Shown one piece after another: positions 1-59,504 of a stretch of DNA of 59,504 bases (its first letter is position 1; each line of letters starts with the position of its first letter). A program made the translations under genes and the position numbers. This DNA is from Candidatus Gallimonas merdigallinarum (GTDB taxonomy: Bacteria; Bacillota; Clostridia; Christensenellales; Borkfalkiaceae). The DNA lies in NCBI GenBank assembly GCA_904373325.1, contig CAJFFP010000005.1:1-59504 (forward strand). The letters are read 5' to 3'. Below the pieces are notes generated by a model. That model worked only from the letters and a program-made list of their open reading frames with translations. It had not been told where the DNA came from and searched no databases.

Positions 1-1030
1 AACCGATCGTCCCGCCCGTCGGCAACGAGGGGAGCGATTCTCGGAAGCGGACGCTCAGGGAAGTATCCTGCATAATTGTAAATTCATATTTGTCTCCCGT
101 CTGTTCCTCGCCGCCGACGGTAAAGCCGTCCGGCGCGCAGGATACCGTCTCTTCGGGGCGGAGCGACGAGGAAACGGACGCATAGGCAGAAAAGGAGAGT
201 TCGAGGGGCGTGCCCTTCTCAAAGCGGTGTTCGCCCGCGGAGAGGAATGCTCCGTCCGCGGTCGTCACTTGCCCGAGGCGTTCGTCGTAATCGAGGCAAA
301 GAAAAACGGGCTGACTTTCGGAGAGGTTTATGACTGCCCTGCCGTCGCCCGTGTATGTAAGCTGTATGATCGTGGGAGTGCCTGCGGCGGATGGGACGGT
401 GAGGTTCGAGCCGCTTTTTAAAATCTGTTCTTCGCCGTTGACGGTCGCGTGAATTTCTCCGCCGTCCGTTTCGACTGTAAGGAGTATATCTTTTTCGGTT
501 TGAAAAAGAAGGGTGAGCGCGCCGTCTGCATTTCTGCCCGTGAACGAGCCGTTTTCCGTCTGCCAGCCGTCCGAGGAGCGCCACACGCCTTCCTCCTGCG
601 TTTCGGTCATTGCATAGACGGAGATCGTCTCTTCCCGCTGTTCTCCGAGATAATGATAGGAGAGCGCAATGTCGAAAGAGCCCGTCTGCGTTCCGAAATT
701 CCAGCCGTAGCCGTACGGGGAGAGGTCCGTAATCGGCATATTCGGAACACCAATGCCCGCGTAAAGATCGGAGTATTCGTTAAAGCCGGATTCGGGGCAG
801 ACGAGGAGATACTCGTTTTCATTCTGCTGCAAATAATACGCGCCGTTTTCTTCGTCTGCGTGGAGCGTTCCGCCGTCGAACGAGGCGAGCGCGCCGTTGA
901 CGTAGAGCAGAAAGGGGGAGCTTTCCGCCTTTGCACGCAGCGGCGGAAGGGAAAGAATTGCCGCCGACAAAGTAAGCAGGGCGGTTGCGAACAGCGTTGC
1001 CGCAATCGCCCTGCCGAGGGGATGTTTCAT
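1..1030 (-). CDS. Secreted protein of unknown function, 3' part outside window
   Basis: An uninterrupted minus-strand frame runs from an ATG at 1030 to the window edge (343 codons, no stop), so the gene is partial at its C-terminus. An AGGAGG Shine-Dalgarno lies nine bases before the ATG. The protein begins MKHPLGRAIAATLFATALLT, a basic start followed by a hydrophobic stretch and an alanine-rich end (about residues 1-35), which is a Sec signal peptide by appearance. The remainder is rich in Gly, Thr, Ser, Glu and aromatic residues with alternating patterns expected of beta-sandwich extracellular domains. I recognise no catalytic motif. A TTGACA/TATACT promoter sits upstream. It is probably an exported surface or carbohydrate-related protein, but that is inference. 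Confidence 0.75.
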   Translation of the reverse strand, partial: MKHPLGRAIAATLFATALLTLSAAILSLPPLRAKAESSPFLLYVNGALASFDGGTLHADEENGAYYLQQNENEYLLVCPESGFNEYSDLYAGIGVPNMPITDLSPYGYGWNFGTQTGSFDIALSYHYLGEQREETISVYAMTETQEEGVWRSSDGWQTENGSFTGRNADGALTLLFQTEKDILLTVETDGGEIHATVNGEEQILKSGSNLTVPSAAGTPTIIQLTYTGDGRAVINLSESQPVFLCLDYDERLGQVTTADGAFLSAGEHRFEKGTPLELSFSAYASVSSSLRPEETVSCAPDGFTVGGEEQTGDKYEFTIMQDTSLSVRFRESLPSLPTGGTIG

Positions 1031-1071
1031 GCCGGTTTTCCTCCTGAAATGTATAAATTAAAAGTTAACTA

Positions 1072-1101
1072 AGTATATCAATTCCAACCCCGCCGTGTCA
1101 A
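1072..1101 (-). promoter_or_regulatory. SigA-type promoter for the secreted-protein gene
   Basis: Reading the minus strand, TTGACA (1101-1096) and TATACT (1077-1072) are separated by 18 bases, about 40 bases before the ATG at 1030. The palindrome AGTTAACT lies just downstream at 1063-1070 and could be an operator, which is speculative. Confidence 0.7.
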
Positions 1102-1296
1102 CTTAATCGATTTATCTGAATGTGAAATTTACGCTGAAAAGGGGATTTTTTCTGTTTCATATGACTGTAACCTGCCTTCGGCGCAGTCTTTTCCGATTCT
1201 CTCAAATCCTGCAAAAATCGCATAGAGCGGCAAAATTCGGCATATTATTTACTGTTGCGCCCGCGCCGACGGGGTGCGGGCAGAGTGGGGGATGCT

Positions 1297-1599
1297 ATGT
1301 CGAATCGCTATCATTGGAATTCCATTGCGGAGCGCGCGGAGGCGGAGGCGCACTATATGCTCGAAACGGGCTGCACCGTCCGCGCGTGCGCCGAGCAGTT
1401 CGGAACGAGCAAATCCACCGTCCATAAAGACGTGACCGAACGCCTCAGAAGGGAGAACGCACAGCTTTGGGCGGCAGTCAGAAAGGTGCTCGGCGTCAAT
1501 CTGAGAGAGCGGCACTTGCGCGGCGGCGACGCTACGCGGCGTATGTACGAAAAACGAAGGCGGGCAAGACTTGCAGCCGCAGACAAAGGGGGGAAGTAG
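1297..1599 (+). CDS. spoIIID: SpoIIID-like sporulation transcriptional regulator
   Basis: This 100-residue protein carries the SpoIIID hallmarks: a helix-turn-helix with the segment FGTSKSTVHKDVTERL (about residues 35-50) and a C-terminal basic region containing RHLRGGDATRRMYEKRR. In Bacillus, SpoIIID is a DNA-binding protein of the mother cell that activates and represses genes after sigma-E becomes active. Length is close to the usual 80-95 residues. I chose the ATG at 1297 rather than an in-frame ATG at 1255 because the family starts near here and a GGGGGA lies just before it. An upstream sequence CATATTAT (about 1232-1239) is a weak sigma-E -10 candidate. A GC hairpin follows the stop. 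Confidence 0.9.
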   Translation: MSNRYHWNSIAERAEAEAHYMLETGCTVRACAEQFGTSKSTVHKDVTERLRRENAQLWAAVRKVLGVNLRERHLRGGDATRRMYEKRRRARLAAADKGGK

Positions 1600-1608
1600 C
1601 GTTTTTCG

Positions 1609-1630
1609 GGCGCGCCGTTTACGGCGCGCC
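1609..1630 (+). terminator. Perfect 10-bp GC hairpin after spoIIID
   Basis: GGCGCGCCGT (1609-1618) and ACGGCGCGCC (1621-1630) pair perfectly across a TT loop ten bases after the stop. There is no T tract, so it may be a weak or factor-dependent terminator or a protective 3' hairpin. Confidence 0.5.
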
Positions 1631-1690
1631 TGATGTCTTGATATATCGTTGAAAAAGCTTACCGTTGTATATTTTTATGGATACACGGCT

Positions 1691-1882
1691 CTAATTTTTA
1701 CGTTCTTGCCATTTCGGACAAGCCGAAGTCATGGCAGGATTCACGTTACCCGTTCCCCGCGCCCCGATTTTACAAACGTGACCGGTATTCTCATACTCAA
1801 CAATGCTTCCTTTTAAAGCTGCCTTCCCGCCGAAAAATTGGCATGTGCAACAATATTTGCTTGTTTTTGAAATGGTGCTCAT
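1691..1882 (-). CDS. Small cysteine-rich protein, hypothetical
   Basis: A 63-residue protein with Cys at positions 11, 12, 14, 37 and 55 in an arrangement (CCTCQFF ... GHVCKIG ... SACPKWQ) resembling small Cys-box proteins that bind a metal. An alternative GTG start at 1894 exists, but that GTGAGG serves better as the Shine-Dalgarno for the ATG at 1882. It is the last gene of a three-gene minus-strand cassette behind a PD-(D/E)XK nuclease-like gene and a 55-residue gene, all with lower GC than the flanks. No function can be assigned; metal binding is inference. Confidence 0.6.
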   Translation of the reverse strand: MSTISKTSKYCCTCQFFGGKAALKGSIVEYENTGHVCKIGARGTGNVNPAMTSACPKWQERKN

Positions 1883-1899
1883 GATATACCTCACTTCAA

Positions 1900-2067
1900 T
1901 TATTTTCCTATCAGATCATAAAATTTGAATTGAGAAGTTTTTAATTTGTTTTGTGCCCATTGAACCACAAAGCTGCGATCACCGATTACAGTTTCGCTAA
2001 AAGCAGGACAGCCTGATTTATATGTCCCTTCATTAAGATAGTATCTGATCGACCATTTTTTTGTCAT
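1900..2067 (-). CDS. Very small hypothetical protein (55 aa) in nuclease cassette
   Basis: An ATG-to-TAA frame of 55 codons, beginning MTKKWSIRYYLNEGTYKSGC and ending FKFYDLIGK. It lies 17 bases downstream of the nuclease-like gene and 17 bases upstream of the Cys-rich gene, all on the minus strand, so the three are likely one transcript. A GGAAAT stands about nine bases before the start, a weak ribosome binding site. The composition is rich in aromatic and basic residues with no membrane segment. I do not recognise the family. The tight packing and intact frame support a real gene. Confidence 0.55.
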   Translation of the reverse strand: MTKKWSIRYYLNEGTYKSGCPAFSETVIGDRSFVVQWAQNKLKTSQFKFYDLIGK

Positions 2068-2084
2068 AACAAATTTCCATCAAT

Positions 2085-3110
2085 TTATTTCCAATCTTGC
2101 ATCAATTCAAGATAGTACCCGATGTATTCTTTGATTTTTTGAATAAAAGCGGATTCGTCCTTGACGGTTACATGATCCAAATAACCGATTTGCTTTGGAT
2201 AATATTTCTCTTTTCCGTTCCTGTTTTGCACCATTCCTTTTGTTGCAAACCGCCCGCCCTGCTTGATTTTTTCAATAAGTACCTGCTGCTGGGGGACGTC
2301 GGTTTCCGGCATGTCATAGCAAAGAAAACGGATGTTGATATTTCTTTTCGGGTATTGTTCGCTTACTGGCAGGCAATCTCTGCTGCGAATTTCAAGTTTA
2401 GGAACTATTTTATCGTATCCGCTTTTTTCAATACTCATATAAACATATGGATATTGACCGGCTTTTGTAACAAAGAACTTGCATTTATCCTGATATCCTT
2501 CTAAAAGTTGCGGTTTGACAGTCTTTTCAAAATAGGAGATCCATTTCAGATAGTCGATATGCGAGCCGTTGCTTTCAGGCATCTGTGTATTTTGCGTGGC
2601 GCGATACACATTGACAACATGTTCGGCAAATTGGCGCAGAATAAGATTGCCCGAATTTATGTATTTTTCAAAGAGAGGGAGGATCTCTTCAATGGAATAA
2701 ACACGCCATTTATTCGTATTTTTTGTATTATTTATTCTTGTTTTCTCGTTATCACTTATAATATCTGTTTTATAGAAAATTTTATAAATGCGGGCATACT
2801 CGTTTTCGCACCATTTGATGTGATTGTCGTAGTTGTCGAGTTGATTGTGCTCTTCGGAATATGTCTTATCCTCGATGAACAGCGCCGCTTTACGATCGTC
2901 TTTCAATGTTATCCATGCTGCAATATCTATATTGCACCACTGAGCAGTCGTATCCACGCGTTTGACTTCTTTCATATCGATCCCGCAGAACTCTTGCAAA
3001 AGATCGCCTGCGGCATCTTGAAGTTCGAGGTCGTCGTAATTTTCAAGCAGCCAACGCAAAAAGGCATCCTGTGAAAGTTCCCGCGTAGCAAAATCAAATA
3101 AGTTTTTCAT
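2085..3110 (-). CDS. PD-(D/E)XK nuclease-superfamily protein
   Basis: A 341-residue protein opening with NLFDFATRELSQDAFLRWLL, the N-terminal signature of a widespread PD-(D/E)XK nuclease-like family. The predicted metal-binding core is D62 (in CNIDIAAW) followed by E80-D81-K82 (in LFIEDKTYSEEH). The middle and C-terminal parts have no recognised domain. The start is set at the ATG at 3110, with AGAGG about 12 bases upstream; the frame extends further 5' but overlaps a clear promoter. Base composition is visibly AT-richer than neighbouring genes, with AT-ending codons such as AAA, AAT and ATA, suggesting horizontal acquisition. Role is unknown; defence against foreign DNA is a reasonable hypothesis only. 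Confidence 0.8.
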   Translation of the reverse strand: MKNLFDFATRELSQDAFLRWLLENYDDLELQDAAGDLLQEFCGIDMKEVKRVDTTAQWCNIDIAAWITLKDDRKAALFIEDKTYSEEHNQLDNYDNHIKWCENEYARIYKIFYKTDIISDNEKTRINNTKNTNKWRVYSIEEILPLFEKYINSGNLILRQFAEHVVNVYRATQNTQMPESNGSHIDYLKWISYFEKTVKPQLLEGYQDKCKFFVTKAGQYPYVYMSIEKSGYDKIVPKLEIRSRDCLPVSEQYPKRNINIRFLCYDMPETDVPQQQVLIEKIKQGGRFATKGMVQNRNGKEKYYPKQIGYLDHVTVKDESAFIQKIKEYIGYYLELMQDWK

Positions 3111-3144
3111 CTTGATAAATGACCTCTGAAATTGACTGATATCT

Positions 3145-3173
3145 ATTATAACATGCTTTCCCAATGTTGTCAA
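3145..3173 (-). promoter_or_regulatory. Consensus SigA promoter for the nuclease cassette
   Basis: On the minus strand TTGACA (3173-3168) and TATAAT (3150-3145) are separated by exactly 17 bases, a perfect housekeeping promoter 35 bases before the ATG at 3110. It implies steady expression of the cassette. Confidence 0.85.
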
Positions 3174-3303
3174 TACCGATACCTTGTTTTGGTTTTTCAC
3201 ATATCTTTATTGACAACGCCGTTCCGTCGTTGCGGTTATTCTGTTGACGCTTATCGGGGAAAATAAAAATGGGTCGGGCAAAGGCGGCGTATAGCGTAAA
3301 ATC

Positions 3304-3335
3304 ATGCGGGAAACGGAAATTTTTCCGCATTTTTT
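3304..3335 (+). terminator. Hairpin with T tail upstream of the activase promoter
   Basis: ATGCGG (3304-3309) pairs with CCGCAT (3325-3330), extended by GAAA with TTTT, then five T. It has terminator form, but no plus-strand gene is seen directly upstream; it may insulate the next promoter. Confidence 0.4.
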
Positions 3336-3348
3336 CGTGTTCGTTGCC

Positions 3349-3377
3349 TTGTCAGTTTCGGGCGATTGTGCTATAAT
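3349..3377 (+). promoter_or_regulatory. SigA promoter of the activase operon
   Basis: TTGTCA (3349-3354), 17-base spacer, TATAAT (3372-3377), 20 bases before the start codon at 3398. Confidence 0.85.
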
Positions 3378-3397
3378 AAACCAAAGAGAGAAAAACC

Positions 3398-6331
3398 ATG
3401 GCAAAATTACTCGGAATTGATGTTGGATCCACCACCGTGAAGGTATGCGTGCTCGGAGAGGACGGGAAGATTCTGTACTCTTCGTATGTGCGCCACTATT
3501 CGCGCGTCAAGGAATGCGTGTTGGGCGAACTCGAAAAGATCCGCCCGCTTTCCGATACCTTTCAGGCGTGCATCACGGGTTCTGCGGGACTCGGGATCGC
3601 CCAGCGCGGACACATTCCCTTCGTGCAGGAGGTTCAGGCGGCGTACGGCGCGATCCGCAAGCTCTATCCCGATACGGACGTGGCGGTGGAACTCGGCGGC
3701 GAGGACGCGAAGATCATTTTCGTGACGGGCGGCACGGAGCAGCGCATGAACGGAAGCTGCGCGGGCGGCACGGGCGCGTTCATCGACCAGATGGCGACGC
3801 TGCTCAATCTTACCGTGGAGGAAATGGACGCGCTCGCGCTCAAAGCCGAACGCGTATATCCCATTGCCTCGCGGTGCGGCGTGTTCGCGAAGTCGGATAT
3901 TCAGCCCCTCCTCAACCAAGGGGCAAGCAAGGCGGATATTTCCGCTTCCATCTTTCAGGCGGTCGTCGATCAGACCGTCTCGGGTCTCGCGCAGGGGCGC
4001 AGGATCAAGGGGAAGGTGCTCTTCCTTGGCGGACCGCTCTTCTTTTTGAAATCGCTCCGAAAGGCGTTCAAGACGACGCTGAAACTCGACGACGAACACG
4101 CGATCTTCCCCGATACCGCGCCCTGTTTTATGTCGATCGGCGCGGCAATGTACGCGAGCGAGGTCAAGGCGGAGACGCTCGACAGCCTTGCGGCGCGCCT
4201 CTCCGTGCTCTCGGACGGCGACAGCATCGCGGTGGGAGAACCGCTCTTCCGCTCGCAGGAAGAATACAGCGAATTTATCTCCCGTCATATGCGGAGCGAT
4301 CTGGAATTTGAGGATATTCTCAGATACAGGGGAGACGCCTACCTCGGCATCGACTCGGGTTCGACGACGACCAAACTCATGCTCATCACGCCCGACTGCA
4401 AGATCCTGTATTCGCACTACCAGACGAACAACGGGCAGCCGCTCGACATCGTCGTGCAGCGTATCCGCGAAATTTACTCGCTCATCGGCGACCGCGTGAC
4501 CATCCGCGGCGCGTGCGTGACGGGGTACGGCGAGGACATGATGCGCGCGGCGCTCAAAATCGACTTCGGCGTCGTGGAGACGATGGCGCACTTCAAGGCG
4601 GCACTCCACTTCAATCCCGAAGTGGATTTCATCATCGACATCGGCGGGCAGGACATCAAGTGCTTTAAGGTGAAAAACCGCGCCATCGATTCCATCATGC
4701 TCAACGAGGCTTGCTCCTCGGGGTGCGGTTCGTTCATTCAGACGTTTGCAAAGGCGATGGGTATGGAGATCGAGGAGTTCTCCCGCCTCGGGCTGTTTGC
4801 AAAACACCCCGTCGAACTCGGTTCGCGCTGTACGGTGTTCATGAACAGTTCTGTCAAACAGGCGCAGAAAGAGGGCGCGAGCGTGGAGGATATTTCCGCG
4901 GGACTTTCCTCGTCCATCGTCAAAAACGCCATTTACAAAGTCATCCGCGCCCGCACGCCCGACGAGCTGGGCAATCATATCGTCGTGCAGGGCGGCACGT
5001 TCCTCAACGACGCGGTGCTGCGCTCCTTTGAAAAGGAGACGGGCAAGGAAGTCATCCGTCCCGCCATTGCGGGGCTGATGGGCGCGTTCGGCGCGGCGCT
5101 GTACGCCAAGGAGAACACGTCCGATAATACGCTTCTGAGCACGCTTGCCTCCGAAGCAGAGTTGAACGCCTTCTCCTATTCGTCGCGTTCCGTCACCTGC
5201 AAGGGGTGTACGTCGCACTGCAACGTGAACGTGCTCACCTTCTCGGACGGCCGCCGCTTCGTCTCGGGGAATAAATGCGAGCGCGGCGCGGGACTTCCCA
5301 AACCCAAGGATCTGCCCGATATTTATTCCTTTAAGTACGAAAAACTGCTCTCCATGCCCGACGCGGACGCGAAGGGGGAGCGCGGAACGGTGGGGCTTCC
5401 CGTGCAGCTCGTCATGTTCGAGCAGCTCCCGCTCTGGACGACGTTCTTTGAAACGTGCGGCTTCAAGGTGCAGCTCTCCGACCGCAGCTCGCGCGAGCTG
5501 TACTTCCGCGGACAGCACACCGTGGCTTCGGATACCGCTTGCTATCCCGCCAAGCTCATGCACGGGCATATCGAGTCTCTGCTGGATAAGGGGGTGGATT
5601 TCATTTTCTATCCCTGCGAGAGCTATAACCTCGACGAGCACGATTCCGTCAATCACTATAACTGCCCCGTGGTGGCGTACTATCCCGAACTTCTGAAAGC
5701 GAACAACGAGCGGCTCAACGATGACAACCTCATCATGCCCTATCTTGACCCCAACAGCGAAAAGACGACGGTCAGAACGCTGCACCGCGCGCTGAAAAAA
5801 TACAAACTTCCCGCCTCGCTCATCAGAAGGGCGTACCGCGCGGGGCTGGAACGCATGGAGGCGTATCACGCGCTCGTGGTGGAAGAGGGGCGGAAGATCC
5901 TCGCCCGCGCCGAGCATGAGGACCGTCAGGTCATCGTGCTTGCGGGCAGACCCTACCACGCCGATCCCGAGATCAACCACGGCATTTCCAAACTGCTCAA
6001 TTCGCTGGGGCTTGCCGTCCTCTCCGAGGACGCCGTGTTCGAGGAAGGAAACTACGTTAAAGTCAACGTGCTCAATCAGTGGACGTACCATGCCCGCCTG
6101 TATCGGGCGGCGGAGTTCGTCACGCACAGGAAGAACGTCAACCTCGTGCAGCTCGTCTCCTTCGGGTGCGGCATCGACGCGATCACCACCGACGAAGTCC
6201 GCGCGATCTTGGAGGGGAGCGGAAAACTGTACACGCAGATCAAGATCGACGAAATCAACAATCTCGGCGTTGTCAAAATCAGGCTGCGCTCCATGCTCGC
6301 CGCCATTGAGGAGCAAAACAGAAGATCATGA
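3398..6331 (+). CDS. Acyl-CoA dehydratase activase-related protein, large N-terminal half
   Basis: A 977-residue protein with two tandem ASKHA/BcrAD-BadFG ATPase domains (about residues 3-255 and 314-570), each opening with a phosphate-binding loop (GIDVGSTTVK, GIDSGSTTTK). Each keeps the cysteine pair that in HgdC-type activases holds an inter-subunit [4Fe-4S] cluster: GSCAGGTG near 121 with SRCGVF near 161, and NEACSSGCGSF near 437 with SRCTVF near 476. A further cysteine motif TCKGCTSHC (about 601-609) and NKCERG follow, then a DUF2229-like region. Related proteins in many Clostridia are single chains of about 1400 residues; here the C-terminal part is the next gene, overlapping by four bases. 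Its substrate is unknown. Confidence 0.9.
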   Translation: MAKLLGIDVGSTTVKVCVLGEDGKILYSSYVRHYSRVKECVLGELEKIRPLSDTFQACITGSAGLGIAQRGHIPFVQEVQAAYGAIRKLYPDTDVAVELGGEDAKIIFVTGGTEQRMNGSCAGGTGAFIDQMATLLNLTVEEMDALALKAERVYPIASRCGVFAKSDIQPLLNQGASKADISASIFQAVVDQTVSGLAQGRRIKGKVLFLGGPLFFLKSLRKAFKTTLKLDDEHAIFPDTAPCFMSIGAAMYASEVKAETLDSLAARLSVLSDGDSIAVGEPLFRSQEEYSEFISRHMRSDLEFEDILRYRGDAYLGIDSGSTTTKLMLITPDCKILYSHYQTNNGQPLDIVVQRIREIYSLIGDRVTIRGACVTGYGEDMMRAALKIDFGVVETMAHFKAALHFNPEVDFIIDIGGQDIKCFKVKNRAIDSIMLNEACSSGCGSFIQTFAKAMGMEIEEFSRLGLFAKHPVELGSRCTVFMNSSVKQAQKEGASVEDISAGLSSSIVKNAIYKVIRARTPDELGNHIVVQGGTFLNDAVLRSFEKETGKEVIRPAIAGLMGAFGAALYAKENTSDNTLLSTLASEAELNAFSYSSRSVTCKGCTSHCNVNVLTFSDGRRFVSGNKCERGAGLPKPKDLPDIYSFKYEKLLSMPDADAKGERGTVGLPVQLVMFEQLPLWTTFFETCGFKVQLSDRSSRELYFRGQHTVASDTACYPAKLMHGHIESLLDKGVDFIFYPCESYNLDEHDSVNHYNCPVVAYYPELLKANNERLNDDNLIMPYLDPNSEKTTVRTLHRALKKYKLPASLIRRAYRAGLERMEAYHALVVEEGRKILARAEHEDRQVIVLAGRPYHADPEINHGISKLLNSLGLAVLSEDAVFEEGNYVKVNVLNQWTYHARLYRAAEFVTHRKNVNLVQLVSFGCGIDAITTDEVRAILEGSGKLYTQIKIDEINNLGVVKIRLRSMLAAIEEQNRRS

Positions 6332-7611
6332 AAGAAAAAATCACTCCTGAAAAACCGACGGTGGACTTCACTGATCACTTCCCCGTCTTTACGGCGGAAA
6401 TGAAGCGGACGCATACCATTCTCGTTCCCGATATGCTCCCGTGGCATTTCGATTTGCTGATACACGTCATGCGCCGCGCGGGGTATAAGGTGGAGGTTCT
6501 CCACAACGAGGGGCGCGCCGTCATCGACGAGGGCTTGAAGCACGTCCATAACGATACCTGCTTCCCTGCGCTCTGCGTCATCGGGCAGTATCTGGACGCC
6601 TTGAAGAGCGGAAAATACGACCCCGAACACACCGCCGTGCTCATTACGCAGTCGGGCGGCGGTTGCCGCGCCAGCAACTATATTCCGCTCATCCGCAAGG
6701 CGCTCAAAGCGGAGTTCCCGAGCGTACCCGTGCTTTCGCTCAACTTTTCGGGGCTGGAAAAGGGCAATTCGTTGCAGCTTTCCGTCTCCGAATTTATCAA
6801 ACTTGCGTATTCCATCTTCTACGGCGACCTCGTCATGACCTGTTACAATCAGACCAAGCCCTACGAGCTGACGGAAGGGGACGCCGCAAAAGCGCGCGTC
6901 GAATGCGTGGAGAAGATGAAGGCGGCGCTGGACGACGGGTCGTTCAAAAAACTCAAAAAGTGCGCAAAATATATTCTCAACGCCTTCGCCGCCGTTCAGG
7001 TGAGCGGGGAAGAGAAAGTGAAAGTGGGCATTGTGGGCGAGATTTACGTCAAGTATTCGCCGCTCGGCAATTCGCATCTGGAAGATTTTCTGCTTTCCGA
7101 GGGCTGCGAGCCCGTCGTGCCTGCGCTCATGGACTTTATTTTGTACTGCGTCATCAACACCGTGAACGACGCGAAGTTTTACGGGCAGAAACGCCTGATG
7201 GCGGTCGCGTTCCGAATCGTCTATCGGTGGCTGTACGGCAAACAGAAAAAAATCATCCGTCTCATGAAAAAACAGGGCAGGTTCGAGCCGCTGCACGACT
7301 TTGAACACCTCAGAAGGTGCGCCGATCAGGTCATCAATCAGGGCGTGAAGATGGGCGAGGGCTGGCTGATCCCCGCCGAGATGGCTGCGCTTGCCGAAAC
7401 GGGTACGGAAAACATTGTCTGCGCCCAGCCGTTCGGCTGCCTGCCCAACCACATTGCGGGAAAGGGCGCGGTCCGCGCGGTCAAAATGCTGCACGAAAAC
7501 GTGAATATCGTCCCCGTCGATTACGACCCTTCGGCAACGCGGGTCAATCAGGAAAACCGCATCAAACTCATGCTCGCCACCGCGCGGGAAAACATGAAAA
7601 ACAGGAAGTAA
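6328..7611 (+). CDS. Acyl-CoA dehydratase activase-related protein, C-terminal partner
   Basis: A 427-residue protein matching the C-terminal part of the large acyl-CoA dehydratase activase-related proteins, with resemblance to HgdB/HgdC-type 2-hydroxyacyl-CoA dehydratase subunits. It contains Cys residues in NDTCFPALCVIG and SGGGCRASNY that could ligate an iron-sulfur cluster. Its ATG overlaps the preceding TGA (ATGA), so the two chains are probably translated together in equal amounts and form a complex. A strong terminator follows directly, making this a two-gene operon. What reaction the pair energises is not evident, since no dehydratase subunit genes are adjacent. Confidence 0.85.
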   Translation: MKEKITPEKPTVDFTDHFPVFTAEMKRTHTILVPDMLPWHFDLLIHVMRRAGYKVEVLHNEGRAVIDEGLKHVHNDTCFPALCVIGQYLDALKSGKYDPEHTAVLITQSGGGCRASNYIPLIRKALKAEFPSVPVLSLNFSGLEKGNSLQLSVSEFIKLAYSIFYGDLVMTCYNQTKPYELTEGDAAKARVECVEKMKAALDDGSFKKLKKCAKYILNAFAAVQVSGEEKVKVGIVGEIYVKYSPLGNSHLEDFLLSEGCEPVVPALMDFILYCVINTVNDAKFYGQKRLMAVAFRIVYRWLYGKQKKIIRLMKKQGRFEPLHDFEHLRRCADQVINQGVKMGEGWLIPAEMAALAETGTENIVCAQPFGCLPNHIAGKGAVRAVKMLHENVNIVPVDYDPSATRVNQENRIKLMLATARENMKNRK

Positions 7612-7616
7612 CAAAG

Positions 7617-7645
7617 GAGCGTTCGGAGGCGAACGCTCTTTTCTT
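7617..7645 (+). terminator. Intrinsic terminator of the activase operon
   Basis: GAGCGTTCG (7617-7625) and CGAACGCTC (7630-7638) form a perfect 9-bp stem with a GAGG loop, followed by TTTTCTTT. Confidence 0.92.
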
Positions 7646-7731
7646 TATACAAATATCAGAACGGCGTGGGGGGATTTGCACAGCTAATAGGCGGCATAGG
7701 GAATTATTATGGCTGTTCCGCGCGCAGTCGC

Positions 7732-7760
7732 TTGAAAAAAAGATCGCAAGATGATACAAT
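7732..7760 (+). promoter_or_regulatory. SigA promoter upstream of the bitopic membrane-protein gene
   Basis: TTGAAA (7732-7737), 17 bases, TACAAT (7755-7760). It overlaps the longer in-frame start at 7751 and so supports the downstream ATG at 7820. Confidence 0.75.
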
Positions 7761-7819
7761 CGAAGAAAGTTATCGCGGTGCGTCCGACGCGCGCTGCGGA
7801 AGAGGAGAGAGGAAACAGT

Positions 7820-8473
7820 ATGGAAAAGAACGCCGCTTCGGTGGAAACTGTACAGACTGCGGACGCATCGCCCGCCGTCGTCGATTTCTTTCAGGGGAGG
7901 CAGCGCGCGCTGTGGATCGCGGCTCTTGCGATCTCCTTTGCGATCGCTGCCGCAGGGATCGCGCTCGCCTTTTCTCTGCCGCCCCGCGGCGCGGAAGGAG
8001 ATTACACGCTCAATATTATTCTCGCCGTATTCGGCTTTCCGGGACTTGGCGTCTTTCTCGTATGCGTGATGACGGCGAAAATGCGCACGTCGAAGTGGGT
8101 CGCCGACGGCGTCGGCGTAAGCTATTACTGCTTCGGCAGAAAGACGATGGCGCTCTCGTGGAAGGAGATGAAGGAAGCCGGATATTTGAAAATCGCAAAT
8201 CCGCGTACGCACGTTACGGCGTACTATCTGTATTGGACGACGGAGGAGCTGATGTCCGCCTGCCGCGATTTTATCAGGGGCGGCGTCATGGAGCATAAGC
8301 CCAAATATCTCGGCAGATACAACCGCCGCAAGGGGAGCATTATTCTCTATGCCATTGATCCTTACGACCCTGCGAACGATCCGCTCGTGACGTTCACGCA
8401 GGCGCATTACCCGCATCAGCTGAAAAATCCGAAGGTGCTCGGATTTGCCGAGGAAGCCGCAAAGGAACAGTAG
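7820..8473 (+). CDS. Membrane protein with two N-terminal TM helices, hypothetical
   Basis: A 217-residue protein beginning MEKNAASVETV. Two hydrophobic helices (about residues 31-52 and 62-84) are joined by a short loop and followed by a soluble C-terminal region. The pattern of two helices then a segment like KWVADGVGVSYYCFGRKTMALSWKEM resembles bacterial PH-domain (bPH) membrane proteins, in which a short beta-rich domain follows a TM pair; this is a tentative match. GAGGAGAGAGGA precedes the ATG. The gene is monocistronic, with its own promoter and a GC-rich hairpin after the stop. Function unknown. Confidence 0.75.
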   Translation: MEKNAASVETVQTADASPAVVDFFQGRQRALWIAALAISFAIAAAGIALAFSLPPRGAEGDYTLNIILAVFGFPGLGVFLVCVMTAKMRTSKWVADGVGVSYYCFGRKTMALSWKEMKEAGYLKIANPRTHVTAYYLYWTTEELMSACRDFIRGGVMEHKPKYLGRYNRRKGSIILYAIDPYDPANDPLVTFTQAHYPHQLKNPKVLGFAEEAAKEQ

Positions 8474-8482
8474 GACAAATCG

Positions 8483-8516
8483 CCGCCCCGCCGCGCGAAT
8501 CAGCGCGGCGGGGCGG
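8483..8516. terminator. Shared hairpin terminator between convergent genes
   Basis: CCGCCCCGCCGCGC (8483-8496) pairs perfectly with GCGCGGCGGGGCGG (8503-8516) around GAATCA. It lies between the plus-strand gene ending at 8473 and the minus-strand gene ending at 8527, so it probably ends both transcripts, though the T tails are short. Confidence 0.7.
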
Positions 8517-8526
8517 TTTGCGTATG

Positions 8527-8904
8527 TTAAAAGATATTGGAAAGGGACAGGGCGTAAGACGCGGGGAGCGTTTCGGCGAGGTGCAGAAGGATTTCGATTT
8601 TCGGGATGGCGAGCGCATAGTCCGCTTCCGCAACGAGGCGGACGACTTCGGAGAGTGTATCGTCTACGCGGTTGACGTCGTTGTGCGGCAGCCACACGTG
8701 CAGTTTTTCTTTCCGCGCTTCCCATGCGGTGCGCACCGCTTCCGCGTCGCCGTCCGTCGCGGTCCCGTCGTCCGTCTTTTCGTACAGCGTGAGAAGCTCT
8801 TCGTGAAAGGAGGAAAAACTCGCCGAAACGTAGAGATGTTCAAATACAGCCGCGCCGACAAGGAGCAGCAGCGCCACGGCGATCGCCGTCAGAGATTTTA
8901 CCAT
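8527..8904 (-). CDS. DUF4363-family small membrane-anchored protein
   Basis: A 125-residue protein with one N-terminal hydrophobic helix (about residues 4-24), then an amphipathic helical region ending in HLAETLPASYALSLSNIF. Size, topology and position directly downstream of a DUF421 gene match the DUF4363 family of Clostridia and Bacilli, whose function is unknown. The helical part should lie outside the membrane. It starts 79 bases after the DUF421 stop and is probably cotranscribed with it. Confidence 0.8.
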   Translation of the reverse strand: MVKSLTAIAVALLLLVGAAVFEHLYVSASFSSFHEELLTLYEKTDDGTATDGDAEAVRTAWEARKEKLHVWLPHNDVNRVDDTLSEVVRLVAEADYALAIPKIEILLHLAETLPASYALSLSNIF

Positions 8905-8983
8905 TTTCGTTGCCTGTATGTAAGGGCGCAGACGAAAAACGCCCCGACCATGTCCGCGTCGGACGCGGGAAAGCGTGGCATGG

Positions 8984-9673
8984 TCACCATATTTTCCCGT
9001 CGGGATAGGTCACGTTCAGCGTGCGGAATTTTTCGCCCTTGACCTGCAAATATAATTTCCCCGTGCCGTCGGCAGTGAGTACGAGCACCTTCTTCACGCT
9101 CTTCACGCCTTCCTGCTTCAAAATGTCCTCAAAAAACGTTCTTTCCAGACCCGTGAGCGAGAGATTCTTGCCGTCGAACTTGCCGTTATCGATGATGACG
9201 AGGGGGAGCGACGTCTGCATCTGTTCGTAGCCCTCCTTGGGCAGCGCGGAAAACGTACCGTTGGATTCGTAGAGTGCATAGTCGATGCAGTCGAGCGAGA
9301 AATATCCCGCCGAGCGGAGCGATTCGATGAGATCGGAAACGTCGAGATTGTTGCGCTTTAACTGATAGTCGTCGATGCCGTTTTTGTTGACGACGACGCT
9401 CGGCTTTCCGCTGATGAAGGATTTTAAAGGCTTGACTTTTAAGTCGATGAGGGTGACGATCTCGTGCATGACGTAGATCGCGAGCACGGATACGACCCCG
9501 TACAGAAGGGGAATGGACGTATCCGCCATGGGAATGCACGCAAGTTCGGCGATGAGCAGAGTGATGACCAGCTCGAAGGGCTGCATTTCCCCGATCTGCC
9601 GCTTTCCCATCAGCCGCATGACGATGAGCAGGACGACGTAGATGATCGCCGTGCGGATCATAACGAGTACCAT
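8984..9673 (-). CDS. DUF421 (YetF/YcaP-like) membrane protein
   Basis: A 229-residue protein with about three N-terminal transmembrane helices (residues 3-75, including the conserved stretch RLMGKRQIGEMQPFELVITL) and a cytosolic C-terminal domain with SGKPSVVVNKNGIDDYQLKR, both typical of DUF421/YetF proteins. Relatives occur widely in spore formers. The start could be ATG 9673 or ATG 9661; neither has a clear Shine-Dalgarno. The gene diverges from the riboswitch-controlled folT gene, and DUF4363 follows it. No enzymatic function is established. Confidence 0.9.
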   Translation of the reverse strand: MVLVMIRTAIIYVVLLIVMRLMGKRQIGEMQPFELVITLLIAELACIPMADTSIPLLYGVVSVLAIYVMHEIVTLIDLKVKPLKSFISGKPSVVVNKNGIDDYQLKRNNLDVSDLIESLRSAGYFSLDCIDYALYESNGTFSALPKEGYEQMQTSLPLVIIDNGKFDGKNLSLTGLERTFFEDILKQEGVKSVKKVLVLTADGTGKLYLQVKGEKFRTLNVTYPDGKIW

Positions 9674-9715
9674 AAAAAAAGTATTTTTTATTTTTCGGAA
9701 AGTATGCTTATTTCG

Positions 9716-9743
9716 TTGCTTTTTTTCGCGGAAGTGCTATAAT
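9716..9743 (+). promoter_or_regulatory. Promoter of the folT riboswitch transcript
   Basis: TTGCTT (9716-9721), 16 bases, TATAAT (9738-9743), placing the transcript start a few bases before the THF aptamer. Confidence 0.75.
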
Positions 9744-9751
9744 ACAGGGCA

Positions 9752-9846
9752 GAAGAGTAGCCAAGGTGCGTTAAGTGTTGCGAAACGGGACGTTGTTCGC
9801 AAACGAAAGGGATTTCCCTGCGGTGCCGCGGCGCGTCCGCTCGAAT
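9752..9846 (+). promoter_or_regulatory. THF (tetrahydrofolate) riboswitch aptamer
   Basis: The stretch contains the conserved THF-riboswitch blocks in order: AGAGTAG, GCGTTAAGTG (9769-9778), ACGGGACGTTGT (9785-9796), ACGAA (9803-9807), GCGGTG (9820-9825) and TCCGCTC (9836-9842) closing helix P1 with GAG. P2 pairs GCC-AA-GG with CC-GC-GGC. It lies directly upstream of a FolT-type transporter gene, which is the classic target of this class. The layout resembles the known folT-associated riboswitches of Clostridia. Ligand binding is expected to lower folT expression. Confidence 0.88.
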
Positions 9847-9920
9847 ATGCGCGAAAGCGCGTTCTTAAAATGCCGCTTGATGACTTCCGCAAAATTTGCG
9901 GAGACGGCAGCGGCTGGCGG

Positions 9921-9948
9921 ACCTCCTCAAATTTCGGGAGGTTTTTTT
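9921..9948 (+). promoter_or_regulatory. Expression platform: hairpin containing the folT Shine-Dalgarno
   Basis: ACCTCC (9921-9926) pairs with GGAGGT (9937-9942), which is the folT ribosome binding site; a run of seven T then leads straight into the ATG at 9949. The hairpin can both hide the Shine-Dalgarno and act as an intrinsic terminator. Two further small hairpins lie between the aptamer and this one. Confidence 0.75.
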
Positions 9949-10560
9949 ATGTTCTTTTCCACCTATTTCCGCGCCCTTTCGGCGGGAAAAAAGATTGCGC
10001 TCCTTGCCGTGTTCGTTGCGCTGAGCGTCGTCGTCAACTGTTTCTCCATTGATGTCAGTCCGAGCAACAAGATCGCGTTCACCTATGCCGTCTGCTTTTT
10101 TGCGGGCTATCTGCTGGGCGCCGTTCCCGCGTTCTTCGTGGCGCTCCTCGGCGACGTGTTCGGCTATCTCATCAATCCCGTCGGCGTATATTGGCTGTTC
10201 GGCGTTACGCTCGGGGTGTATGCGGCGATCGTCGGCGTCGTGACGAACCTGCCCTTCGGAACGGGCCGCGCCGCAACCTATGTCAAAGCCGCCGTCGCGC
10301 TCGTTCTGGGGTATGTGCTGATTACGGTTCTTTTGAACTCCGTCGTCAATTACTACTATGTGAAGATTTTTATCTGGCAGGGCGAAACAAACAAGCCTTT
10401 CCTCGTCTATCTCGGCGGAAGGCTCGCGTTCCAGACGGTGATCTACGCCGTCAACCTTGCCGTCTGCATGGCGCTTTTGCCCGTTATCGTGCATATCGGG
10501 CGCCCTCGGCTCAAAGGGAAAAAGAGGCGCCCCGCGGAAGGGGAGCAGGAACGCGTATGA
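9949..10560 (+). CDS. folT: Folate-family ECF transporter S component
   Basis: A 203-residue integral membrane protein with about six hydrophobic helices and the S-component style N-terminus LSAGKKIALLAVFVALSVVV. It should bind folate and work with the shared ECF energising module (EcfA1A2T), which is not in this window. Assignment to the folate family rests on the overall sequence (NCFSIDVSPSNKIAFTYAVCFFAGYLLG) and on the THF riboswitch immediately upstream. The start at ATG 9949 is preferred over an in-frame upstream codon at 9775 because the latter lies inside the aptamer and the GGGAGG at 9936-9941 is properly spaced to 9949. The C-terminal tail is basic. Confidence 0.9.
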   Translation: MFFSTYFRALSAGKKIALLAVFVALSVVVNCFSIDVSPSNKIAFTYAVCFFAGYLLGAVPAFFVALLGDVFGYLINPVGVYWLFGVTLGVYAAIVGVVTNLPFGTGRAATYVKAAVALVLGYVLITVLLNSVVNYYYVKIFIWQGETNKPFLVYLGGRLAFQTVIYAVNLAVCMALLPVIVHIGRPRLKGKKRRPAEGEQERV

Positions 10561-10622
10561 CCGCCTGCGCATTCGTCTGAAAAAACCATTTTTTTCACAA
10601 TCGGAATACGCCTTTCTCTCAG

Positions 10623-10650
10623 GTCAACCCGCTATCGGGTTGACTTTTTT
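10623..10650 (+). terminator. Intrinsic terminator of folT
   Basis: GTCAACCCG (10623-10631) and CGGGTTGAC (10636-10644) with a CTAT loop, then TTTTTT. Part of the stem (TTGAC) doubles as the -35 of the next promoter. Confidence 0.93.
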
Positions 10651-10669
10651 ATCTGCGCCGTGGTATAAT
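10640..10669 (+). promoter_or_regulatory. Promoter of the lgt-pncB-lspA-rluD gene run
   Basis: TTGACT (10640-10645), 18 bases, TATAAT (10664-10669). The -35 lies in the 3' arm of the folT terminator. Confidence 0.75.
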
Positions 10670-10685
10670 TGCGCCGTGGTACAAT
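10654..10685 (+). repeat. Tandem 16-bp duplication of the lgt -10 region
   Basis: TGCGCCGTGGTATAAT (10654-10669) is followed at once by TGCGCCGTGGTACAAT (10670-10685), differing at one base, so the -10 element is present twice. Confidence 0.85.
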
Positions 10686-10713
10686 ATTGCCGCCTTGATT
10701 TAGGAGTCAGTCA

Positions 10714-11775
10714 ATGAATCTTTCCCTGCTTGCCGCGGATACGCTCATGTTCGGCGCAAACAACCGCGGGATCATCCTGTTCGGATTTGAAATCTATTAT
10801 TACGCGATCTGCATCGTCTGCGGCATGATCGGGGCGGCGGCGCTTTCCGCGCTCCTGATGAAGCGCAGGAATATGTCGTCCGACTTCATTTTTCTGCTCT
10901 TCGTCGTCTGTATCCCGAGCGCGATCGTCTGCGCGCGGCTCTTCTCCTGCCTGACCGACCCGAGTATCGGCATTCAGAATTTCTTCCGCTTCCGCGACGG
11001 CGGTCTCTCCGTCACGGGCGGGGTTCTGGGCGGCGTGCTCGCGGGATTCATCGTCTGCCGCCTCCGCAAAGTGAGCTTTTTGAGAGCGGCGGACTGCGTC
11101 GTCGTGAATATCCTCATCGCGCAGTCTCTGGGCCGCTGGGGGAACTTCTTCAACGGCGAAGTGTACGGCGCGGAAGTCACCAACCCCGCGCTGCAATGGT
11201 TCCCGTTTGCCGTTCCCATCAGCCCGTACGCAAGCACCGTGGGCGGGATCGGCGGATTTTCCGATCCTTCCGCAACGTGGCATTACGCGTTCTTCTTCTA
11301 CGAGAGCATTGCAAACCTCATCGGCTGGGCGATTTTGTTCACGCTCGCGTGGAAGATGAAGAAAAAGCCCAACGGCATTCTCACCTGTTCGTATTTCGTG
11401 TGGTACGGCATCGTGCGCTCGATCATGGAGCCGCTGCGCGACCCCGAGTTCATTCTCGACAGGGGCGGGGTCATGTGGTCGGAAGTCTTTGCCATTCTCA
11501 TGGCGGGGCTTGGCATCTGTGCCATTTTAGTGCTGCTCATTCTCAATTTCCGCAAAGAAGGCTCCTTCTTCGGCAGCCGCACGGGCGACCCTTACGGCAT
11601 CAGCGAATATATGACGCCCTATAAGGACGATCCGCCCTATTACAACAAAATCAATATGTTCGGGGACAAGTATCCGCCCGCGCCCGTCAAGGAGAAAAAG
11701 AAGGGCAAAGGGGACGATACTCCGCCCGACGGCCCTTCTCTCCCGCCCGCGTCGGGAGAGGGAGGCGGTTCATGA
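10714..11775 (+). CDS. lgt: Prolipoprotein diacylglyceryl transferase
   Basis: A 353-residue polytopic membrane enzyme that transfers a diacylglyceryl group from phosphatidylglycerol to the lipobox cysteine of preprolipoproteins, the first step of lipoprotein maturation. The Lgt signature GRWGNFFNGEVYG (about residues 140-152) and the later FFYES are present, with some seven hydrophobic helices. After the last helix comes a hydrophilic tail rich in Pro, Lys and Gly (about residues 280-353), longer than in most Lgt proteins. GGAG precedes the ATG. It overlaps pncB by four bases (ATGA), and lspA, which acts next in the same pathway, lies three genes downstream. Confidence 0.95.
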   Translation: MNLSLLAADTLMFGANNRGIILFGFEIYYYAICIVCGMIGAAALSALLMKRRNMSSDFIFLLFVVCIPSAIVCARLFSCLTDPSIGIQNFFRFRDGGLSVTGGVLGGVLAGFIVCRLRKVSFLRAADCVVVNILIAQSLGRWGNFFNGEVYGAEVTNPALQWFPFAVPISPYASTVGGIGGFSDPSATWHYAFFFYESIANLIGWAILFTLAWKMKKKPNGILTCSYFVWYGIVRSIMEPLRDPEFILDRGGVMWSEVFAILMAGLGICAILVLLILNFRKEGSFFGSRTGDPYGISEYMTPYKDDPPYYNKINMFGDKYPPAPVKEKKKGKGDDTPPDGPSLPPASGEGGGS

Positions 11776-13196
11776 GGAATCTGACCCTGCTCACCGATCT
11801 GTATCAGCTCACGATGGGGCAGGGTTACTTTGCGCGCGGAAAGCACACGCAGAAGGCGGTGTTCGATATTTTCTTCCGCCCCAACCGCCTCATTACCTAC
11901 TCTGTGGCGGCGGGCATGGATCAGGCGGCGGACTACCTTGAAAACCTGCACTTCGACGAGAGCGACATCGCCTATCTGCGCTCGCTCGGCATGTTTACCG
12001 AGGACTACCTTTCGTACCTTTCTGGGCTGCGCTTTACGGGCGACGTGTACGCCGTGCGCGAAGGGGAAATCGTCTTTCCGTACGAGCCCATCGTCACCGT
12101 TGTTGCGCCCATGCTCGAAGCGCAGCTTGTGGAGACGGCGCTGCTCACGTTTATCAATCATCAGACGCTCATCGCGTCCAAGGCGGCGAAGATCTGCGCC
12201 GCGGCGGGCGGCGGCGTAATGGAGTTCGGTCTGCGCCGCGCGCAGGGCGCGGACGCGGGCGTCTACGGCGCGCGCGCCGCGATGATCGGCGGGTGCGTGG
12301 GAACGTCCAACGTGTATGCGGGCAAGCTGTTCGGCGTACCCGTTTCTGGGACGATGGCGCACAGCTGGGTCATGAATTTTCCGACCGAGCTGGAAGCCTT
12401 CCGCGCCTATGCGGAGAGCTTCCCCGAGAACTGCCTTTTGCTCGTCGATACCTACGATACGCTCAGAAGCGGCGTTCCGAACGCGATACGGGTGTTCCGC
12501 GAACTGCGCGAAAAGGGGTATGAGCCGAAGGGGATCCGCCTCGATTCGGGCGATCTGGCGTATCTTTCCAAGGAAGCGCGCAGAATGCTCGACGAAGCGG
12601 GCTTTGAGAACGCCATCATCTGCGCGTCGGGCGATCTGGACGAGGGGCTGATCCGCTCCTTAAAGGCGCAGGGCGCGCGCATCGATACGTGGGGCGTCGG
12701 CACAAAGCTCATCACGAGCGCAGATATGCCCGCGCTCGGCGGCGTATACAAACTTGCCGCCGTGTATGAAAACGGCAGGGAGATCCCCAAAATCAAACTC
12801 TCCGATACCACGGAGAAAATCACCAATCCCGCCCTGAAAGAGGTGTACCGCATTTACGACGGCAAAACGGACAAGGCGCTCGCCGATTATATCGTGCGGG
12901 CGGGGGAGACGGTGGACGAGAGCAAGCCGCTCACGCTCTTCCACCCCGTGGACACGTGGAAGCGCATGACGGTGACCTCCTTCCGCGCAAGGAAACTGCG
13001 CGAAAAGCTCATCGAGGGCGGAAAGCGCGTCGCGCCCCGCTATACCATTCCCGAGATTTCCGCGTACCGCGCGGGCGAGTACGCGCGCTTCTGGGAGGAG
13101 TACACGCGGCAGGATATGCCGCATATCTATAAAGTCGATCTGTCCCCCGCGCTCTGCGAGCTGAAACGCGCGCTCGTAGAGGAACACGGGCGGTAA
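11772..13196 (+). CDS. pncB: Nicotinate phosphoribosyltransferase
   Basis: A 474-residue enzyme of NAD salvage joining nicotinate and PRPP to form nicotinate mononucleotide. The N-terminus NLTLLTDLYQLTMGQGYF and later EFGLRRAQG, SNVYAGKLFGVPVSGTMAHSW and RLDSGDL segments are typical of the PncB family, and the length is as expected. It starts inside the lgt stop (ATGA), so translation is coupled. NAD-related genes nadD and nnrDE occur elsewhere in the window. Confidence 0.96.
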   Translation: MRNLTLLTDLYQLTMGQGYFARGKHTQKAVFDIFFRPNRLITYSVAAGMDQAADYLENLHFDESDIAYLRSLGMFTEDYLSYLSGLRFTGDVYAVREGEIVFPYEPIVTVVAPMLEAQLVETALLTFINHQTLIASKAAKICAAAGGGVMEFGLRRAQGADAGVYGARAAMIGGCVGTSNVYAGKLFGVPVSGTMAHSWVMNFPTELEAFRAYAESFPENCLLLVDTYDTLRSGVPNAIRVFRELREKGYEPKGIRLDSGDLAYLSKEARRMLDEAGFENAIICASGDLDEGLIRSLKAQGARIDTWGVGTKLITSADMPALGGVYKLAAVYENGREIPKIKLSDTTEKITNPALKEVYRIYDGKTDKALADYIVRAGETVDESKPLTLFHPVDTWKRMTVTSFRARKLREKLIEGGKRVAPRYTIPEISAYRAGEYARFWEEYTRQDMPHIYKVDLSPALCELKRALVEEHGR

Positions 13197-13206
13197 GGAG
13201 GCGGAA

Positions 13207-13689
13207 ATGTTCGGTCTGTATACGAAACGGGACGTGCAGGCGCTCGTCCGCCGTCTCCGCGCGGAGTACGACGAGGCGCTCAGAAGTCAGAAGGCGGCGG
13301 GCGAAGAGATCAAGGCGGAGAACCGCGCGCTTGCGGCGCGCGTTTCAGAGCTGGAACGGGAGCGCGGGAGCGTCGCCACGGCGCTCGTGCGCGCCGTAGA
13401 GGAGGGCGAACGCATCAAGCAGGAGGGCGCGCGCGCTGCGGAGAACGGTCAGCGCGAAGTCGCCCTGCTCGCTGAAAAGTGCCGCCTGTACCTTGCGAAA
13501 CTCATGCAGAAGTACCCCGATGAAGAGGATACGCGGGCATTCGCCGCATTCGTCGAATCGCTTACGGGCGCGTTCGGCGGGGAAGAGGAGGACGGCGTGC
13601 TGGATATGGACGAGGTGCTCGCTCCCAAACAGCCGCTCGATTTGGGAAAACTTTGCAAAGATCTCGGGCTGATGGAGGACGGCGAATGA
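13207..13689 (+). CDS. Coiled-coil protein, hypothetical
   Basis: A 160-residue, strongly charged protein. Residues about 10-95 are almost entirely heptad-like helix rich in Glu, Arg and Ala, predicted to form a coiled coil; the C-terminal part is acidic (GGEEEDGVLDMDEV) and ends KLCKDLGLMEDGE. The N-terminus MFGLYTKRDVQALVRRLRAEY has some DivIVA-like flavour, but I cannot confirm that. A GGAGG stands at the start, and the stop overlaps the lspA ATG, so it belongs to the lgt-rluD run. Function unknown. Confidence 0.7.
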   Translation: MFGLYTKRDVQALVRRLRAEYDEALRSQKAAGEEIKAENRALAARVSELERERGSVATALVRAVEEGERIKQEGARAAENGQREVALLAEKCRLYLAKLMQKYPDEEDTRAFAAFVESLTGAFGGEEEDGVLDMDEVLAPKQPLDLGKLCKDLGLMEDGE

Positions 13690-14294
13690 CGCAGAACCAG
13701 ATGAGGCGTTATAAATATATCATGGCAGGGCTAGGCGGCGGACTCATCTTCGCCGTGCTGCTTGCCGTCGATCTGTTCACGAAGGCGTGGGCGGAGTGGT
13801 ACGAGATCGCGTACGGACTCAGTCAGCCTTCATATTTTCTCGGCATTGTCCGGCTCACCTATACGCAGAACCGCGGCATCGCATTCGGGATCGCGAGCGA
13901 CGATCCGCTCATCATGAGCATCATCATCGCCGTTACGGTGTTGTTGGCGCTGCTGCTCATCGTCGCGTTTTTCACCATTTTCCGCAACAATATGCCCGTG
14001 CGCATCTGTCTCGCGACCGTCGAGGCGGGCGCGGTCGGCAACATTGTGGACAGGCTCGTTCTCGGATATGTGCGCGATTTTCTCGACGTCCGCCCGCTCG
14101 GGTTCGGAATCTGCAACATTGCCGATATTTACATCGTGTTCGGCGTGATCGTGCTTGCGTTCATCATTCTCTTCATCGGCAAAAACGCCGTGTTCCCGCT
14201 CACCAAGAAGTGGCGCGAACAGGCGAAGAAGGAGGACGAGGAGCGCGACCGCCGCAACGGACACGCAAAGGACGGCGGCAAAGCCGATGAATGA
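13686..14294 (+). CDS. lspA: Lipoprotein signal peptidase (signal peptidase II)
   Basis: A 202-residue membrane aspartyl protease that cleaves the signal peptide of lipid-modified prolipoproteins. Four hydrophobic helices are evident, and both catalytic aspartates are in their conserved contexts: D122 in GAVGNIVDRL and D147 in CNIADIYI. The start is the ATG overlapping the stop of the coiled-coil gene, not the upstream in-frame codon at 13653, which lies inside that gene. A charged C-terminal tail of about 35 residues (KKWREQAKKEDEERDRRNG) is longer than usual. Its stop overlaps rluD by eight bases. Confidence 0.95.
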   Translation: MTQNQMRRYKYIMAGLGGGLIFAVLLAVDLFTKAWAEWYEIAYGLSQPSYFLGIVRLTYTQNRGIAFGIASDDPLIMSIIIAVTVLLALLLIVAFFTIFRNNMPVRICLATVEAGAVGNIVDRLVLGYVRDFLDVRPLGFGICNIADIYIVFGVIVLAFIILFIGKNAVFPLTKKWREQAKKEDEERDRRNGHAKDGGKADE

Positions 14295-15189
14295 GTATCT
14301 CGTAGACGCACCCTGCCGCGCCGACGTGTTCGTCAGCGAGCGCGCGGGACTGACCCGCTCCGCCGTAAAAAAACTTGCGGAGAGCGGGCATATCTTCGCG
14401 GACGGCGTCCCCGTGAAAGCGGGGCAGACGCTGAAAGCGGGAACAAAAGTCGCGGTGGAAATCCCCGCGCCCGTTCCCATCCGCGCGAAACCCGAAGATA
14501 TTCCCATCGATCTCGTGTACGAGGACGAGGATATCGCCGTCGTCAACAAACCGCAGGGCATGACCGTCCATGCGGGCGCGGGAAGGGTGGAGGGAACGCT
14601 CGTCAACGCGCTTTTGTACCGCCTGCATTCGCTGAGCGGGATCAACGGAGAGATCCGCCCGGGCATCGTCCACCGTATCGATAAGGACACGTCGGGATTG
14701 CTCGTCGTGGCGAAAAACGATGCGGCGCACCTCTCGCTTGCGGGGCAGATCGCCGAAAAAACGTGCAAGCGGGAGTATCTTGCGCTCGTAGAGGGCGTTG
14801 TCAGAGAGGATACGGGGCATATCTCCACCCTCATCGGGCGCGACCCGAAAGACAGACTGAAAATGGCGGTGCTGCCCTCGGGCGGACGCCGCGCCGAGAC
14901 GGATTTTTTCGTTGAGGAGCGGTTCCGCGAGAATACGCTCATGCGCTTTTCCCTGCAAACGGGGCGCACGCATCAGATCCGCGTGCACGCAAAATATATG
15001 GGGCATCCCGTGGTGGGCGATCCCGTCTACGGCTATAAAAAGCAGCGGTTTCATCTGGAAGGGCAGCTTCTGCACGCCTTCCGTCTGACGCTGACGCACC
15101 CGAGAACGGGGGAGCGCATGACCTTTGACGCGCCGCTTCCCGATTACTTTGAACGGGTGCTGGAAATTTTACGGCGGGAAAATTCGTAA
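14287..15189 (+). CDS. rluD: RluD-type RNA pseudouridine synthase
   Basis: A 300-residue protein with an N-terminal S4-like RNA-binding domain (about residues 1-65, including SAVKKLAESGHIFADG) and a RluA/RluD catalytic domain. The catalytic aspartate lies in HRIDKDTSGLLVVAK, and the family motifs INKP-like VVNKPQGMTVH and GRTHQIRVH are intact. It converts uridines in rRNA, most often large-subunit helix 69 for RluD. The gene directly follows lspA, a very common arrangement in Firmicutes. The exact target site cannot be told from sequence reading. Confidence 0.93.
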   Translation: MNEYLVDAPCRADVFVSERAGLTRSAVKKLAESGHIFADGVPVKAGQTLKAGTKVAVEIPAPVPIRAKPEDIPIDLVYEDEDIAVVNKPQGMTVHAGAGRVEGTLVNALLYRLHSLSGINGEIRPGIVHRIDKDTSGLLVVAKNDAAHLSLAGQIAEKTCKREYLALVEGVVREDTGHISTLIGRDPKDRLKMAVLPSGGRRAETDFFVEERFRENTLMRFSLQTGRTHQIRVHAKYMGHPVVGDPVYGYKKQRFHLEGQLLHAFRLTLTHPRTGERMTFDAPLPDYFERVLEILRRENS

Positions 15190-15199
15190 AGGAGGCTGT

Positions 15200-15727
15200 A
15201 TGCACATTCTCAATGCGGAGGAAATGCGGCGCGCGGTCACGCGGCTCGCAATGCAGGCGACGGAAGTCTGCAAGGGTACGGACTTCGTGCTCGTCGGGAT
15301 CCGTACGCGCGGGGTCATTCTTGCCCGCAGAATGCAGAAGGAGATCGCCCGTCTCGAAGGGGTGACCCTTCCCGTGGGCATTCTCGATATCTCGCTCTAC
15401 CGCGACGATCTGTTGAGCGGCGCGTGCGACGCGGTGTTCAAGGGGAGCGAGATCGATTTCGATATCGAGGGAAAACAGGTCGTCTTGTGCGACGACGTGC
15501 TCTATACGGGCAGAACGGTGCGCGCGGCGCTTGCGGCGCTCTCGTCGCTGGGCAGGGCGCGCGCGGTGCGGCTCTATACGCTCGTTGACCGCGGACACAG
15601 GGAACTTCCCTTCCGTGCGGACGGCGTGGGCAAAAACGTACCCACTTCGGCGCGGGAGCGCGTGGTGGTGCATTTCACCGAGACGGACGGAGAGGACAGC
15701 GTCTGTCTCTATAAAGAAGGGGAATAA
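15200..15727 (+). CDS. pyrR: PyrR bifunctional pyrimidine regulator / uracil phosphoribosyltransferase
   Basis: A 175-residue protein with the PRPP-binding motif VVLCDDVLYTGRTVRAAL and the PyrR-typical ISLYRDDL and RELPFRADGVGKNVPTS segments. PyrR binds attenuator RNA of pyrimidine operons in response to UMP and also has weak uracil phosphoribosyltransferase activity. GGAGG lies shortly before the ATG at 15200. I see no pyr attenuator or pyr biosynthetic genes in the window, so its targets must be elsewhere; here it sits after rluD, as it often does in Firmicutes. Confidence 0.94.
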   Translation: MHILNAEEMRRAVTRLAMQATEVCKGTDFVLVGIRTRGVILARRMQKEIARLEGVTLPVGILDISLYRDDLLSGACDAVFKGSEIDFDIEGKQVVLCDDVLYTGRTVRAALAALSSLGRARAVRLYTLVDRGHRELPFRADGVGKNVPTSARERVVVHFTETDGEDSVCLYKEGE

Positions 15728-15746
15728 TCTTTCGGAGGTTACATAT

Positions 15747-16085
15747 ATGGCAAAGAAAACGGAAAACAAACAGCAGACGACGCAGCACAGACGCTCCGTA
15801 TTTTCCCGCGTGAGCATTGTCGATCTTCTCGCGTTCCTCGCGCTGGCGGCTTCGGCGATCCTGCTCGTAATCGGTCCCATTCTGAAATGGGCTCTGGAAA
15901 ACACGGGCGGCGCGGTCGTCATGCAGGCGCTCAACCTCGTGCAGCAGTACTGTGTGCTCGCGGCGATCGCCATCCCGGGCTGGTACTTCGTGCGTGGCAA
16001 GCGCAAGGCGTGGAAGATCGCGTATTTCATCTTCCTTGCGATCTACGTCGCGGGTACGATCCTCGGCATGACGCTGGGCATCTGA
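15747..16085 (+). CDS. Small membrane protein, hypothetical
   Basis: A 112-residue protein with a basic N-terminus (MAKKTENKQQTTQHRRS) and three hydrophobic helices (about residues 26-48, 54-76 and 85-110). A GGAGG is nine bases before the ATG. It is the last gene before a strong terminator and probably shares the upstream transcript with pyrR. The helices are joined by short loops with several basic residues. No family is recognised. Confidence 0.7.
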   Translation: MAKKTENKQQTTQHRRSVFSRVSIVDLLAFLALAASAILLVIGPILKWALENTGGAVVMQALNLVQQYCVLAAIAIPGWYFVRGKRKAWKIAYFIFLAIYVAGTILGMTLGI

Positions 16086-16102
16086 AAAATCCAAAACGCG
16101 GA

Positions 16103-16126
16103 AACGGCACATTCGTGCCGTTTTTT
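16103..16126 (+). terminator. Intrinsic terminator before der
   Basis: AACGGCAC (16103-16110) pairs with GTGCCGTT (16115-16122) around ATTC, running into a T tract. Confidence 0.92.
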
Positions 16127-16127
16127 C

Positions 16128-16156
16128 TTTACAAATTCGGGATTTTTTTCTATAAT
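16128..16156 (+). promoter_or_regulatory. Promoter of der-plsY
   Basis: TTTACA (16128-16133), 17 bases, TATAAT (16151-16156), directly after the preceding terminator. Confidence 0.82.
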
Positions 16157-16186
16157 AAGGAGAACAGAACGCAAGGGAGGGCGAGC

Positions 16187-17500
16187 ATGAAACCCGTCGT
16201 CGCAATCGTAGGACGCCCCAACGTGGGAAAAAGCACCTTTTTCAATAAGGTTGCGGGGCGCAAAATATCCATTACGGAAAACAGGCCGGGCGTCACGCGC
16301 GACCGCATCACCGTGGACTGCGAGTGGCGCGCCAAGCCGTTTACGCTCATCGATACGGGCGGCATCGAACTCAAAAGCGACGATACCATGTGGAAGGAGA
16401 TCGCCGCGCAGGCGAAGCTCGCCGTGGAGCTTGCGGACGTCATTCTCTTCTTTACCGACGGAAAGGAGGGGTTGACTTCCTCCGATTACGACGTGGCGGA
16501 TTATCTTCGCCGCAGCAAAAAGCCCGTCGTGCTCGTCGTCAATAAGGTGGACGATTATTCGCCCGAAAAACTCTTCGAGTTCTATTCTCTGGGGCTGGGC
16601 GAGCCGTACGCGGTTTCGTCCGAGCACTCCCGCGGCATCGGCGACGTACTCGATACCGCCGTGGAATTTTTCCCCAAGGGGGAGGGCGAAGAGGATACGT
16701 CCTTAAAGATCGCCGTCGTGGGCAAACCCAACGCGGGCAAAAGCTCGCTCGTCAATAAAATTCTTGGGCAGGAGCGCACCATCGTCACGCCGCTTGCGGG
16801 AACGACGCGCGACGCCGTGGATACCCGCTTCGAGCAGGGCGGGAAGGCGTACACCATCATCGATACGGCGGGCATTCGCCGCAAGCGTTCGGTGGAGGAC
16901 GACGTGGAATATTATTCCGTGCTCCGCGCCTTCGACGCAGTCCGCCGCGCGGACGTCTGTCTCCTCGTGGTGGACGCGGGCGAGGGGCTGACCGAGCAGG
17001 ACGTGAAGATCATCGGCTACGTTCACGAGCAGGGTAAGCCGAGCGTCGTCGTCATGAACAAGTGGGATACGATCGAGAAAGATACGCACACCATCGAAAA
17101 GTTCGAGGCGAAACTGCGCGACGATCTCAAATTCATGGACTATTTCAAGTCGGTATATATCTCCGCCAAGACGGGGCAGCGCGTAGACCGCATTCTTACG
17201 CTCGCCGAAGAGGCTTACGCGCACGCCAATTTCCGCGTGCCGACGGGTGAGCTGAACGATCTTCTGATGGACGCGATGCGCGTCTCCGAACCGCCGTCCT
17301 ATCAGGGCCGCCGCCTGAAAATGTACTTTGCTTCGCAGGTCGCGGTGCGCCCGCCGCTCTTCGTGCTCATGGTCAACGACGAGGGGCTGATGCACTTCTC
17401 GTATGAGCGGTATCTGGAAAACGTCATCCGCGGCGCGTACGATTTTTCGGGTACGCCCATCCGCATTCAGGTGCGCAACAACAAGGAGCAGTCGTCATGA
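16187..17500 (+). CDS. der: Ribosome biogenesis GTPase Der (EngA)
   Basis: A 437-residue protein with two GTPase domains in tandem, the defining feature of Der. Walker A loops are GRPNVGKST (residues 8-16) and GKPNAGKSS (about 182-190); G4 motifs are NKVD and NKWD. A C-terminal KH-like domain follows (KMYFASQVAVRPPLFVLMVND). Der acts in assembly of the 50S subunit. The true start is the ATG at 16187 behind GGGAGG; the longer frame upstream overlaps the terminator and promoter. The stop overlaps plsY by four bases. Confidence 0.97.
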   Translation: MKPVVAIVGRPNVGKSTFFNKVAGRKISITENRPGVTRDRITVDCEWRAKPFTLIDTGGIELKSDDTMWKEIAAQAKLAVELADVILFFTDGKEGLTSSDYDVADYLRRSKKPVVLVVNKVDDYSPEKLFEFYSLGLGEPYAVSSEHSRGIGDVLDTAVEFFPKGEGEEDTSLKIAVVGKPNAGKSSLVNKILGQERTIVTPLAGTTRDAVDTRFEQGGKAYTIIDTAGIRRKRSVEDDVEYYSVLRAFDAVRRADVCLLVVDAGEGLTEQDVKIIGYVHEQGKPSVVVMNKWDTIEKDTHTIEKFEAKLRDDLKFMDYFKSVYISAKTGQRVDRILTLAEEAYAHANFRVPTGELNDLLMDAMRVSEPPSYQGRRLKMYFASQVAVRPPLFVLMVNDEGLMHFSYERYLENVIRGAYDFSGTPIRIQVRNNKEQSS

Positions 17501-18234
17501 AGCCCGTTGCATTTTCCGAGCTTTGGTATTGGCTGCTGCTGATGGCGGTCGTCTGTTATCTGATCGGCTGCTTCAATTTTGCGGTACTCATCGCCAGGAC
17601 CAAGCACAAAGACGTGCATAAGATCGGCAGCGGCAACCCCGGGACGATGAACATGACGCGCGAATTCGGGCTGAAAGTGGGGCTTATAAACTTTCTGTGC
17701 GACGCGTGCAAGGGCGGCATTCCCGCCGTCGTCAGTTATTTCATCTTCCGCGGATATGTGTTCGCGGGAACGGAGATCGCGGTTTCCGATTTCACGCGGT
17801 ATTTCTGCGGACTGTTCGTCATCATCGGGCATATCTGGCCCGTCACCATGAAGTTTCAGGGCGGAAAGGGCATCGCCTCCTCGCTGGGACTGTTCTGGTT
17901 CTGTCTTTCCTGCGAGGACCCGTGGTATATCCTCTACGGATTTCTCGCGCTCGTCGGGGTGGTCGCGTATATCGCGTTCACCGAATGGGGGTCGATGGGT
18001 TCGCTGCTCGGCGTGAGCGGATTCTCCGTCTGGCAGGGACTTGTGTTCTACTTCCGCTATCAGTCGTCGCTCATGAACGGCTGGGTGATCGCAATGTTCG
18101 TCCTGCTGCTGTGCCTCAACTTCCTCACATGGTTTGCGCACCGCAAAAACCTCGTGCGCCTGTTTGCGGGGGAAGAACACCGCACTTCGGTGAAAAAGCT
18201 CTCCAAAGGCAAACGCGGAACGGAAAATATGTAA
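17497..18234 (+). CDS. plsY: Glycerol-3-phosphate acyltransferase PlsY
   Basis: A 245-residue membrane enzyme that acylates glycerol-3-phosphate with acyl-phosphate, the first step of phospholipid synthesis in most Gram-positives. The PlsY motifs GSGNPGTMN (about residues 46-54) and GGKGIA (about 123-128) are present among several hydrophobic helices. A hydrophilic C-terminal tail (FAGEEHRTSVKKLSKGKRG) is longer than usual. It starts within the der stop codon, and der-plsY pairing is common in Firmicutes. Confidence 0.93.
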   Translation: MKPVAFSELWYWLLLMAVVCYLIGCFNFAVLIARTKHKDVHKIGSGNPGTMNMTREFGLKVGLINFLCDACKGGIPAVVSYFIFRGYVFAGTEIAVSDFTRYFCGLFVIIGHIWPVTMKFQGGKGIASSLGLFWFCLSCEDPWYILYGFLALVGVVAYIAFTEWGSMGSLLGVSGFSVWQGLVFYFRYQSSLMNGWVIAMFVLLLCLNFLTWFAHRKNLVRLFAGEEHRTSVKKLSKGKRGTENM

Positions 18235-18246
18235 GTATAAATCAGC

Positions 18247-18280
18247 GCAACGCGCCGCCCCGTTCGGGGCGGCGCGTTGC
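18247..18280. terminator. Strong hairpin between convergent plsY and membrane-protein genes
   Basis: GCAACGCGCCGCCCC (18247-18261) pairs perfectly with GGGGCGGCGCGTTGC (18266-18280) around GTTC. T tracts are poor on both sides, but the location between converging genes suggests a bidirectional terminator. Confidence 0.7.
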
Positions 18281-18313
18281 CGTATGTGTGCGCTTTCGGA
18301 AGAGAGACGCTGT

Positions 18314-19108
18314 TTATTCCGTTTCGTCTGTCTGTTCATCCGCAAGATCGTCTGTCTTGTCGTCCTTTTTCTTTTTGCGGAAGGGCGGGAGAGGGCGGAA
18401 ATCGAACGCGCTCATGGCGGCGGGCTTTTTAAAAAACAGCGCCGTCATGGGAATGAGCAGCACGAGCGAGCCGCAGAGCATCAGGAACATATCCATCATG
18501 GTATCCACGAGCGCGGTGCCGCGCTTGTTGCTCACGATGAACGTTCCGTCGGGGAGTTCGGCGATCACGCCGTCAGCCCACTCCTGTGCGCTGGACGTGG
18601 GCGAAACGGTGTCTACCGTGAACTCGAACAGTTCCCAAAGGTACCCGAGTGCCAGCGTAATGAGGAGCGCAAACAGAAGCACAGAGATGGTTTTTCTCGT
18701 GCCTGCGGGCTGATTTCTCAAAAGCGCCAGCGCAAGCCCGATGCCCGCCGCCGAGAAAACGACGCCCGAACAAGCGTGCAGGATCCAGTCCCATACGTCG
18801 ATCATGCCGTAGAGGTCGTACACGTTCCCAAGAACGTTTGCGCTGAACGCAAACGCCGAAACGCAGATCTCCACGGGAAGGGGCGCGCGGAAACGGAACA
18901 CAAATTCCGCTGCAAAGACGGCGGAAATGCCCAAAAGTCCGAAAACCGTGTGCTGTACTTTGTGGAGATACCAGCCCGTTTCCATGGACTGCGTCGTAAA
19001 TTCCACCGTGCGCCAGATGAATCCGCCGAGCGTTGCGGCGATCAGCGCCGCCCAGACGATGAGCGCGGCGAGGTTGCGCGGAACGGAAAAGAAAGATTTC
19101 AGTTTCAT
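18314..19108 (-). CDS. Polytopic membrane protein, hypothetical
   Basis: A 264-residue protein with about six to seven hydrophobic helices and a short charged tail (FRKKKKDDKTDDLADEQTDETE). A central segment YDLYGMIDVWDWILHACSG, with Asp and His at a membrane edge, recalls a group of clostridial membrane proteins related to the DUF2238/YjdF family; this is a weak match. GGAG is five bases before the ATG, and a good promoter precedes it. It is a single-gene unit on the opposite strand from its neighbours. Function unknown. Confidence 0.75.
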   Translation of the reverse strand: MKLKSFFSVPRNLAALIVWAALIAATLGGFIWRTVEFTTQSMETGWYLHKVQHTVFGLLGISAVFAAEFVFRFRAPLPVEICVSAFAFSANVLGNVYDLYGMIDVWDWILHACSGVVFSAAGIGLALALLRNQPAGTRKTISVLLFALLITLALGYLWELFEFTVDTVSPTSSAQEWADGVIAELPDGTFIVSNKRGTALVDTMMDMFLMLCGSLVLLIPMTALFFKKPAAMSAFDFRPLPPFRKKKKDDKTDDLADEQTDETE

Positions 19109-19140
19109 AGAGACTCCGTATGCAGAGCGCTGCGGGAACT

Positions 19141-19169
19141 ATCATACCTTTTTTTTGCGCGCTTGTCAA
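19141..19169 (-). promoter_or_regulatory. SigA promoter of the polytopic membrane-protein gene
   Basis: Minus strand: TTGACA (19169-19164), 17 bases, TATGAT (19146-19141), about 32 bases before the ATG at 19108. Confidence 0.82.
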
Positions 19170-19257
19170 GAAAAGCGCGGCGGGTGGCGTATCTATGCGC
19201 GCAGTTGTGTAAATGAACCGCTTTTATGCGGGAATCCCGTTTTTTCATCGCATTTCA

Positions 19258-19287
19258 TTGACTTTTTATGCAATGCAATGGTATACT
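19258..19287 (+). promoter_or_regulatory. Histidine-operon promoter, -10 at an insertion edge
   Basis: TTGACT (19258-19263), 18 bases, TATACT (19282-19287). The last two -10 bases belong to the left end of a 279-bp structured element; the right end of that element regenerates TATAAT at 19561-19566. Transcripts from here would carry the whole element as a roughly 310-base leader before hisZ. Confidence 0.7.
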
Positions 19288-19562
19288 GTAAGGGAACAAT
19301 ACGAAGCACGCCTTTGGCGGAATCTTTTCGGCATCTTTTTGCTCATCTTCCTTGTAATACCTCGGTATTACTGCGTCATCTTCACCAAAATCTGACGCGA
19401 AAATCTTCACGCCAAAGGTGCAAAGCAATCAAAAGCGGCAAGATGAGCGGTCAGACGAGGCGAAGCTCGCAGCGCGTGCCGTGTGGCACGGGCAAGGGAT
19501 TCAACAAAGTATGAGCGCATAGTTTCCGCTTTTGATCGGTTTCGTATTACTTCCTTACAGTA
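19284..19562 (+). mobile_element. MITE-like element with terminal inverted repeats in the his leader
   Basis: The ends are 22-bp inverted repeats (19284-19305 and 19541-19562) matching at 19 positions, with identical tips TACTGTAAGG / CCTTACAGTA. Each tip is flanked by TA, and TATA stands at both junctions, as in TA-targeting IS630/mariner-type elements. Inside are two hairpin domains: one closed by GCACGCCTTTGGCG (19306-19319) with CGCCAAAGGTGC (19410-19421), holding a perfect GTAATACC/GGTATTAC hairpin (19354-19371), and one closed by ATCAAAAGCGG (19428-19438) with CCGCTTTTGAT (19526-19536). There is no coding capacity. It fills most of the 493-base gap before hisZ. It could alternatively be a native structured regulatory leader; no T-box motif was seen. 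Confidence 0.65.
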
Positions 19563-19601
19563 TAATGGAAGATAAGAAAATACCGGATACGGAGAAGGAA
19601 T

Positions 19602-20768
19602 ATGACCTTCCGAAAACTTCCTGCGGGCGTGCAGGATATTCTGCCTTCCGAGTGCAGGATTCTCAACGAGATCAGAGGAAAACTCTCTGCCCTGTTCGAG
19701 GCGAACGGGTACGAACCCGTGCTTTCTGCCGCCGTGGACTATTACGATACTTATTCGCAGATTAAAAGCGGACTTCCCGAAGAGCGGATGTTCAAATTTA
19801 CCGACGGCGACGGGAAGCTCCTTGTTCTGCGCCCCGACGCGACGCTCTCCATCTCCCGCATTGCGGCGACCAAGTTGGAGCGCGAAACGGCGCGCCTGTA
19901 TTATTTTGCCAACAAGTGGGACGCGCAGAACGCGGGCGGACTGAAAAGCCGCGAGATCATTCAGGCGGGCGTGGAGCGGCTTGGCGAGAGCGGCGCGTTT
20001 TCGGACGCGCAGACCATCGCGTTCGCCATCGACTGCGCGCGGGCGGCGGGGATCGAGGATCCCATCGTCGAGATCGGACACGTCGGTTACTTCAAAGGGA
20101 TTTTGGAGGCGTGCGGCGCGGCGCAGGCGGAGGAAGTCCGCGCCTGCATCAACGCAAAGGACGGGCTGAACGCCGAGCGGGTGCTCCGCGAGGCGGGCGC
20201 GGGCAGCGCGACGCTGGACGCGGTGCGCGCTCTTCCCACGCTCTTCGGCGGAACGGAAGTGTTCGACCGCGCCGAACGGCTGACGGAGAGCGAAGAGGCG
20301 CGCGCGGCGGTCGCGCACCTCAAAGAGGTCGGGCGCATTCTCGCCGAGATGGGTTACGAGGATAATATCTGTTTCGACCTCGGTACGGTCAGGCGGCTCT
20401 CCTATTATTCGGGCGTCGTGTTCTCGGGATTTGTGAAGGAGCTGGGCGTTCCCGTGCTCTCGGGCGGGCGGTACGATACGCTCGCAGACGATTTCGGCAA
20501 ACATATTCCCGCCGTCGGGTTCGCCATGGGGCTGAAACGCGTACTCGTCGCCCTCGAACGGCAGGGCAATCTTCCCGCTTCGCCCGCGCCCGACGTTGCC
20601 GTCGGCTGCGAACAGGGTGCGGAGCGCGGCGCGTACGCGCTTTGCCGAAAGCTGACCGCCGAGGGAAATCGGGTCACGCTGCTCGCCGAATACGGCGCGG
20701 AGGCGCTTGCCGCCGCGGCTGCGCGCGAGAAATATTTCGTCACGAAGGAGGGGGTTCGGAAGGTATGA
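19602..20768 (+). CDS. hisZ: ATP phosphoribosyltransferase regulatory subunit HisZ
   Basis: A 388-residue class II aminoacyl-tRNA-synthetase-like protein lacking the C-terminal tRNA-binding domain of HisRS. The N-terminus LPAGVQDILPSECR and the segments FKFTDGDGKLLVLRPD and GGRYDTLADDFG mark HisZ. It pairs with the short form of HisG, encoded next with a four-base overlap, to form the hetero-octameric first enzyme of histidine synthesis that is inhibited by histidine. AAGGA precedes the ATG. It is the first gene of the eight-gene his operon. Confidence 0.95.
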   Translation: MTFRKLPAGVQDILPSECRILNEIRGKLSALFEANGYEPVLSAAVDYYDTYSQIKSGLPEERMFKFTDGDGKLLVLRPDATLSISRIAATKLERETARLYYFANKWDAQNAGGLKSREIIQAGVERLGESGAFSDAQTIAFAIDCARAAGIEDPIVEIGHVGYFKGILEACGAAQAEEVRACINAKDGLNAERVLREAGAGSATLDAVRALPTLFGGTEVFDRAERLTESEEARAAVAHLKEVGRILAEMGYEDNICFDLGTVRRLSYYSGVVFSGFVKELGVPVLSGGRYDTLADDFGKHIPAVGFAMGLKRVLVALERQGNLPASPAPDVAVGCEQGAERGAYALCRKLTAEGNRVTLLAEYGAEALAAAAAREKYFVTKEGVRKV

Positions 20769-21391
20769 TCACGTTTGCGCTTCCCAAAGGGAGACTCGCG
20801 GAAAAGAGCGCGGAACTGCTCGCCGCCTGCGGCGTGGATACGGCGGTGCTTGCGGAGGACACCCGCAAACTCGTGCTGGAAAGCGGAGATAAAGCGTACC
20901 GCTTCTTTCTCGTGAAGCCCGCCGACGTTCCCGTATATGTGGAGTCTGGCGTTGCCGACCTCGGCATCGTCGGAAAAGATACCCTCATCGAAGAGGGGCG
21001 CGATTTATACGAGATGCTCGATCTGAAAATGGGGGAGTGCCGTCTGTGCATTGCGGGGTATCCCGAGCGCAAGGACGTGCTCACCAACGCGCACCTGCGC
21101 GTCGCCACCAAGTACGTGAATACGGCGAAGAAGGTGTTCGCGGGGCGGGGCGAGGAGATCGAGATCATTCCTCTGCACGGGTCCATCGAGCTTGCGCCCG
21201 TCACGGGACTTGCCGACGTCATTTTGGACGTGGTCCAGACGGGTTCCACGCTCAAAGCGAACGGGCTTGTGGTGCTCGAAGAGATTTTCACGGGCATTAC
21301 GGCGCGGCTCGTCGCCAATAAAGTCAGCTTAAAAACCAAGGCGGCGGACATTCTGCCCCTGATCGGAAAGTTGAAGGAGGTGCTCGGATGA
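20765..21391 (+). CDS. hisG: ATP phosphoribosyltransferase, short form
   Basis: A 208-residue enzyme joining ATP and PRPP, the committed step of histidine synthesis. It starts ITFALPKGRLAEKSAELL and contains the PRPP-binding region DVVQTGSTLKANGL. The C-terminal regulatory domain of long HisG is absent, which fits with the adjacent hisZ. The ATG at 20765 overlaps the hisZ stop; the longer upstream frame lies inside hisZ and is rejected. It overlaps hisD by four bases. Confidence 0.97.
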   Translation: MITFALPKGRLAEKSAELLAACGVDTAVLAEDTRKLVLESGDKAYRFFLVKPADVPVYVESGVADLGIVGKDTLIEEGRDLYEMLDLKMGECRLCIAGYPERKDVLTNAHLRVATKYVNTAKKVFAGRGEEIEIIPLHGSIELAPVTGLADVILDVVQTGSTLKANGLVVLEEIFTGITARLVANKVSLKTKAADILPLIGKLKEVLG

Positions 21392-22671
21392 AAATTTTCA
21401 GCGAAGAGACTTGCGGTCAGCTTTTAACGCGCGCCTTCGACGAGCGCGAAAAGGAGCTTGCGGCGGTCAAGGAAATTCTCTCCGCCGTGCGCGCGCGCGG
21501 CGATCGGGCGGTGTTTGAATACGAGGAAAAATTCGACGGCACAACGCTCACGCAGGAAAATTTCCGCGTTTCGGAAGCGGAGTTTGCGGCGGCGTACGCG
21601 GCGGTCGAACCCGAGTTCCTCGAAAGCCTGAAAAAGGCGATCGACAACGTTTACGGCTACCATGTCCGCGTCGGACGGCAGGATACGGTGCGGAGCGCGA
21701 ACGGCAGAACGACGGGTTACGTCGTGCGGGCGGTGGAACGCGCGGGTATCTACGTCCCCGGCGGGACGGCGCCGCTTTCCTCTTCCGTTTTAATGGGTGT
21801 TCTGCCCGCCAAGGCGGCGGGGGTGGGGCGCATCGTCGTCGTGACGCCCGCAAAGGCGGGAAAGATTTCTCCCTATACGCTCGTGGCGGCAAAGGAGTGC
21901 GGCGTTGACGAAGTGTATAAATGCGGCGGCGCGCAGGCAATTGCGGCGCTTGCATACGGCACGGAGAGCGTCCCGAAAGTGGACGTGATCGCAGGTCCGG
22001 GCAATATTTTCGTCACCCTTGCCAAAAAGGAAGTGTACGGGCAGGTGGGCATCGATATGCTCGCAGGTCCGAGCGAAATCCTCATCGTGGCGGATTCGTC
22101 CGCCGATCCCGACTATGTGGCGGCGGACGTGCTGTCTCAGGCGGAACACGACGTGCTCGCGCGCGCCATCGTCATCACGACGGACGCCGCGCTCGCCGAA
22201 AAGATTGCGGCGGCGGTGGAGGAGCAGCTCGCGCGCCTTCCCCGCGAACCAATCGCGCGGAAATCCATCGGGACGGGCGGCGGCATTATCGTCGTGAACT
22301 CGCTTGACCGCGCCTGCGCGCTTGCCAACGAGATCGCGCCCGAACATCTGGAACTGTACGTGAAAGACCCCGACGCGCTGCTGCCGAGCATCAGGAACGC
22401 GGGCGCGGTGTTTCTGGGCGGGTACACGCCCGAACCCGTGGGCGACTACTTTGCGGGTCCCGACCATATCCTTCCCACGTCGGGCAGCGCGAAGTTCTTC
22501 CAAGTGCTCAACGAAGACATTTTCACGCGGAAAATGAGCGTGATTTCCTATACAAAAGACGCGCTCCTTACGGACGGGGCGGACATTGTCCGCCTTGCGG
22601 AGAGCGAAGGGCTGACCGCGCACGCGAACGCGGTGGCGATCCGTATGCAGAAGGAGGGAAAAAAGGCATGA
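21388..22671 (+). CDS. hisD: Histidinol dehydrogenase
   Basis: A 427-residue zinc- and NAD-dependent enzyme oxidising L-histidinol to histidine, the last two steps of the pathway. Family motifs YVPGGTAPLSSSVLM, IAGPGNIFV, GPSEILI, SQAEHD (metal ligands and catalytic residues) and the C-terminal HILPTSGSAKFF are all present, with the usual length. Start overlaps the hisG stop and its own stop overlaps hisB, so translation is coupled along the operon. Confidence 0.97.
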   Translation: MKIFSEETCGQLLTRAFDEREKELAAVKEILSAVRARGDRAVFEYEEKFDGTTLTQENFRVSEAEFAAAYAAVEPEFLESLKKAIDNVYGYHVRVGRQDTVRSANGRTTGYVVRAVERAGIYVPGGTAPLSSSVLMGVLPAKAAGVGRIVVVTPAKAGKISPYTLVAAKECGVDEVYKCGGAQAIAALAYGTESVPKVDVIAGPGNIFVTLAKKEVYGQVGIDMLAGPSEILIVADSSADPDYVAADVLSQAEHDVLARAIVITTDAALAEKIAAAVEEQLARLPREPIARKSIGTGGGIIVVNSLDRACALANEIAPEHLELYVKDPDALLPSIRNAGAVFLGGYTPEPVGDYFAGPDHILPTSGSAKFFQVLNEDIFTRKMSVISYTKDALLTDGADIVRLAESEGLTAHANAVAIRMQKEGKKA

Positions 22672-23246
22672 GAAGGGCGGACGCGTCGCGGAAAACAAAG
22701 GAAACGCAGATCGAACTTTCGCTCGATCTGGACGGAACGGGAAAGGCGCAGATCGATACGGGCGTCGGGTTTTTCGACCATATGCTCGAACTGTTCACCG
22801 TGCACGGCAGGCTGAACGTAACGCTCTCGTGCAGGGGCGATCTGCAAGTGGACGCGCACCACACGGTGGAGGACGTGGGCATCGCGCTCGGCGACTGTTT
22901 CCGGCAGGCGCTGGGCGATAAAAAGGGCATCGCCCGCTTTGCCGACCGCCTTGTGCCGATGGACGACGTCGCGGCGCTCGTCGCCGTCGATTTCAGCGGC
23001 AGACCCGCGCTCATCTTCGAGGAGACGCTCTCGGGCAGGGTCGGCAATTTCGATATGGAGCTTGTGGAGGAATTCCTGCGCGCGTTCACCGCGCACGCGG
23101 GATTCAACCTGTATGTGAAACTCCTGCGCTGCGGCAACCGCCACCACGAGGCGGAGGCGATCTTCAAGGCGCTCGCGCTGTGCGTGCGCGACGCGGTGAA
23201 GATCGTATCGGACGAAATTCCTTCCTCCAAGGGGATGCTCGAATGA
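22668..23246 (+). CDS. hisB: Imidazoleglycerol-phosphate dehydratase
   Basis: A 192-residue enzyme, the single-domain form without a fused histidinol phosphatase. Both metal-binding His/Glu motifs are intact (DAHHTVEDVGIALG, and NRHHEAEAIFKALA), as is GVGFFDHML near the N-terminus. It catalyses the sixth pathway step. The absence of a fused phosphatase means that histidinol-phosphate phosphatase must be encoded elsewhere. ATGA overlaps join it to hisD and hisH. Confidence 0.97.
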   Translation: MRRADASRKTKETQIELSLDLDGTGKAQIDTGVGFFDHMLELFTVHGRLNVTLSCRGDLQVDAHHTVEDVGIALGDCFRQALGDKKGIARFADRLVPMDDVAALVAVDFSGRPALIFEETLSGRVGNFDMELVEEFLRAFTAHAGFNLYVKLLRCGNRHHEAEAIFKALALCVRDAVKIVSDEIPSSKGMLE

Positions 23247-23833
23247 TCGGGATCATCGATTACGGCATGGGCAACCTGCGCTCGGTCTTGAAGGCGATCG
23301 AGTTCCTCGGCGGGAGCGCGGGCGTATATACGGAGCAGAGCGCGCTCGACGGGTGCGACAAACTCATTCTCCCCGGCGTCGGGAGCTTCGGCGCGGGCAT
23401 GGAAAATCTTCGCCGCGGCGGATTGGACGAGTATGTCAGACGCCGCGCGGCGGACGGCACGCCCGTGCTGGGGATCTGCCTCGGAATGCAGTTCCTGCTC
23501 GAAGAGAGCGAGGAAGAGGGCGTCTTTACGGGGCTGGGGCTTGTGAAAGGGCGCGTCGTTCCCTTTACGGAGGGGAAAATTCCGCACATGGGCTGGAACG
23601 CCGTGGACGATATGCGCGGTCCGCTCTTCGACGGGATCCCCTCGGGAACGCAGTTCTATTTCGTGCACAGCTATTTTGCGGATACGACGGACGAGTTCAC
23701 GCTCGGCACGACGGAGTATTACCGCACGTTCGCCTCGGCGGTCGGAAAGGACAACGTGTTCGGCGTACAGTTCCACCCCGAAAAGAGCGGGGCGGCGGGC
23801 TTGCAGCTCATGCGCAATTTTATGAAAATTTGA
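23243..23833 (+). CDS. hisH: Imidazole glycerol phosphate synthase, glutaminase subunit
   Basis: A 196-residue class I glutamine amidotransferase that supplies ammonia to HisF. The nucleophile cysteine lies in GICLGMQ, and the His/Glu partners in QFHPEKSG. The start MIGIIDYGMGNLRSV is canonical and is placed at 23243, overlapping the hisB stop; an upstream in-frame codon is inside hisB. Its partner hisF lies two genes downstream, with hisA between, the usual HisHAF order. Confidence 0.97.
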   Translation: MIGIIDYGMGNLRSVLKAIEFLGGSAGVYTEQSALDGCDKLILPGVGSFGAGMENLRRGGLDEYVRRRAADGTPVLGICLGMQFLLEESEEEGVFTGLGLVKGRVVPFTEGKIPHMGWNAVDDMRGPLFDGIPSGTQFYFVHSYFADTTDEFTLGTTEYYRTFASAVGKDNVFGVQFHPEKSGAAGLQLMRNFMKI

Positions 23834-23841
23834 GGTCACAG

Positions 23842-24543
23842 ATGAAACTCTATCCTGCGATCGACGTACTCGGCGGGCGCGCCGTGCGTCTGCTATATGG
23901 AAAACGGGATCAGGTCACCGACTACGGCGATCCCGTGGACTGCGCCAAACGCTGGGTGGACGAGGGCGCGGAGATCCTGCACGTCGTCGATCTCTCGGGC
24001 GCGTTCGGCGAAGCGGACGGCTTTGAGAAGGTGTTGGAACGCATCGCAAAGCTGGGCGTTCCCGTGCAGTCGGGCGGGGGGCTTCGGTCGATGGCGGAAA
24101 TCCACCGCCGTTTCCGCGCGGGCGCGGACCGCGTGGTGCTCGGCACCGTCTGCGTGGAACATCCCGAAGTGCTGTACGAGGCGGTGGAGCGGTATCGCGA
24201 TAAGATCGTGGCGGGAATCGACGCGAAGGACGGGCGTCTCGCCGTGCGCGGCTGGACGCAGCTTGCCGACAAAGACGCGTTTGAATTCGGCTGCGAGGCG
24301 AAGGCGCTGGGCGTGACGGATGCGGTGTTCACGGACATCGGGCGGGACGGCGCGCTTTCGGGCGTCAACGTGGAAGAGACGGTGCGCATGGGCGAAACGG
24401 GTCTGAACATCATCGCCTCGGGCGGCGTGCGCGATCTGAATGATCTGCGCGCGCTTCAAGCGCAGGGCGTGTACGGCGTTATTCTGGGGCGCGCGCTCTA
24501 TACGGGCGCGATCTCCCTCAGAGACGCATTCGAGGTGCGCTGA
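23842..24543 (+). CDS. hisA: ProFAR isomerase HisA
   Basis: A 233-residue (beta/alpha)8-barrel enzyme that isomerises ProFAR to PRFAR. The catalytic aspartate is in [14 protein letters not shown], and phosphate-binding glycine motifs ([16 protein letters not shown]) are present in both barrel halves. GAGGTCACAG precedes the ATG. Its stop touches the hisF ATG by one base. It shows the half-barrel repeat typical of HisA/HisF. Confidence 0.97.
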
Positions 24544-25310
24544 TGGTACGCAAAAGACTCATTCCCTGTCTGGATTTAAAGGACGGGCGCGTCGTCAAGG
24601 GCGTCAATTTCGTCAGCCTGATCGACGCGGGCGACCCCGTCGAGACGGCGAAACTTTACAACGCGTTCGGCGCGGACGAGATCGTCTTTCTCGATATTAC
24701 CGCGAGCTACCGCGGGGATTCTCCCATGTGGGACGTCATCGCGCGGGCGAGCGAGCAGGTGTTCCTCCCGCTCACCGTGGGCGGCGGAATGCGCACGACG
24801 GAGGATTTCAGACGGATGCTCGCCTGCGGGGCGGATAAGATCGCGGTCAACTCCGCGGCGATCCGCAATCCCGACCTCATCACCGACGCCGCGATGAAGT
24901 TCGGCCGTCAGTGCGTGGTGCTCGCGGTGGACGCGAAGCGCGGCGAAAACGGGCGGTACGACGTCTATCTCAACGGCGGCAGGGTGAACACGGGGCTGGA
25001 CGCGATCGAATGGATCTGCGAGGGTGTCAAGCGCGGCGCGGGCGAAGTCCTGCTCACGAGCATGGACCGCGACGGCACGCGGGCGGGGTACGACCTCGAA
25101 CTCACCCGTCAGGCGGCGGAGGCGGTGAACGTCCCCGTGATCGCCTCGGGCGGCGCGGGCAAGATGAGCCACTTCTACGACGTGCTCACCGAGGGCGGCG
25201 CGGACGCGGCGCTCGCGGCGTCGCTCTTCCACTTCGGCATCATCAATATGCGCGACTTAAAAAGTTATCTCGCGGAGCGGGGCGTTCCCGTCCGCATGGA
25301 GGGCAACTGA
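24543..25310 (+). CDS. hisF: Imidazole glycerol phosphate synthase, cyclase subunit
   Basis: A 255-residue barrel enzyme that with HisH converts PRFAR to imidazole glycerol phosphate and AICAR. The catalytic residues lie in [17 protein letters not shown] and [13 protein letters not shown], and phosphate-binding loops VGGGMRT and ASGGAGKM are present. The start overlaps hisA by one base; hisIE begins two bases after the stop. Confidence 0.97.
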
Positions 25311-25311
25311 T

Positions 25312-25917
25312 ATGGAAAACGTGAAATTCGACAAGAACGGGCTGATCTGCGCCATCGCGCAGGACTGCGAGACGGGCGAAGTGCTCATGCAGGCGTATAT
25401 GAACGCCGAGGCGCTGGATATGACGCTCAAAACGGGTTACGCGCACTATTACAGCCGTTCCCGCGGCAAGCTCTGGAAGAAGGGCGAGGAGAGCGGACAC
25501 GTACAGAAAGTCGTTTCCGCGACCTTCGACTGCGACCGCGACTGCATTCTGTTGCAGATCGAGCAGACGGGCGTTGCCTGCCATACGGGCGAGCGGAGCT
25601 GCTTCCACGACCCCGTCGTCGTGAGCGAACAGGGCGGGCTGACCTTCCTCGGTGAGCTGGCGCGCGTCGTGGAGGACAGAAAGCGCAACCCCGTCGAGGG
25701 ATCGTACACCGCCTATCTTTTCAGCCGCGGCGTGGATAAGATCGCCAAGAAAACGGGCGAGGAGGCTGTGGAAGTCGTCATCGCCTCCAAGAACGACGAC
25801 AAAGCGGACTTAACGCGCGAGATCGCCGACCTTACATATCACCTTCTGGTGCTCATGGAGGAGAAGGGCGTAACGCTGGCGGACGTATGCACGGAGCTGA
25901 AACGCCGCCATAAATAA
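25312..25917 (+). CDS. hisIE: Bifunctional phosphoribosyl-AMP cyclohydrolase / phosphoribosyl-ATP pyrophosphatase
   Basis: A 201-residue fusion. The N-terminal HisI domain (about residues 1-105) has the zinc/metal-binding sequence [10 protein letters not shown] and [10 protein letters not shown]; the C-terminal HisE domain (about 115-201) has the helical pyrophosphatase pattern [16 protein letters not shown] and [12 protein letters not shown]. It performs the second and third pathway steps. It ends the his gene run; hisC and a histidinol phosphatase are not in the window. Confidence 0.96.
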
Positions 25918-25985
25918 GGCTGCGGAACCGCCCCGCTGTTTGGCGGGCGTTTCGCGGGAATTTTTGTATTATTCGGGAGACAGTT

Positions 25986-26969
25986 ATGACAAGAGAGGCA
26001 ACCGGAACGCTGCTTTCATGCCGTTCGGGGATCAAAGTGATCGACGCGACCCTCCGCGACGGAGGGTTGGTCAACGATTTCCGTTTTTCGGACGATTTCG
26101 TGCGCGCGCTGTTTGCGGCGAACGCCGCCGCGGGCGTGGACTATATGGAACTCGGCTACAAGGCGGATAAGGACCTGTTCGACGAGAGCAAGTTCGGCAA
26201 GTGGAAGTTCTGCCGCGAAGCGGACATCATCGACGTGCTCGGGAACAACGAGACGGAGATGAAGCTCGCGTGCATGGCGGACGTGGGGCGGTGCAATTTC
26301 CGCCGCGACATCTGCGAAAAGGGCAGCTCGCCCCTCGATATGTACCGCGTCGCCACCTATATCAACACCATCCCCGCCGCGATCGAGATGCTGGAATACT
26401 GCGATAAGCTCGGCTACGAGACGACGGTCAACGTGATGGCGATCTCCAAAGAGACGGAAAAAGAGACCGATCTCGCGCTGGAAATGCTCGGGCACAGTCC
26501 CGCCAAGGCGATTTATATCGTGGACAGCTACGGCGCGCTCTACCCCGAGGAAATGCGCGTGCTCGCCGCCAAGTACATGGAGGTGGGGGATAAATACGGC
26601 AAGCAGATCGGCATTCACGCGCACAACAACCAGAACCTCGCCTTCGCGAACACCATCGAATGCGTGGCGGCGGGCGTCAACTACCTCGACGCGACCGTCA
26701 ACGGCATGGGGCGCGGCGCGGGCAACTGCGCGCTGGAACTGCTGCTCGGCTTCCTCAAAAATCCCAAATACAAGCTCGTGCATATCCTGCGGTTCCTCGA
26801 AGAGGGGCATATGCAGAAGCTCCGCGACGGCGGCGCGGTGTGGGGGTACGACCTGCCCTATCTGCTGACGGGGATCTTCAACCGCCACCCTTCGAGCGCG
26901 ATCCGTTATATCAAGGAAAAACGCGCGGATATTATCGATTTCATGAACGAACTGCTCGATCAGGAGTAA
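25986..26969 (+). CDS. DRE-TIM aldolase-like metallolyase
   Basis: A 327-residue protein of the HMGL-like (DRE-TIM) superfamily. The metal-binding start motif is DATLRDGGLVNDF (about residues 20-32), and a later GIHAHNNQNLAFANT supplies the paired metal-ligand histidines. Sequences of this kind are annotated as aldolase catalytic domain proteins, related to 4-hydroxy-2-oxovalerate aldolase; the true substrate is unknown. It is not an isopropylmalate or citramalate synthase, as it lacks their C-terminal regions. It stands 68 bases after hisIE without a clear terminator between, so read-through from the his operon is possible. Confidence 0.85.
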   Translation: MTREATGTLLSCRSGIKVIDATLRDGGLVNDFRFSDDFVRALFAANAAAGVDYMELGYKADKDLFDESKFGKWKFCREADIIDVLGNNETEMKLACMADVGRCNFRRDICEKGSSPLDMYRVATYINTIPAAIEMLEYCDKLGYETTVNVMAISKETEKETDLALEMLGHSPAKAIYIVDSYGALYPEEMRVLAAKYMEVGDKYGKQIGIHAHNNQNLAFANTIECVAAGVNYLDATVNGMGRGAGNCALELLLGFLKNPKYKLVHILRFLEEGHMQKLRDGGAVWGYDLPYLLTGIFNRHPSSAIRYIKEKRADIIDFMNELLDQE

Positions 26970-27054
26970 TTTTTATGTGAAAGCGGCGTTGCCCGTTTGT
27001 GAAAAGAAAATGTGTTTTTTGTGTGAAACCCCCTGAAAAGGGCTTTCCGAATCG

Positions 27055-27083
27055 TTGACATTTTTTTTGCAAAATGATAGTAT
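27055..27083 (+). promoter_or_regulatory. Promoter of the ABC exporter operon
   Basis: TTGACA (27055-27060), 17 bases, TAGTAT (27078-27083), about 117 bases before the start codon. Confidence 0.75.
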
Positions 27084-27087
27084 TAAG

Positions 27088-27126
27088 AGAACGTTGAAAT
27101 TGCGCGCGATTTTGGCGTTCTTTTTA
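27088..27126 (+). terminator. Terminator-like hairpin in the ABC exporter leader
   Basis: AGAACG (27088-27093) pairs with CGTTCT (27116-27121), with AAAT/ATTT and a GCGCGC core inside, followed by TTTTTA. It starts only about five bases after the -10, so nearly every transcript would meet it at once, as in an attenuator. Confidence 0.6.
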
Positions 27127-27199
27127 TAGTCTTAAAAGATGTTAAGAAGAATACGCGAAAAATTACCGCGCAAAACACTCAGAGAGGAGGTTGTTTTTC

Positions 27200-29047
27200 T
27201 TGCTCAAAACATTGGCAAAATGTATTCGGGAGTATAAGCTGGCGTCCATATTATCGCCCATTTTCGTCACGATCGAAGTTGTTCTCGAATGCCTCATTCC
27301 TTTCGTGATAACGTGGCTTCTCGGCGCGATCCGCGAGGGAGCTTCCGGAATGGGAAAAGTTTGGATGTACGGCGGGATCCTGATCGCGATGGCGGTCGTG
27401 TCCCTCGTGGCGGGCGCGCTTGCGGGCGCGTTCTGCGCGCGCGCTTCCGCAGGGTTTGCAAAGAACGTCAGAAAGGATATGTTCTACAATATCCAGACGT
27501 TCTCTTTTGAAAACATCGATAAGTTCTCGACTCCCTCGCTCGTCACCCGTATGACGACGGACGTCTGGAATTTGCAGATGGCGTATATGATGATCGTCCG
27601 CATCGCGGTCAGATGCCCCGTTATGATCGTCTTTGCGGCGGTCATGGCGTTTGTAATGGGCGGGAATCTGGCATGGATTTTCATTGCCGTCATTCCCGTG
27701 CTCGTCATCGCGCTGCTCATCATCATGTGGAAGGCGCTCCCGATGTTCCAGAAGCTCTTCCCCAAGTACGACGACATGAACGAGTCCATTCAGGAAAACA
27801 TCAAGGGGATCCGCGTCGTCAAGTCGTATGTGCGCGAGGATTATGAAAAGCAGAAGTTCGGCAAAACTTCGGGCGGGCTGTGCAAGGAGTTCACGCGCGC
27901 CGAGCGTCTTTTGGCGTGGAACAACCCGATCATGCAGTTCTGCTTCTACGGCGTTCTCAGCGCGGTGCTGTTCATCGGTTCTTATTTCATCATTCAGTCT
28001 GCGGGAACAGCCAATTCCGTTCATACCGAAGAGGTTTCGCAGCTCATCGTCTACGGAATGCAGATCCTTTCCTCGCTGATGATGTTCTCCATGGTATTCG
28101 CCATGATCGTCATGTCGTTGGAGAGCGCGCGCCGTATCTGCGAGATCCTCAACGAAAAGAGCACCCTCCACAATCCCGCAGATCCCGTTTACGAGGTGGA
28201 GAACGGTTCCATCGATTTCGAGAACGTCTCCTTCAAATATTCCGAGAACGCGGAGCGCAACGTGCTGGAAGATATCAATCTGCATATCCGCTCGGGCGAG
28301 ACGATCGGCATCATCGGCGGCACGGGCTCGTCCAAGACGTCGCTCGTCAACCTCATTTCCCGTCTGTACGACGTGACGGAAGGCGAGGTGCGCGTCGGCG
28401 GAAAGAACGTCAAGGAATACGATCTGGAAGCGCTGAGAAATCAGGTCGCGGTCGTTCTGCAAAAGAACGTGCTTTTCTCGGGAACGATCAAGGAAAATCT
28501 CCGCTGGGGCGATCAGAACGCCACGGACGAGGAGATCGTCGAGGCGTGCAAGCTCGCGCAGGCGGACGACTTCATTCAGGGTTTTCCCGATAAGTACGAT
28601 ACCTATATCGAGCAGGGCGGCACCAACGTCTCGGGCGGGCAGAAGCAGCGTCTGTGCATTGCGCGCGCGCTCCTCAAAAAGCCCAAGATCCTCATTCTGG
28701 ACGACTCGACGAGCGCGGTCGATACGCACACCGACGCGCTCATCCGCAAGGCGTTCCGCGAGTTTATCCCGAGCACGACCAAGATCATCATTGCGCAGCG
28801 CATCTCCTCGGTGGAGGACGCGGACCGCATCATCGTTCTGGACGGCGGCAGGATCAACGGGATCGGCACGCACGAGGAACTTTTGAAGAGCAACAGCATT
28901 TACGCGGAAGTGTACTATTCGCAGGTCAAGGGCAGCGGCGACAAGGAAGTGGACGCCGCCAACGCCGCTGCGCTCAAAGAGAGCCTTGCCGCAACGCTCG
29001 GCGACGCGCCGAGCGCAGACGAAGAGGGAGGTGAAAAGCATGAGTAA
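27200..29047 (+). CDS. Heterodimeric ABC exporter, degenerate-site half
   Basis: A 615-residue half-transporter with six transmembrane helices (about residues 15-310) and an ATPase domain. Walker A is GGTGSSKTS, the signature is VSGGQKQRL, and Walker B is ILILDDSTSAVD, with Asp in place of the catalytic Glu; the switch histidine is replaced by Gln (IIAQRIS). These two changes are the marks of the degenerate subunit in exporters such as BmrCD and TM287/288. The start is TTG at 27200, because AGGAGG (27185-27190) would leave no spacing for the in-frame TTG at 27191 but nine bases for 27200. Its stop overlaps the partner gene by eight bases. Probable role is drug, lipid or peptide export. Confidence 0.92.
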   Translation: MLKTLAKCIREYKLASILSPIFVTIEVVLECLIPFVITWLLGAIREGASGMGKVWMYGGILIAMAVVSLVAGALAGAFCARASAGFAKNVRKDMFYNIQTFSFENIDKFSTPSLVTRMTTDVWNLQMAYMMIVRIAVRCPVMIVFAAVMAFVMGGNLAWIFIAVIPVLVIALLIIMWKALPMFQKLFPKYDDMNESIQENIKGIRVVKSYVREDYEKQKFGKTSGGLCKEFTRAERLLAWNNPIMQFCFYGVLSAVLFIGSYFIIQSAGTANSVHTEEVSQLIVYGMQILSSLMMFSMVFAMIVMSLESARRICEILNEKSTLHNPADPVYEVENGSIDFENVSFKYSENAERNVLEDINLHIRSGETIGIIGGTGSSKTSLVNLISRLYDVTEGEVRVGGKNVKEYDLEALRNQVAVVLQKNVLFSGTIKENLRWGDQNATDEEIVEACKLAQADDFIQGFPDKYDTYIEQGGTNVSGGQKQRLCIARALLKKPKILILDDSTSAVDTHTDALIRKAFREFIPSTTKIIIAQRISSVEDADRIIVLDGGRINGIGTHEELLKSNSIYAEVYYSQVKGSGDKEVDAANAAALKESLAATLGDAPSADEEGGEKHE

Positions 29048-30974
29048 GACGCGTGCAGGGAATCGCCCTCCCGTACAAAAGGGCGTTATGAAGCGTCTTA
29101 TCAAGTCGCTTTTCCATTACTACCCCGTCATGCTGCCCGTCGCGCTGGCGTGTATCGTCGTCAATGCGGTCATCTCGTCGCTTCCCGCATTCATCATGCT
29201 TCCGCTGTTCGACCTGTTGGAGGCTGCGGTCGCAAACGGGCAGACGTGGGCTGAGATCTCCGGCGAAGTAACGAGGCTGATGTGCATCCTGATCGGAATG
29301 TACGCCGTATCCCTGGTCGCGGGCGCGGTATATACCCAGCTGATGGCGATCATCACGCAGGGCTATCTGCGCGATATGCGCGAGCAGATGTTCAACGGGA
29401 TGCAGGATCTGCCCATCCGTTACTTCGATACGCACAACCACGGCGACATCATGAGCTATTACACAAACGACATCGATACGCTGCGCCAGATGATCGCACA
29501 GAGTATCCCGCAGCTCATGATCTCGGGGATCATGTGCATTACGCTTGTCTGCTTCATGCTGTATTCGAGCCTCTACCTTACGCTCATCGTTCTGGTCGGG
29601 ATCGTGGCGATCGTGTTTGTTACAAAATTCGTCGGCGGCGGATCGAGCAGATTCTTCCTTGCCACACAGCGGGCGGTCGCAAGGACGGAAGGCTTCGTCG
29701 AAGAGATGATGCAGGGGCAGAAGGTCATCAAGGTGTTCTGTCACGAGGAAGAGGCGAAGAAGGGGTTCGATCAGGTCAACGGCGCGCACTTTGAAATGTC
29801 GGATAAGGCGAACCGTTACGCCAATATGCTCATGCCCATCATCGCGAATATCGGTAACGTCATGTACGTTATCGTCGCGCTTGTCGGCGCGGCGCTCGCG
29901 GTGAACGAAGTCGGCAACGTCAGCATCGGGGCTGCGTTCGGGGTCAGCAATCTTCTCACGTTCGGACCCGCGCTCATCGTCTCCTTCTTGCAGACGACCC
30001 GTCAGTTCTCCAACAACATCGGTCAGGTTTCCAATCAGGTCAACTCCGTCGTCATGGGTATCGCGGGCGCGCAGCGCATCATTGCGCTCATCGACGAAAA
30101 ACCCGAGGCGGACGAAGGCTACGTCACCCTCGTCAACGCCAAGGAAGAGGACGGCAAGCTCGTCGAGAGCGAGGAGCGCACGGGAATCTGGGCGTGGAAA
30201 CACCCGCACGCGGCGGACGGTTCCGTCACCTATACCAAGCTCGAAGGCGACGTGCGCCTCTTCAACGTGGATTTCGGCTATGTTCCCGAGAAGATCGTCC
30301 TGCACGACATCAGCCTGTACGCCCGTCCCGGGCAGAAGGTCGCGTTCGTCGGCGCAACGGGCGCGGGCAAGACGACCATCACCAACCTTCTGACCCGCTT
30401 CTACGACATTGCGGACGGCAAAATCCGTTACGACGGCATCAATATCAACAAAATCAGGAAGTCCGAACTCCGCCGCTCGCTCGGCATGGTGTTGCAGGAT
30501 ACCAATCTGTTCACCGATACCGTTATGGGCAATATCCGTTACGGCAAGCTGGACGCGACGGACGAAGAGTGCATCGCGGCGGCGAAGCTCGTCGGCGCGG
30601 ACGACTTCATCACCCGCCTGCCCGAAGGGTATAACACGATGATCTATCAGAACGGCGCGAACCTCTCGCAGGGTCAGCGTCAGCTCCTCTCGATCGCCCG
30701 CGCGGCGGTTGCAGACCCGCCCGTCATGATCCTCGACGAGGCGACGAGCTCCATCGATACGCGTACGGAAGCCATCGTGCAGTACGGTATGGATAAACTG
30801 ATGGAGGGCAGAACGGTATTCGTCATTGCGCACCGTCTCTCCACCGTCAAGAACTCCGACGTCATCATGGTGCTCGAACACGGGCGCATCATCGAGCGCG
30901 GCACGCACGATCAGCTCATCGAGCAGAAGGGTAAATACTACCAGCTCTATACGGGCGCGTTTGAATTGGAGTGA
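29040..30974 (+). CDS. Heterodimeric ABC exporter, catalytic half
   Basis: A 644-residue half-transporter with six transmembrane helices and a complete ATPase site: Walker A GATGAGKTT, signature LSQGQRQLL, Walker B MILDEATSSID with the catalytic Glu, and the switch His in VIAHRLST. Between helix 6 and the ATPase core there is an insert (about residues 365-410) larger than in many relatives. The ATG at 29040 follows GGGAGGTG and overlaps the first subunit by eight bases. It is expected to form a heterodimer with the preceding protein. A strong terminator follows. Confidence 0.94.
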   Translation: MSKTRAGNRPPVQKGVMKRLIKSLFHYYPVMLPVALACIVVNAVISSLPAFIMLPLFDLLEAAVANGQTWAEISGEVTRLMCILIGMYAVSLVAGAVYTQLMAIITQGYLRDMREQMFNGMQDLPIRYFDTHNHGDIMSYYTNDIDTLRQMIAQSIPQLMISGIMCITLVCFMLYSSLYLTLIVLVGIVAIVFVTKFVGGGSSRFFLATQRAVARTEGFVEEMMQGQKVIKVFCHEEEAKKGFDQVNGAHFEMSDKANRYANMLMPIIANIGNVMYVIVALVGAALAVNEVGNVSIGAAFGVSNLLTFGPALIVSFLQTTRQFSNNIGQVSNQVNSVVMGIAGAQRIIALIDEKPEADEGYVTLVNAKEEDGKLVESEERTGIWAWKHPHAADGSVTYTKLEGDVRLFNVDFGYVPEKIVLHDISLYARPGQKVAFVGATGAGKTTITNLLTRFYDIADGKIRYDGININKIRKSELRRSLGMVLQDTNLFTDTVMGNIRYGKLDATDEECIAAAKLVGADDFITRLPEGYNTMIYQNGANLSQGQRQLLSIARAAVADPPVMILDEATSSIDTRTEAIVQYGMDKLMEGRTVFVIAHRLSTVKNSDVIMVLEHGRIIERGTHDQLIEQKGKYYQLYTGAFELE

Positions 30975-31002
30975 TCCGTCAGACGGAACAACTGAGATAC
31001 AA

Positions 31003-31041
31003 TCCCGCAGGAAGCGTTCTGCCTCCCGCGGGATTTTTTTG
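31003..31041 (+). terminator. Intrinsic terminator of the ABC exporter operon
   Basis: ATCCCGC (31003-31009) pairs with GCGGGAT (31029-31035), with a weaker inner stem, followed by TTTTTTT. Confidence 0.88.
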
Positions 31042-31150
31042 CGGATTATTTCCCGCGGCGGGAAACTCGGACGAAAACCTATTCGGGCGCGCGCCGCTGA
31101 AAGAGCGGGAGGGGACGGCAGGATTGCGCAATGCTTTCCTGCCGCGAACT

Positions 31151-31180
31151 GTCATAATCCGCGCCGCGCCGTCATACAGT
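31151..31180 (+). promoter_or_regulatory. Sigma-E-type promoter of spoIVA
   Basis: GTCATAAT (31151-31158), 14 bases, CATACAGT (31173-31180). The -10 matches the mother-cell sigma-E consensus CATACANT and the -35 matches the ATA-containing -35, as expected for spoIVA, which belongs to the sigma-E regulon in Bacillus. Confidence 0.75.
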
Positions 31181-31209
31181 AGCGTAGAGCAAATTGGCGG
31201 AGGGTAGCA

Positions 31210-32676
31210 ATGAAGACATTCGGCGTATACGAAGATATTGCATCGCGGACGGGCGGCGAGATTTACATCGGCGTCGTCGGTCCCGTGCGGACGGGCAAGT
31301 CCACGTTCATCAAAAAATTCATGCAGGAGCTTGTTCTGCCGCAGGTCCCGGGCGCGAAGAAAAAACGCTATACCGACGAGCTGCCGCAGTCGGCGAGCGG
31401 GCGCACGGTCATGACGACCGAGCCGAAATTCGTACCCGAAGAGGGCGCGGAGATCAAAGTGAAAGATGCCGTCGCGCGGGTGCGGCTCATCGACTGCGTG
31501 GGCTTTCCCGTAGAGGGCGCGGGGGGATTTGAAGAGGAGGGCGCGCCGCGGCTCGTCAAAACGCCGTGGAACGAATCGCCCGTTCCCTTTCAGCAGGCGG
31601 CGGAGGAGGGGACGCGCCGCGTCATCCGCGACCATGCGACCATCGGCATTCTCATGACGACGGACGGCTCGGTTGCCGAGATCCCGCGCATCGCGTACGA
31701 ACCCGCCGAAGAGCGCGCCGCAGAGGAGCTGAAAGCGATCGGAAAGCCGTACGTGATCGTGCTCAACTGCCGCGAACCCGCGGGCGCGGAGGAACTGCGC
31801 GCGGCATTGGAAGAGAAGTACGGCGCGCCCGTGCTCGCACTTAACGCCGAAACGGCGAACGCCGCGGCGCTTGCCGTGGCGCTCGAACGGGTGCTGTACG
31901 AATTCCCCGTCACGGCGGTGGACGTCGATCTGCCCGATTGGATGCGCGTGCTCGATACGGACAGTCCGCTTCTGACCGAGGTGCTGGACGGCGTGCGTTC
32001 CGTCGCGCCCAAAATTTGTAAAATGAGCGACTGCGCGCTGCTGGATACGCTCTATACGGAGAGCGGAAGGCTGCTGCCGCCCGTCTCCACCGAGCTTGAT
32101 GCCGCCACGGGGCAGGTGCGCTGCCGCGTCGAGGCGAAGGAGGGCGCGTTCTACGAAGTTCTGGGCGAACAGTGCGGCGAGCCGATCCCCGACGATCTTG
32201 CGCTGATGCGTTACTGTTCCCGCCTTGCGGGCGCGAAAAAGCTGTACGAGCGGGTCGGGCAGGCGTTCGACGACGCGCGCGAATACGGTTACGGGATCGT
32301 TCCGCCCGAGGCGGGGGAAATGAGCCTTGCCGAGCCGACGCTCGTCAAACGCAGCGGGCGGGTGGACGTCAATCTCCGCGCCGACGCGCCCAGCTATCAC
32401 GTTATCCGCGTGGACGTCTGCGGCGAGGTACACCCCGCGCTCGGAAACGAAGAGCAGAGTTCCGCGTTCGTCAAAAAACTCTCCGAGAGCATGGAGCAGG
32501 AACCCGAACGCGCGTGGGATACCAATATGTTCGGGCGCACGCTCAAAGAGATGCTCGGCGAGGAACTTTCCGTGAAAAACCGCGCGATGGGCGAATCGGT
32601 ACAAAAGAAGATGCGCCGCACCGTAACGCGCATCGTCAACGAGGGCAGGGGCGGCGTCATCTGTATCCTGCTCTGA
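31210..32676 (+). CDS. spoIVA: Stage IV sporulation protein A
   Basis: A 488-residue mother-cell protein that polymerises on the forespore surface using ATP and forms the base on which the spore coat assembles. The N-terminus TFGVYEDIASRTGGEIYIGVVGP leads to the P-loop GPVRTGKST (about residues 24-32), and the family's conserved C-terminal region is intact, ending in NEGRGGVICIL. Length is near the usual 490. GGAGGGTAGCA precedes the ATG. It is monocistronic behind a sigma-E promoter. Confidence 0.97.
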   Translation: MKTFGVYEDIASRTGGEIYIGVVGPVRTGKSTFIKKFMQELVLPQVPGAKKKRYTDELPQSASGRTVMTTEPKFVPEEGAEIKVKDAVARVRLIDCVGFPVEGAGGFEEEGAPRLVKTPWNESPVPFQQAAEEGTRRVIRDHATIGILMTTDGSVAEIPRIAYEPAEERAAEELKAIGKPYVIVLNCREPAGAEELRAALEEKYGAPVLALNAETANAAALAVALERVLYEFPVTAVDVDLPDWMRVLDTDSPLLTEVLDGVRSVAPKICKMSDCALLDTLYTESGRLLPPVSTELDAATGQVRCRVEAKEGAFYEVLGEQCGEPIPDDLALMRYCSRLAGAKKLYERVGQAFDDAREYGYGIVPPEAGEMSLAEPTLVKRSGRVDVNLRADAPSYHVIRVDVCGEVHPALGNEEQSSAFVKKLSESMEQEPERAWDTNMFGRTLKEMLGEELSVKNRAMGESVQKKMRRTVTRIVNEGRGGVICILL

Positions 32677-32692
32677 AATTTCCGTTTTCTGC

Positions 32693-32722
32693 GCCCCGTC
32701 CCGTTTGGGACGGGGCATATTT
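32693..32722 (+). terminator. Intrinsic terminator of spoIVA
   Basis: GCCCCGTCCC (32693-32702) and GGGACGGGGC (32707-32716) around GTTT, then ATATTTTTG. Confidence 0.88.
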
Positions 32723-32773
32723 TTGTATCTTTCTGCGTGCTAAAACTTTGCAATGAAATTTTCGGCGCGGGGG

Positions 32774-32804
32774 TTGACAAGTACGGGGGTATTCATGTTA
32801 TAAT
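32774..32804 (+). promoter_or_regulatory. Promoter with extended -10 for the uL15-domain gene
   Basis: TTGACA (32774-32779), 19-base spacer, TATAAT (32799-32804) preceded by TGT, an extended -10. The long spacer is offset by the TGn element. Confidence 0.75.
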
Positions 32805-32840
32805 ATGACGTGATTATATGATATAAGGAGGACGCGTGTT

Positions 32841-34421
32841 ATGTTAAACGCGTTGCTTGCGCTCACAACGGGACAGCTGGCAATCGTGATTGTGTGCGCC
32901 GTGCTCGGCGTCGCTCTGATTGCCGTAGCCATTGCAGGGCTTGTACGTTCGGCAAAGCAAAATCATCAGACGCCCGCTCCTGCGCCGCAGCAGGAACCGA
33001 GTACAGAAACCCCTTCGACGGAAGAACCCGTCGCGGAAGAACCTGTGACGGAAGAGCCTGCGGCGGAAGAACTCGCCGTCGAAGAACCCGTTGCGGAAGA
33101 GCCTGTCGCGGAAGAGCCCGTTGCAGAAGAGCCTGTGACGGAGGAGCCTGCGGCGGAAGAGCCTGCGGCGGAAGAGCCCGTTGTCGAAGAACCTGTGGCG
33201 GAGGAGCCTGCGGCGGAGGAGCCTGCGGCGGAAGAACCCGTCGCGGAAGAACCTGTGACGGAAGAACTCGTTGCGGAAGAGCCTATCGCGGAGGAGCCCG
33301 TTGCAGAAGAGCCTGTGACGGAGGAGTCTGCGGCGGAAGAACCCGCCGTTGAAGAACCTGCGGCGGAAGAACCCGTCGTCGAAGAACCCGCTGAGGAAGA
33401 GCCCGTCGTCGAAGAGCCCGCCGTCGAAGAACCTGTGGCGGAGGAGAAGCCCGCTGAGGGACAGACGCGCATCGTCTACGCCTCGGATGACGGCTGGTTT
33501 GTAAACGTCCGTTATGACAAGAGTTTCGAGGCAAAGCTCATTCAGGGCGATGAAAAACTCAAAGAGTACTATTCCGAACTGAAAAACGAGCTGCTTTCCT
33601 ATAAGAAGATCACGGCGCGCCGCAGCTGGCAGCACGAATCGTTCCGCCGCGGCAGAACGACGGTTGCGAAACTCGTGATCCGCGGCAAGACGCTGCGCCT
33701 CTATCTCGCGCTCGAACCGATGCTCTACGAAGAGAGCAAATACCGCGTGGAGGACGCGTCCGAACACGCTAAATTCGCCAAAACGCCGCTTCTGTATCGC
33801 ATCAAGAACGATCGCCGCTGTCGGTACGCGAAGGATCTGATTGCAGCGGCAATGGCTTCCGCCGAGGCGCTGCGCGGAGAAGATCAGACGGAGGATTACG
33901 CCTCCGTTCCCTATGAAAAGACGGACGCGCTCATTGCGCGGGGGCTTGTGCGGATCATCGAGGTGCGCCGCCGTACGGACGGCTCGGGAGCGGTCGTCCT
34001 TCCCGAGGACGAGGACGACGATGACGAGCCTGTGGCAGAGCCGACCGCGATCGCGTCGCGTCCCGTGACCGCGCTTACCGTGCAGGAAGAGCACCGCGTC
34101 AGCGTTGCCGACGCGGAAGAACTGATGGCGGACGAGGAGGCGGAGGAGCTTGTCGACGTCGCCGAACGCGTCAGCGATAAACGCCGTCAGACCATCGTCA
34201 ATATCGATACTCTGAGCGAATATTTCTCGGACGGCGAGCGCGTCGGGATCGAGGAAATGAAGGAGCGCATTCCCTTCTTCAACAAGAAAGCGACGTATGT
34301 AAAAGTCCTTGCCCGCGGCGTGCTGACAAAGACGCTCGAAGTGGAGGCGGACGACTTCTCGCTCGATGCGGTCAAGATGATCGTGCTCCTCGGCGGCAAA
34401 GTTTACAGAACAAAAAAATAA
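32841..34421 (+). CDS. Membrane-anchored repeat protein with a C-terminal uL15-like domain
   Basis: A 526-residue protein in four parts. Residues about 8-35 are a single transmembrane helix. Residues about 59-205 are tandem five-residue repeats, [15 protein letters not shown], very acidic and proline-rich. Residues about 208-365 are a conserved-looking soluble region ([20 protein letters not shown] ... [10 protein letters not shown]). Residues about 445-526 resemble the C-terminal half of ribosomal protein uL15: [31 protein letters not shown] and [16 protein letters not shown] align by eye with L15. It has its own strong promoter, AGGAGG nine bases before the ATG and a terminator. It is not the ribosomal protein itself. 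Function unknown. Confidence 0.85.
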
Positions 34422-34423
34422 GC

Positions 34424-34456
34424 GCAAAAATCTCACTCTCTGAGTGAGATTTTTGC
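34424..34456 (+). terminator. Intrinsic terminator of the uL15-domain gene
   Basis: GCAAAAATCTCACTC (34424-34438) pairs perfectly with GAGTGAGATTTTTGC (34442-34456). The A- and T-rich outer arms make it work as a terminator in both orientations. Confidence 0.85.
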
Positions 34457-34508
34457 AGTAAAACGGGAAAAAATCTGCAAAAAACCAAAAGAAATTTGCT
34501 CTTCCCTA

Positions 34509-34537
34509 TTGAATTTTTATCCGATTTATTCTATAAT
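34509..34537 (+). promoter_or_regulatory. Promoter of the arabinose operon
   Basis: TTGAAT (34509-34514), 17 bases, TATAAT (34532-34537). Confidence 0.82.
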
Positions 34538-34538
34538 G

Positions 34539-34559
34539 GTTCCGTACAGACGTACGAAC
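34539..34559 (+). promoter_or_regulatory. Candidate AraR-like operator
   Basis: GTTC-C-GTAC and GTAC-GAAC are inverted around AGAC directly after the -10 element. The GTAC half-sites recall the AraR operator of Bacillus (centred on GTACGTAC). A bound repressor here would block transcription start. No araR gene is in the window. Confidence 0.5.
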
Positions 34560-34576
34560 TATTTTAGGGGGTCATT

Positions 34577-36172
34577 ATGGCAAACGCAAAAGAGTATATC
34601 GAGAGCGGGCGCACGGCGCTCGGGATCGAGTTCGGCTCCACGCGCATCAAGGCGATCCTTGTGGACGAGAACAACACGCCCATTGCATCGGGCAGTCACG
34701 AGTGGGAGAATCAGCACATCAACGGGATCTGGACGTATTCGCTCGACGCGATCCGCGAAGGCTTGCAGGATTGTTACGCAAGAATGGCGGCGGACGTCAA
34801 GGAGAAGTACGGCGTCACGCTCACGACTGTCGGCGCGATGGGCTTTTCCGCGATGATGCACGGTTATATGGTGTTCGATAAGAACGATGAAATTCTCGTT
34901 CCCTTCCGCACATGGCGCAATAATACCGCGGCGGAGGCGGGCGAAAAACTCACGGAACTTTTCAACTATCATATTCCCGCGCGCTGGTCGATCGCGCATC
35001 TCTATCAGGCGATCCTGAACGGAGAGGAGCACGTCAAAGACATCGTCTTCCAGACGACGCTGGAAGGCTATGTGCATTGGAAACTGACGGGCAGAAAGGT
35101 GCTCGGCATCGGCGAGGCTTCGGGTATGTTCCCCGTCGATCCCGAAACAAAACAGTACGACAAGGTCATGCTGAAAAAGTTCAACGACCTCGTCAAGGGG
35201 AAAGTTCCCTTCAAGGTGGAGGATATCCTTCCCGACATTCTGCTCGCGGGCGAGAACGCGGGAACGCTCACCGAAGAGGGCGCGAAGTTCCTCGATCCCA
35301 CGGGCAACCTCAAAGCGGGGATCCCGCTCTGCCCGCCCGAGGGCGACGCCGGCACGGGCATGGTCGCAACCAACAGCGTGCGCAAGCGCACGGGCAACGT
35401 CTCGGCGGGAACTTCCGTCTTTGCCATGATCGTTCTCGAAAAGGAGCTTTCCAAGCCCTATCCCGAGATCGACCTCGTCACGACGCCCGTCGGCGATCTC
35501 GTCGGCATGGTCCACTGTAACAACTGCACGTCCGATATCAACGGCTGGGTCAATATGTTCGGCGAATTTGCCGCGCTCGCAGGCGTGGAGATCCCCAAGT
35601 GGAAGCTCTACGATATGCTCTACTTTGAATCGGAGAAGGGCGATAAAGACTGCGGCGGACTGCTGGCGTACAACTACGTTTCCAACGAGCACGTCACCAA
35701 AGTCGAAAAGGGGCGTCCGCTCTTTGTCCGCACGGCGGAGGGCAAATTCAACCTTGCAAACTTCATGCGCACGCATCTCTATGCGGCGTTCGGCGCGCTC
35801 AAAGTCGGGTGCGACATCATGCTCAAAGAGGAGGGCGTCAAGCTCGACCGCATCACCGGTCACGGCGGTCTCTTCAAGACGGAGCGCGTGGGGCAGAGCT
35901 ATCTCGCCGCGGCGATCAATGCGCCTGTTACCGTCATGAAAACGGCGGGCGAAGGCGGCGCGTGGGGTATGGCGATCCTCGCCAACTATCTCGTCACCAA
36001 AAAGAAGGGCGAGCCGCTCGACGAGTACCTCGACGAACGCGTGTTTGCGGGGCAGGAGGGCGTTACGCTTGCGCCCGATCCCGAAAACGTCGCGGGTTTC
36101 GAGGAGTTCGGAAAGCGCTATGTGGAGGGGCTTCCCATCGTCCGCGAGGCGACGCGCTCCCTCAAATACTGA
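34577..36172 (+). CDS. FGGY-family ribulokinase-like kinase
   Basis: A 531-residue FGGY carbohydrate kinase. The N-terminal phosphate-binding motif is [16 protein letters not shown] (about residues 16-31), and the C-terminal domain has [20 protein letters not shown] and [13 protein letters not shown]. It differs in sequence from classical E. coli AraB but lies directly before araD and araA, so phosphorylation of L-ribulose is the most likely role; xylulose or another ketopentose is possible. AGGGGG is some eight bases before the ATG. It is the first gene of the arabinose operon. Confidence 0.87.
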
Positions 36173-36183
36173 AAAGAATACGT

Positions 36184-36215
36184 CCGCTGCGGGACACTTT
36201 CCCTGTCCCGCGCGG
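36184..36215 (+). other. Intercistronic hairpin between ribulokinase and araD
   Basis: CCGC-T-GCGGGACA pairs with TGTCCCGC-GCGG around CTTTCCC. No T tract follows, so it is more likely an mRNA-stabilising or processing hairpin than a terminator. Confidence 0.6.
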
Positions 36216-36256
36216 CTGTTTTGTAAGAAAACGATGAATTTTGGAGGAATGACAGT

Positions 36257-36961
36257 ATGTTGGAAGCATTGAAAGAGAAAGTCCTGAAAGCGAATCTCGA
36301 TCTCGTCAAGCATAAACTCGTCCTGTTTACGTGGGGCAACGTTTCCGAGATCGACCGCGAGAGCGGGCTCATCGTCATCAAGCCTTCGGGCGTGGAGTAC
36401 GACGAAATGAAGGCGGAGGATATGGTCGTCGTCGATCTGAACGGAAAGGTCGTCGAAGGCGATCTGCGCCCTTCGTCCGATACGCCCACGCATATCGAGT
36501 TTTATAAGGCGTTCCCCGACGTCGGCGGCGTGACGCACACGCACTCCACGTTCGCGACCGCATGGGCGCAGGCGGGGCGCAGCATTCCGTTCTACGGAAC
36601 GACGCACGCCGATTATTTCTACGGCGATATTCCCTGCGCGCGTTCGCTCACCAAAGAGGAGATCGAGGGCGAGTACGAAAAGAATACGGGGCTTGCCATC
36701 ATTGAAAAGTTCCGCAATTCCAGCCTGAAACCGCTCGAAGTCCCCGGCGTGCTCATCAAGAGCCACGGCGTGTTCGCATTCGGCAAGGATGCGGACAATT
36801 CCGTTTACAACGCGACCGTTCTCGAAGAGGTCGCGAAGATGGCGTTCATCACCGAGGCGGTCAATCCCCATGCGGAGCGCGCCGATCAGTTCATGATGGA
36901 CAAGCACTACCTGAGAAAGCACGGCAAAAACGCCTACTACGGGCAGACGAAAAAGAAGTAA
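36257..36961 (+). CDS. araD: L-ribulose-5-phosphate 4-epimerase
   Basis: A 234-residue class II aldolase-fold zinc enzyme converting L-ribulose 5-phosphate to D-xylulose 5-phosphate. Metal-ligand histidines appear in [13 protein letters not shown] (about residues 94-106) and [12 protein letters not shown] (about 170-181), and GNVSEID and KPSG motifs bind the phosphate. GGAGG precedes the ATG. Size matches the family. It links arabinose catabolism to the pentose phosphate pathway. Confidence 0.96.
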
Positions 36962-36962
36962 A

Positions 36963-37139
36963 ATGATCGAAACGGAAATCATCGGCTACACGCCCGATCC
37001 CAAAAAGCGGGCGGCGCGCATCGCCGCGCTTGCCAACGAACGCGAGAGCAGGGGCGATACGCTCGTCTCCGTGCTCTCCACGCCCAACTGCGGGGCGATC
37101 CTTGTGTTCCGTACTCCGGCGGTTCCGGAGAAAAAATAA
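36963..37139 (+). CDS. Small ORF (58 aa) between araD and araA
   Basis: An intact frame from ATG, one base after the araD stop, to TAA, 34 bases before araA. The product MIETEIIGYTPDPKKRAARI... is 58 residues, with a helical Ala/Arg-rich middle and a beta-like end (CGAILVFRTPAVPEKK). Codon choice is the same GC-rich style as the flanking genes, which favours a real gene. There is no strong Shine-Dalgarno, so translation may be coupled to araD. No family is recognised. Confidence 0.5.
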   Translation: MIETEIIGYTPDPKKRAARIAALANERESRGDTLVSVLSTPNCGAILVFRTPAVPEKK

Positions 37140-37173
37140 AAATATATCTTTGGAAAGGAATGAGGTAAACATT

Positions 37174-38631
37174 ATGAAAGAGAAAGTAGTTTATTGGCTC
37201 ACCGGCTCGCAGACGCTGTACGGCGACGACGTGCTCGCGCACGTTGCGCAGCACTCCGAAGAGATGGCGAATTACGTCAACTCCAAAATGCCCGTCACCG
37301 TCAAATATCTGACGACGTGCAAGAGCTCGGACGAGGTCATTGCGGCGGTCAAGCAGGTGAACGCAGACGATAACTGCATCGGTATCATCACTTGGTGCCA
37401 CACGTTCTCCCCTGCGAAGATGTGGATCAAGGGTCTGAAAATGCTGCAAAAGCCCATGTGCCACTTCGCGACGCAGTACAACGAGAAGCTCCCTTACGAT
37501 ACCATCGATATGGACTTCATGAACGAGAATCAGGCTGCGCACGGCGACAGAGAGTTCGGCTACATCGTCACCAGACTGAGAATGGACAACAAGGTCATCG
37601 TCGGCTACTACAAGGACGAGAAAGCGCTTGAAGAGCTCGCTTCGTGGTGCAAAGTTGCGGCTGGTTACGCGTTCTCCAAGACGGTCAAAGTCTGCCGCTT
37701 CTCCGACAATATGCGCGACGTTGCCGTCACCGAAGGCGACAAGGTCGAGGCGCACATCGATCTCGGCTGGCAGGTCGACTATTATCCCGTAGGCGATCTC
37801 GTGGAGTACGTCGAGAAGGTCACCGAAAAGGAGATCGACGCGCTCATGGCGGAGTACGATCAGAAGTACACGATGGGCACCAAGCGCATCGACGTCGTGC
37901 GCGAGCAGGCGAAGTATGAAATCGCGATCGATAAATTCTGCAAGGAGAAGGGCGGCTATATCGGCATTGTCGATCACTTCGGCGCGCTGCACGGGCTGAA
38001 TCAGCTTCCCGGGCTTGCCATTCAGGATTTGCAGGGCAAGGGCTACGGCTTCGGCGCGGAGGGCGATTGGAAGATCGCCGCGCTCGGCGCAGTCATGCAG
38101 TATATGGCAGGGCAGACGGGTACGGGCCTCATGGAGGACTACACCTACGACCTTGCGGACGGGCTTTGCCTCGGCGCGCATATGCTCGAAGTTTCCCCTC
38201 AGTTTGCGGCGACCAAACCGCAGATTCAGGTGCATCCCCTTGGAATCGGCGGCAAGTCCGATCCCGCCCGCCTCGTGTTCGAGGGCATTTCCGCACCCGA
38301 GGCGGTTGCCGTCTCCATGATCGACATGGGCGACAGACTCCGCCTGATCGTGCAGAAGATCGAGCTTGTCAAGTATCCTCATAAGATGCCCAACCTGCCC
38401 GTCGGCGGACTGATGTGGAAGTATCAGCCCAACTTCAAGGACGGCGTTGCCGCATGGATCTATGCGGGCGGCGCGCACCACACCGTCGTTTCCTCCAAGC
38501 TCTCCGTACAGGAGATGGTCGATCTCGGCAATATGTGGGGCATTGAAGTCGTTGTCATCGACGAGCATACGGAGATCAACGAGTTCAAAAAGCAGCTCAT
38601 GTGGTCGGACGTCATCTGGAAGCGCAAATAA
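37174..38631 (+). CDS. araA: L-arabinose isomerase
   Basis: A 485-residue enzyme interconverting L-arabinose and L-ribulose. The start VVYWLTGSQTLYGDDVLAHVA and segments WCHTFSPAKMWI, DFMNENQAAHGDREFGYI, GLMEDYTYDLADG and WIYAGGAHHTVVS are conserved in AraA, and length is typical. GAGGTAAACATT precedes the ATG at 37174; an upstream in-frame extension is in the region of the 58-codon ORF and is rejected. It ends the kinase-araD-araA unit, followed by a strong terminator. Confidence 0.97.
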   Translation: MKEKVVYWLTGSQTLYGDDVLAHVAQHSEEMANYVNSKMPVTVKYLTTCKSSDEVIAAVKQVNADDNCIGIITWCHTFSPAKMWIKGLKMLQKPMCHFATQYNEKLPYDTIDMDFMNENQAAHGDREFGYIVTRLRMDNKVIVGYYKDEKALEELASWCKVAAGYAFSKTVKVCRFSDNMRDVAVTEGDKVEAHIDLGWQVDYYPVGDLVEYVEKVTEKEIDALMAEYDQKYTMGTKRIDVVREQAKYEIAIDKFCKEKGGYIGIVDHFGALHGLNQLPGLAIQDLQGKGYGFGAEGDWKIAALGAVMQYMAGQTGTGLMEDYTYDLADGLCLGAHMLEVSPQFAATKPQIQVHPLGIGGKSDPARLVFEGISAPEAVAVSMIDMGDRLRLIVQKIELVKYPHKMPNLPVGGLMWKYQPNFKDGVAAWIYAGGAHHTVVSSKLSVQEMVDLGNMWGIEVVVIDEHTEINEFKKQLMWSDVIWKRK

Positions 38632-38646
38632 GTTAAAAGAGGATTG

Positions 38647-38676
38647 CGGGGCGGTACGGCGTACCGCCCCGTATTT
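38647..38676 (+). terminator. Intrinsic terminator of araA
   Basis: CGGGGCGGTAC (38647-38657) pairs with GTACCGCCCCG (38661-38671) around GGC, then TATTTTG. Some read-through into the GH36 gene is likely, as no separate promoter was seen. Confidence 0.82.
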
Positions 38677-38687
38677 TGTGAGGAGCT

Positions 38688-40751
38688 ATGTTTTTTCAGA
38701 AATATATCTTCGGCGATACCGCCGTTTACTATGCGGAATCTCCCATCGAAGGGCATGAGGACAAGACGACGGTGGGGCTTGCAATGTATCCCGCCGACGT
38801 TCCCGTCGACGCGCAGAAGCTGCACTGCGACGGCATGGTGCAGGTCGCCTTTACGGGGGACGAAGGGCTGATCGATTACACCTTCGGCGTGACGATGCGC
38901 AACCGCGCCGCAACCGTTCTGCGCGTGGAAAAGCAGACGGCGGACGAGCGCGGCGTTGTGACGGTTCTCTCCGACGGGAAGGGCAATTCTTATACGCATA
39001 TTCTGGAATATGACGCGGAGACGGGCGTATTCGCGCTCTCTGTACGCTACGAGAACGGAACGGGCGCGGAGCGTACGCTCGAAATGCTCGAAAGTTTTTC
39101 GCTCAGCGGCATCGGCGCGCCTTCCGACGGGCTGAACAGCACCTGCGGGCTGACGCTCCACCGCATGACGAGCGCGTGGTCGCGCGAGTGCCGACCCAAG
39201 GCGGATACGTTCGCACAGCTCGGGCTGGATATGAGCTGGGGGCGGTACGGCGTCAAGTGCGAGAAGTGGGGGCAGGTCGGCAGTATGCCCGACCGCGGCT
39301 GGTATCCGTTCGCCGCCGTCGAGGATTCGTCTGCGGGCGTCGTGTGGGCGGTGCAGATCGAGGCTCCCTATTCGTGGCAGCTCGAAGTGTACAAGGAAAA
39401 GGAGACGTGTGCGCTCTCGGGCGGCATGGGTGACTACGAGTTTGCGCATTGGCGCAAAAAAGTGCCTGCGGGTGCGACTTTTACAACGGATAAGGCGTAT
39501 CTCCGCGTTATGCGCGGGAGCGTTCTGCAAGCGGAAAACGCGCTTGTGCGCGCCGCCGACCGCCGTCTGAACGTGCCCGCGAGCGAAGAGGAGCTGCCCG
39601 TGCTGTTCAACGAATACTGCACGACGTGGGGCGTTCCCTCCGAGGAAAATATCCGCGCGATCCTTGCGGCGATCAGACCGCTCGGGCTGAAATATTTCGT
39701 CATCGACTGCGGCTGGTATAAGCCGGACGACAGGGGCTGGTGCAACGCCATCGGCGATTGGAAGGAGAGCGGAACGCTCTTCCCGCACGGCGTGAAGGCG
39801 GTTGCCGACGCGATCCGCGCGGAAGGACTTCGCCCCGGCATCTGGTTTGAGTTTGAAGTCGCGGGGCGGGACAGCGACGCTTTCCACAGCGAGGGTATGC
39901 TCCTGAAACGGGACGGCGCGGTCATCACCAGCAAGAACCGCCGCTTCTTCGACCTGCGTTCTCCTGCCGTCAACGACTATATATCCGCGCGTATGACCGA
40001 CTTTTTAGCGAAAAACGGTTTCGGATATATCAAAATCGACTACAACGACACGTACGGCGTCGGGTGCGACGGTGCGGAGAGCCTCGGCGAGGGCGGCAGA
40101 CAGGTCGCCGAAGAAAGTCTGGCGTGGCTGACGAAGATCAAGCGGGCAGTTCCCGATATGGTCATTGAAAACTGCTCTTCGGGCGGCAGCCGCATCGAGC
40201 CGAAGCGGATGAACATGGTCTCCATGTGCTCCTTCTCGGACGCGCACGAATGCGCCGAAATTCCGCTCGTGGCGGCGAACGTCTCGCGCGTGATTCCCGC
40301 GCGGCAGTCGCAGATCTGGGCGGTGCTGCGGGAGAAGGACACGCCTTCGCGCACCATCTATTCGCTCTGCGCCGCAATGCTCGGGCGCATCTGCCTTTCG
40401 GGCGACGTGCTGAATATGCCCGCCGAGAAAATCGAGCTGATCCGCGCGGGGCTTGCATTCTACGAGCGCGTCAAACCCATTGTGCGGAACGGCGAAATCA
40501 CCTGCATCGACTGCGACGTGGAGTATTACCGCGCGCCCAAGGGCAGGCAGATCTATATCAAGGAACTCGGGGATCAGAAGCTCGTCATCGTGCATCGGCT
40601 GGAAGGGCGCGGCGAGATCGAAATCCCCGCGCGGGGGTATGCGCTGAAAGAGGCGTACACCGATCTGAAATATACCTTCGGCGATACGCTGCGCATTGCC
40701 GATACGGGCGAATACATGGCGGGCGCGTTCCTGCTCGAAAAGCGCGCCTGA
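38688..40751 (+). CDS. GH36-type alpha-galactosidase, cytosolic
   Basis: A 687-residue glycoside hydrolase with an N-terminal beta-sandwich (about residues 1-290) and a barrel (about 300-600). The retaining-mechanism residues are nucleophile D451 in YIKIDYND and acid/base D518 in SFSDAHE. The segment KYFVIDCGWYKPDDRGW and the GIWFEFE motif support clan GH-D, family GH36. No signal peptide, so it acts inside the cell on imported galactosides. In this arabinose setting, the substrate might instead be a related sugar such as beta-L-arabinopyranoside, which some clan members cleave. AGGAG precedes the ATG closely. Confidence 0.85.
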   Translation: MFFQKYIFGDTAVYYAESPIEGHEDKTTVGLAMYPADVPVDAQKLHCDGMVQVAFTGDEGLIDYTFGVTMRNRAATVLRVEKQTADERGVVTVLSDGKGNSYTHILEYDAETGVFALSVRYENGTGAERTLEMLESFSLSGIGAPSDGLNSTCGLTLHRMTSAWSRECRPKADTFAQLGLDMSWGRYGVKCEKWGQVGSMPDRGWYPFAAVEDSSAGVVWAVQIEAPYSWQLEVYKEKETCALSGGMGDYEFAHWRKKVPAGATFTTDKAYLRVMRGSVLQAENALVRAADRRLNVPASEEELPVLFNEYCTTWGVPSEENIRAILAAIRPLGLKYFVIDCGWYKPDDRGWCNAIGDWKESGTLFPHGVKAVADAIRAEGLRPGIWFEFEVAGRDSDAFHSEGMLLKRDGAVITSKNRRFFDLRSPAVNDYISARMTDFLAKNGFGYIKIDYNDTYGVGCDGAESLGEGGRQVAEESLAWLTKIKRAVPDMVIENCSSGGSRIEPKRMNMVSMCSFSDAHECAEIPLVAANVSRVIPARQSQIWAVLREKDTPSRTIYSLCAAMLGRICLSGDVLNMPAEKIELIRAGLAFYERVKPIVRNGEITCIDCDVEYYRAPKGRQIYIKELGDQKLVIVHRLEGRGEIEIPARGYALKEAYTDLKYTFGDTLRIADTGEYMAGAFLLEKRA

Positions 40752-40772
40752 AAAGAAAGCGTTCATGAAAAT

Positions 40773-40803
40773 GCGGACGGGGATTGACATTCCCGTCCGC
40801 TTT
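40773..40803 (+). terminator. Terminator of the GH36 gene enclosing the next promoter's -35
   Basis: GCGGACGGG (40773-40781) pairs with CCCGTCCGC (40792-40800), then TTTCGTT. The ten-base loop contains the TTGACA of the downstream promoter. Confidence 0.75.
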
Positions 40804-40812
40804 CGTTATAAT
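40784..40812 (+). promoter_or_regulatory. Consensus promoter of the GH127 gene
   Basis: TTGACA (40784-40789), 17 bases, TATAAT (40807-40812). Confidence 0.9.
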
Positions 40813-40842
40813 GAAGACACAGCGATTAAAGGGGTAATGATC

Positions 40843-42642
40843 ATGAAATTTATCGATTATGATCGCGTCGCTCTGACGGACGGATTCTGGAAGGAAGTGC
40901 GCTCGCGCAATGCGGCGGTATCGCTCAAAAACGTGTATCGCCGGTTTGCGGAGACGGGGCGCTTCTCCGCCGTTGCCTGCGTCAGGCGGGAGGATCCGCC
41001 CCATATTTTTTACGATTCGGACGTGGCAAAATGGCTGGAAGCCGCCGCTTATCTGCAAAAGGACTATCCCGACGCCGAGATCCGCGCCATCATCGATGAA
41101 ACGGTGGATACCATTGCCCGCTCCCAGCTTGCGTGCGGCTATTTCAACAGCTATTATCAGGTGTACAAGCCCGACAAAATTTTCACGGAGCGCACCGAGC
41201 ACGAGCTGTACTGCGCGGGACACCTCATCGAGGCGGCGGTCGCGCTCGACGCGTGCGGCGTGAACGGCAAACTGCTCGCCGTCATGAAAAAGTACGCGGA
41301 ATATATCTACGATCGGTTTTATGTGAAGCGGGATACGGGCTTCACGACGTGCGGACATCCCGAGATCGAGCTTGCGCTCGTCCGCCTGTATACGCATACG
41401 GGGGAGCGCAAGTGGCTTACGCTCGCGCAATTTTTTATCGATGAGCGCGGCAAGCGCGCCGAGGAAATCTATCCGACGGTGGACAGAACGTACGATCAGA
41501 GCCATAAACCCGTGCGCGAGCAGACGGAGGCGGTAGGGCACGCCGTGCGCGCGCTCTACCTCTATATCGCCATGGCGGACGTCGGGCGGCTGACGGGCGA
41601 CGATACCCTCGTACAGGTATGCGAAACGCTCTTTCAGGACATCGTCAATAAGAAAATGTATATCACGGGCGGAACGGGGTCGAGCAACGTTGGCGAACGG
41701 TTCACGATCGCGTACGATCTGCCCAATCAGACTGCGTATTCCGAGACGTGTTCGGCGATCGCGCTCGCTTTTTTTGCGGAGCGAATGGCGCGTATCGGCA
41801 ATAAAGCGGCGTATCATGCCGTCGTGGAGCGCGTGCTCTACAACAACGTGCTTGCGGGGGAGAGTCTTGACGGCAAAGGGTTCTTCTACACCAATCCGTT
41901 GGAGATGCACGCCGCGTTTGCGCGCTATGCGCGTACCTTGCCCGACGCGCCCTATCAGCCCATTCCGGAACGCGTCGAAGTGTTCGGCTGTTCGTGCTGT
42001 CCGCCCAATCTCATCCGGCTGTTCGCGCAGATCGGCGGGTTCGCCTATGGGGAAGAGGACGGCGTCCTGTACGTTCATCAGTACATCTCTTCGCGCGTAT
42101 CTGCCTGCGGGTGCGAGTTATCCGTACAATCGGAGATGCCGTTCAGCGGGAAGGCGACGATCGGCGTCAAGGGCAGCGGGAGGATCGCGCTCCGCATTCC
42201 CGTATGGCAGAGCGCCGTCTCGTGTGCGGTGAACGGCGCGTTCTGCGTTCCCGAGACGAGGGATGACTATATGTACTTTTCGGTGGAAGGGGAGACCTGC
42301 ATCTCGCTTGATTTTGAAATGAAACCGCGCTTTGTGTACGCCAACGAAAAGGTGTGGGCGGATGCGGGCAGAAAAGCTGTGGAGTACGGCCCGCTCGTTC
42401 TCTGCGCCGAAAGTGCGGACAATGGCGGCGACCTTGCAAGTGTGGAGATCCCGTCGCCCGACCATGCGGAAATCGGCGCGGAAGGCGGGTTCTGCGTAAA
42501 AATTCCCGCGCGGCGGTTGAAGTCCGACGGAGCGCTCTACTCCTATCTGCCGCCCGCGCGCGAGGCGTTCACGCTCGTGCTCAGACCGTACTATACATGG
42601 GCGAACCGCGGTGAAAACGATATGCAGGTATGGTTTTTATAA
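40843..42642 (+). CDS. GH127 beta-L-arabinofuranosidase-like enzyme
   Basis: A 599-residue (alpha/alpha)6-barrel glycosidase. The GH127 zinc/cysteine active site is visible: E301 and C303 in the motif SETCSAIAL, and C385-C386 in FGCSCCPPNLIRL, corresponding to the catalytic Cys and zinc ligands of HypBA1. It should release L-arabinofuranose from beta-linked arabino-oligosaccharides. No signal peptide. The start at 40843 is favoured over ATG 40837, since AAAGGGG is well spaced only for 40843. It has its own consensus promoter. Confidence 0.9.
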   Translation: MKFIDYDRVALTDGFWKEVRSRNAAVSLKNVYRRFAETGRFSAVACVRREDPPHIFYDSDVAKWLEAAAYLQKDYPDAEIRAIIDETVDTIARSQLACGYFNSYYQVYKPDKIFTERTEHELYCAGHLIEAAVALDACGVNGKLLAVMKKYAEYIYDRFYVKRDTGFTTCGHPEIELALVRLYTHTGERKWLTLAQFFIDERGKRAEEIYPTVDRTYDQSHKPVREQTEAVGHAVRALYLYIAMADVGRLTGDDTLVQVCETLFQDIVNKKMYITGGTGSSNVGERFTIAYDLPNQTAYSETCSAIALAFFAERMARIGNKAAYHAVVERVLYNNVLAGESLDGKGFFYTNPLEMHAAFARYARTLPDAPYQPIPERVEVFGCSCCPPNLIRLFAQIGGFAYGEEDGVLYVHQYISSRVSACGCELSVQSEMPFSGKATIGVKGSGRIALRIPVWQSAVSCAVNGAFCVPETRDDYMYFSVEGETCISLDFEMKPRFVYANEKVWADAGRKAVEYGPLVLCAESADNGGDLASVEIPSPDHAEIGAEGGFCVKIPARRLKSDGALYSYLPPAREAFTLVLRPYYTWANRGENDMQVWFL

Positions 42643-42693
42643 GACGATGATCGGATTATATTGTTGTTTGGGGAATATATTATGGAGAAACAA

Positions 42694-43911
42694 ATGAATG
42701 AAAAGGCGCTCAGAGAGCTTCTGGAAGCGCATTCGCAGACGCATCTGATGCGCTGGTGGGATGAATTGGACGCGCCTGCGCGCGAAGAGCTTGCGCGGAG
42801 GATCGGCGAAATCGATTGGTCGGAGACATCTCTGCACGCCGAGGACGGTGCGCGGGGCGAAATTTCGCCCATCGCGGGGCTTTCGATCGATGAGATCGAA
42901 AAAAGGAAAGAGGAGTTTTACGCCGTCGGGCGCGACGCGATCCGCGCGGGCAAGGCGGCTGCGGTGCTTTTGGCGGGCGGTCAGGGAACCCGCCTCGGTT
43001 CGGACGCGCCCAAAGGGGTGTACGACATCGGCGTTACCCGCCATCTGTACATCTTCGAGCAGCTCATCCGCAATCTGACGGAGGTGACGGACGCCTGCGG
43101 CGCGACGATCCCGCTGCTCATCATGACGAGCGAAAAGAACGACGAAGAGACGCGCGCTTTTTTCGAGGAGCACGGCTGTTTCGGCTACCCGCGCGAGGAT
43201 ATTTACTTTTTCCGTCAGGCAATGGCGCCCTGCGTCGGGCTGGACGGAAAACTTCTGCTCGAAGACAAGGGACGGCTCGCACTCTCGCCGAACGGCAACG
43301 GCGGGTGGTATGCCTCGCTGGAACGCGCGGGGCTGGTTGAAAAAATGGACGCGCGCGGCGTGGAGTGGTACAACGTCTTTGCGGTGGATAACGTGTTGCA
43401 GCGCATCTGCGATCCCGTATTCCTCGGCGCGACGATTGTAAGCGGCGCGGCGAGCGGCGCAAAGGTCGTGCGCAAGAACGACCCGCACGAGCGCGTGGGC
43501 GTTCTGTGTCTGGAAGACGGACTCCCCGGGGTCATCGAGTACTACGAACTGAGCGAGGAAATGGCGAACTTGCGCGGCGCGGACGGTCAGCTCGTCTATT
43601 CCTTCGGCGTGATTTTAAACTATCTGTTCCGCGCGGACGTTCTCAAACGCATCTCCCGAGAGCGCCTTCCGCTTCATGCGGCAAAGAAAAAAATCCCGTA
43701 TCTCGCACCTGACGGCGTTTTTGTGCAACCCGAGACGGAAAACGGCTACAAATTTGAGACGCTTATTCTCGATATGGTCAGATTCGCCGAGACCTGCCTT
43801 CCCTTCGAGGTCGTGCGTGAGCGCGAGTTTGCGCCCATCAAAAACAGAACGGGAACGGACAGCGTGGATACGGCGCGCGAACTTTTAAAGAAAAACGGAG
43901 TGGAACTGTAA
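42694..43911 (+). CDS. Eukaryotic-type UDP-sugar pyrophosphorylase
   Basis: A 405-residue nucleotidyltransferase of the UDPGP family. The UTP-binding motif is LLAGGQGTRLGSDAPKGVYDI (given here in part as AGGQGTRLG, about residues 92-100), with later SPNGNGGWYASL and KNDPHERVGVLC segments as in UDP-N-acetylglucosamine/UDP-glucose pyrophosphorylases. It makes a UDP-sugar from UTP and a sugar 1-phosphate; which sugar cannot be told. The start at 42694 has GGAG six bases upstream; ATG 42682 in frame is an alternative. The stop overlaps the next gene by one base. It differs from GalU-type bacterial enzymes. Confidence 0.87.
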   Translation: MNEKALRELLEAHSQTHLMRWWDELDAPAREELARRIGEIDWSETSLHAEDGARGEISPIAGLSIDEIEKRKEEFYAVGRDAIRAGKAAAVLLAGGQGTRLGSDAPKGVYDIGVTRHLYIFEQLIRNLTEVTDACGATIPLLIMTSEKNDEETRAFFEEHGCFGYPREDIYFFRQAMAPCVGLDGKLLLEDKGRLALSPNGNGGWYASLERAGLVEKMDARGVEWYNVFAVDNVLQRICDPVFLGATIVSGAASGAKVVRKNDPHERVGVLCLEDGLPGVIEYYELSEEMANLRGADGQLVYSFGVILNYLFRADVLKRISRERLPLHAAKKKIPYLAPDGVFVQPETENGYKFETLILDMVRFAETCLPFEVVREREFAPIKNRTGTDSVDTARELLKKNGVEL

Positions 43912-44258
43912 TGGACAACGAACTTTCCAAGGAAACGGAGGAGTTTCTCGTTCAGCTCGTGCGGCTGAACGGCACGATGAAGGAGCTTTTTTCCTCGGGC
44001 AACGTGGAACTCTTCACGGAGATGAACGACGCGATCAAAAAAATGTACGCCGCGCAGCACGGCAGCAAGGATAAGGTGCTGGAAGCGATCGATCCCGAAT
44101 GCGCCGTAATTTACGGCAATTTCGATATGATCGTGAAACTGCTGCGCACGACGGAGGACGGCGTCATTGACGCTGGCGCGCAGAAGGGGCTGAACAAACT
44201 GCTCCACAATATCGACGAAGCCGTGGTGAATATCGCCGCCGCGGTCGGTCTGGTCTGA
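43911..44258 (+). CDS. Small helical protein, hypothetical
   Basis: A 115-residue soluble protein beginning MDNELSKETEEFLVQLVRLN. It looks entirely alpha-helical, with no Cys pair, membrane helix or known motif. The ATG shares one base with the stop of the UDP-sugar pyrophosphorylase gene, so its synthesis is probably coupled to that enzyme. A GH51 gene follows after 52 bases. It might be an accessory or regulatory partner, but nothing in the sequence proves this. Confidence 0.7.
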   Translation: MDNELSKETEEFLVQLVRLNGTMKELFSSGNVELFTEMNDAIKKMYAAQHGSKDKVLEAIDPECAVIYGNFDMIVKLLRTTEDGVIDAGAQKGLNKLLHNIDEAVVNIAAAVGLV

Positions 44259-44310
44259 ACGCCGCGCGCCGCAAACGGGCGCGGACAATCTGAGCATTAC
44301 GGGAGGAATT

Positions 44311-45843
44311 ATGAAAAAGACGAAAATTTTTGCCGACGCGAATCTGAACGTCGGCGCGATCGACAGACACATTTTCGGCTCGTTCATCGAGCATCTCGGC
44401 AGGGCGGTCTATGAGGGAATTTACGAACCCGGGCATCCCGCGGCGGACGAAAACGGATTCCGCAAAGACGTCATCGGTCTGATCAAGGAACTCAACGTGC
44501 CGATCGTCCGTTACCCGGGCGGAAACTTCCTTTCGGGGTACGATTGGCGGGACGGGATCGGTCCGAAGGAGAAACGCCCCGTCCGCCTCGATCTGGCGTG
44601 GTTCTCCACCGAGACGAACGAGTTCGGCACGGACGAATTCATGAAGTGGTGCCGCATTGCGGGAATCGAGCCGATGATGGCGGTAAATATGGGGACGGGT
44701 ACGATTTTGGACGCCGCGCGCCTCGTCGAATACTGCAATCACCCGGGCGGCACGACGATCTCCGAAATGCGCCGCGCAAACGGCGCGGATCAGCCGTATA
44801 ACGTCGAATATTGGTGCATCGGCAACGAGATGGACGGACCGTGGCAGATCGGGCATCTCACCGCCGAAGAGTACGGCAGAAAGGCGTTGGAGGCGGCGAA
44901 GGTCATGCGCTGGGCAAACGGCGAAATGGACGGCGCGGCGGGTCCGAACGGGAAATTGAAGCTCATCGTTTCAGGCTCTTCCAATCACGAAATGCCCACC
45001 TTCCCCGAATGGGACAGAACGGTGCTCGAACACACCTACAAGCAGATCGATCTCCTTTCCATGCACCGCTACTATATGTACAGCGCGTCGCGCAAACGCC
45101 CGCTCGAAGACTTCTTGGGCAGCGCGGACGACATGAGCGAGTATATCGGCACGCTTCAAGCGACCATCGAGTACGTGCGCGCCAAGGAACGCTCGCAAAA
45201 GCGGGTCGGGATCTCCTTTGACGAGTGGAATATCTGGACGGTCAACGCGCCCCGCCACGAACCGCTCTGGAAACGCGCGCCGCACCTGTTGGAGGACGTC
45301 TATACCTTCCAGGATGCGCTCGTGTTTGCGGGGCTGATGAACACGCTGCTCAACCACTGCGACGCGGTCAAAACGGCTTGCCTTGCGCAGCTCGTCAACG
45401 TCATCGCGCCCATCATGACGGAGAAGGGCGGCAGAACGTTCCGTCAGACCTCCTTTTATCCCTTCCGCGCCATTGCGAACAACGCGAGCGGCAAGACGGT
45501 GCGCGCGATCTCCGATTCGGATACGTTCGAGAATATGTTCGGGCAGGCACGGTATATCAACGAAGCCGTCACGCACGATAAGGCAAAGCGGGAAGTCTGC
45601 GTTTCGCTGTGCAACTACGCGCAGGAAGCGCGCGCGGCGGAGCTGGAACTGCGTTCCTTCGGCGATCTCCGTGCGGCGGAATATATCGAGATGACTTCGT
45701 CCGATCTCTTCGCGGTCAACTCGTTCGACCGCCCCGACGCGGTCGTGCCGCAGGAGAAGGAGCTGCCTTCCGTGAAGGACGGATCCCGCGTTTCGCTCAC
45801 GCTGCCCGCCATGAGTTGGAGCTTCTTGAAGTTCAGATACTGA
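44311..45843 (+). CDS. abfA: GH51 alpha-L-arabinofuranosidase
   Basis: A 510-residue retaining glycosidase releasing L-arabinose from alpha-linked arabinofuranosyl residues. Catalytic glutamates are E173 in IGNEMDG (acid/base) and E305 in SFDEWNIW (nucleophile), near the positions known for Geobacillus AbfA. The N-terminal DRHIFGSFIEHLGRAVYEGI is typical of the family. No signal peptide, so action is intracellular on imported arabino-oligosaccharides. GGGAGG precedes the ATG. Together with GH127 and the arabinose operon it makes a complete route from both anomers of arabinofuranosides to xylulose 5-phosphate. Confidence 0.95.
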   Translation: MKKTKIFADANLNVGAIDRHIFGSFIEHLGRAVYEGIYEPGHPAADENGFRKDVIGLIKELNVPIVRYPGGNFLSGYDWRDGIGPKEKRPVRLDLAWFSTETNEFGTDEFMKWCRIAGIEPMMAVNMGTGTILDAARLVEYCNHPGGTTISEMRRANGADQPYNVEYWCIGNEMDGPWQIGHLTAEEYGRKALEAAKVMRWANGEMDGAAGPNGKLKLIVSGSSNHEMPTFPEWDRTVLEHTYKQIDLLSMHRYYMYSASRKRPLEDFLGSADDMSEYIGTLQATIEYVRAKERSQKRVGISFDEWNIWTVNAPRHEPLWKRAPHLLEDVYTFQDALVFAGLMNTLLNHCDAVKTACLAQLVNVIAPIMTEKGGRTFRQTSFYPFRAIANNASGKTVRAISDSDTFENMFGQARYINEAVTHDKAKREVCVSLCNYAQEARAAELELRSFGDLRAAEYIEMTSSDLFAVNSFDRPDAVVPQEKELPSVKDGSRVSLTLPAMSWSFLKFRY

Positions 45844-45850
45844 GGGGAAT

Positions 45851-47056
45851 ATGGCAAAGAAAAATTCAAAAAAGGCGGCGCGCGCCGCGGAGAAAGTCGC
45901 CAAAAAACACCCGAAGCTGTTCACGTTTCTTCTCGTGATTCTCGTCATCGCCCTGATCGCCGCCGCGTGCTATTACTTCTTCGTTTACAGAAAACAGCAT
46001 CAAGGCGGATCGGGCGGAAGTCCGGAGGTGGTCGGCGGAAACGTTACGGAAATCGCCTCGGCAGATCTCTCCATTCACTTTATCGCGCCCGCGGTCAAGG
46101 CGAGCGGCGACAGCGCGCTCATCAAGGTCGGCAACACCGAGGTGCTCATCGATGCGGGTCCGAACAAGACCAACACGACGGAGATCGCCGACTATCTCGG
46201 CGCGTACTGCACGGACGGAGTGCTCGAATACGTCATTGCGACCCATTCGGACAGCGATCATATCGCGGGGTTCGTCGGGTCGAGTTCGGGCGGAAAGCGG
46301 AACGGAATTTTGTATACCTACAACGTCGGCACGATCATTCAGTTCGATCAGGTGACGGAGGAAACGTCGCTCTATCGGGAATACTGCGACGCCGTGGAAT
46401 ACGCGAAGGAACAGGGAACAGCCGTCTATACGGGGCTGCAATGCTGGAACGGATCGGACGGCGCGCAGCGTACATATTATCTGGACGAAGCGCAGACGAT
46501 TTCCATGAATATCCTGTATAACTACTATTACGAACACGTTTCACCCGATAACAACAACCATTCCGTCTGTATGCTGCTTTCGCAGGATCTCGGCGACGGG
46601 CAGTCCAATCACTATCTCTTCACGGGTGATCTGGAAGAGGACGGCGAAAAGCGGCTGGTGGAGAATAACGAATTGCCCAAAGTCGAGTTGTATAAGGCGG
46701 GGCATCACGGCAGCAAGACTTCTTCGACTTCGGAACTTCTGGAAGCGATTCAGCCGAAATACGTTGCCGTGTGCTGCTGTGCGGGATATAATCAGTACGG
46801 CGCGGCGGAAGAAAACGTCTTTCCCACGCAGGCGTTCTGCGACCGCATTGCGCCCTATACCGATAAGGTGTACGTCACGATCATGTGGGACGAGGCGGCG
46901 GACAGTTACAAATCCATGAACGGCGATATTGTGTTCTATTACGGGAAGTCGGAGAACGAGACGGAAAAATCGCTCAAACTTTGGTGTTCCGAAAACAGTA
47001 CCGTTCTCAAAGATACGGAGTGGTTCAAGCAAAACCGCACGTGGAACGGGGCGTAA
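45851..47056 (+). CDS. Membrane-anchored metallo-beta-lactamase-fold hydrolase (ComEC-like domain)
   Basis: A 401-residue protein. After a very basic start (MAKKNSKKAARAAEKVAKKH), a hydrophobic helix spans about residues 22-45. The remainder is an MBL fold of the ComEC/Rec2 type, with metal-binding THSDSDHIAGF (about 132-142), a later aspartate in FTGDLEEDG, and KAGHHGSKTSS. The catalytic part would face outside. ComEC-type MBL domains degrade DNA, but this protein lacks the ComEC channel, so its substrate (nucleic acid or other phosphodiester) is unproven. GAGGGGAAT precedes the ATG. recX starts three bases after its stop. Confidence 0.87.
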   Translation: MAKKNSKKAARAAEKVAKKHPKLFTFLLVILVIALIAAACYYFFVYRKQHQGGSGGSPEVVGGNVTEIASADLSIHFIAPAVKASGDSALIKVGNTEVLIDAGPNKTNTTEIADYLGAYCTDGVLEYVIATHSDSDHIAGFVGSSSGGKRNGILYTYNVGTIIQFDQVTEETSLYREYCDAVEYAKEQGTAVYTGLQCWNGSDGAQRTYYLDEAQTISMNILYNYYYEHVSPDNNNHSVCMLLSQDLGDGQSNHYLFTGDLEEDGEKRLVENNELPKVELYKAGHHGSKTSSTSELLEAIQPKYVAVCCCAGYNQYGAAEENVFPTQAFCDRIAPYTDKVYVTIMWDEAADSYKSMNGDIVFYYGKSENETEKSLKLWCSENSTVLKDTEWFKQNRTWNGA

Positions 47057-47059
47057 GGC

Positions 47060-47674
47060 ATGGAAATCACAGCCATCACGCCGCAGAAACATGACCCCAA
47101 GCGGTGCAATATCGAGGTGGACGGCAGGTTTTTCTGCGGAATGCAGCTTCTCACCGTCATGGAACACCGCCTGAAAGTGGGAACGGCAGTCACGGAAGAG
47201 TCGCTCTCCGCGCTGCAACTCGCGGGCGAAAGGCAGACGGCGCTCGATAAGGCGCTCACGCACATTTCCGCGTCCATGAAGACGGAGCGCGAGATCCGCG
47301 ACTATCTCCGCCGCAAGGGGTACTTGCAGGACGTCAGCGACTACGTCGTGGAAAAGATGAAGGGGTACGGCTATCTGGACGATGCCGCCTATGCGCGGGC
47401 ATACGCCGAAAGCGCGGGCAAGCGCAAGGGCGGGCGGCTCATCCGCATGGAACTGCGGAAGAAGGGCGTATCCGACGATGCGATCGACGGCGCGCTCGGC
47501 TCTCTGGAAGAGGGCGGCGCGGCGGAGGCGGCGTTGCAAAAATATATGCGCGGCAAGCCTGCCGACAAAAAGACGATGCAGAAGGCTTACGCGCACCTGA
47601 TTTCCAGAGGGTTCGACTACGATACTGCGCGTGACGCATTGCGCGCGGTTTTCTCGGAGGAGGATGCGGACTGA
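47060..47674 (+). CDS. recX: RecX regulatory protein
   Basis: A 204-residue protein that restrains RecA filament growth. Three-helix repeats typical of RecX are visible, for example MKTEREIRDYLRRKGY, MKGYGYLDDAAYARAYAES and KGGRLIRMELRKKGVSDDAID. Length fits the family. It starts three bases after the MBL-fold gene's stop, so the two are cotranscribed. recA itself is not in the window. Confidence 0.9.
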   Translation: MEITAITPQKHDPKRCNIEVDGRFFCGMQLLTVMEHRLKVGTAVTEESLSALQLAGERQTALDKALTHISASMKTEREIRDYLRRKGYLQDVSDYVVEKMKGYGYLDDAAYARAYAESAGKRKGGRLIRMELRKKGVSDDAIDGALGSLEEGGAAEAALQKYMRGKPADKKTMQKAYAHLISRGFDYDTARDALRAVFSEEDAD

Positions 47675-47704
47675 ACGCGCCCCGAATCCGCAAAAGGAGC
47701 AAAT

Positions 47705-49150
47705 ATGAAATACGCTTATTCCAACGAACAGATGCGGCGGTTTGACGAAGCCGCGATCGCGGCGGGAACGCCTTCTCTCACGCTCATGGAGCGCGCGGGC
47801 GAGGCGCTTGCGCGCGCCGTCAAAGAGGCGCTCGCGCGGACGGAAGGGGGCGACGCGCTCTTCGTCTGCGGCGGCGGCAATAACGGCGGCGACGGATTCG
47901 TTGCCGCGCGCATTCTGCACGAGGCGGGCGAGGACGTCGCGGCGCTCTGCATTGCGGAAAAGTTTTCCAAGGACTGCGAAGCGGTCAAAGCAAAGTATCG
48001 GGGCGAAGTGCTCGGGCGGATGCCGCGGCGGCGGTACGCCGTCGTCGTGGACTGTCTCTTCGGCACGGGGCTTTCCCGTCCCGCCGAGGGGGAGAACGCG
48101 GCGCTGATCGGGTGGATGAATGCGTGCGGCGCATATGTGATCGCGTGCGATATTCCGAGCGGACTTTCCTCGGGCGGGATCGCGCTCGGACCGTGCGTCT
48201 GCGCGGACGAGACGGTGACGATGGGGCAGCTCAAAGAGTGTCTGATTCTCTCCGACGGCGCGGACAATGCCGGCAAAGTGACGGTTGCCGACATCGGCAT
48301 TGCGGGCGATGAGAGCGGCGCGGAGATCTGGGAGGACGCGGACGTGAAAACCTTCTTTCCCAAACGCCGCTCCAACACGCACAAGGGAACGTATGGCTCG
48401 GCGTGTATTCTGGCGGGCGGCGCGTACAGCGGGGCGTCTTTTCTGGCGGCGGGCGCGTGCCTGAAATCGGGCGCGGGCTACACCAAACTCTGCGTGACAG
48501 GGGAACTGTATCCGCACGCCATCGGAAAACTCCCCGCCGCGATCCTGCGCGAAGTCAAGGCGCTGGACGGCGATATTCTCGCGTCAGACGCCATTGCCGT
48601 CGGTATGGGATCAGGGGTGAGCGAACGGCTCTACGTGTACATTGCGGAGCTTCTCACGAACTACACGGGAACGCTCGTGCTCGACGCCGACGCGCTCAAC
48701 ACCATTTCGGCGTACGGAACGGAACTGCTTGCCAAGCACGCCTGCCGCGTGATCCTCACGCCGCACCCCAAGGAATTTTCCCGCCTGACGGAACGCCCCG
48801 TCAAAGAGATTTTGTCCGATCCCGTCGGTGCGGCGCAGGCGTTCGCGCGGCGGTACGGCGTGACTGTTCTTCTGAAAAATAACCGCTCTGTCATCGCCGA
48901 CGGAACGCGCGTCGCCATCAATCCGACAGGCTCGCCCGCTCTTGCGAAAGGGGGCAGCGGAGACGTGCTCTCGGGGCTTCTGGCAGGGACTTGCGCGCGC
49001 GGGATCGCGCCCTTCGAGGCGGCTTGCGTGGCGAGCTATCTGCTGGGGCGCGCGGGCGAAATTGCGGCGGAAGAGATGGGCGAATACGCGCCCGATCCGT
49101 CCGATATTATCGTCCGCCTTGCCAAAGCGCAGTGTTCGCTCTGGTGCTGA
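47705..49150 (+). CDS. nnrDE: Bifunctional NAD(P)H-hydrate epimerase / ADP-dependent NAD(P)H-hydrate dehydratase
   Basis: A 481-residue fusion that repairs hydrated NADH and NADPH. The N-terminal NnrE (YjeF_N) domain (about residues 1-205) has CGGGNNGGDGFVAAR; the C-terminal NnrD carbohydrate-kinase-like domain (about 215-481) has KGTYGSACILAGG, TPHPKEFSRL and LAKGGSGDVLSGLLAG with the catalytic Asp. AAAGGAG precedes the ATG. A strong terminator follows the stop. Confidence 0.95.
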   Translation: MKYAYSNEQMRRFDEAAIAAGTPSLTLMERAGEALARAVKEALARTEGGDALFVCGGGNNGGDGFVAARILHEAGEDVAALCIAEKFSKDCEAVKAKYRGEVLGRMPRRRYAVVVDCLFGTGLSRPAEGENAALIGWMNACGAYVIACDIPSGLSSGGIALGPCVCADETVTMGQLKECLILSDGADNAGKVTVADIGIAGDESGAEIWEDADVKTFFPKRRSNTHKGTYGSACILAGGAYSGASFLAAGACLKSGAGYTKLCVTGELYPHAIGKLPAAILREVKALDGDILASDAIAVGMGSGVSERLYVYIAELLTNYTGTLVLDADALNTISAYGTELLAKHACRVILTPHPKEFSRLTERPVKEILSDPVGAAQAFARRYGVTVLLKNNRSVIADGTRVAINPTGSPALAKGGSGDVLSGLLAGTCARGIAPFEAACVASYLLGRAGEIAAEEMGEYAPDPSDIIVRLAKAQCSLWC

Positions 49151-49160
49151 AAAATGCCGA

Positions 49161-49185
49161 AAATCCCCCGCAAAGGGGGATTTTT
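49161..49185 (+). terminator. Intrinsic terminator of nnrDE
   Basis: AAATCCCCC (49161-49169) pairs with GGGGGATTT (49175-49183) around GCAAA, ending in TTTTT. Confidence 0.93.
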
Positions 49186-49198
49186 CACGTCTTATAGA

Positions 49199-49219
49199 GT
49201 ACTATGTCAGGCATAATAG
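49199..49219. repeat. Imperfect copy of an intergenic palindrome
   Basis: GTACTATGTC, A, GGCATAATAG. It resembles the perfect palindrome at 51277-51297, with few mismatches, and lies in the spacer after nnrDE. Confidence 0.55.
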
Positions 49220-49283
49220 CTTATTTTCGGGCAAAAATCGGGGGATTTACGCCCTTTCGGCGGCTGCGGCGCGCGGCGCGCGT

Positions 49284-50039
49284 TCAGGCGAATCCCGTTG
49301 CGCGGACGACGATCGCCGCGATCATGAGAACGCTCCCCGTCACCAGATAGTACACGGGGTAGATCACGAAAAGACTCATGATGAGGAGCAGGAATCCGCT
49401 CACGAAGAAGGGGCGCGCGTTGCGCTTTGCAAACGCCGCCCGAAGGCGCGTCTTTGCCGTGCGGCGGGGAACGTCTCCGCAGAGAAGTTTTTCGGGAATG
49501 CTCTTCGTGCGGGAAAAGAGCGCGTATGTTTCGTCGCCGTTCATAACCTCTTTCCCGAAGGAGGTCAGAAGTTTTTCCGCCTCGGGCGTGAGCGCGTTAC
49601 AGGCGACAGTGAACGGTTCGCTGCCGAACCGCCTGACGAGCTGCGCGACCGCGTCCGCGGAGACGGGTTCCATGGTGTAGAGCGGAACGAGCGGATTCCC
49701 GTCCAGCGCGAGCGCGTCGCCCGAGCAGTGCGCCTCCCGTCCGTCGGCGGTGAGCGCGGTCAGGAGGAGGGCGCGCACGCGTTCGTCCTTTTCCAACGCA
49801 AGGTGCAGAAGGAGTGCGTCACGCGCTTCCCGCTCCTTTTTTCCGAGCAGCCGCTTCTCTCTCTTTGCGGAGAGCAGACAGAACGTTCCGCCGCCGACGG
49901 CGAGCGCGATGAGGGTTGCCGCCGTCATGCACACCCACGTTTCGGCGCGGAAATATCGCAACAGCCCCACGGCGAGCAGCCACGCTGCAACCGAATAAAA
50001 GAGTACGTCCGCCGCAAGGGCGAGGGAGAATTTCTTCAT
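49284..50039 (-). CDS. Membrane protein, hypothetical
   Basis: A 251-residue protein with two N-terminal hydrophobic helices (about residues 5-26 and 34-55), a soluble middle of about 130 residues (including ALLLHLALEKDERVRALLLTALTADGR and a TVACNALTPEAEKLL segment) and two C-terminal helices. The ATG at 50039 is chosen because the upstream in-frame codon lies in the divergent nadD promoter region. No recognisable Shine-Dalgarno is seen. The middle domain may sit on the cytosolic side. No family recognised. Confidence 0.7.
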   Translation of the reverse strand: MKKFSLALAADVLFYSVAAWLLAVGLLRYFRAETWVCMTAATLIALAVGGGTFCLLSAKREKRLLGKKEREARDALLLHLALEKDERVRALLLTALTADGREAHCSGDALALDGNPLVPLYTMEPVSADAVAQLVRRFGSEPFTVACNALTPEAEKLLTSFGKEVMNGDETYALFSRTKSIPEKLLCGDVPRRTAKTRLRAAFAKRNARPFFVSGFLLLIMSLFVIYPVYYLVTGSVLMIAAIVVRATGFA

Positions 50040-50074
50040 AGTGTGATTTTTGCCCTTATTTTCGCAATTTAAAC

Positions 50075-50103
50075 TTGCAAAGGGGCGCAAAGTATTGTAT
50101 AAT
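50075..50103 (+). promoter_or_regulatory. Promoter of nadD-yqeK, predicted to start transcription at the ATG
   Basis: TTGCAA (50075-50080), 17 bases, TATAAT (50098-50103). The usual start site seven bases after the last T falls on 50110, the A of the start codon. Confidence 0.8.
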
Positions 50104-50109
50104 ACCGCT

Positions 50110-51237
50110 ATGAAGATCGCGCTTTTCGGGGGTTCGTTCGACCCCGTTCACAATGAACATGTGCGCTACGTGCAGGCGGCAAAAGCCGCGCTCGGGCTTG
50201 ATCGGGTGTATATCATTCCCTCGCACATCGCGCCGCACAAGGCGTTCGGCGCCGCCGCGTCGGGGGCGGACAGGTTGCAGATGTGCAATCTCGCGTTCCG
50301 CAATCTTCCGTATGCGGAAGTGAGCGACTACGAGCTGCGCGCGGCGGGGACGAGCTATTCCTACCTCACCTGCCGCGCCTTTGCGGAGCGTTTCCCGAAC
50401 GACGAGCTGTATTTTCTCGTCGGCGCAGATATGCTGGAAGACTTTTTTACATGGAAAAACCCCGACGATATTCTCGCCCACGCTACGCTCGTGGCGTGCG
50501 GACGGGAGGGGGAGAACCCCGCGGAGTTCCGCGAAGAGTTCTTCCGTCGGTTCGGCAAGGAATTTATCTCCATTTCCTTTGCGGGGGACGCCGCCGCGTC
50601 GCACAAACTGCGCGTCGATCTCGCCTTCCGCAAGCCGACGCCCGACCTCGACAGGGCGGTGCGCCGCTATATTGACGAGAACAGGCTGTACGGGCATCCC
50701 GCCATTGCGCCCGCGCTCGCGCTCGAAAAACCGCAGCGCAGGGAGCACAGCTATCGGGTCGCGCTGATGGCGGTCGCCCGCGCGCGCTCCGTCGGCGTGG
50801 CGGAGGGGAAGGCGCTCCTCGCCTCCGCGCTGCACGACTGCGCGAAATACGTTCCGCTCACCTCGCCGCTGCTGGAAGATTTTACGCCGCCCGAAAACGT
50901 TCCGCCGCCCGTCATGCACCAATACACGGGCGCGTATCTCGCCCGCCACGCCTTCGGGATCGAGGACGAAGAGGTGCTCGACGCGATCCGCTATCACACG
51001 AGCGGAAGGGCGGGAATGACGGCGCTCGGCAAGCTCGTCTTTCTTGCCGATATGCTGGAATCGGGGCGCAGCTTCGACGGCGTGGAGCGGCTTCGGGAGA
51101 TCTTTTGGAAGGACCTCGACGGGTGTTTTTACGAGGCGCTCAGGGAGCAGACGGAGTATCTCGCGGCGTCGGGGGGCCGCGTCTACCCGCTCACCCGCGA
51201 AGCCTACGAATACGAAAAAGCGCGGCAAAATAGGTAA
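50110..51237 (+). CDS. nadD: NadD-YqeK fusion: nicotinate-nucleotide adenylyltransferase plus HD-domain hydrolase
   Basis: A 375-residue fusion. Residues about 1-195 are NadD, with the nucleotide-binding start FGGSFDPVHNEH; it adenylates nicotinate mononucleotide in NAD synthesis. The usual ISSTxIR motif is changed, around AASHKLRVDLAF. Residues about 205-375 are a YqeK-type HD domain, with EHSYRVALMA, LASALHDCAK and YHTSGRAGM; YqeK hydrolyses Ap4A symmetrically in Bacilli. In many Firmicutes the two genes are adjacent but separate. No Shine-Dalgarno lies before the canonical ATG, and the promoter implies a leaderless mRNA. Confidence 0.93.
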   Translation: MKIALFGGSFDPVHNEHVRYVQAAKAALGLDRVYIIPSHIAPHKAFGAAASGADRLQMCNLAFRNLPYAEVSDYELRAAGTSYSYLTCRAFAERFPNDELYFLVGADMLEDFFTWKNPDDILAHATLVACGREGENPAEFREEFFRRFGKEFISISFAGDAAASHKLRVDLAFRKPTPDLDRAVRRYIDENRLYGHPAIAPALALEKPQRREHSYRVALMAVARARSVGVAEGKALLASALHDCAKYVPLTSPLLEDFTPPENVPPPVMHQYTGAYLARHAFGIEDEEVLDAIRYHTSGRAGMTALGKLVFLADMLESGRSFDGVERLREIFWKDLDGCFYEALREQTEYLAASGGRVYPLTREAYEYEKARQNR

Positions 51238-51276
51238 CATTGTTCCCGTTTTCGGGGAATTTTGCAGGTTACAGAG

Positions 51277-51297
51277 GTATTATGTCAGACATAATAC
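51277..51297. repeat. Perfect 21-bp intergenic palindrome
   Basis: Arms GTATTATGTC (51277-51286) and GACATAATAC (51288-51297) flank a single A between nadD-yqeK and rsfS. The symmetry without a loop suits a DNA-binding site for a dimer rather than an RNA hairpin. Its position would allow control of rsfS. Confidence 0.7.
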
Positions 51298-51341
51298 GCC
51301 AAAAATCAAAGAAAAATCGTTAAAATCAGGGAGTTTTTTTT

Positions 51342-51692
51342 ATGGAAGGATACGAACTTGCCAGAGCGTGCGCAAAGGCGCTCTCGGAAAAGAAGGCGCA
51401 GGACATCGTCATTCTCGACGTGCATGAGCAGACCGTCGTTTGCAGTTACTTCGTTATTGCGAGCGGCAGAAGCACCACGCAGGTGCGCGCGCTCGGCGAC
51501 GCCGTCGAAGAGAAGCTGGAAAAGGAAGCCAACCTTTCGCCCATCCGCAAAGAGGGGCTGCGCGAAGGCCGCTGGGGCGTGATCGACTACGGCGACGTCG
51601 TCGTACACGTGTTCAACGAGGAATCCCGCCTCTATTACTATTTGGAGCGGCTCTGGGATTCGGGGCGCAACGTCGAGCATTACGAGGACTGA
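51342..51692 (+). CDS. rsfS: Ribosome silencing factor RsfS
   Basis: A 116-residue protein of the Iojap/RsfS family that binds uL14 and keeps ribosomal subunits apart under starvation. Conserved segments include AQDIVILDV, DYFVIASG-like CSYFVIASGRS and WGVIDYGDVVVHVF. GGGAG followed by eight T precedes the ATG. The nadD-yqeK-rsfS order is typical of Firmicutes. Confidence 0.96.
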   Translation: MEGYELARACAKALSEKKAQDIVILDVHEQTVVCSYFVIASGRSTTQVRALGDAVEEKLEKEANLSPIRKEGLREGRWGVIDYGDVVVHVFNEESRLYYYLERLWDSGRNVEHYED

Positions 51693-51720
51693 CCGGATAC
51701 GACGGACGCGCCGCGCTTGG

Positions 51721-51748
51721 AATGCGGACGTTTCGTATGCCGCATTTT
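51721..51748 (+). terminator. Probable terminator of rsfS
   Basis: AATGCGG (51721-51727) pairs with CCGCATT (51740-51746), continuing into TTCC. The T tract is short. Confidence 0.6.
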
Positions 51749-51809
51749 CCGGCGCAGCGTGCGTCGCGCGGACGGTTGCGCGGCGGTCCGTTCCGTTACT
51801 TAGCCGCGC

Positions 51810-52055
51810 CTATTTGAATTTGATGCGCTTGGGTTCGGAGTATTCCGTCTTCGGGCGCTTTTTTTTGCGCTCTACCAGAAAGTAGACGGGTTCCGCCTCT
51901 TCCTTCTCTTTGGGCGGCGGATTGGGCGGGAGCTTTTTTCCGAGCGTGCGCCAGCCGACCCGCGCGAGCTTTATCGCGTGTACGATCACGATGCAGACGA
52001 GGAACAGGGCTGCGGCGTACAGCGCGCCCTGTCCCTGCACAGAGAGGAGGTTCAT
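51810..52055 (-). CDS. Small membrane protein, hypothetical
   Basis: An 81-residue protein: one hydrophobic helix (about residues 9-30), then a basic and proline-rich tail (KKLPPNPPPKEKEEAEPVYFLVERKKKRPKTEYSEPKRIKFK). The tail should be cytosolic and could bind nucleic acid or acidic lipid. No clear Shine-Dalgarno. It diverges from the DERA-like gene. No family recognised; the consistent codon style and membrane helix support a real gene. Confidence 0.65.
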   Translation of the reverse strand: MNLLSVQGQGALYAAALFLVCIVIVHAIKLARVGWRTLGKKLPPNPPPKEKEEAEPVYFLVERKKKRPKTEYSEPKRIKFK

Positions 52056-52138
52056 GCCTGCATTTTATCACAGCTTCGCCGTCGGAAATTGAGCGTTCGG
52101 GGAATATTTTATCGTTTTTCGGGAGAAGCTGGAAATGT

Positions 52139-52870
52139 ATGGCAGAAGCAGAAAATAAAATTTCCGCCGAGGAAGCGGCGGAGTTTGCGGAATTCAAAAA
52201 GAGCAGGCGGGAAGCGGAATACGCGCTCGCGCTTGGGAAACTCGTTGCGGACGCGTCCATGCCCATGCTCGGCGACGCGGCGCTCAAAGGCGTATGCGAG
52301 AGTGCGAAACGCTGCGCATTGTACGGCGTGCTCGTCTCGCCCGTCCGCGTGGCGGCGGCGAAAAAGATGCTCGGCGCGAGCGGCGTGCGCGTTCTCTGCC
52401 TTGCGGGCGGAACGGGGGAAAGCCTTCCCGCCGTCAAGCGCGCGGAAGTCAGGCGCGCCGTGCGGCAGGGCGCGCGGGAGATCTATCTATTTCCCTGTCG
52501 GAGCGCGCTCGCCGAGGGGCGGGAAGGGTATCTGAAACGCGAGGTGAAGAGTGTGCGCCGCGCCGCGAAAAAAACGCCCGTCATGCTCGTGCTCGGCGGA
52601 CTTCCGCCCGCGCAGGTCGCGCTGGGTGCGCGCGCCGCCCGCGAAAGCGGCGCGGAGGGCGTCTGCGTGCGGCAGGACGAATTTTTATCCGCCGTGGAGG
52701 GCGGCGCGGGGCGGCTCAGGATCGACGCGCTCTGCGCCGAAAGCGTGCAGTCGCTCGAAGCGTGCGTGCGCATGGGTGCGATGCGCGTGTGCACGCCCTG
52801 CCCCGAACACCTGACCGAGCTCATGCAGCGCGAACTGCTCTCTGAACCGCCCGCCGCTTTGAAGAAGTGA
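52139..52870 (+). CDS. DeoC/DERA-like barrel protein, probably degenerate
   Basis: A 243-residue protein whose segment CESAKRCALYGVLVSPVRVAAAKKM and following AEVRRAVRQGAREIYLF resemble the deoxyribose-phosphate aldolase (DeoC) barrel. The Schiff-base lysine region (VKTSTGF in DeoC) is replaced around EGVCVRQDEF, with no lysine in place, so ordinary aldolase activity is unlikely. No substitute active site is obvious. It may be a paralog with a new role or a structural protein. The nearest ribosome binding sequence is GGGAGAAGC, some distance from the ATG. A long GC hairpin terminator follows. Confidence 0.65.
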   Translation: MAEAENKISAEEAAEFAEFKKSRREAEYALALGKLVADASMPMLGDAALKGVCESAKRCALYGVLVSPVRVAAAKKMLGASGVRVLCLAGGTGESLPAVKRAEVRRAVRQGAREIYLFPCRSALAEGREGYLKREVKSVRRAAKKTPVMLVLGGLPPAQVALGARAARESGAEGVCVRQDEFLSAVEGGAGRLRIDALCAESVQSLEACVRMGAMRVCTPCPEHLTELMQRELLSEPPAALKK

Positions 52871-52912
52871 TTTCCGCCGTCTTTTATCGTCTTGAAGAAG
52901 TGATTTCCGCCG
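52859..52912 (+). repeat. Direct repeat at the end of the DERA-like gene
   Basis: A 21-base sequence starting TTGAAGAAGTGATTTCCGCC occurs at 52859-52879 and again at 52892-52912. The first copy holds the gene's last codons and stop. Confidence 0.8.
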
Positions 52913-52942
52913 CCCGCCGCGTTTTGCGGCGGGCGGCGTTTT
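52908..52942 (+). terminator. Long GC-rich terminator of the DERA-like gene
   Basis: CGCCGCCCGCCGC (52908-52920) and GCGGCGGGCGGCG (52926-52938) form a perfect 13-bp stem with GTTTT loop, then TTTT. Confidence 0.88.
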
Positions 52943-53028
52943 CGTGCGCGAAGAAAGTCGATTTCGCGGAACTTTGTGTGAAAACCTTCCTCGCGCCGAG
53001 AAAATAGCGAAAAACGGGCAAAATCGCT

Positions 53029-53056
53029 TTGAGATTTTGGAAAAATATTGTAAAAT
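53029..53056 (+). promoter_or_regulatory. Promoter of secA
   Basis: TTGAGA (53029-53034), 16 bases, TAAAAT (53051-53056), about 65 bases before the ATG. Confidence 0.7.
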
Positions 53057-53120
53057 AAACGGGTTAGGAAATTTATGTCGCGCCCGCGCGTAAAGGCGGG
53101 CGTCAACGGAGCGTTTATTT

Positions 53121-56100
53121 ATGGGATTGATTCGCTACATGATGAGCGGCGACAGCCGCAGGAGCCTGAAAAAGCTGAATAAAATGGCTGACAGGGTGGA
53201 GGCGCTTGCGCCGAAGTACGAGCCGATGACGGACGCCGAGCTGAAAGCGCAGACGGGCGTTCTGAAAGAACGTCTGAAAAAGGGCGAAACGCTCGACGAT
53301 ATTCTCTACGACGCGTTCGCCGTCCTGCGCGAAGCAAGCTGGCGCGTGCTCGGAATGCGCCACTTCCACGTTCAGATCGTCGGCGGCATCTGTCTCTTCC
53401 AAGGGCGTATCGCCGAGATGAAGACGGGCGAAGGCAAGACGTTCGTCGCAACGCTCGCCAGCTATCTGGAAGCGCTCTCCGGAAAGGGCGTGCATATCGT
53501 CACCGTCAACGATTACCTTGCCCGCCGCGACGCGGAGTGGATGGGCAAAGTGCATAAGTTCATGGGACTGACGGTCGGCGTGGTCGTGCCGGGCATGGAC
53601 GACAACGCCAAGCGCGCCGCCTACGCCTGCGATATCACCTACGGCACGAACAACGAGTTCGGGTTCGACTACCTGCGCGATAATCTCAAAAACGACCTCA
53701 AACTCATGGTGCAGCGCGAACTCAATTTCGCCATCGTCGACGAGGTGGACTCCATTCTCATCGACGAGGCGCGTACGCCCCTCATCATTTCGGGCAAGGG
53801 CGAGCAGTCCTCCGCGCTCTACGAGAAGGTGGATAAATTCGTCCGCACGCTCGAAGGCGGCTACGACGACGAATTGCAGGAGCTGGAAGACGCTTCCCGC
53901 CGCAGAAAGAACAGAGATTCGGGCGCGCAGAAAGTCGCCGCCGCAGAGGCTCTGCATTGGGATTACGTCGTCGAGCGCAAGGAAAAGCAGGTGCGCCTGA
54001 CCGAGTACGGCGCGGAAAAGGCGGAGCGTTACTTCGGCGTGGAAAACATTGCGGACGTCTCCAACGCGTCTTTGAACCACCACATTCAGCAGGCGCTCAA
54101 AGCGCATAAGCTCTTCCACCTCAACGATCAGTACATCATCAACAACGGCGAGATCGTCATTGTCGACGAGTTCACGGGCCGTCTCATGATCGGCCGCCGC
54201 TATTCGGACGGTCTGCATCAGGCGATCGAGGCGAAAGAGGGCGTCAAGGTGCGCGAGGAAAACAAGACCTTCGCGACCATCACCTTCCAGAACTATTTCC
54301 GTCTCTACCGCAAACTTTCGGGTATGACGGGTACGGCAAAGACGGAAGAGGGCGAGTTCCGCACCATTTACGCGCTCGACGTCATCGAGATCCCCACCAA
54401 CAAACCTGTCCGCCGCGACGACCAGCACGACAGAATTTTCTCCACCGTCGAGGGCAAGAAGAAGGCGATCGTGCGCGAGATCGTCGAGCGGCACGAAAAG
54501 GGGCAGCCCATTCTCGTGGGTACGTCCTCCGTCGATAAATCGGAGGAGATCTCCCGCCTTCTCATCCGCAACGGCGTCAAGCACAGCATTCTCAACGCAA
54601 AGAACCACGAGCGCGAGGCGGAGATCGTCGCGCAGGCGGGGCGTCTCGGCGCGGTGACCATCGCCACCAACATGGCGGGCCGCGGTACGGATATTCTGTT
54701 GGGCGGCAACCCCGAATATCTTGCCAAGAAGCGTCTCCGCGAGGAGGGCGTGGAGCACGAGACCATCGAACTTGCGACCTCTTTCGTGGAACTCGGCGAA
54801 GATCAGGCGGACGTAAAGGCGGTGCGCGACCGGTACAACGAGCTGTATTCCGCCTACAAGGCGCAGACGGACGAGGAAAAGAAGAAGGTCATCGAAGCGG
54901 GCGGTCTTTGCATCATCGGCACCGAGCGGCACGAATCGCGCCGTATCGATAACCAGCTCCGCGGACGTTCCGGACGTCAGGGCGACGTGGGCGTTTCCAT
55001 CTTCTTTATCTCTCTGGAAGACGATCTGATGGTGCGCTTCGGCGGCGAACGCATGAAGCATATCTATACGATGAGCAAGATGCAGGACGACGAATGCCTC
55101 GAATCCAAGCTGCTCACGCGCCTCATCGAGTACGCGCAGAAGCAGATTGAGGGCAGAAACTTCGGGATCCGTAAAAACGTCCTGCAATACGACGACGTGA
55201 TGAACCAGCAGCGTATCATCATGTATGCGGAGCGTATGCGCGTCATCAAGGGCGAGAACGTCCACGAGCAGGTGCTCAAATATATCCCCGGGTATGTGGA
55301 AGGGGTGGTGCGCGAGGCGGTCAACGCCGACGAGGCGCCCGAAAAGTGGAGCGAGGACGATCTGAACGCCGCGCTCGAACGCTACCTCATTCCCGAAGGC
55401 ACGCATTTCGTCACGCGCGAGAAATTGGAGAAGTGGGATCTCGACGTGGCGCTGAAAAAGATCTCCAAAAAGACGGCGGAGTGCTACGAGGAGAAGATCG
55501 CCCGCATCAGGGAAGAGATGCCCGTCGTGGACTTTGCGCGCATCGAGCGCGACGTGCTCCTTTCCTTCGTCAACAACAATTGGATCGATCATATCGACGC
55601 GATGGATCAGCTCCGCAAAGGCATCGTGCTCCGCGCGTACGGTCAGACGGATCCCGTCATCGCCTATAAGCAGGAAGGCTTTGCAATGTTCGACGAAATG
55701 GTGGAGCGCATTCAGGAGCGCACGATCCGTTTCCTGCTCAAATGCAGTATCCGCGCCGAGCAGCGTCCCGTACAGCGCATTTTCCCGTCCCGCACGCAGG
55801 GCGCGCGCCCCGCGCAGCAGGCGCAGAACGCACAGAACGCGCAGGATCATTCCGATCATAACCCGCCCGCGCCGCCCGCATCTCCCGCGCAGCAGGAACA
55901 GCCTGCCGCAACGCCCGCACCGCAGAACGAGGGCGCAGGCGCGGAGAGCGTCGCGCCCGTCGGCGGAGAATCGCTGCCCAAGGCGGTGGACGTCGATTCG
56001 CTGCACACGAGCGGCGAAAAGGGGTTCAATCCCGCGACCATGAAGAAGGCGAAGAAGGTCGGTCCGAACGATCCCTGCCCCTGCGGCAGCGGGTTGAAGT

Positions 56101-56129
56101 ATAAAAAGTGCTGCGGGAAACCGTATTAA
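53121..56129 (+). CDS. secA: Preprotein translocase ATPase SecA
   Basis: A 1002-residue motor that drives proteins through SecYEG. The first nucleotide-binding domain has Walker A EMKTGEGKT (about residues 95-103) and the DEVDSILIDEART motif; the second has GRGTDILLGG and GRSGRQGD. The long helical scaffold follows. The C-terminus has a low-complexity linker rich in Ala, Pro and Gln (about residues 890-960) and a zinc-binding tail NDPCPCGSGLKYKKCC that binds SecB or ribosomes in relatives. It is longer than B. subtilis SecA (841) because of the linker and some inserts (for example SRRRKNRDSGAQKV). GGAG precedes the ATG. Confidence 0.98.
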   Translation: MGLIRYMMSGDSRRSLKKLNKMADRVEALAPKYEPMTDAELKAQTGVLKERLKKGETLDDILYDAFAVLREASWRVLGMRHFHVQIVGGICLFQGRIAEMKTGEGKTFVATLASYLEALSGKGVHIVTVNDYLARRDAEWMGKVHKFMGLTVGVVVPGMDDNAKRAAYACDITYGTNNEFGFDYLRDNLKNDLKLMVQRELNFAIVDEVDSILIDEARTPLIISGKGEQSSALYEKVDKFVRTLEGGYDDELQELEDASRRRKNRDSGAQKVAAAEALHWDYVVERKEKQVRLTEYGAEKAERYFGVENIADVSNASLNHHIQQALKAHKLFHLNDQYIINNGEIVIVDEFTGRLMIGRRYSDGLHQAIEAKEGVKVREENKTFATITFQNYFRLYRKLSGMTGTAKTEEGEFRTIYALDVIEIPTNKPVRRDDQHDRIFSTVEGKKKAIVREIVERHEKGQPILVGTSSVDKSEEISRLLIRNGVKHSILNAKNHEREAEIVAQAGRLGAVTIATNMAGRGTDILLGGNPEYLAKKRLREEGVEHETIELATSFVELGEDQADVKAVRDRYNELYSAYKAQTDEEKKKVIEAGGLCIIGTERHESRRIDNQLRGRSGRQGDVGVSIFFISLEDDLMVRFGGERMKHIYTMSKMQDDECLESKLLTRLIEYAQKQIEGRNFGIRKNVLQYDDVMNQQRIIMYAERMRVIKGENVHEQVLKYIPGYVEGVVREAVNADEAPEKWSEDDLNAALERYLIPEGTHFVTREKLEKWDLDVALKKISKKTAECYEEKIARIREEMPVVDFARIERDVLLSFVNNNWIDHIDAMDQLRKGIVLRAYGQTDPVIAYKQEGFAMFDEMVERIQERTIRFLLKCSIRAEQRPVQRIFPSRTQGARPAQQAQNAQNAQDHSDHNPPAPPASPAQQEQPAATPAPQNEGAGAESVAPVGGESLPKAVDVDSLHTSGEKGFNPATMKKAKKVGPNDPCPCGSGLKYKKCCGKPY

Positions 56130-56135
56130 AAATTC

Positions 56136-56307
56136 TCACAGATTTTTCCCGAACTGACGGGAAAAATCTTCGTGACTTTTAGGAAAACCCAACAGTCGCT
56201 ACGCTTTGTGTTTGGTTTTCCTCGATAGCGCGCAGTTTGCAACAGTACAGCACGCGCTATCTCACCTTTCCGCAAAAGCGCTTCACGCGCAAATTGTGGC
56301 GGAAAAG
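56136..56307 (+). repeat. Cluster of four hairpins after secA
   Basis: The secA-prfB spacer (338 bases) contains no gene. Four hairpins follow one another: GATTTTTCCCG/CGGGAAAAATC (56141-56168, extended by TCAC/GTGA); AGGAAAACC/GGTTTTCCT (56181-56222); GATAGCGCG/CGCGCTATC (56224-56261); and CTTTCCGC/GCGGAAAAG (56266-56307). The first probably terminates secA. The tight head-to-tail packing suggests a structured element or RNA rather than chance. Confidence 0.65.
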
Positions 56308-56382
56308 CCATAACAAGTGAAGGCTTTTCCCGTTATTTTATAGCAAAAATGCGATTTTCCTTGCGCGAGTGATTATAACTTG

Positions 56383-56415
56383 CCTCCCTCTTTGAGGGAG
56401 GTGCCCCGCAGGGGC
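56383..56415. repeat. Palindromic intergenic repeat of the CCTCCCTC/GAGGGAGG type
   Basis: CCTCCCTC (56383-56390) with GAGGGAGG (56394-56401), followed by GCCCC (56403-56407) with GGGGC (56411-56415), then GGTGGGAG. Closely similar double-hairpin repeats are known to me from many gut Clostridia genomes as dispersed intergenic repeats. Confidence 0.65.
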
Positions 56416-56466
56416 GGTGGGAGTTGGGGATATGTGCCTTTGACTTCATCGATAAAAAGGAAATAT

Positions 56467-57564
56467 ATGTTTAAAGCAGACGATTACAGATTAAAAATCA
56501 AAGATTTGGAAGAGACGCTCGGCGAGGCGAAGTACGCGCTTGACATCGATAACCGCTACGAGCAGCTCAAAAAACTCAAAGAGGAACAGGAAGACCCCGC
56601 CGTCTGGCAGGATCTCGAACGCTCGGCAAAGATCGGGCGGGAGATCTCGTCCATCGAGGGCAAGATCAGCTCGTACGAAAAGGGCAGAAAAGCGCTGGAC
56701 GACGCGGGCGAGATCATCGATCTCATCGAGGAGACGGGCGAAGAGGAGCTTGTCCCCGAGCTTGACAAAATGATGTCTGCCGCGGAAAAAGACATCGAGG
56801 ATATGCGTATCCGTGCGCTCCTCCGCGGCAAGTACGACAGTTCCAACGCGCTGATGGCGCTCCATGCGGGCGCGGGCGGTACGGAGGCGTGCGATTGGTG
56901 CCAGATGCTCTACCGTATGTACTGCCGCTACGCCGAAAAGAACGGTTTCAAGGTGACGGAGATCGACCGCCTTCCCGGCGACAGCGCGGGGCTGAAATCG
57001 GTCGATTTCAAGGTGGAGGGCGAGAACGCCTACGGGTATCTGAAAGCGGAGATCGGCGTGCATCGTCTCGTGCGCATTTCGCCTTTCGACGCGAACAAAC
57101 GCCGCCAGACCTCCTTTGCTTCCGTCGAAGTCATGCCCGAAGTGGACGACGACAACGAAATCGAGATCAAGGACGAAGATATCCGCATCGACGTCTATCG
57201 TTCGTCGGGCGCGGGCGGACAGAAGGTCAACAAAACGGAGACGGCGATCCGCATCACGCACTATCCCACGGGCATCGTTGTCACTTGTCAGAACGAGCGC
57301 AGCCAGCTCCAAAATAAGGAAATGGCATTCAAATATCTCCGCAGCAAGCTGCTCGAAAAGCAGATCGAACAGCGCATGGCGGAGGAAGCCGCGCTCAAAG
57401 GCGAAACGAAGAAGATCGAATGGGGGTCTCAGATCCGTTCTTATGTGTTCTGCCCGTACACGCTCGTCAAAGATCACCGCACGGGGTACGAAATGGGCGA
57501 CGTGCAGGCGGTCATGGACGGCGAGATCCAAGGCTTTATTATTGATTATTTAAAGAAGTCGTAA
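56467..57564 (+). CDS. prfB: Peptide chain release factor 2
   Basis: A 365-residue class I release factor for UGA/UAA codons. The RF2 tripeptide SPF lies in RLVRISPFDANKRRQTSF, and the catalytic GGQ is at 250-252 in SSGAGGQKVNKTET. The start at 56467 matches the family's N-terminus; the in-frame upstream stretch comes from the palindromic repeat and is rejected. Unlike most bacterial prfB genes, there is no in-frame UGA near codon 26: CTT GAC encodes L25-D26 directly, so the autoregulatory +1 frameshift is absent. AAGGAAATAT precedes the ATG. Confidence 0.97.
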   Translation: MFKADDYRLKIKDLEETLGEAKYALDIDNRYEQLKKLKEEQEDPAVWQDLERSAKIGREISSIEGKISSYEKGRKALDDAGEIIDLIEETGEEELVPELDKMMSAAEKDIEDMRIRALLRGKYDSSNALMALHAGAGGTEACDWCQMLYRMYCRYAEKNGFKVTEIDRLPGDSAGLKSVDFKVEGENAYGYLKAEIGVHRLVRISPFDANKRRQTSFASVEVMPEVDDDNEIEIKDEDIRIDVYRSSGAGGQKVNKTETAIRITHYPTGIVVTCQNERSQLQNKEMAFKYLRSKLLEKQIEQRMAEEAALKGETKKIEWGSQIRSYVFCPYTLVKDHRTGYEMGDVQAVMDGEIQGFIIDYLKKS

Positions 57565-57580
57565 TAATTTTTTCTCGGAT

Positions 57581-57930
57581 ATGCGGCGCAATACGGCGTT
57601 ATGCCGCGGCAAGTCTCGGTCACTTACGTTTGAGTAAGCTCCCTCGGCTTTTCCTCGCATGCCTTGTCTTGCTTGCATCTCCAAGACAAAAGCAAAGCGG
57701 AATCGTGCGGCGCAACACGGCATTATGCCGCGGCAAGTCTCGGTCACTTACATTTGAGTAAGCTCCCTCGGCTTTTCCTCGCATGCCTTGTCTTGCTTGC
57801 ATCTCCAAGACAAAAGCAAAGCGGAAATATGCGGCGCAATACGGCGTTATGCTGAAGCGGAAATATGCGGCGCAATACGGCGTTATGCTGCGGCAAGTTT
57901 CGGTCACTTACGTTCGAGTAAGCTCACAGC
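57581..57930 (+). repeat. Tandem repeat array, 124-bp units plus shorter copies
   Basis: Units start with ATGCGGCGCAATACGGCGTT or near variants at 57581, 57705, 57829 and 57865. The first two are full length (124 bp), the third is cut to 36 bp, and the fourth is about 66 bp. Each full unit contains three hairpins: GCGGC/GCCGC around the unit start, CTTAC/GTAAG, and TTGTCTT/AAGACAA. The array fills most of the 407-base gap between prfB and tsaD. No convincing gene lies in it: minus-strand frames here are short and repeat with the units. Confidence 0.85.
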
Positions 57931-57970
57931 GCAATTCAAGGCAGTATTTCTGTAACAACACGAGAATCCT

Positions 57971-59002
57971 ATGAATTTTACTCCAAAGGAAAACCCGCTC
58001 ATTCTGGGCATTGAATCCTCCTGCGACGAGACGGCAGCCGCCGTCATTCGCGGGAGGGAACTTTTATCGGACGAAATCGCCTCATCTGCGGCAACGCAGG
58101 CGAAGTTCGGCGGAGTCGTGCCCGAAATCGCTTCCCGCGCCCACGCCGAAGCCGTGGACGAGGTCGTCGCGCGCGCGTTGAAGAATGCGGGCGTGAAGAA
58201 GGAGGAGCTGGACGCCGTCGCCGTCACGTACGGAGCGGGGCTTTTGGGCGCGCTGCTCGTCGGGCTTTCGTTTGCCAAGGGATTTGCCTACGGGCTGGGC
58301 ATTCCGCTCATCGGGGTCGATCATATCCGCGGGCATCTCGCAGCGGCATATCTGGAAGACGTGTCGCTCGAACCGCCGTTTATAACATTGCTCGCAAGCG
58401 GCGGGCATACTGCCGTTTTATATACCGAGCGCGCCGATCGGTTCCGCGTGCTCGGCGGCACGCTCGACGACGCGGCGGGCGAAGCGTTCGATAAGGTCGC
58501 TCGCGTGCTCTCTCTGCCTTACCCGGGCGGACCTCACGTTGAGGCGCTCGCGCGGGAGGGCAAGGCGGTCGTTCCCATGCCGAAAATGCTGAAAGGACAC
58601 GGCGGGTATGACTTTTCGTACAGCGGACTCAAAACGGCGGTCATCAATTACGTGCATACGAAGGAGCAGAGAGGGGAGACGTGGAGCCGCGCGGACGTTG
58701 CCGCTTCCTTCCAGAGCGCCGCGCTCGATATTCTCGTGCAAAAGACGGTCGAGGGCGCGCGTGAGACGTGCGCGTCTGTCGTGACGGCGGGCGGTGGCGT
58801 GATCGCGAACGGATACCTGCGCGAAAAACTGACGGCAGCCTGCGCCGAAGCGGGGTTGAAATTGGTGTTGCCTTCCAAAAAGCACTGCACCGATAACGCC
58901 GCCATGATCGCGTCGGAAGGGCTGGTGCAGTACCGTCTGGGGAATTTCTCGCCGCTTACGCTCAACGCCGAGGCAAGTATCCCGCTCGTCCGCCAACATT
59001 AA
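57971..59002 (+). CDS. tsaD: tRNA threonylcarbamoyladenosine synthase component TsaD
   Basis: A 343-residue ASKHA-fold metalloenzyme that transfers the threonylcarbamoyl group to A37 of ANN-decoding tRNAs with TsaB and TsaE. It begins with ILGIESSCDETAAAV, has metal-binding histidines in GVDHIRGHLAA and the C-terminal DNAAMIASEG. Length is standard. The Shine-Dalgarno is poor (only an ACGAGA lies before the ATG). tsaB and tsaE are not in the window. A terminator follows. Confidence 0.97.
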   Translation: MNFTPKENPLILGIESSCDETAAAVIRGRELLSDEIASSAATQAKFGGVVPEIASRAHAEAVDEVVARALKNAGVKKEELDAVAVTYGAGLLGALLVGLSFAKGFAYGLGIPLIGVDHIRGHLAAAYLEDVSLEPPFITLLASGGHTAVLYTERADRFRVLGGTLDDAAGEAFDKVARVLSLPYPGGPHVEALAREGKAVVPMPKMLKGHGGYDFSYSGLKTAVINYVHTKEQRGETWSRADVAASFQSAALDILVQKTVEGARETCASVVTAGGGVIANGYLREKLTAACAEAGLKLVLPSKKHCTDNAAMIASEGLVQYRLGNFSPLTLNAEASIPLVRQH

Positions 59003-59014
59003 ATATACTATCGC

Positions 59015-59042
59015 AAAAAACACGGAACTTCCGTGCTTTTTT
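59015..59042 (+). terminator. Intrinsic terminator of tsaD
   Basis: CACGGA (59021-59026) and TCCGTG (59030-59035) around ACT, preceded by A6 and followed by a T6 tract. Confidence 0.82.
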
Positions 59043-59164
59043 ATACAATCTATTCTCGTTGCGGTCAGGCAGTCAATTGCGACATAAACCCGTACAAAAA
59101 ATAAAGGACCCCAAAGTGATATGCACCCCAAAAGTTGGACAGACTTTTGGAGGTGCATATTTTT

Positions 59165-59477
59165 ATGGCAAAAAAAGGAAATAAGCAGAAAAAGTATAGC
59201 GCAGAGTTCAAGGAAGGCAATATCCACCTTGCACAGATGGGAGCGCATATACCTAACGGAAGGAGCGGCGGGATTCATGACAGAACGTCGAGGACGAGGC
59301 TCAAAAGGTAGACCGAGGAAGAAGCCATTATTGCCGGAAGCGGAAGGCGATCTTTTAGATGAAGTGCAGCGCTTGCGTGAACGCAACGAGTATTTGGAAA
59401 TGGAACTTGAATACTTAAAAAAACTCGACGCCTTAATTCGAGCGGAGGAGGAACGGAACGGCAGAAAGCCGAAATAG
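59165..59477 (+). pseudogene. IS150-like transposase orfA, disrupted
   Basis: The product begins MAKKGNKQKKYSAEFKEGNI, the normal OrfA N-terminus, but that frame stops at 59309-59311. The rest of OrfA (HRWERIYLTEGAAGFMTERRGRGSKG ... EYLEMELEYLKKLDAL, a leucine-zipper-like end) continues in another frame to 59477. The helix-turn-helix region normally lying between these parts is missing, so an internal deletion with a frame change has occurred. OrfA would normally supply DNA binding to the OrfAB transposase. The element is therefore probably unable to transpose alone. Confidence 0.75.
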
Positions 59478-59504
59478 TATCTGAGTTAAGGCAAAGATAT
59501 CCGC
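59420..59504 (+). CDS. IS150-like transposase orfB, 5' end only
   Basis: An open frame in the -1 phase relative to the distal part of orfA runs to the window edge, reading ERQKAEIVSELRQRYP at its end, the usual start of IS150-type OrfB. A seven-A run (59417-59423) followed by C forms the slippery sequence A-AAA-AAC expected for -1 frameshifting from OrfA to the OrfAB fusion. The DDE catalytic core lies outside the window. Confidence 0.7.

Follow-up and report, generated by a model that had tools for sequence, protein, structure and literature searches.

A short non-coding repeat, probably a MITE, splits the -10 box of the histidine operon promoter in Candidatus Gallimonas merdigallinarum and recurs in related gut Clostridia

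Among described systems, the Correia repeat enclosed elements (CREE) of Neisseria offer the closest parallel in promoter geometry. In the portion of their description drawn on here, a native -35 box is joined by a -10 box lying in the first six bases of the element, and the resulting 'Snyder promoter' can drive a gene through the element; insertion takes place often at TA (in two cases at CA), and the target is duplicated (PMC2649163). The ATon elements of Aedes aegypti, as far as the sections of PMC3422177 consulted describe them, insert at AT, have empty sites without TA, and belong with no known autonomous partner. For the small dispersed BOX and SPRITE repeats of Streptococcus pneumoniae, possible RNA structures are discussed in the excerpts used (PMC10969869, PMC3049150). 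A search of the open-licence PMC literature returned no such element for Gallimonas or Christensenellales, no bacterial AT-specific MITE and no promoter-seeking transposon.

The element described here, which lies upstream of hisZ in Candidatus Gallimonas merdigallinarum, shares with CREE, as these are described in that portion, a short non-coding body with inverted repeats, many copies upstream of genes, a directional core, length variants and, in its sequence, the geometry of the Snyder promoter, that is, a host -35 box and a -10 box completed by the first bases of the element (PMC2649163). Compared by description, it differs in its host organisms, in its greater length with a conserved two-domain fold, and in bringing no gain of TA at hisZ (PMC2649163). 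With ATon, on the sections consulted, it shares non-autonomy, inverted ends, an A outside the left TA, a T outside the right TA and empty sites without TA, while ATon belongs to a mosquito genome and has no tie to bacterial promoters (PMC3422177); on this comparison the likeness is one of mode and not evidence of common descent. BOX, RUP and SPRITE of Streptococcus pneumoniae are, by description in the excerpts used, likewise small dispersed repeats (PMC10969869, PMC3049150). Size and a TA at the element edge recall the MITEs of the IS630/Tc1-mariner group. By form and behaviour the element is a MITE, being short and non-coding, with terminal inverted repeats, copies scattered over unrelated places and orthologous sites that are empty; we assign it to none of the IS630/mariner, Correia, IS110 or IS200 groups.

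The window analysed is a stretch of 59,504 nucleotides (contig CAJFFP010000005.1 of assembly GCA_904373325.1). The features of the hisZ upstream region are as follows.

19258..19263, + strand: native -35 box TTGACT of the his promoter (promoter scan; TTGACA or TTGACT in 29/29 hisZ orthologues read)
19282..19287, + strand: rebuilt -10 box TATACT, made of flanking TA and the first four bases of the element (sequence, promoter scan)
19284..19562, + strand: mobile element of 279 bp, or 277 bp if AT is duplicated (copies, shared boundaries, empty orthologous sites)
19284..19307, + strand: left terminal inverted repeat (arm complementarity; the same end occurs alone at other promoter-like places)
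19309..19420, + strand: inner hairpin domain 1 (fold and pair counts, helices 2-5)
19428..19536, + strand: inner hairpin domain 2 (fold and pair counts, helices 6-8)
19539..19562, + strand: right terminal inverted repeat (arm complementarity)
19561..19566, + strand: right junction TATAAT, made of element TA and the leftover native TAAT (sequence)
19602..20768, + strand: first gene of the his operon, which we take to be hisZ from the downstream his genes, recognised by eye (ORF; Pfam tRNA-synt_His; orthologues)

The first-pass annotation had proposed a discrete element of 279 bp inserted in the -10 box of this promoter, and the anatomy bears this out. Its 22-bp ends with 19 matching positions agree with a check by eye, and the inverted arms 19282-19305 and 19541-19564 (24 nt) are 88% complementary. 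The ends close a two-domain fold, in which both of the inner hairpin domains claimed earlier are present, at -117.4 kcal/mol against a shuffle mean of -75.7 (z -9.2, with 0 of 200 shuffles as good). Coding capacity had been denied to the element, and the ORFs of at least 80 aa that overlap it indeed run over its edges and are not gene-like. The promoter scan reported three promoter-like sites in 19100-19700 (shuffle mean 0.7), among them TTGACT-18-TATACT at 19258-19287, the box read earlier at the left junction; it reported none at the right junction despite the TATAAT there. The putative ribosome site of hisZ near 19590 would be untouched by the insertion.

Copies of the element are dispersed over the genome of the window and over relatives. 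In the own genome, 38 BLAST pieces were merged by hand into 26 places, hence about 26 copies or fragments, of which 19 are internal and seven lie at contig ends; some of the seven may be halves of one copy. The element spans ends of contigs C7, C13, C15, C20, C27, C31 and C37, and copy numbers are uncertain because it breaks the assembly in this way. The copies have common ends and unrelated flanks, with lengths of 137, 224, 229, 278-285, 347, 373 and 490 bp. Nineteen downstream proteins, adjoining 16 internal and three contig-end copies, were tested against Pfam; 18 gave a match, no two of them alike, and one gave none.

Beyond this genome, the 279-bp query found a match in 9 of 101 genomes (own counted; at most seven candidates scored per genome), and the exact end motif was found patchily within the family, in 17 of 398 genomes (own counted) and 4 of 18 genera. 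Four genomes (G001, G037, G048 and G055) hold copies by the query without the exact end motif, and both searches combined place the element in at least 21 genomes. The end-motif scan of genome contigs gave 95 stretches with 110 ends, most of which pair within 520 bp or run off the contig; the 80 stretches listed with titles come from Candidatus Gallimonas, Candidatus Coproplasma and uncultured Clostridia. Viral contigs gave 0 matches, and plasmids and phages gave none. From 64 candidate spans 45 complete copies were kept, the 19 dropped being short or false spans, and it is these other copies that set the element boundaries. Such dispersal was one of the marks by which the first-pass annotation would recognise a mobile element, and it supports a MITE.

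Several copies deviate from the standard form. In relatives, some ends pair at a distance of about 60 bp, which suggests copies reduced to the ends; L241 is a 52-bp form, while L321 is a non-coding form of 634 bp. Lone left ends, with the rest of the element absent, stand where host -10 regions would be in L132 (G000:C4:52174, a promoter-like place in the own genome), in L301 at 2206 and in L273. In G055:C54 (L238, from 1570) an 18-bp remnant, TACTGTAAGGGAACAGTA, occupies a promoter-like place and is followed by TAAT; it looks like an internal deletion or an imprecise excision that left a -10 box. In L254 (5085-5870) two copies abut, as though one had inserted at the terminus of its neighbour. 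L066, L069 and L068 bear variant ends, TAGTG/CACTA and TCGTG/CACGA, with both ends changed together. Copies also lie between recF-like and dnaA-like genes (names by eye) in two species, G048 (L147) and G115 (L219).

Relatives also supply the empty site at hisZ. Of 90 relatives searched, 31 gave a strong hisZ match, and 29 loci were read. All 29 show an uncut promoter, with TTGACA or TTGACT, 17 or 18 bases, and TATAAT or TATACT; no element end turned up in their upstream 700 bases, or in the shorter stretch available before a contig end. In the three nearest orthologues (82-85% identity in HisZ) the -35 region and a large part of the spacer are shared with the window. Thus, among the genomes read, the insertion is confined to the genome of the window. 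The empty his promoters that had been named as support for a mobile element are therefore present, and the splitting of the -10 box is confirmed by sequence and orthologous promoters alike. Excision of 279 bp gives TTGACT-18-TATAAT, as foreseen, and from the promoter spacing of the orthologues the net insertion length at hisZ is 279 bp.

Upstream regions orthologous to those of other copies were collected from five close genomes, with protein starts of 18 of the 23 neighbouring proteins as queries, and each of 14 occupied loci was set against its best-scoring orthologue (drawn, in the case of hisZ, from 7 of the 29 orthologues). The plain 279-bp join scored best at 8 of the 14 and was tied at one, hisZ. 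The clearest empty sites, each with an orthologue carrying an uncut TATAAT or TATACT, are L121, L125, L115 and L122. Another join was better by 2-3 points at five loci: an extra TA at L116, L109 and L117, a TA fewer at L114a, and four more at L114b.

The junctions follow a simple rule. Ends were treated as distinct when their final 30 flank bases differed, which gave 218; in 211 of these an A stands immediately outside the element, and in 176 the flank closes with TA. Of the 45 complete copies, 30 read TA/element/TA, 44 have the left A, and 44 the right T. Such A and T flanks, taken with empty sites that lack an extra TA, indicate insertion at AT. Duplication of AT around 277 bp and entry of 279 bp between A and T would leave identical sequences, just as a 275-bp core with one duplicated TATA is the same arithmetic as 279 bp without duplication. 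A 4-bp TATA duplication suits hisZ, but the 15 of 45 copies that do not have TA at both junctions speak against it, and the flanks of copies such as L048 or L072 do not permit it.

This rule bears on the IS630/mariner label that had been suggested for the element. A MITE of that group would duplicate its TA target, and the short inverted ends, the absence of coding capacity, the TA beside most ends and the slightly better score of an extra TA at 3 of 14 loci are all in keeping with it. However, the extra TA is absent from 29/29 hisZ orthologues read, the plain join is best at 8 of the 14 loci, the conserved A and T stand outside the terminal TA, and the DDE_3 transposase (PF13358) was found in 0 of 8 genomes, an absence that is weak evidence in drafts, which lose repeats. 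The label is thus not supported at hisZ or at most other loci, and we give membership in this group very little credence.

The AT-inserting ends of the element meet host promoters in a recurrent geometry. Counted from the junction, offset 25 holds TTG in 33 of the 218 ends, whereas other offsets (24-26 excepted) have a mean of 4.2 and a maximum of 9; at offset 25, flank TA and element TACT make a -10 box at the proper spacing from the -35 box. Ends were called promoter-like when TTG, or at least 5/6 of TTGACA, stood at spacing 16-18. By this measure, the own genome has 14 promoter-like left ends and 1 promoter-like right end, out of 22 each, compared with 16 of 67 left and 16 of 83 right ends in relatives; among 24 ends of unclear side (one own, 23 of relatives), six are promoter-like, all in relatives. 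In two species a copy lies immediately before the same MscS-type gene (Pfam), in G118:C68 (L205) and in G000:C27 (L124); the orientations are opposite, and these are probably two separate insertions.

An element that recognises promoters as such, through melted -10 DNA or RNA polymerase and beyond the mere TATA, might produce the TTG peak exactly at -35 spacing, the 14 of 22 own left ends and the repeated choice of the MscS-type gene. But intergenic TATA sites of the window are themselves promoter-like in 13 of 62 site-orientations, close to the rates at the ends of relatives, and the own ends (15 promoter-like in 22 copies) compared with 13 of 31 TATA sites give P 0.09 in a rough test. Promoter insertions in relatives thus look no commoner than expected of intergenic TATA sites, and they look like a by-product of TATA choice and loss of insertions in genes. 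For relatives, promoter-specific targeting is superfluous, and overall we consider promoter recognition rather unlikely.

Orientation is a separate matter. The bias of 14:1 at promoter-like ends of the own genome (P 0.001) differs from the 16:16 of relatives (P 0.004), and with relatives at 16:16 it is not explained by target choice. Gene context, counted with gene predictions from a simple in-house caller, points weakly in the same direction: the split in co-directional gaps is 10:2 for own copies (P 0.04) and even, 10:10, for those of relatives, the difference having P 0.08. None of the copies placed (18 own, 39 in relatives) lies in a convergent gap, and copies overlap predicted genes in 10 of 39 cases in relatives and 1 of 18 in the own genome. 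A co-oriented gene starts 9-120 nt downstream of 16 of the 19 internal own copies, the exceptions being L112, L118 and L131. On the - strand of the element a terminator-like hairpin lies at 19416-19391 (two such sites in the region, shuffles mean 0.6); as a guess, it could make reversed copies harmful and so produce the bias.

The first-pass annotation had also allowed for a new regulatory RNA, which would be found only before hisZ and show compensatory base changes. Of these two marks, the compensatory changes are present and the confinement to hisZ is not. The fold was compared over 35 complete copies, using the window's own fold, a choice that favours that fold, minus 4 of 97 pairs kept by less than 60% of copies. 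Of the cells in the remaining 93 pairs, 94.8% are paired, although helix 5 of domain 1 is kept in just 71% of cells. Both sides changed in 25 of the 93 pairs, 21 of these outside the terminal helix, and compensatory cells number 97, where shuffles give 21.5 and slid structures 6-36. Further pair types give a weaker signal (58 vs 53, reached by 9 of 500 shuffles), and the structure proposed by RNAalifold itself has both-sided change in 18 of 60 pairs.

Compensatory changes are not in themselves proof of RNA function, because hairpin-templated correction of imperfect palindromes, or DNA folding, can produce the same pattern. A leader RNA acting from one strand is expected to show an excess of G-T over A-C. 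Across all 93 pairs of the + fold the counts are 150 G-T and 66 A-C, a set that admits G-T by construction; in the 86 + fold pairs that are Watson-Crick in the window they are 59 and 62, and in the 76 Watson-Crick pairs common to the + and - folds, 39 and 55. The + strand folds better in 13 of the 35 copies. With no G-T excess in the fairest pair sets, the fold seems to belong to the repeat as DNA, or to either strand that happens to be in use. Rfam gave no match over the element at the gathering score, and weak sub-threshold matches in five loci. Elsewhere in the window, Rfam identifies a THF riboswitch at 9751-9843 on the + strand (RF01831, 65.6 bits), upstream of a gene for the substrate-binding component of an ECF transporter (9949-10560; Pfam PF12822/PF07155), plausibly a folate transporter.

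A signal-sensing leader of the riboswitch kind, spread across many genes, would agree with the stability of the fold (z -9.2), the compensatory cells in excess of all controls, the co-oriented genes behind 16 of 19 internal own copies, the 14:1 orientation and the G-T excess of the full, biased pair set. Against it, the downstream genes belong to different Pfam families throughout (18 of 19 with a match), the shared and the Watson-Crick pair sets show no strand preference, just 13 of 35 copies fold better on the + strand, relatives carry the element in both orientations at promoter-like ends (16:16) and in co-directional gaps (10:10), 10 of 39 relative copies overlap predicted genes, and the element is missing before 29/29 hisZ orthologues read. 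As the main reading, a regulatory RNA is rejected on Rfam, the hisZ orthologues, the strand comparison and the downstream families taken together, and we consider it very improbable.

As to the enzyme that moves the MITE, no autonomous copy was recognised in the 95 end-motif stretches, where ORFs were judged by eye in drafts that break at repeats. Eight stretches inspected singly (L301, L273, L241, L252, L255, L280, L321 and L330) proved to be lone ends, short remnants or non-coding longer forms, and showed no transposase-like gene by eye. Among five transposase families sought in 8 draft genomes, PF13358 and PF01609 gave no match, PF01548 three (one below the cut-off), PF01797 two and PF00665 four; no family is common to all 8, and no cognate transposase was identified in these genomes or stretches. 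The single Y1 (IS200-type) gene found in the own genome lies about 1.2 kb from a damaged long-form copy on contig C21 (G000:C21:22756-23115, L338, and 24352-24658, L129). The left part of that copy is replaced by a phosphodiesterase-like gene fragment (by eye), and C21 also carries an rve-domain gene, at 45210.

A single-strand enzyme of the IS200/REP type, or a bridge-RNA enzyme of the IS110 type, with the conserved fold as substrate or guide, might account for exact insertion, as neither needs a target duplication, and would suit a fold kept about equally on both strands and the neighbouring Y1 gene on C21. Yet Y1 occurs in 2 of the 8 genomes, one being the own, and IS110 (DEDD) in 3 of 8, one of them weak, and not in the own genome. 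Moreover, inverted ends that match almost perfectly and vary in concert are more characteristic of DDE transposons. Mobilisation by either type appears to us to be of low probability.

All considered, the element is very probably a non-autonomous MITE of Candidatus Gallimonas and related gut Clostridia, which inserts at AT, rebuilds promoters, and would have a weak effect or none on its host. Its entry point would lie between A and T, usually within a TATA, and would bring either a duplication of AT or none, without gain of TA. Insertions within genes would probably be selected out, and in this G+C-rich genome many intergenic TATA sites are -10 boxes; the many surviving copies in promoters may thus reflect loss of gene insertions together with the frequency of -10 boxes among intergenic TATA sites. 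Since its ends begin with TACT, landing after a flank TA would create a TATACT box behind a host -35 box, in either orientation, and the gene could still be transcribed, its mRNA now beginning with a folded leader of roughly 300 nt.

At hisZ, the element went into the -10 box in the lineage of the window and left a rebuilt -10-like box; from it we predict a transcription start at about 19293-19296, a his mRNA leader of roughly 300 nt and an effect on expression that is presumably tolerated. The earlier claim of a preserved promoter with an added folded leader thus stands for the promoter, as read from the bases at the junction, and the leader on hisZ mRNA is its probable consequence. The element looks like a tolerated parasite and not like a special regulator of histidine genes.

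Four points weigh against this MITE reading: no autonomous copy was recognised in the stretches inspected, and no transposase family tested is common to the 8 genomes; 5 of 14 loci score 2-3 points better with another join, three of them with an extra TA; the conserved inner fold exceeds the needs of a MITE defined by its terminal repeats; and the 14:1 orientation bias of the own genome is left without account. A wider reading would make the element a bacterial counterpart of ATon, moved by a transposition system distinct from the families tested, whose substrate is the two-domain fold kept on both strands, with ends that rebuild -10 boxes and a tolerated leader, oriented in this genome, at housekeeping promoters such as the his promoter; we regard this as unlikely, though not far-fetched.

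For annotators, leaders of this kind should not be mistaken for riboswitches. Insertion at AT with no TA gained, and the failure to find a transposase, suggest an enzyme not yet linked to such repeats. The hisZ locus provides a clean natural case, from uncultured gut Clostridia and with close relatives supplying the empty sites, of a promoter core that still looks usable after an insertion into it, and it raises the testable question of whether the ends of elements evolve towards restoring the -10 box, allowing insertions in promoters to survive.
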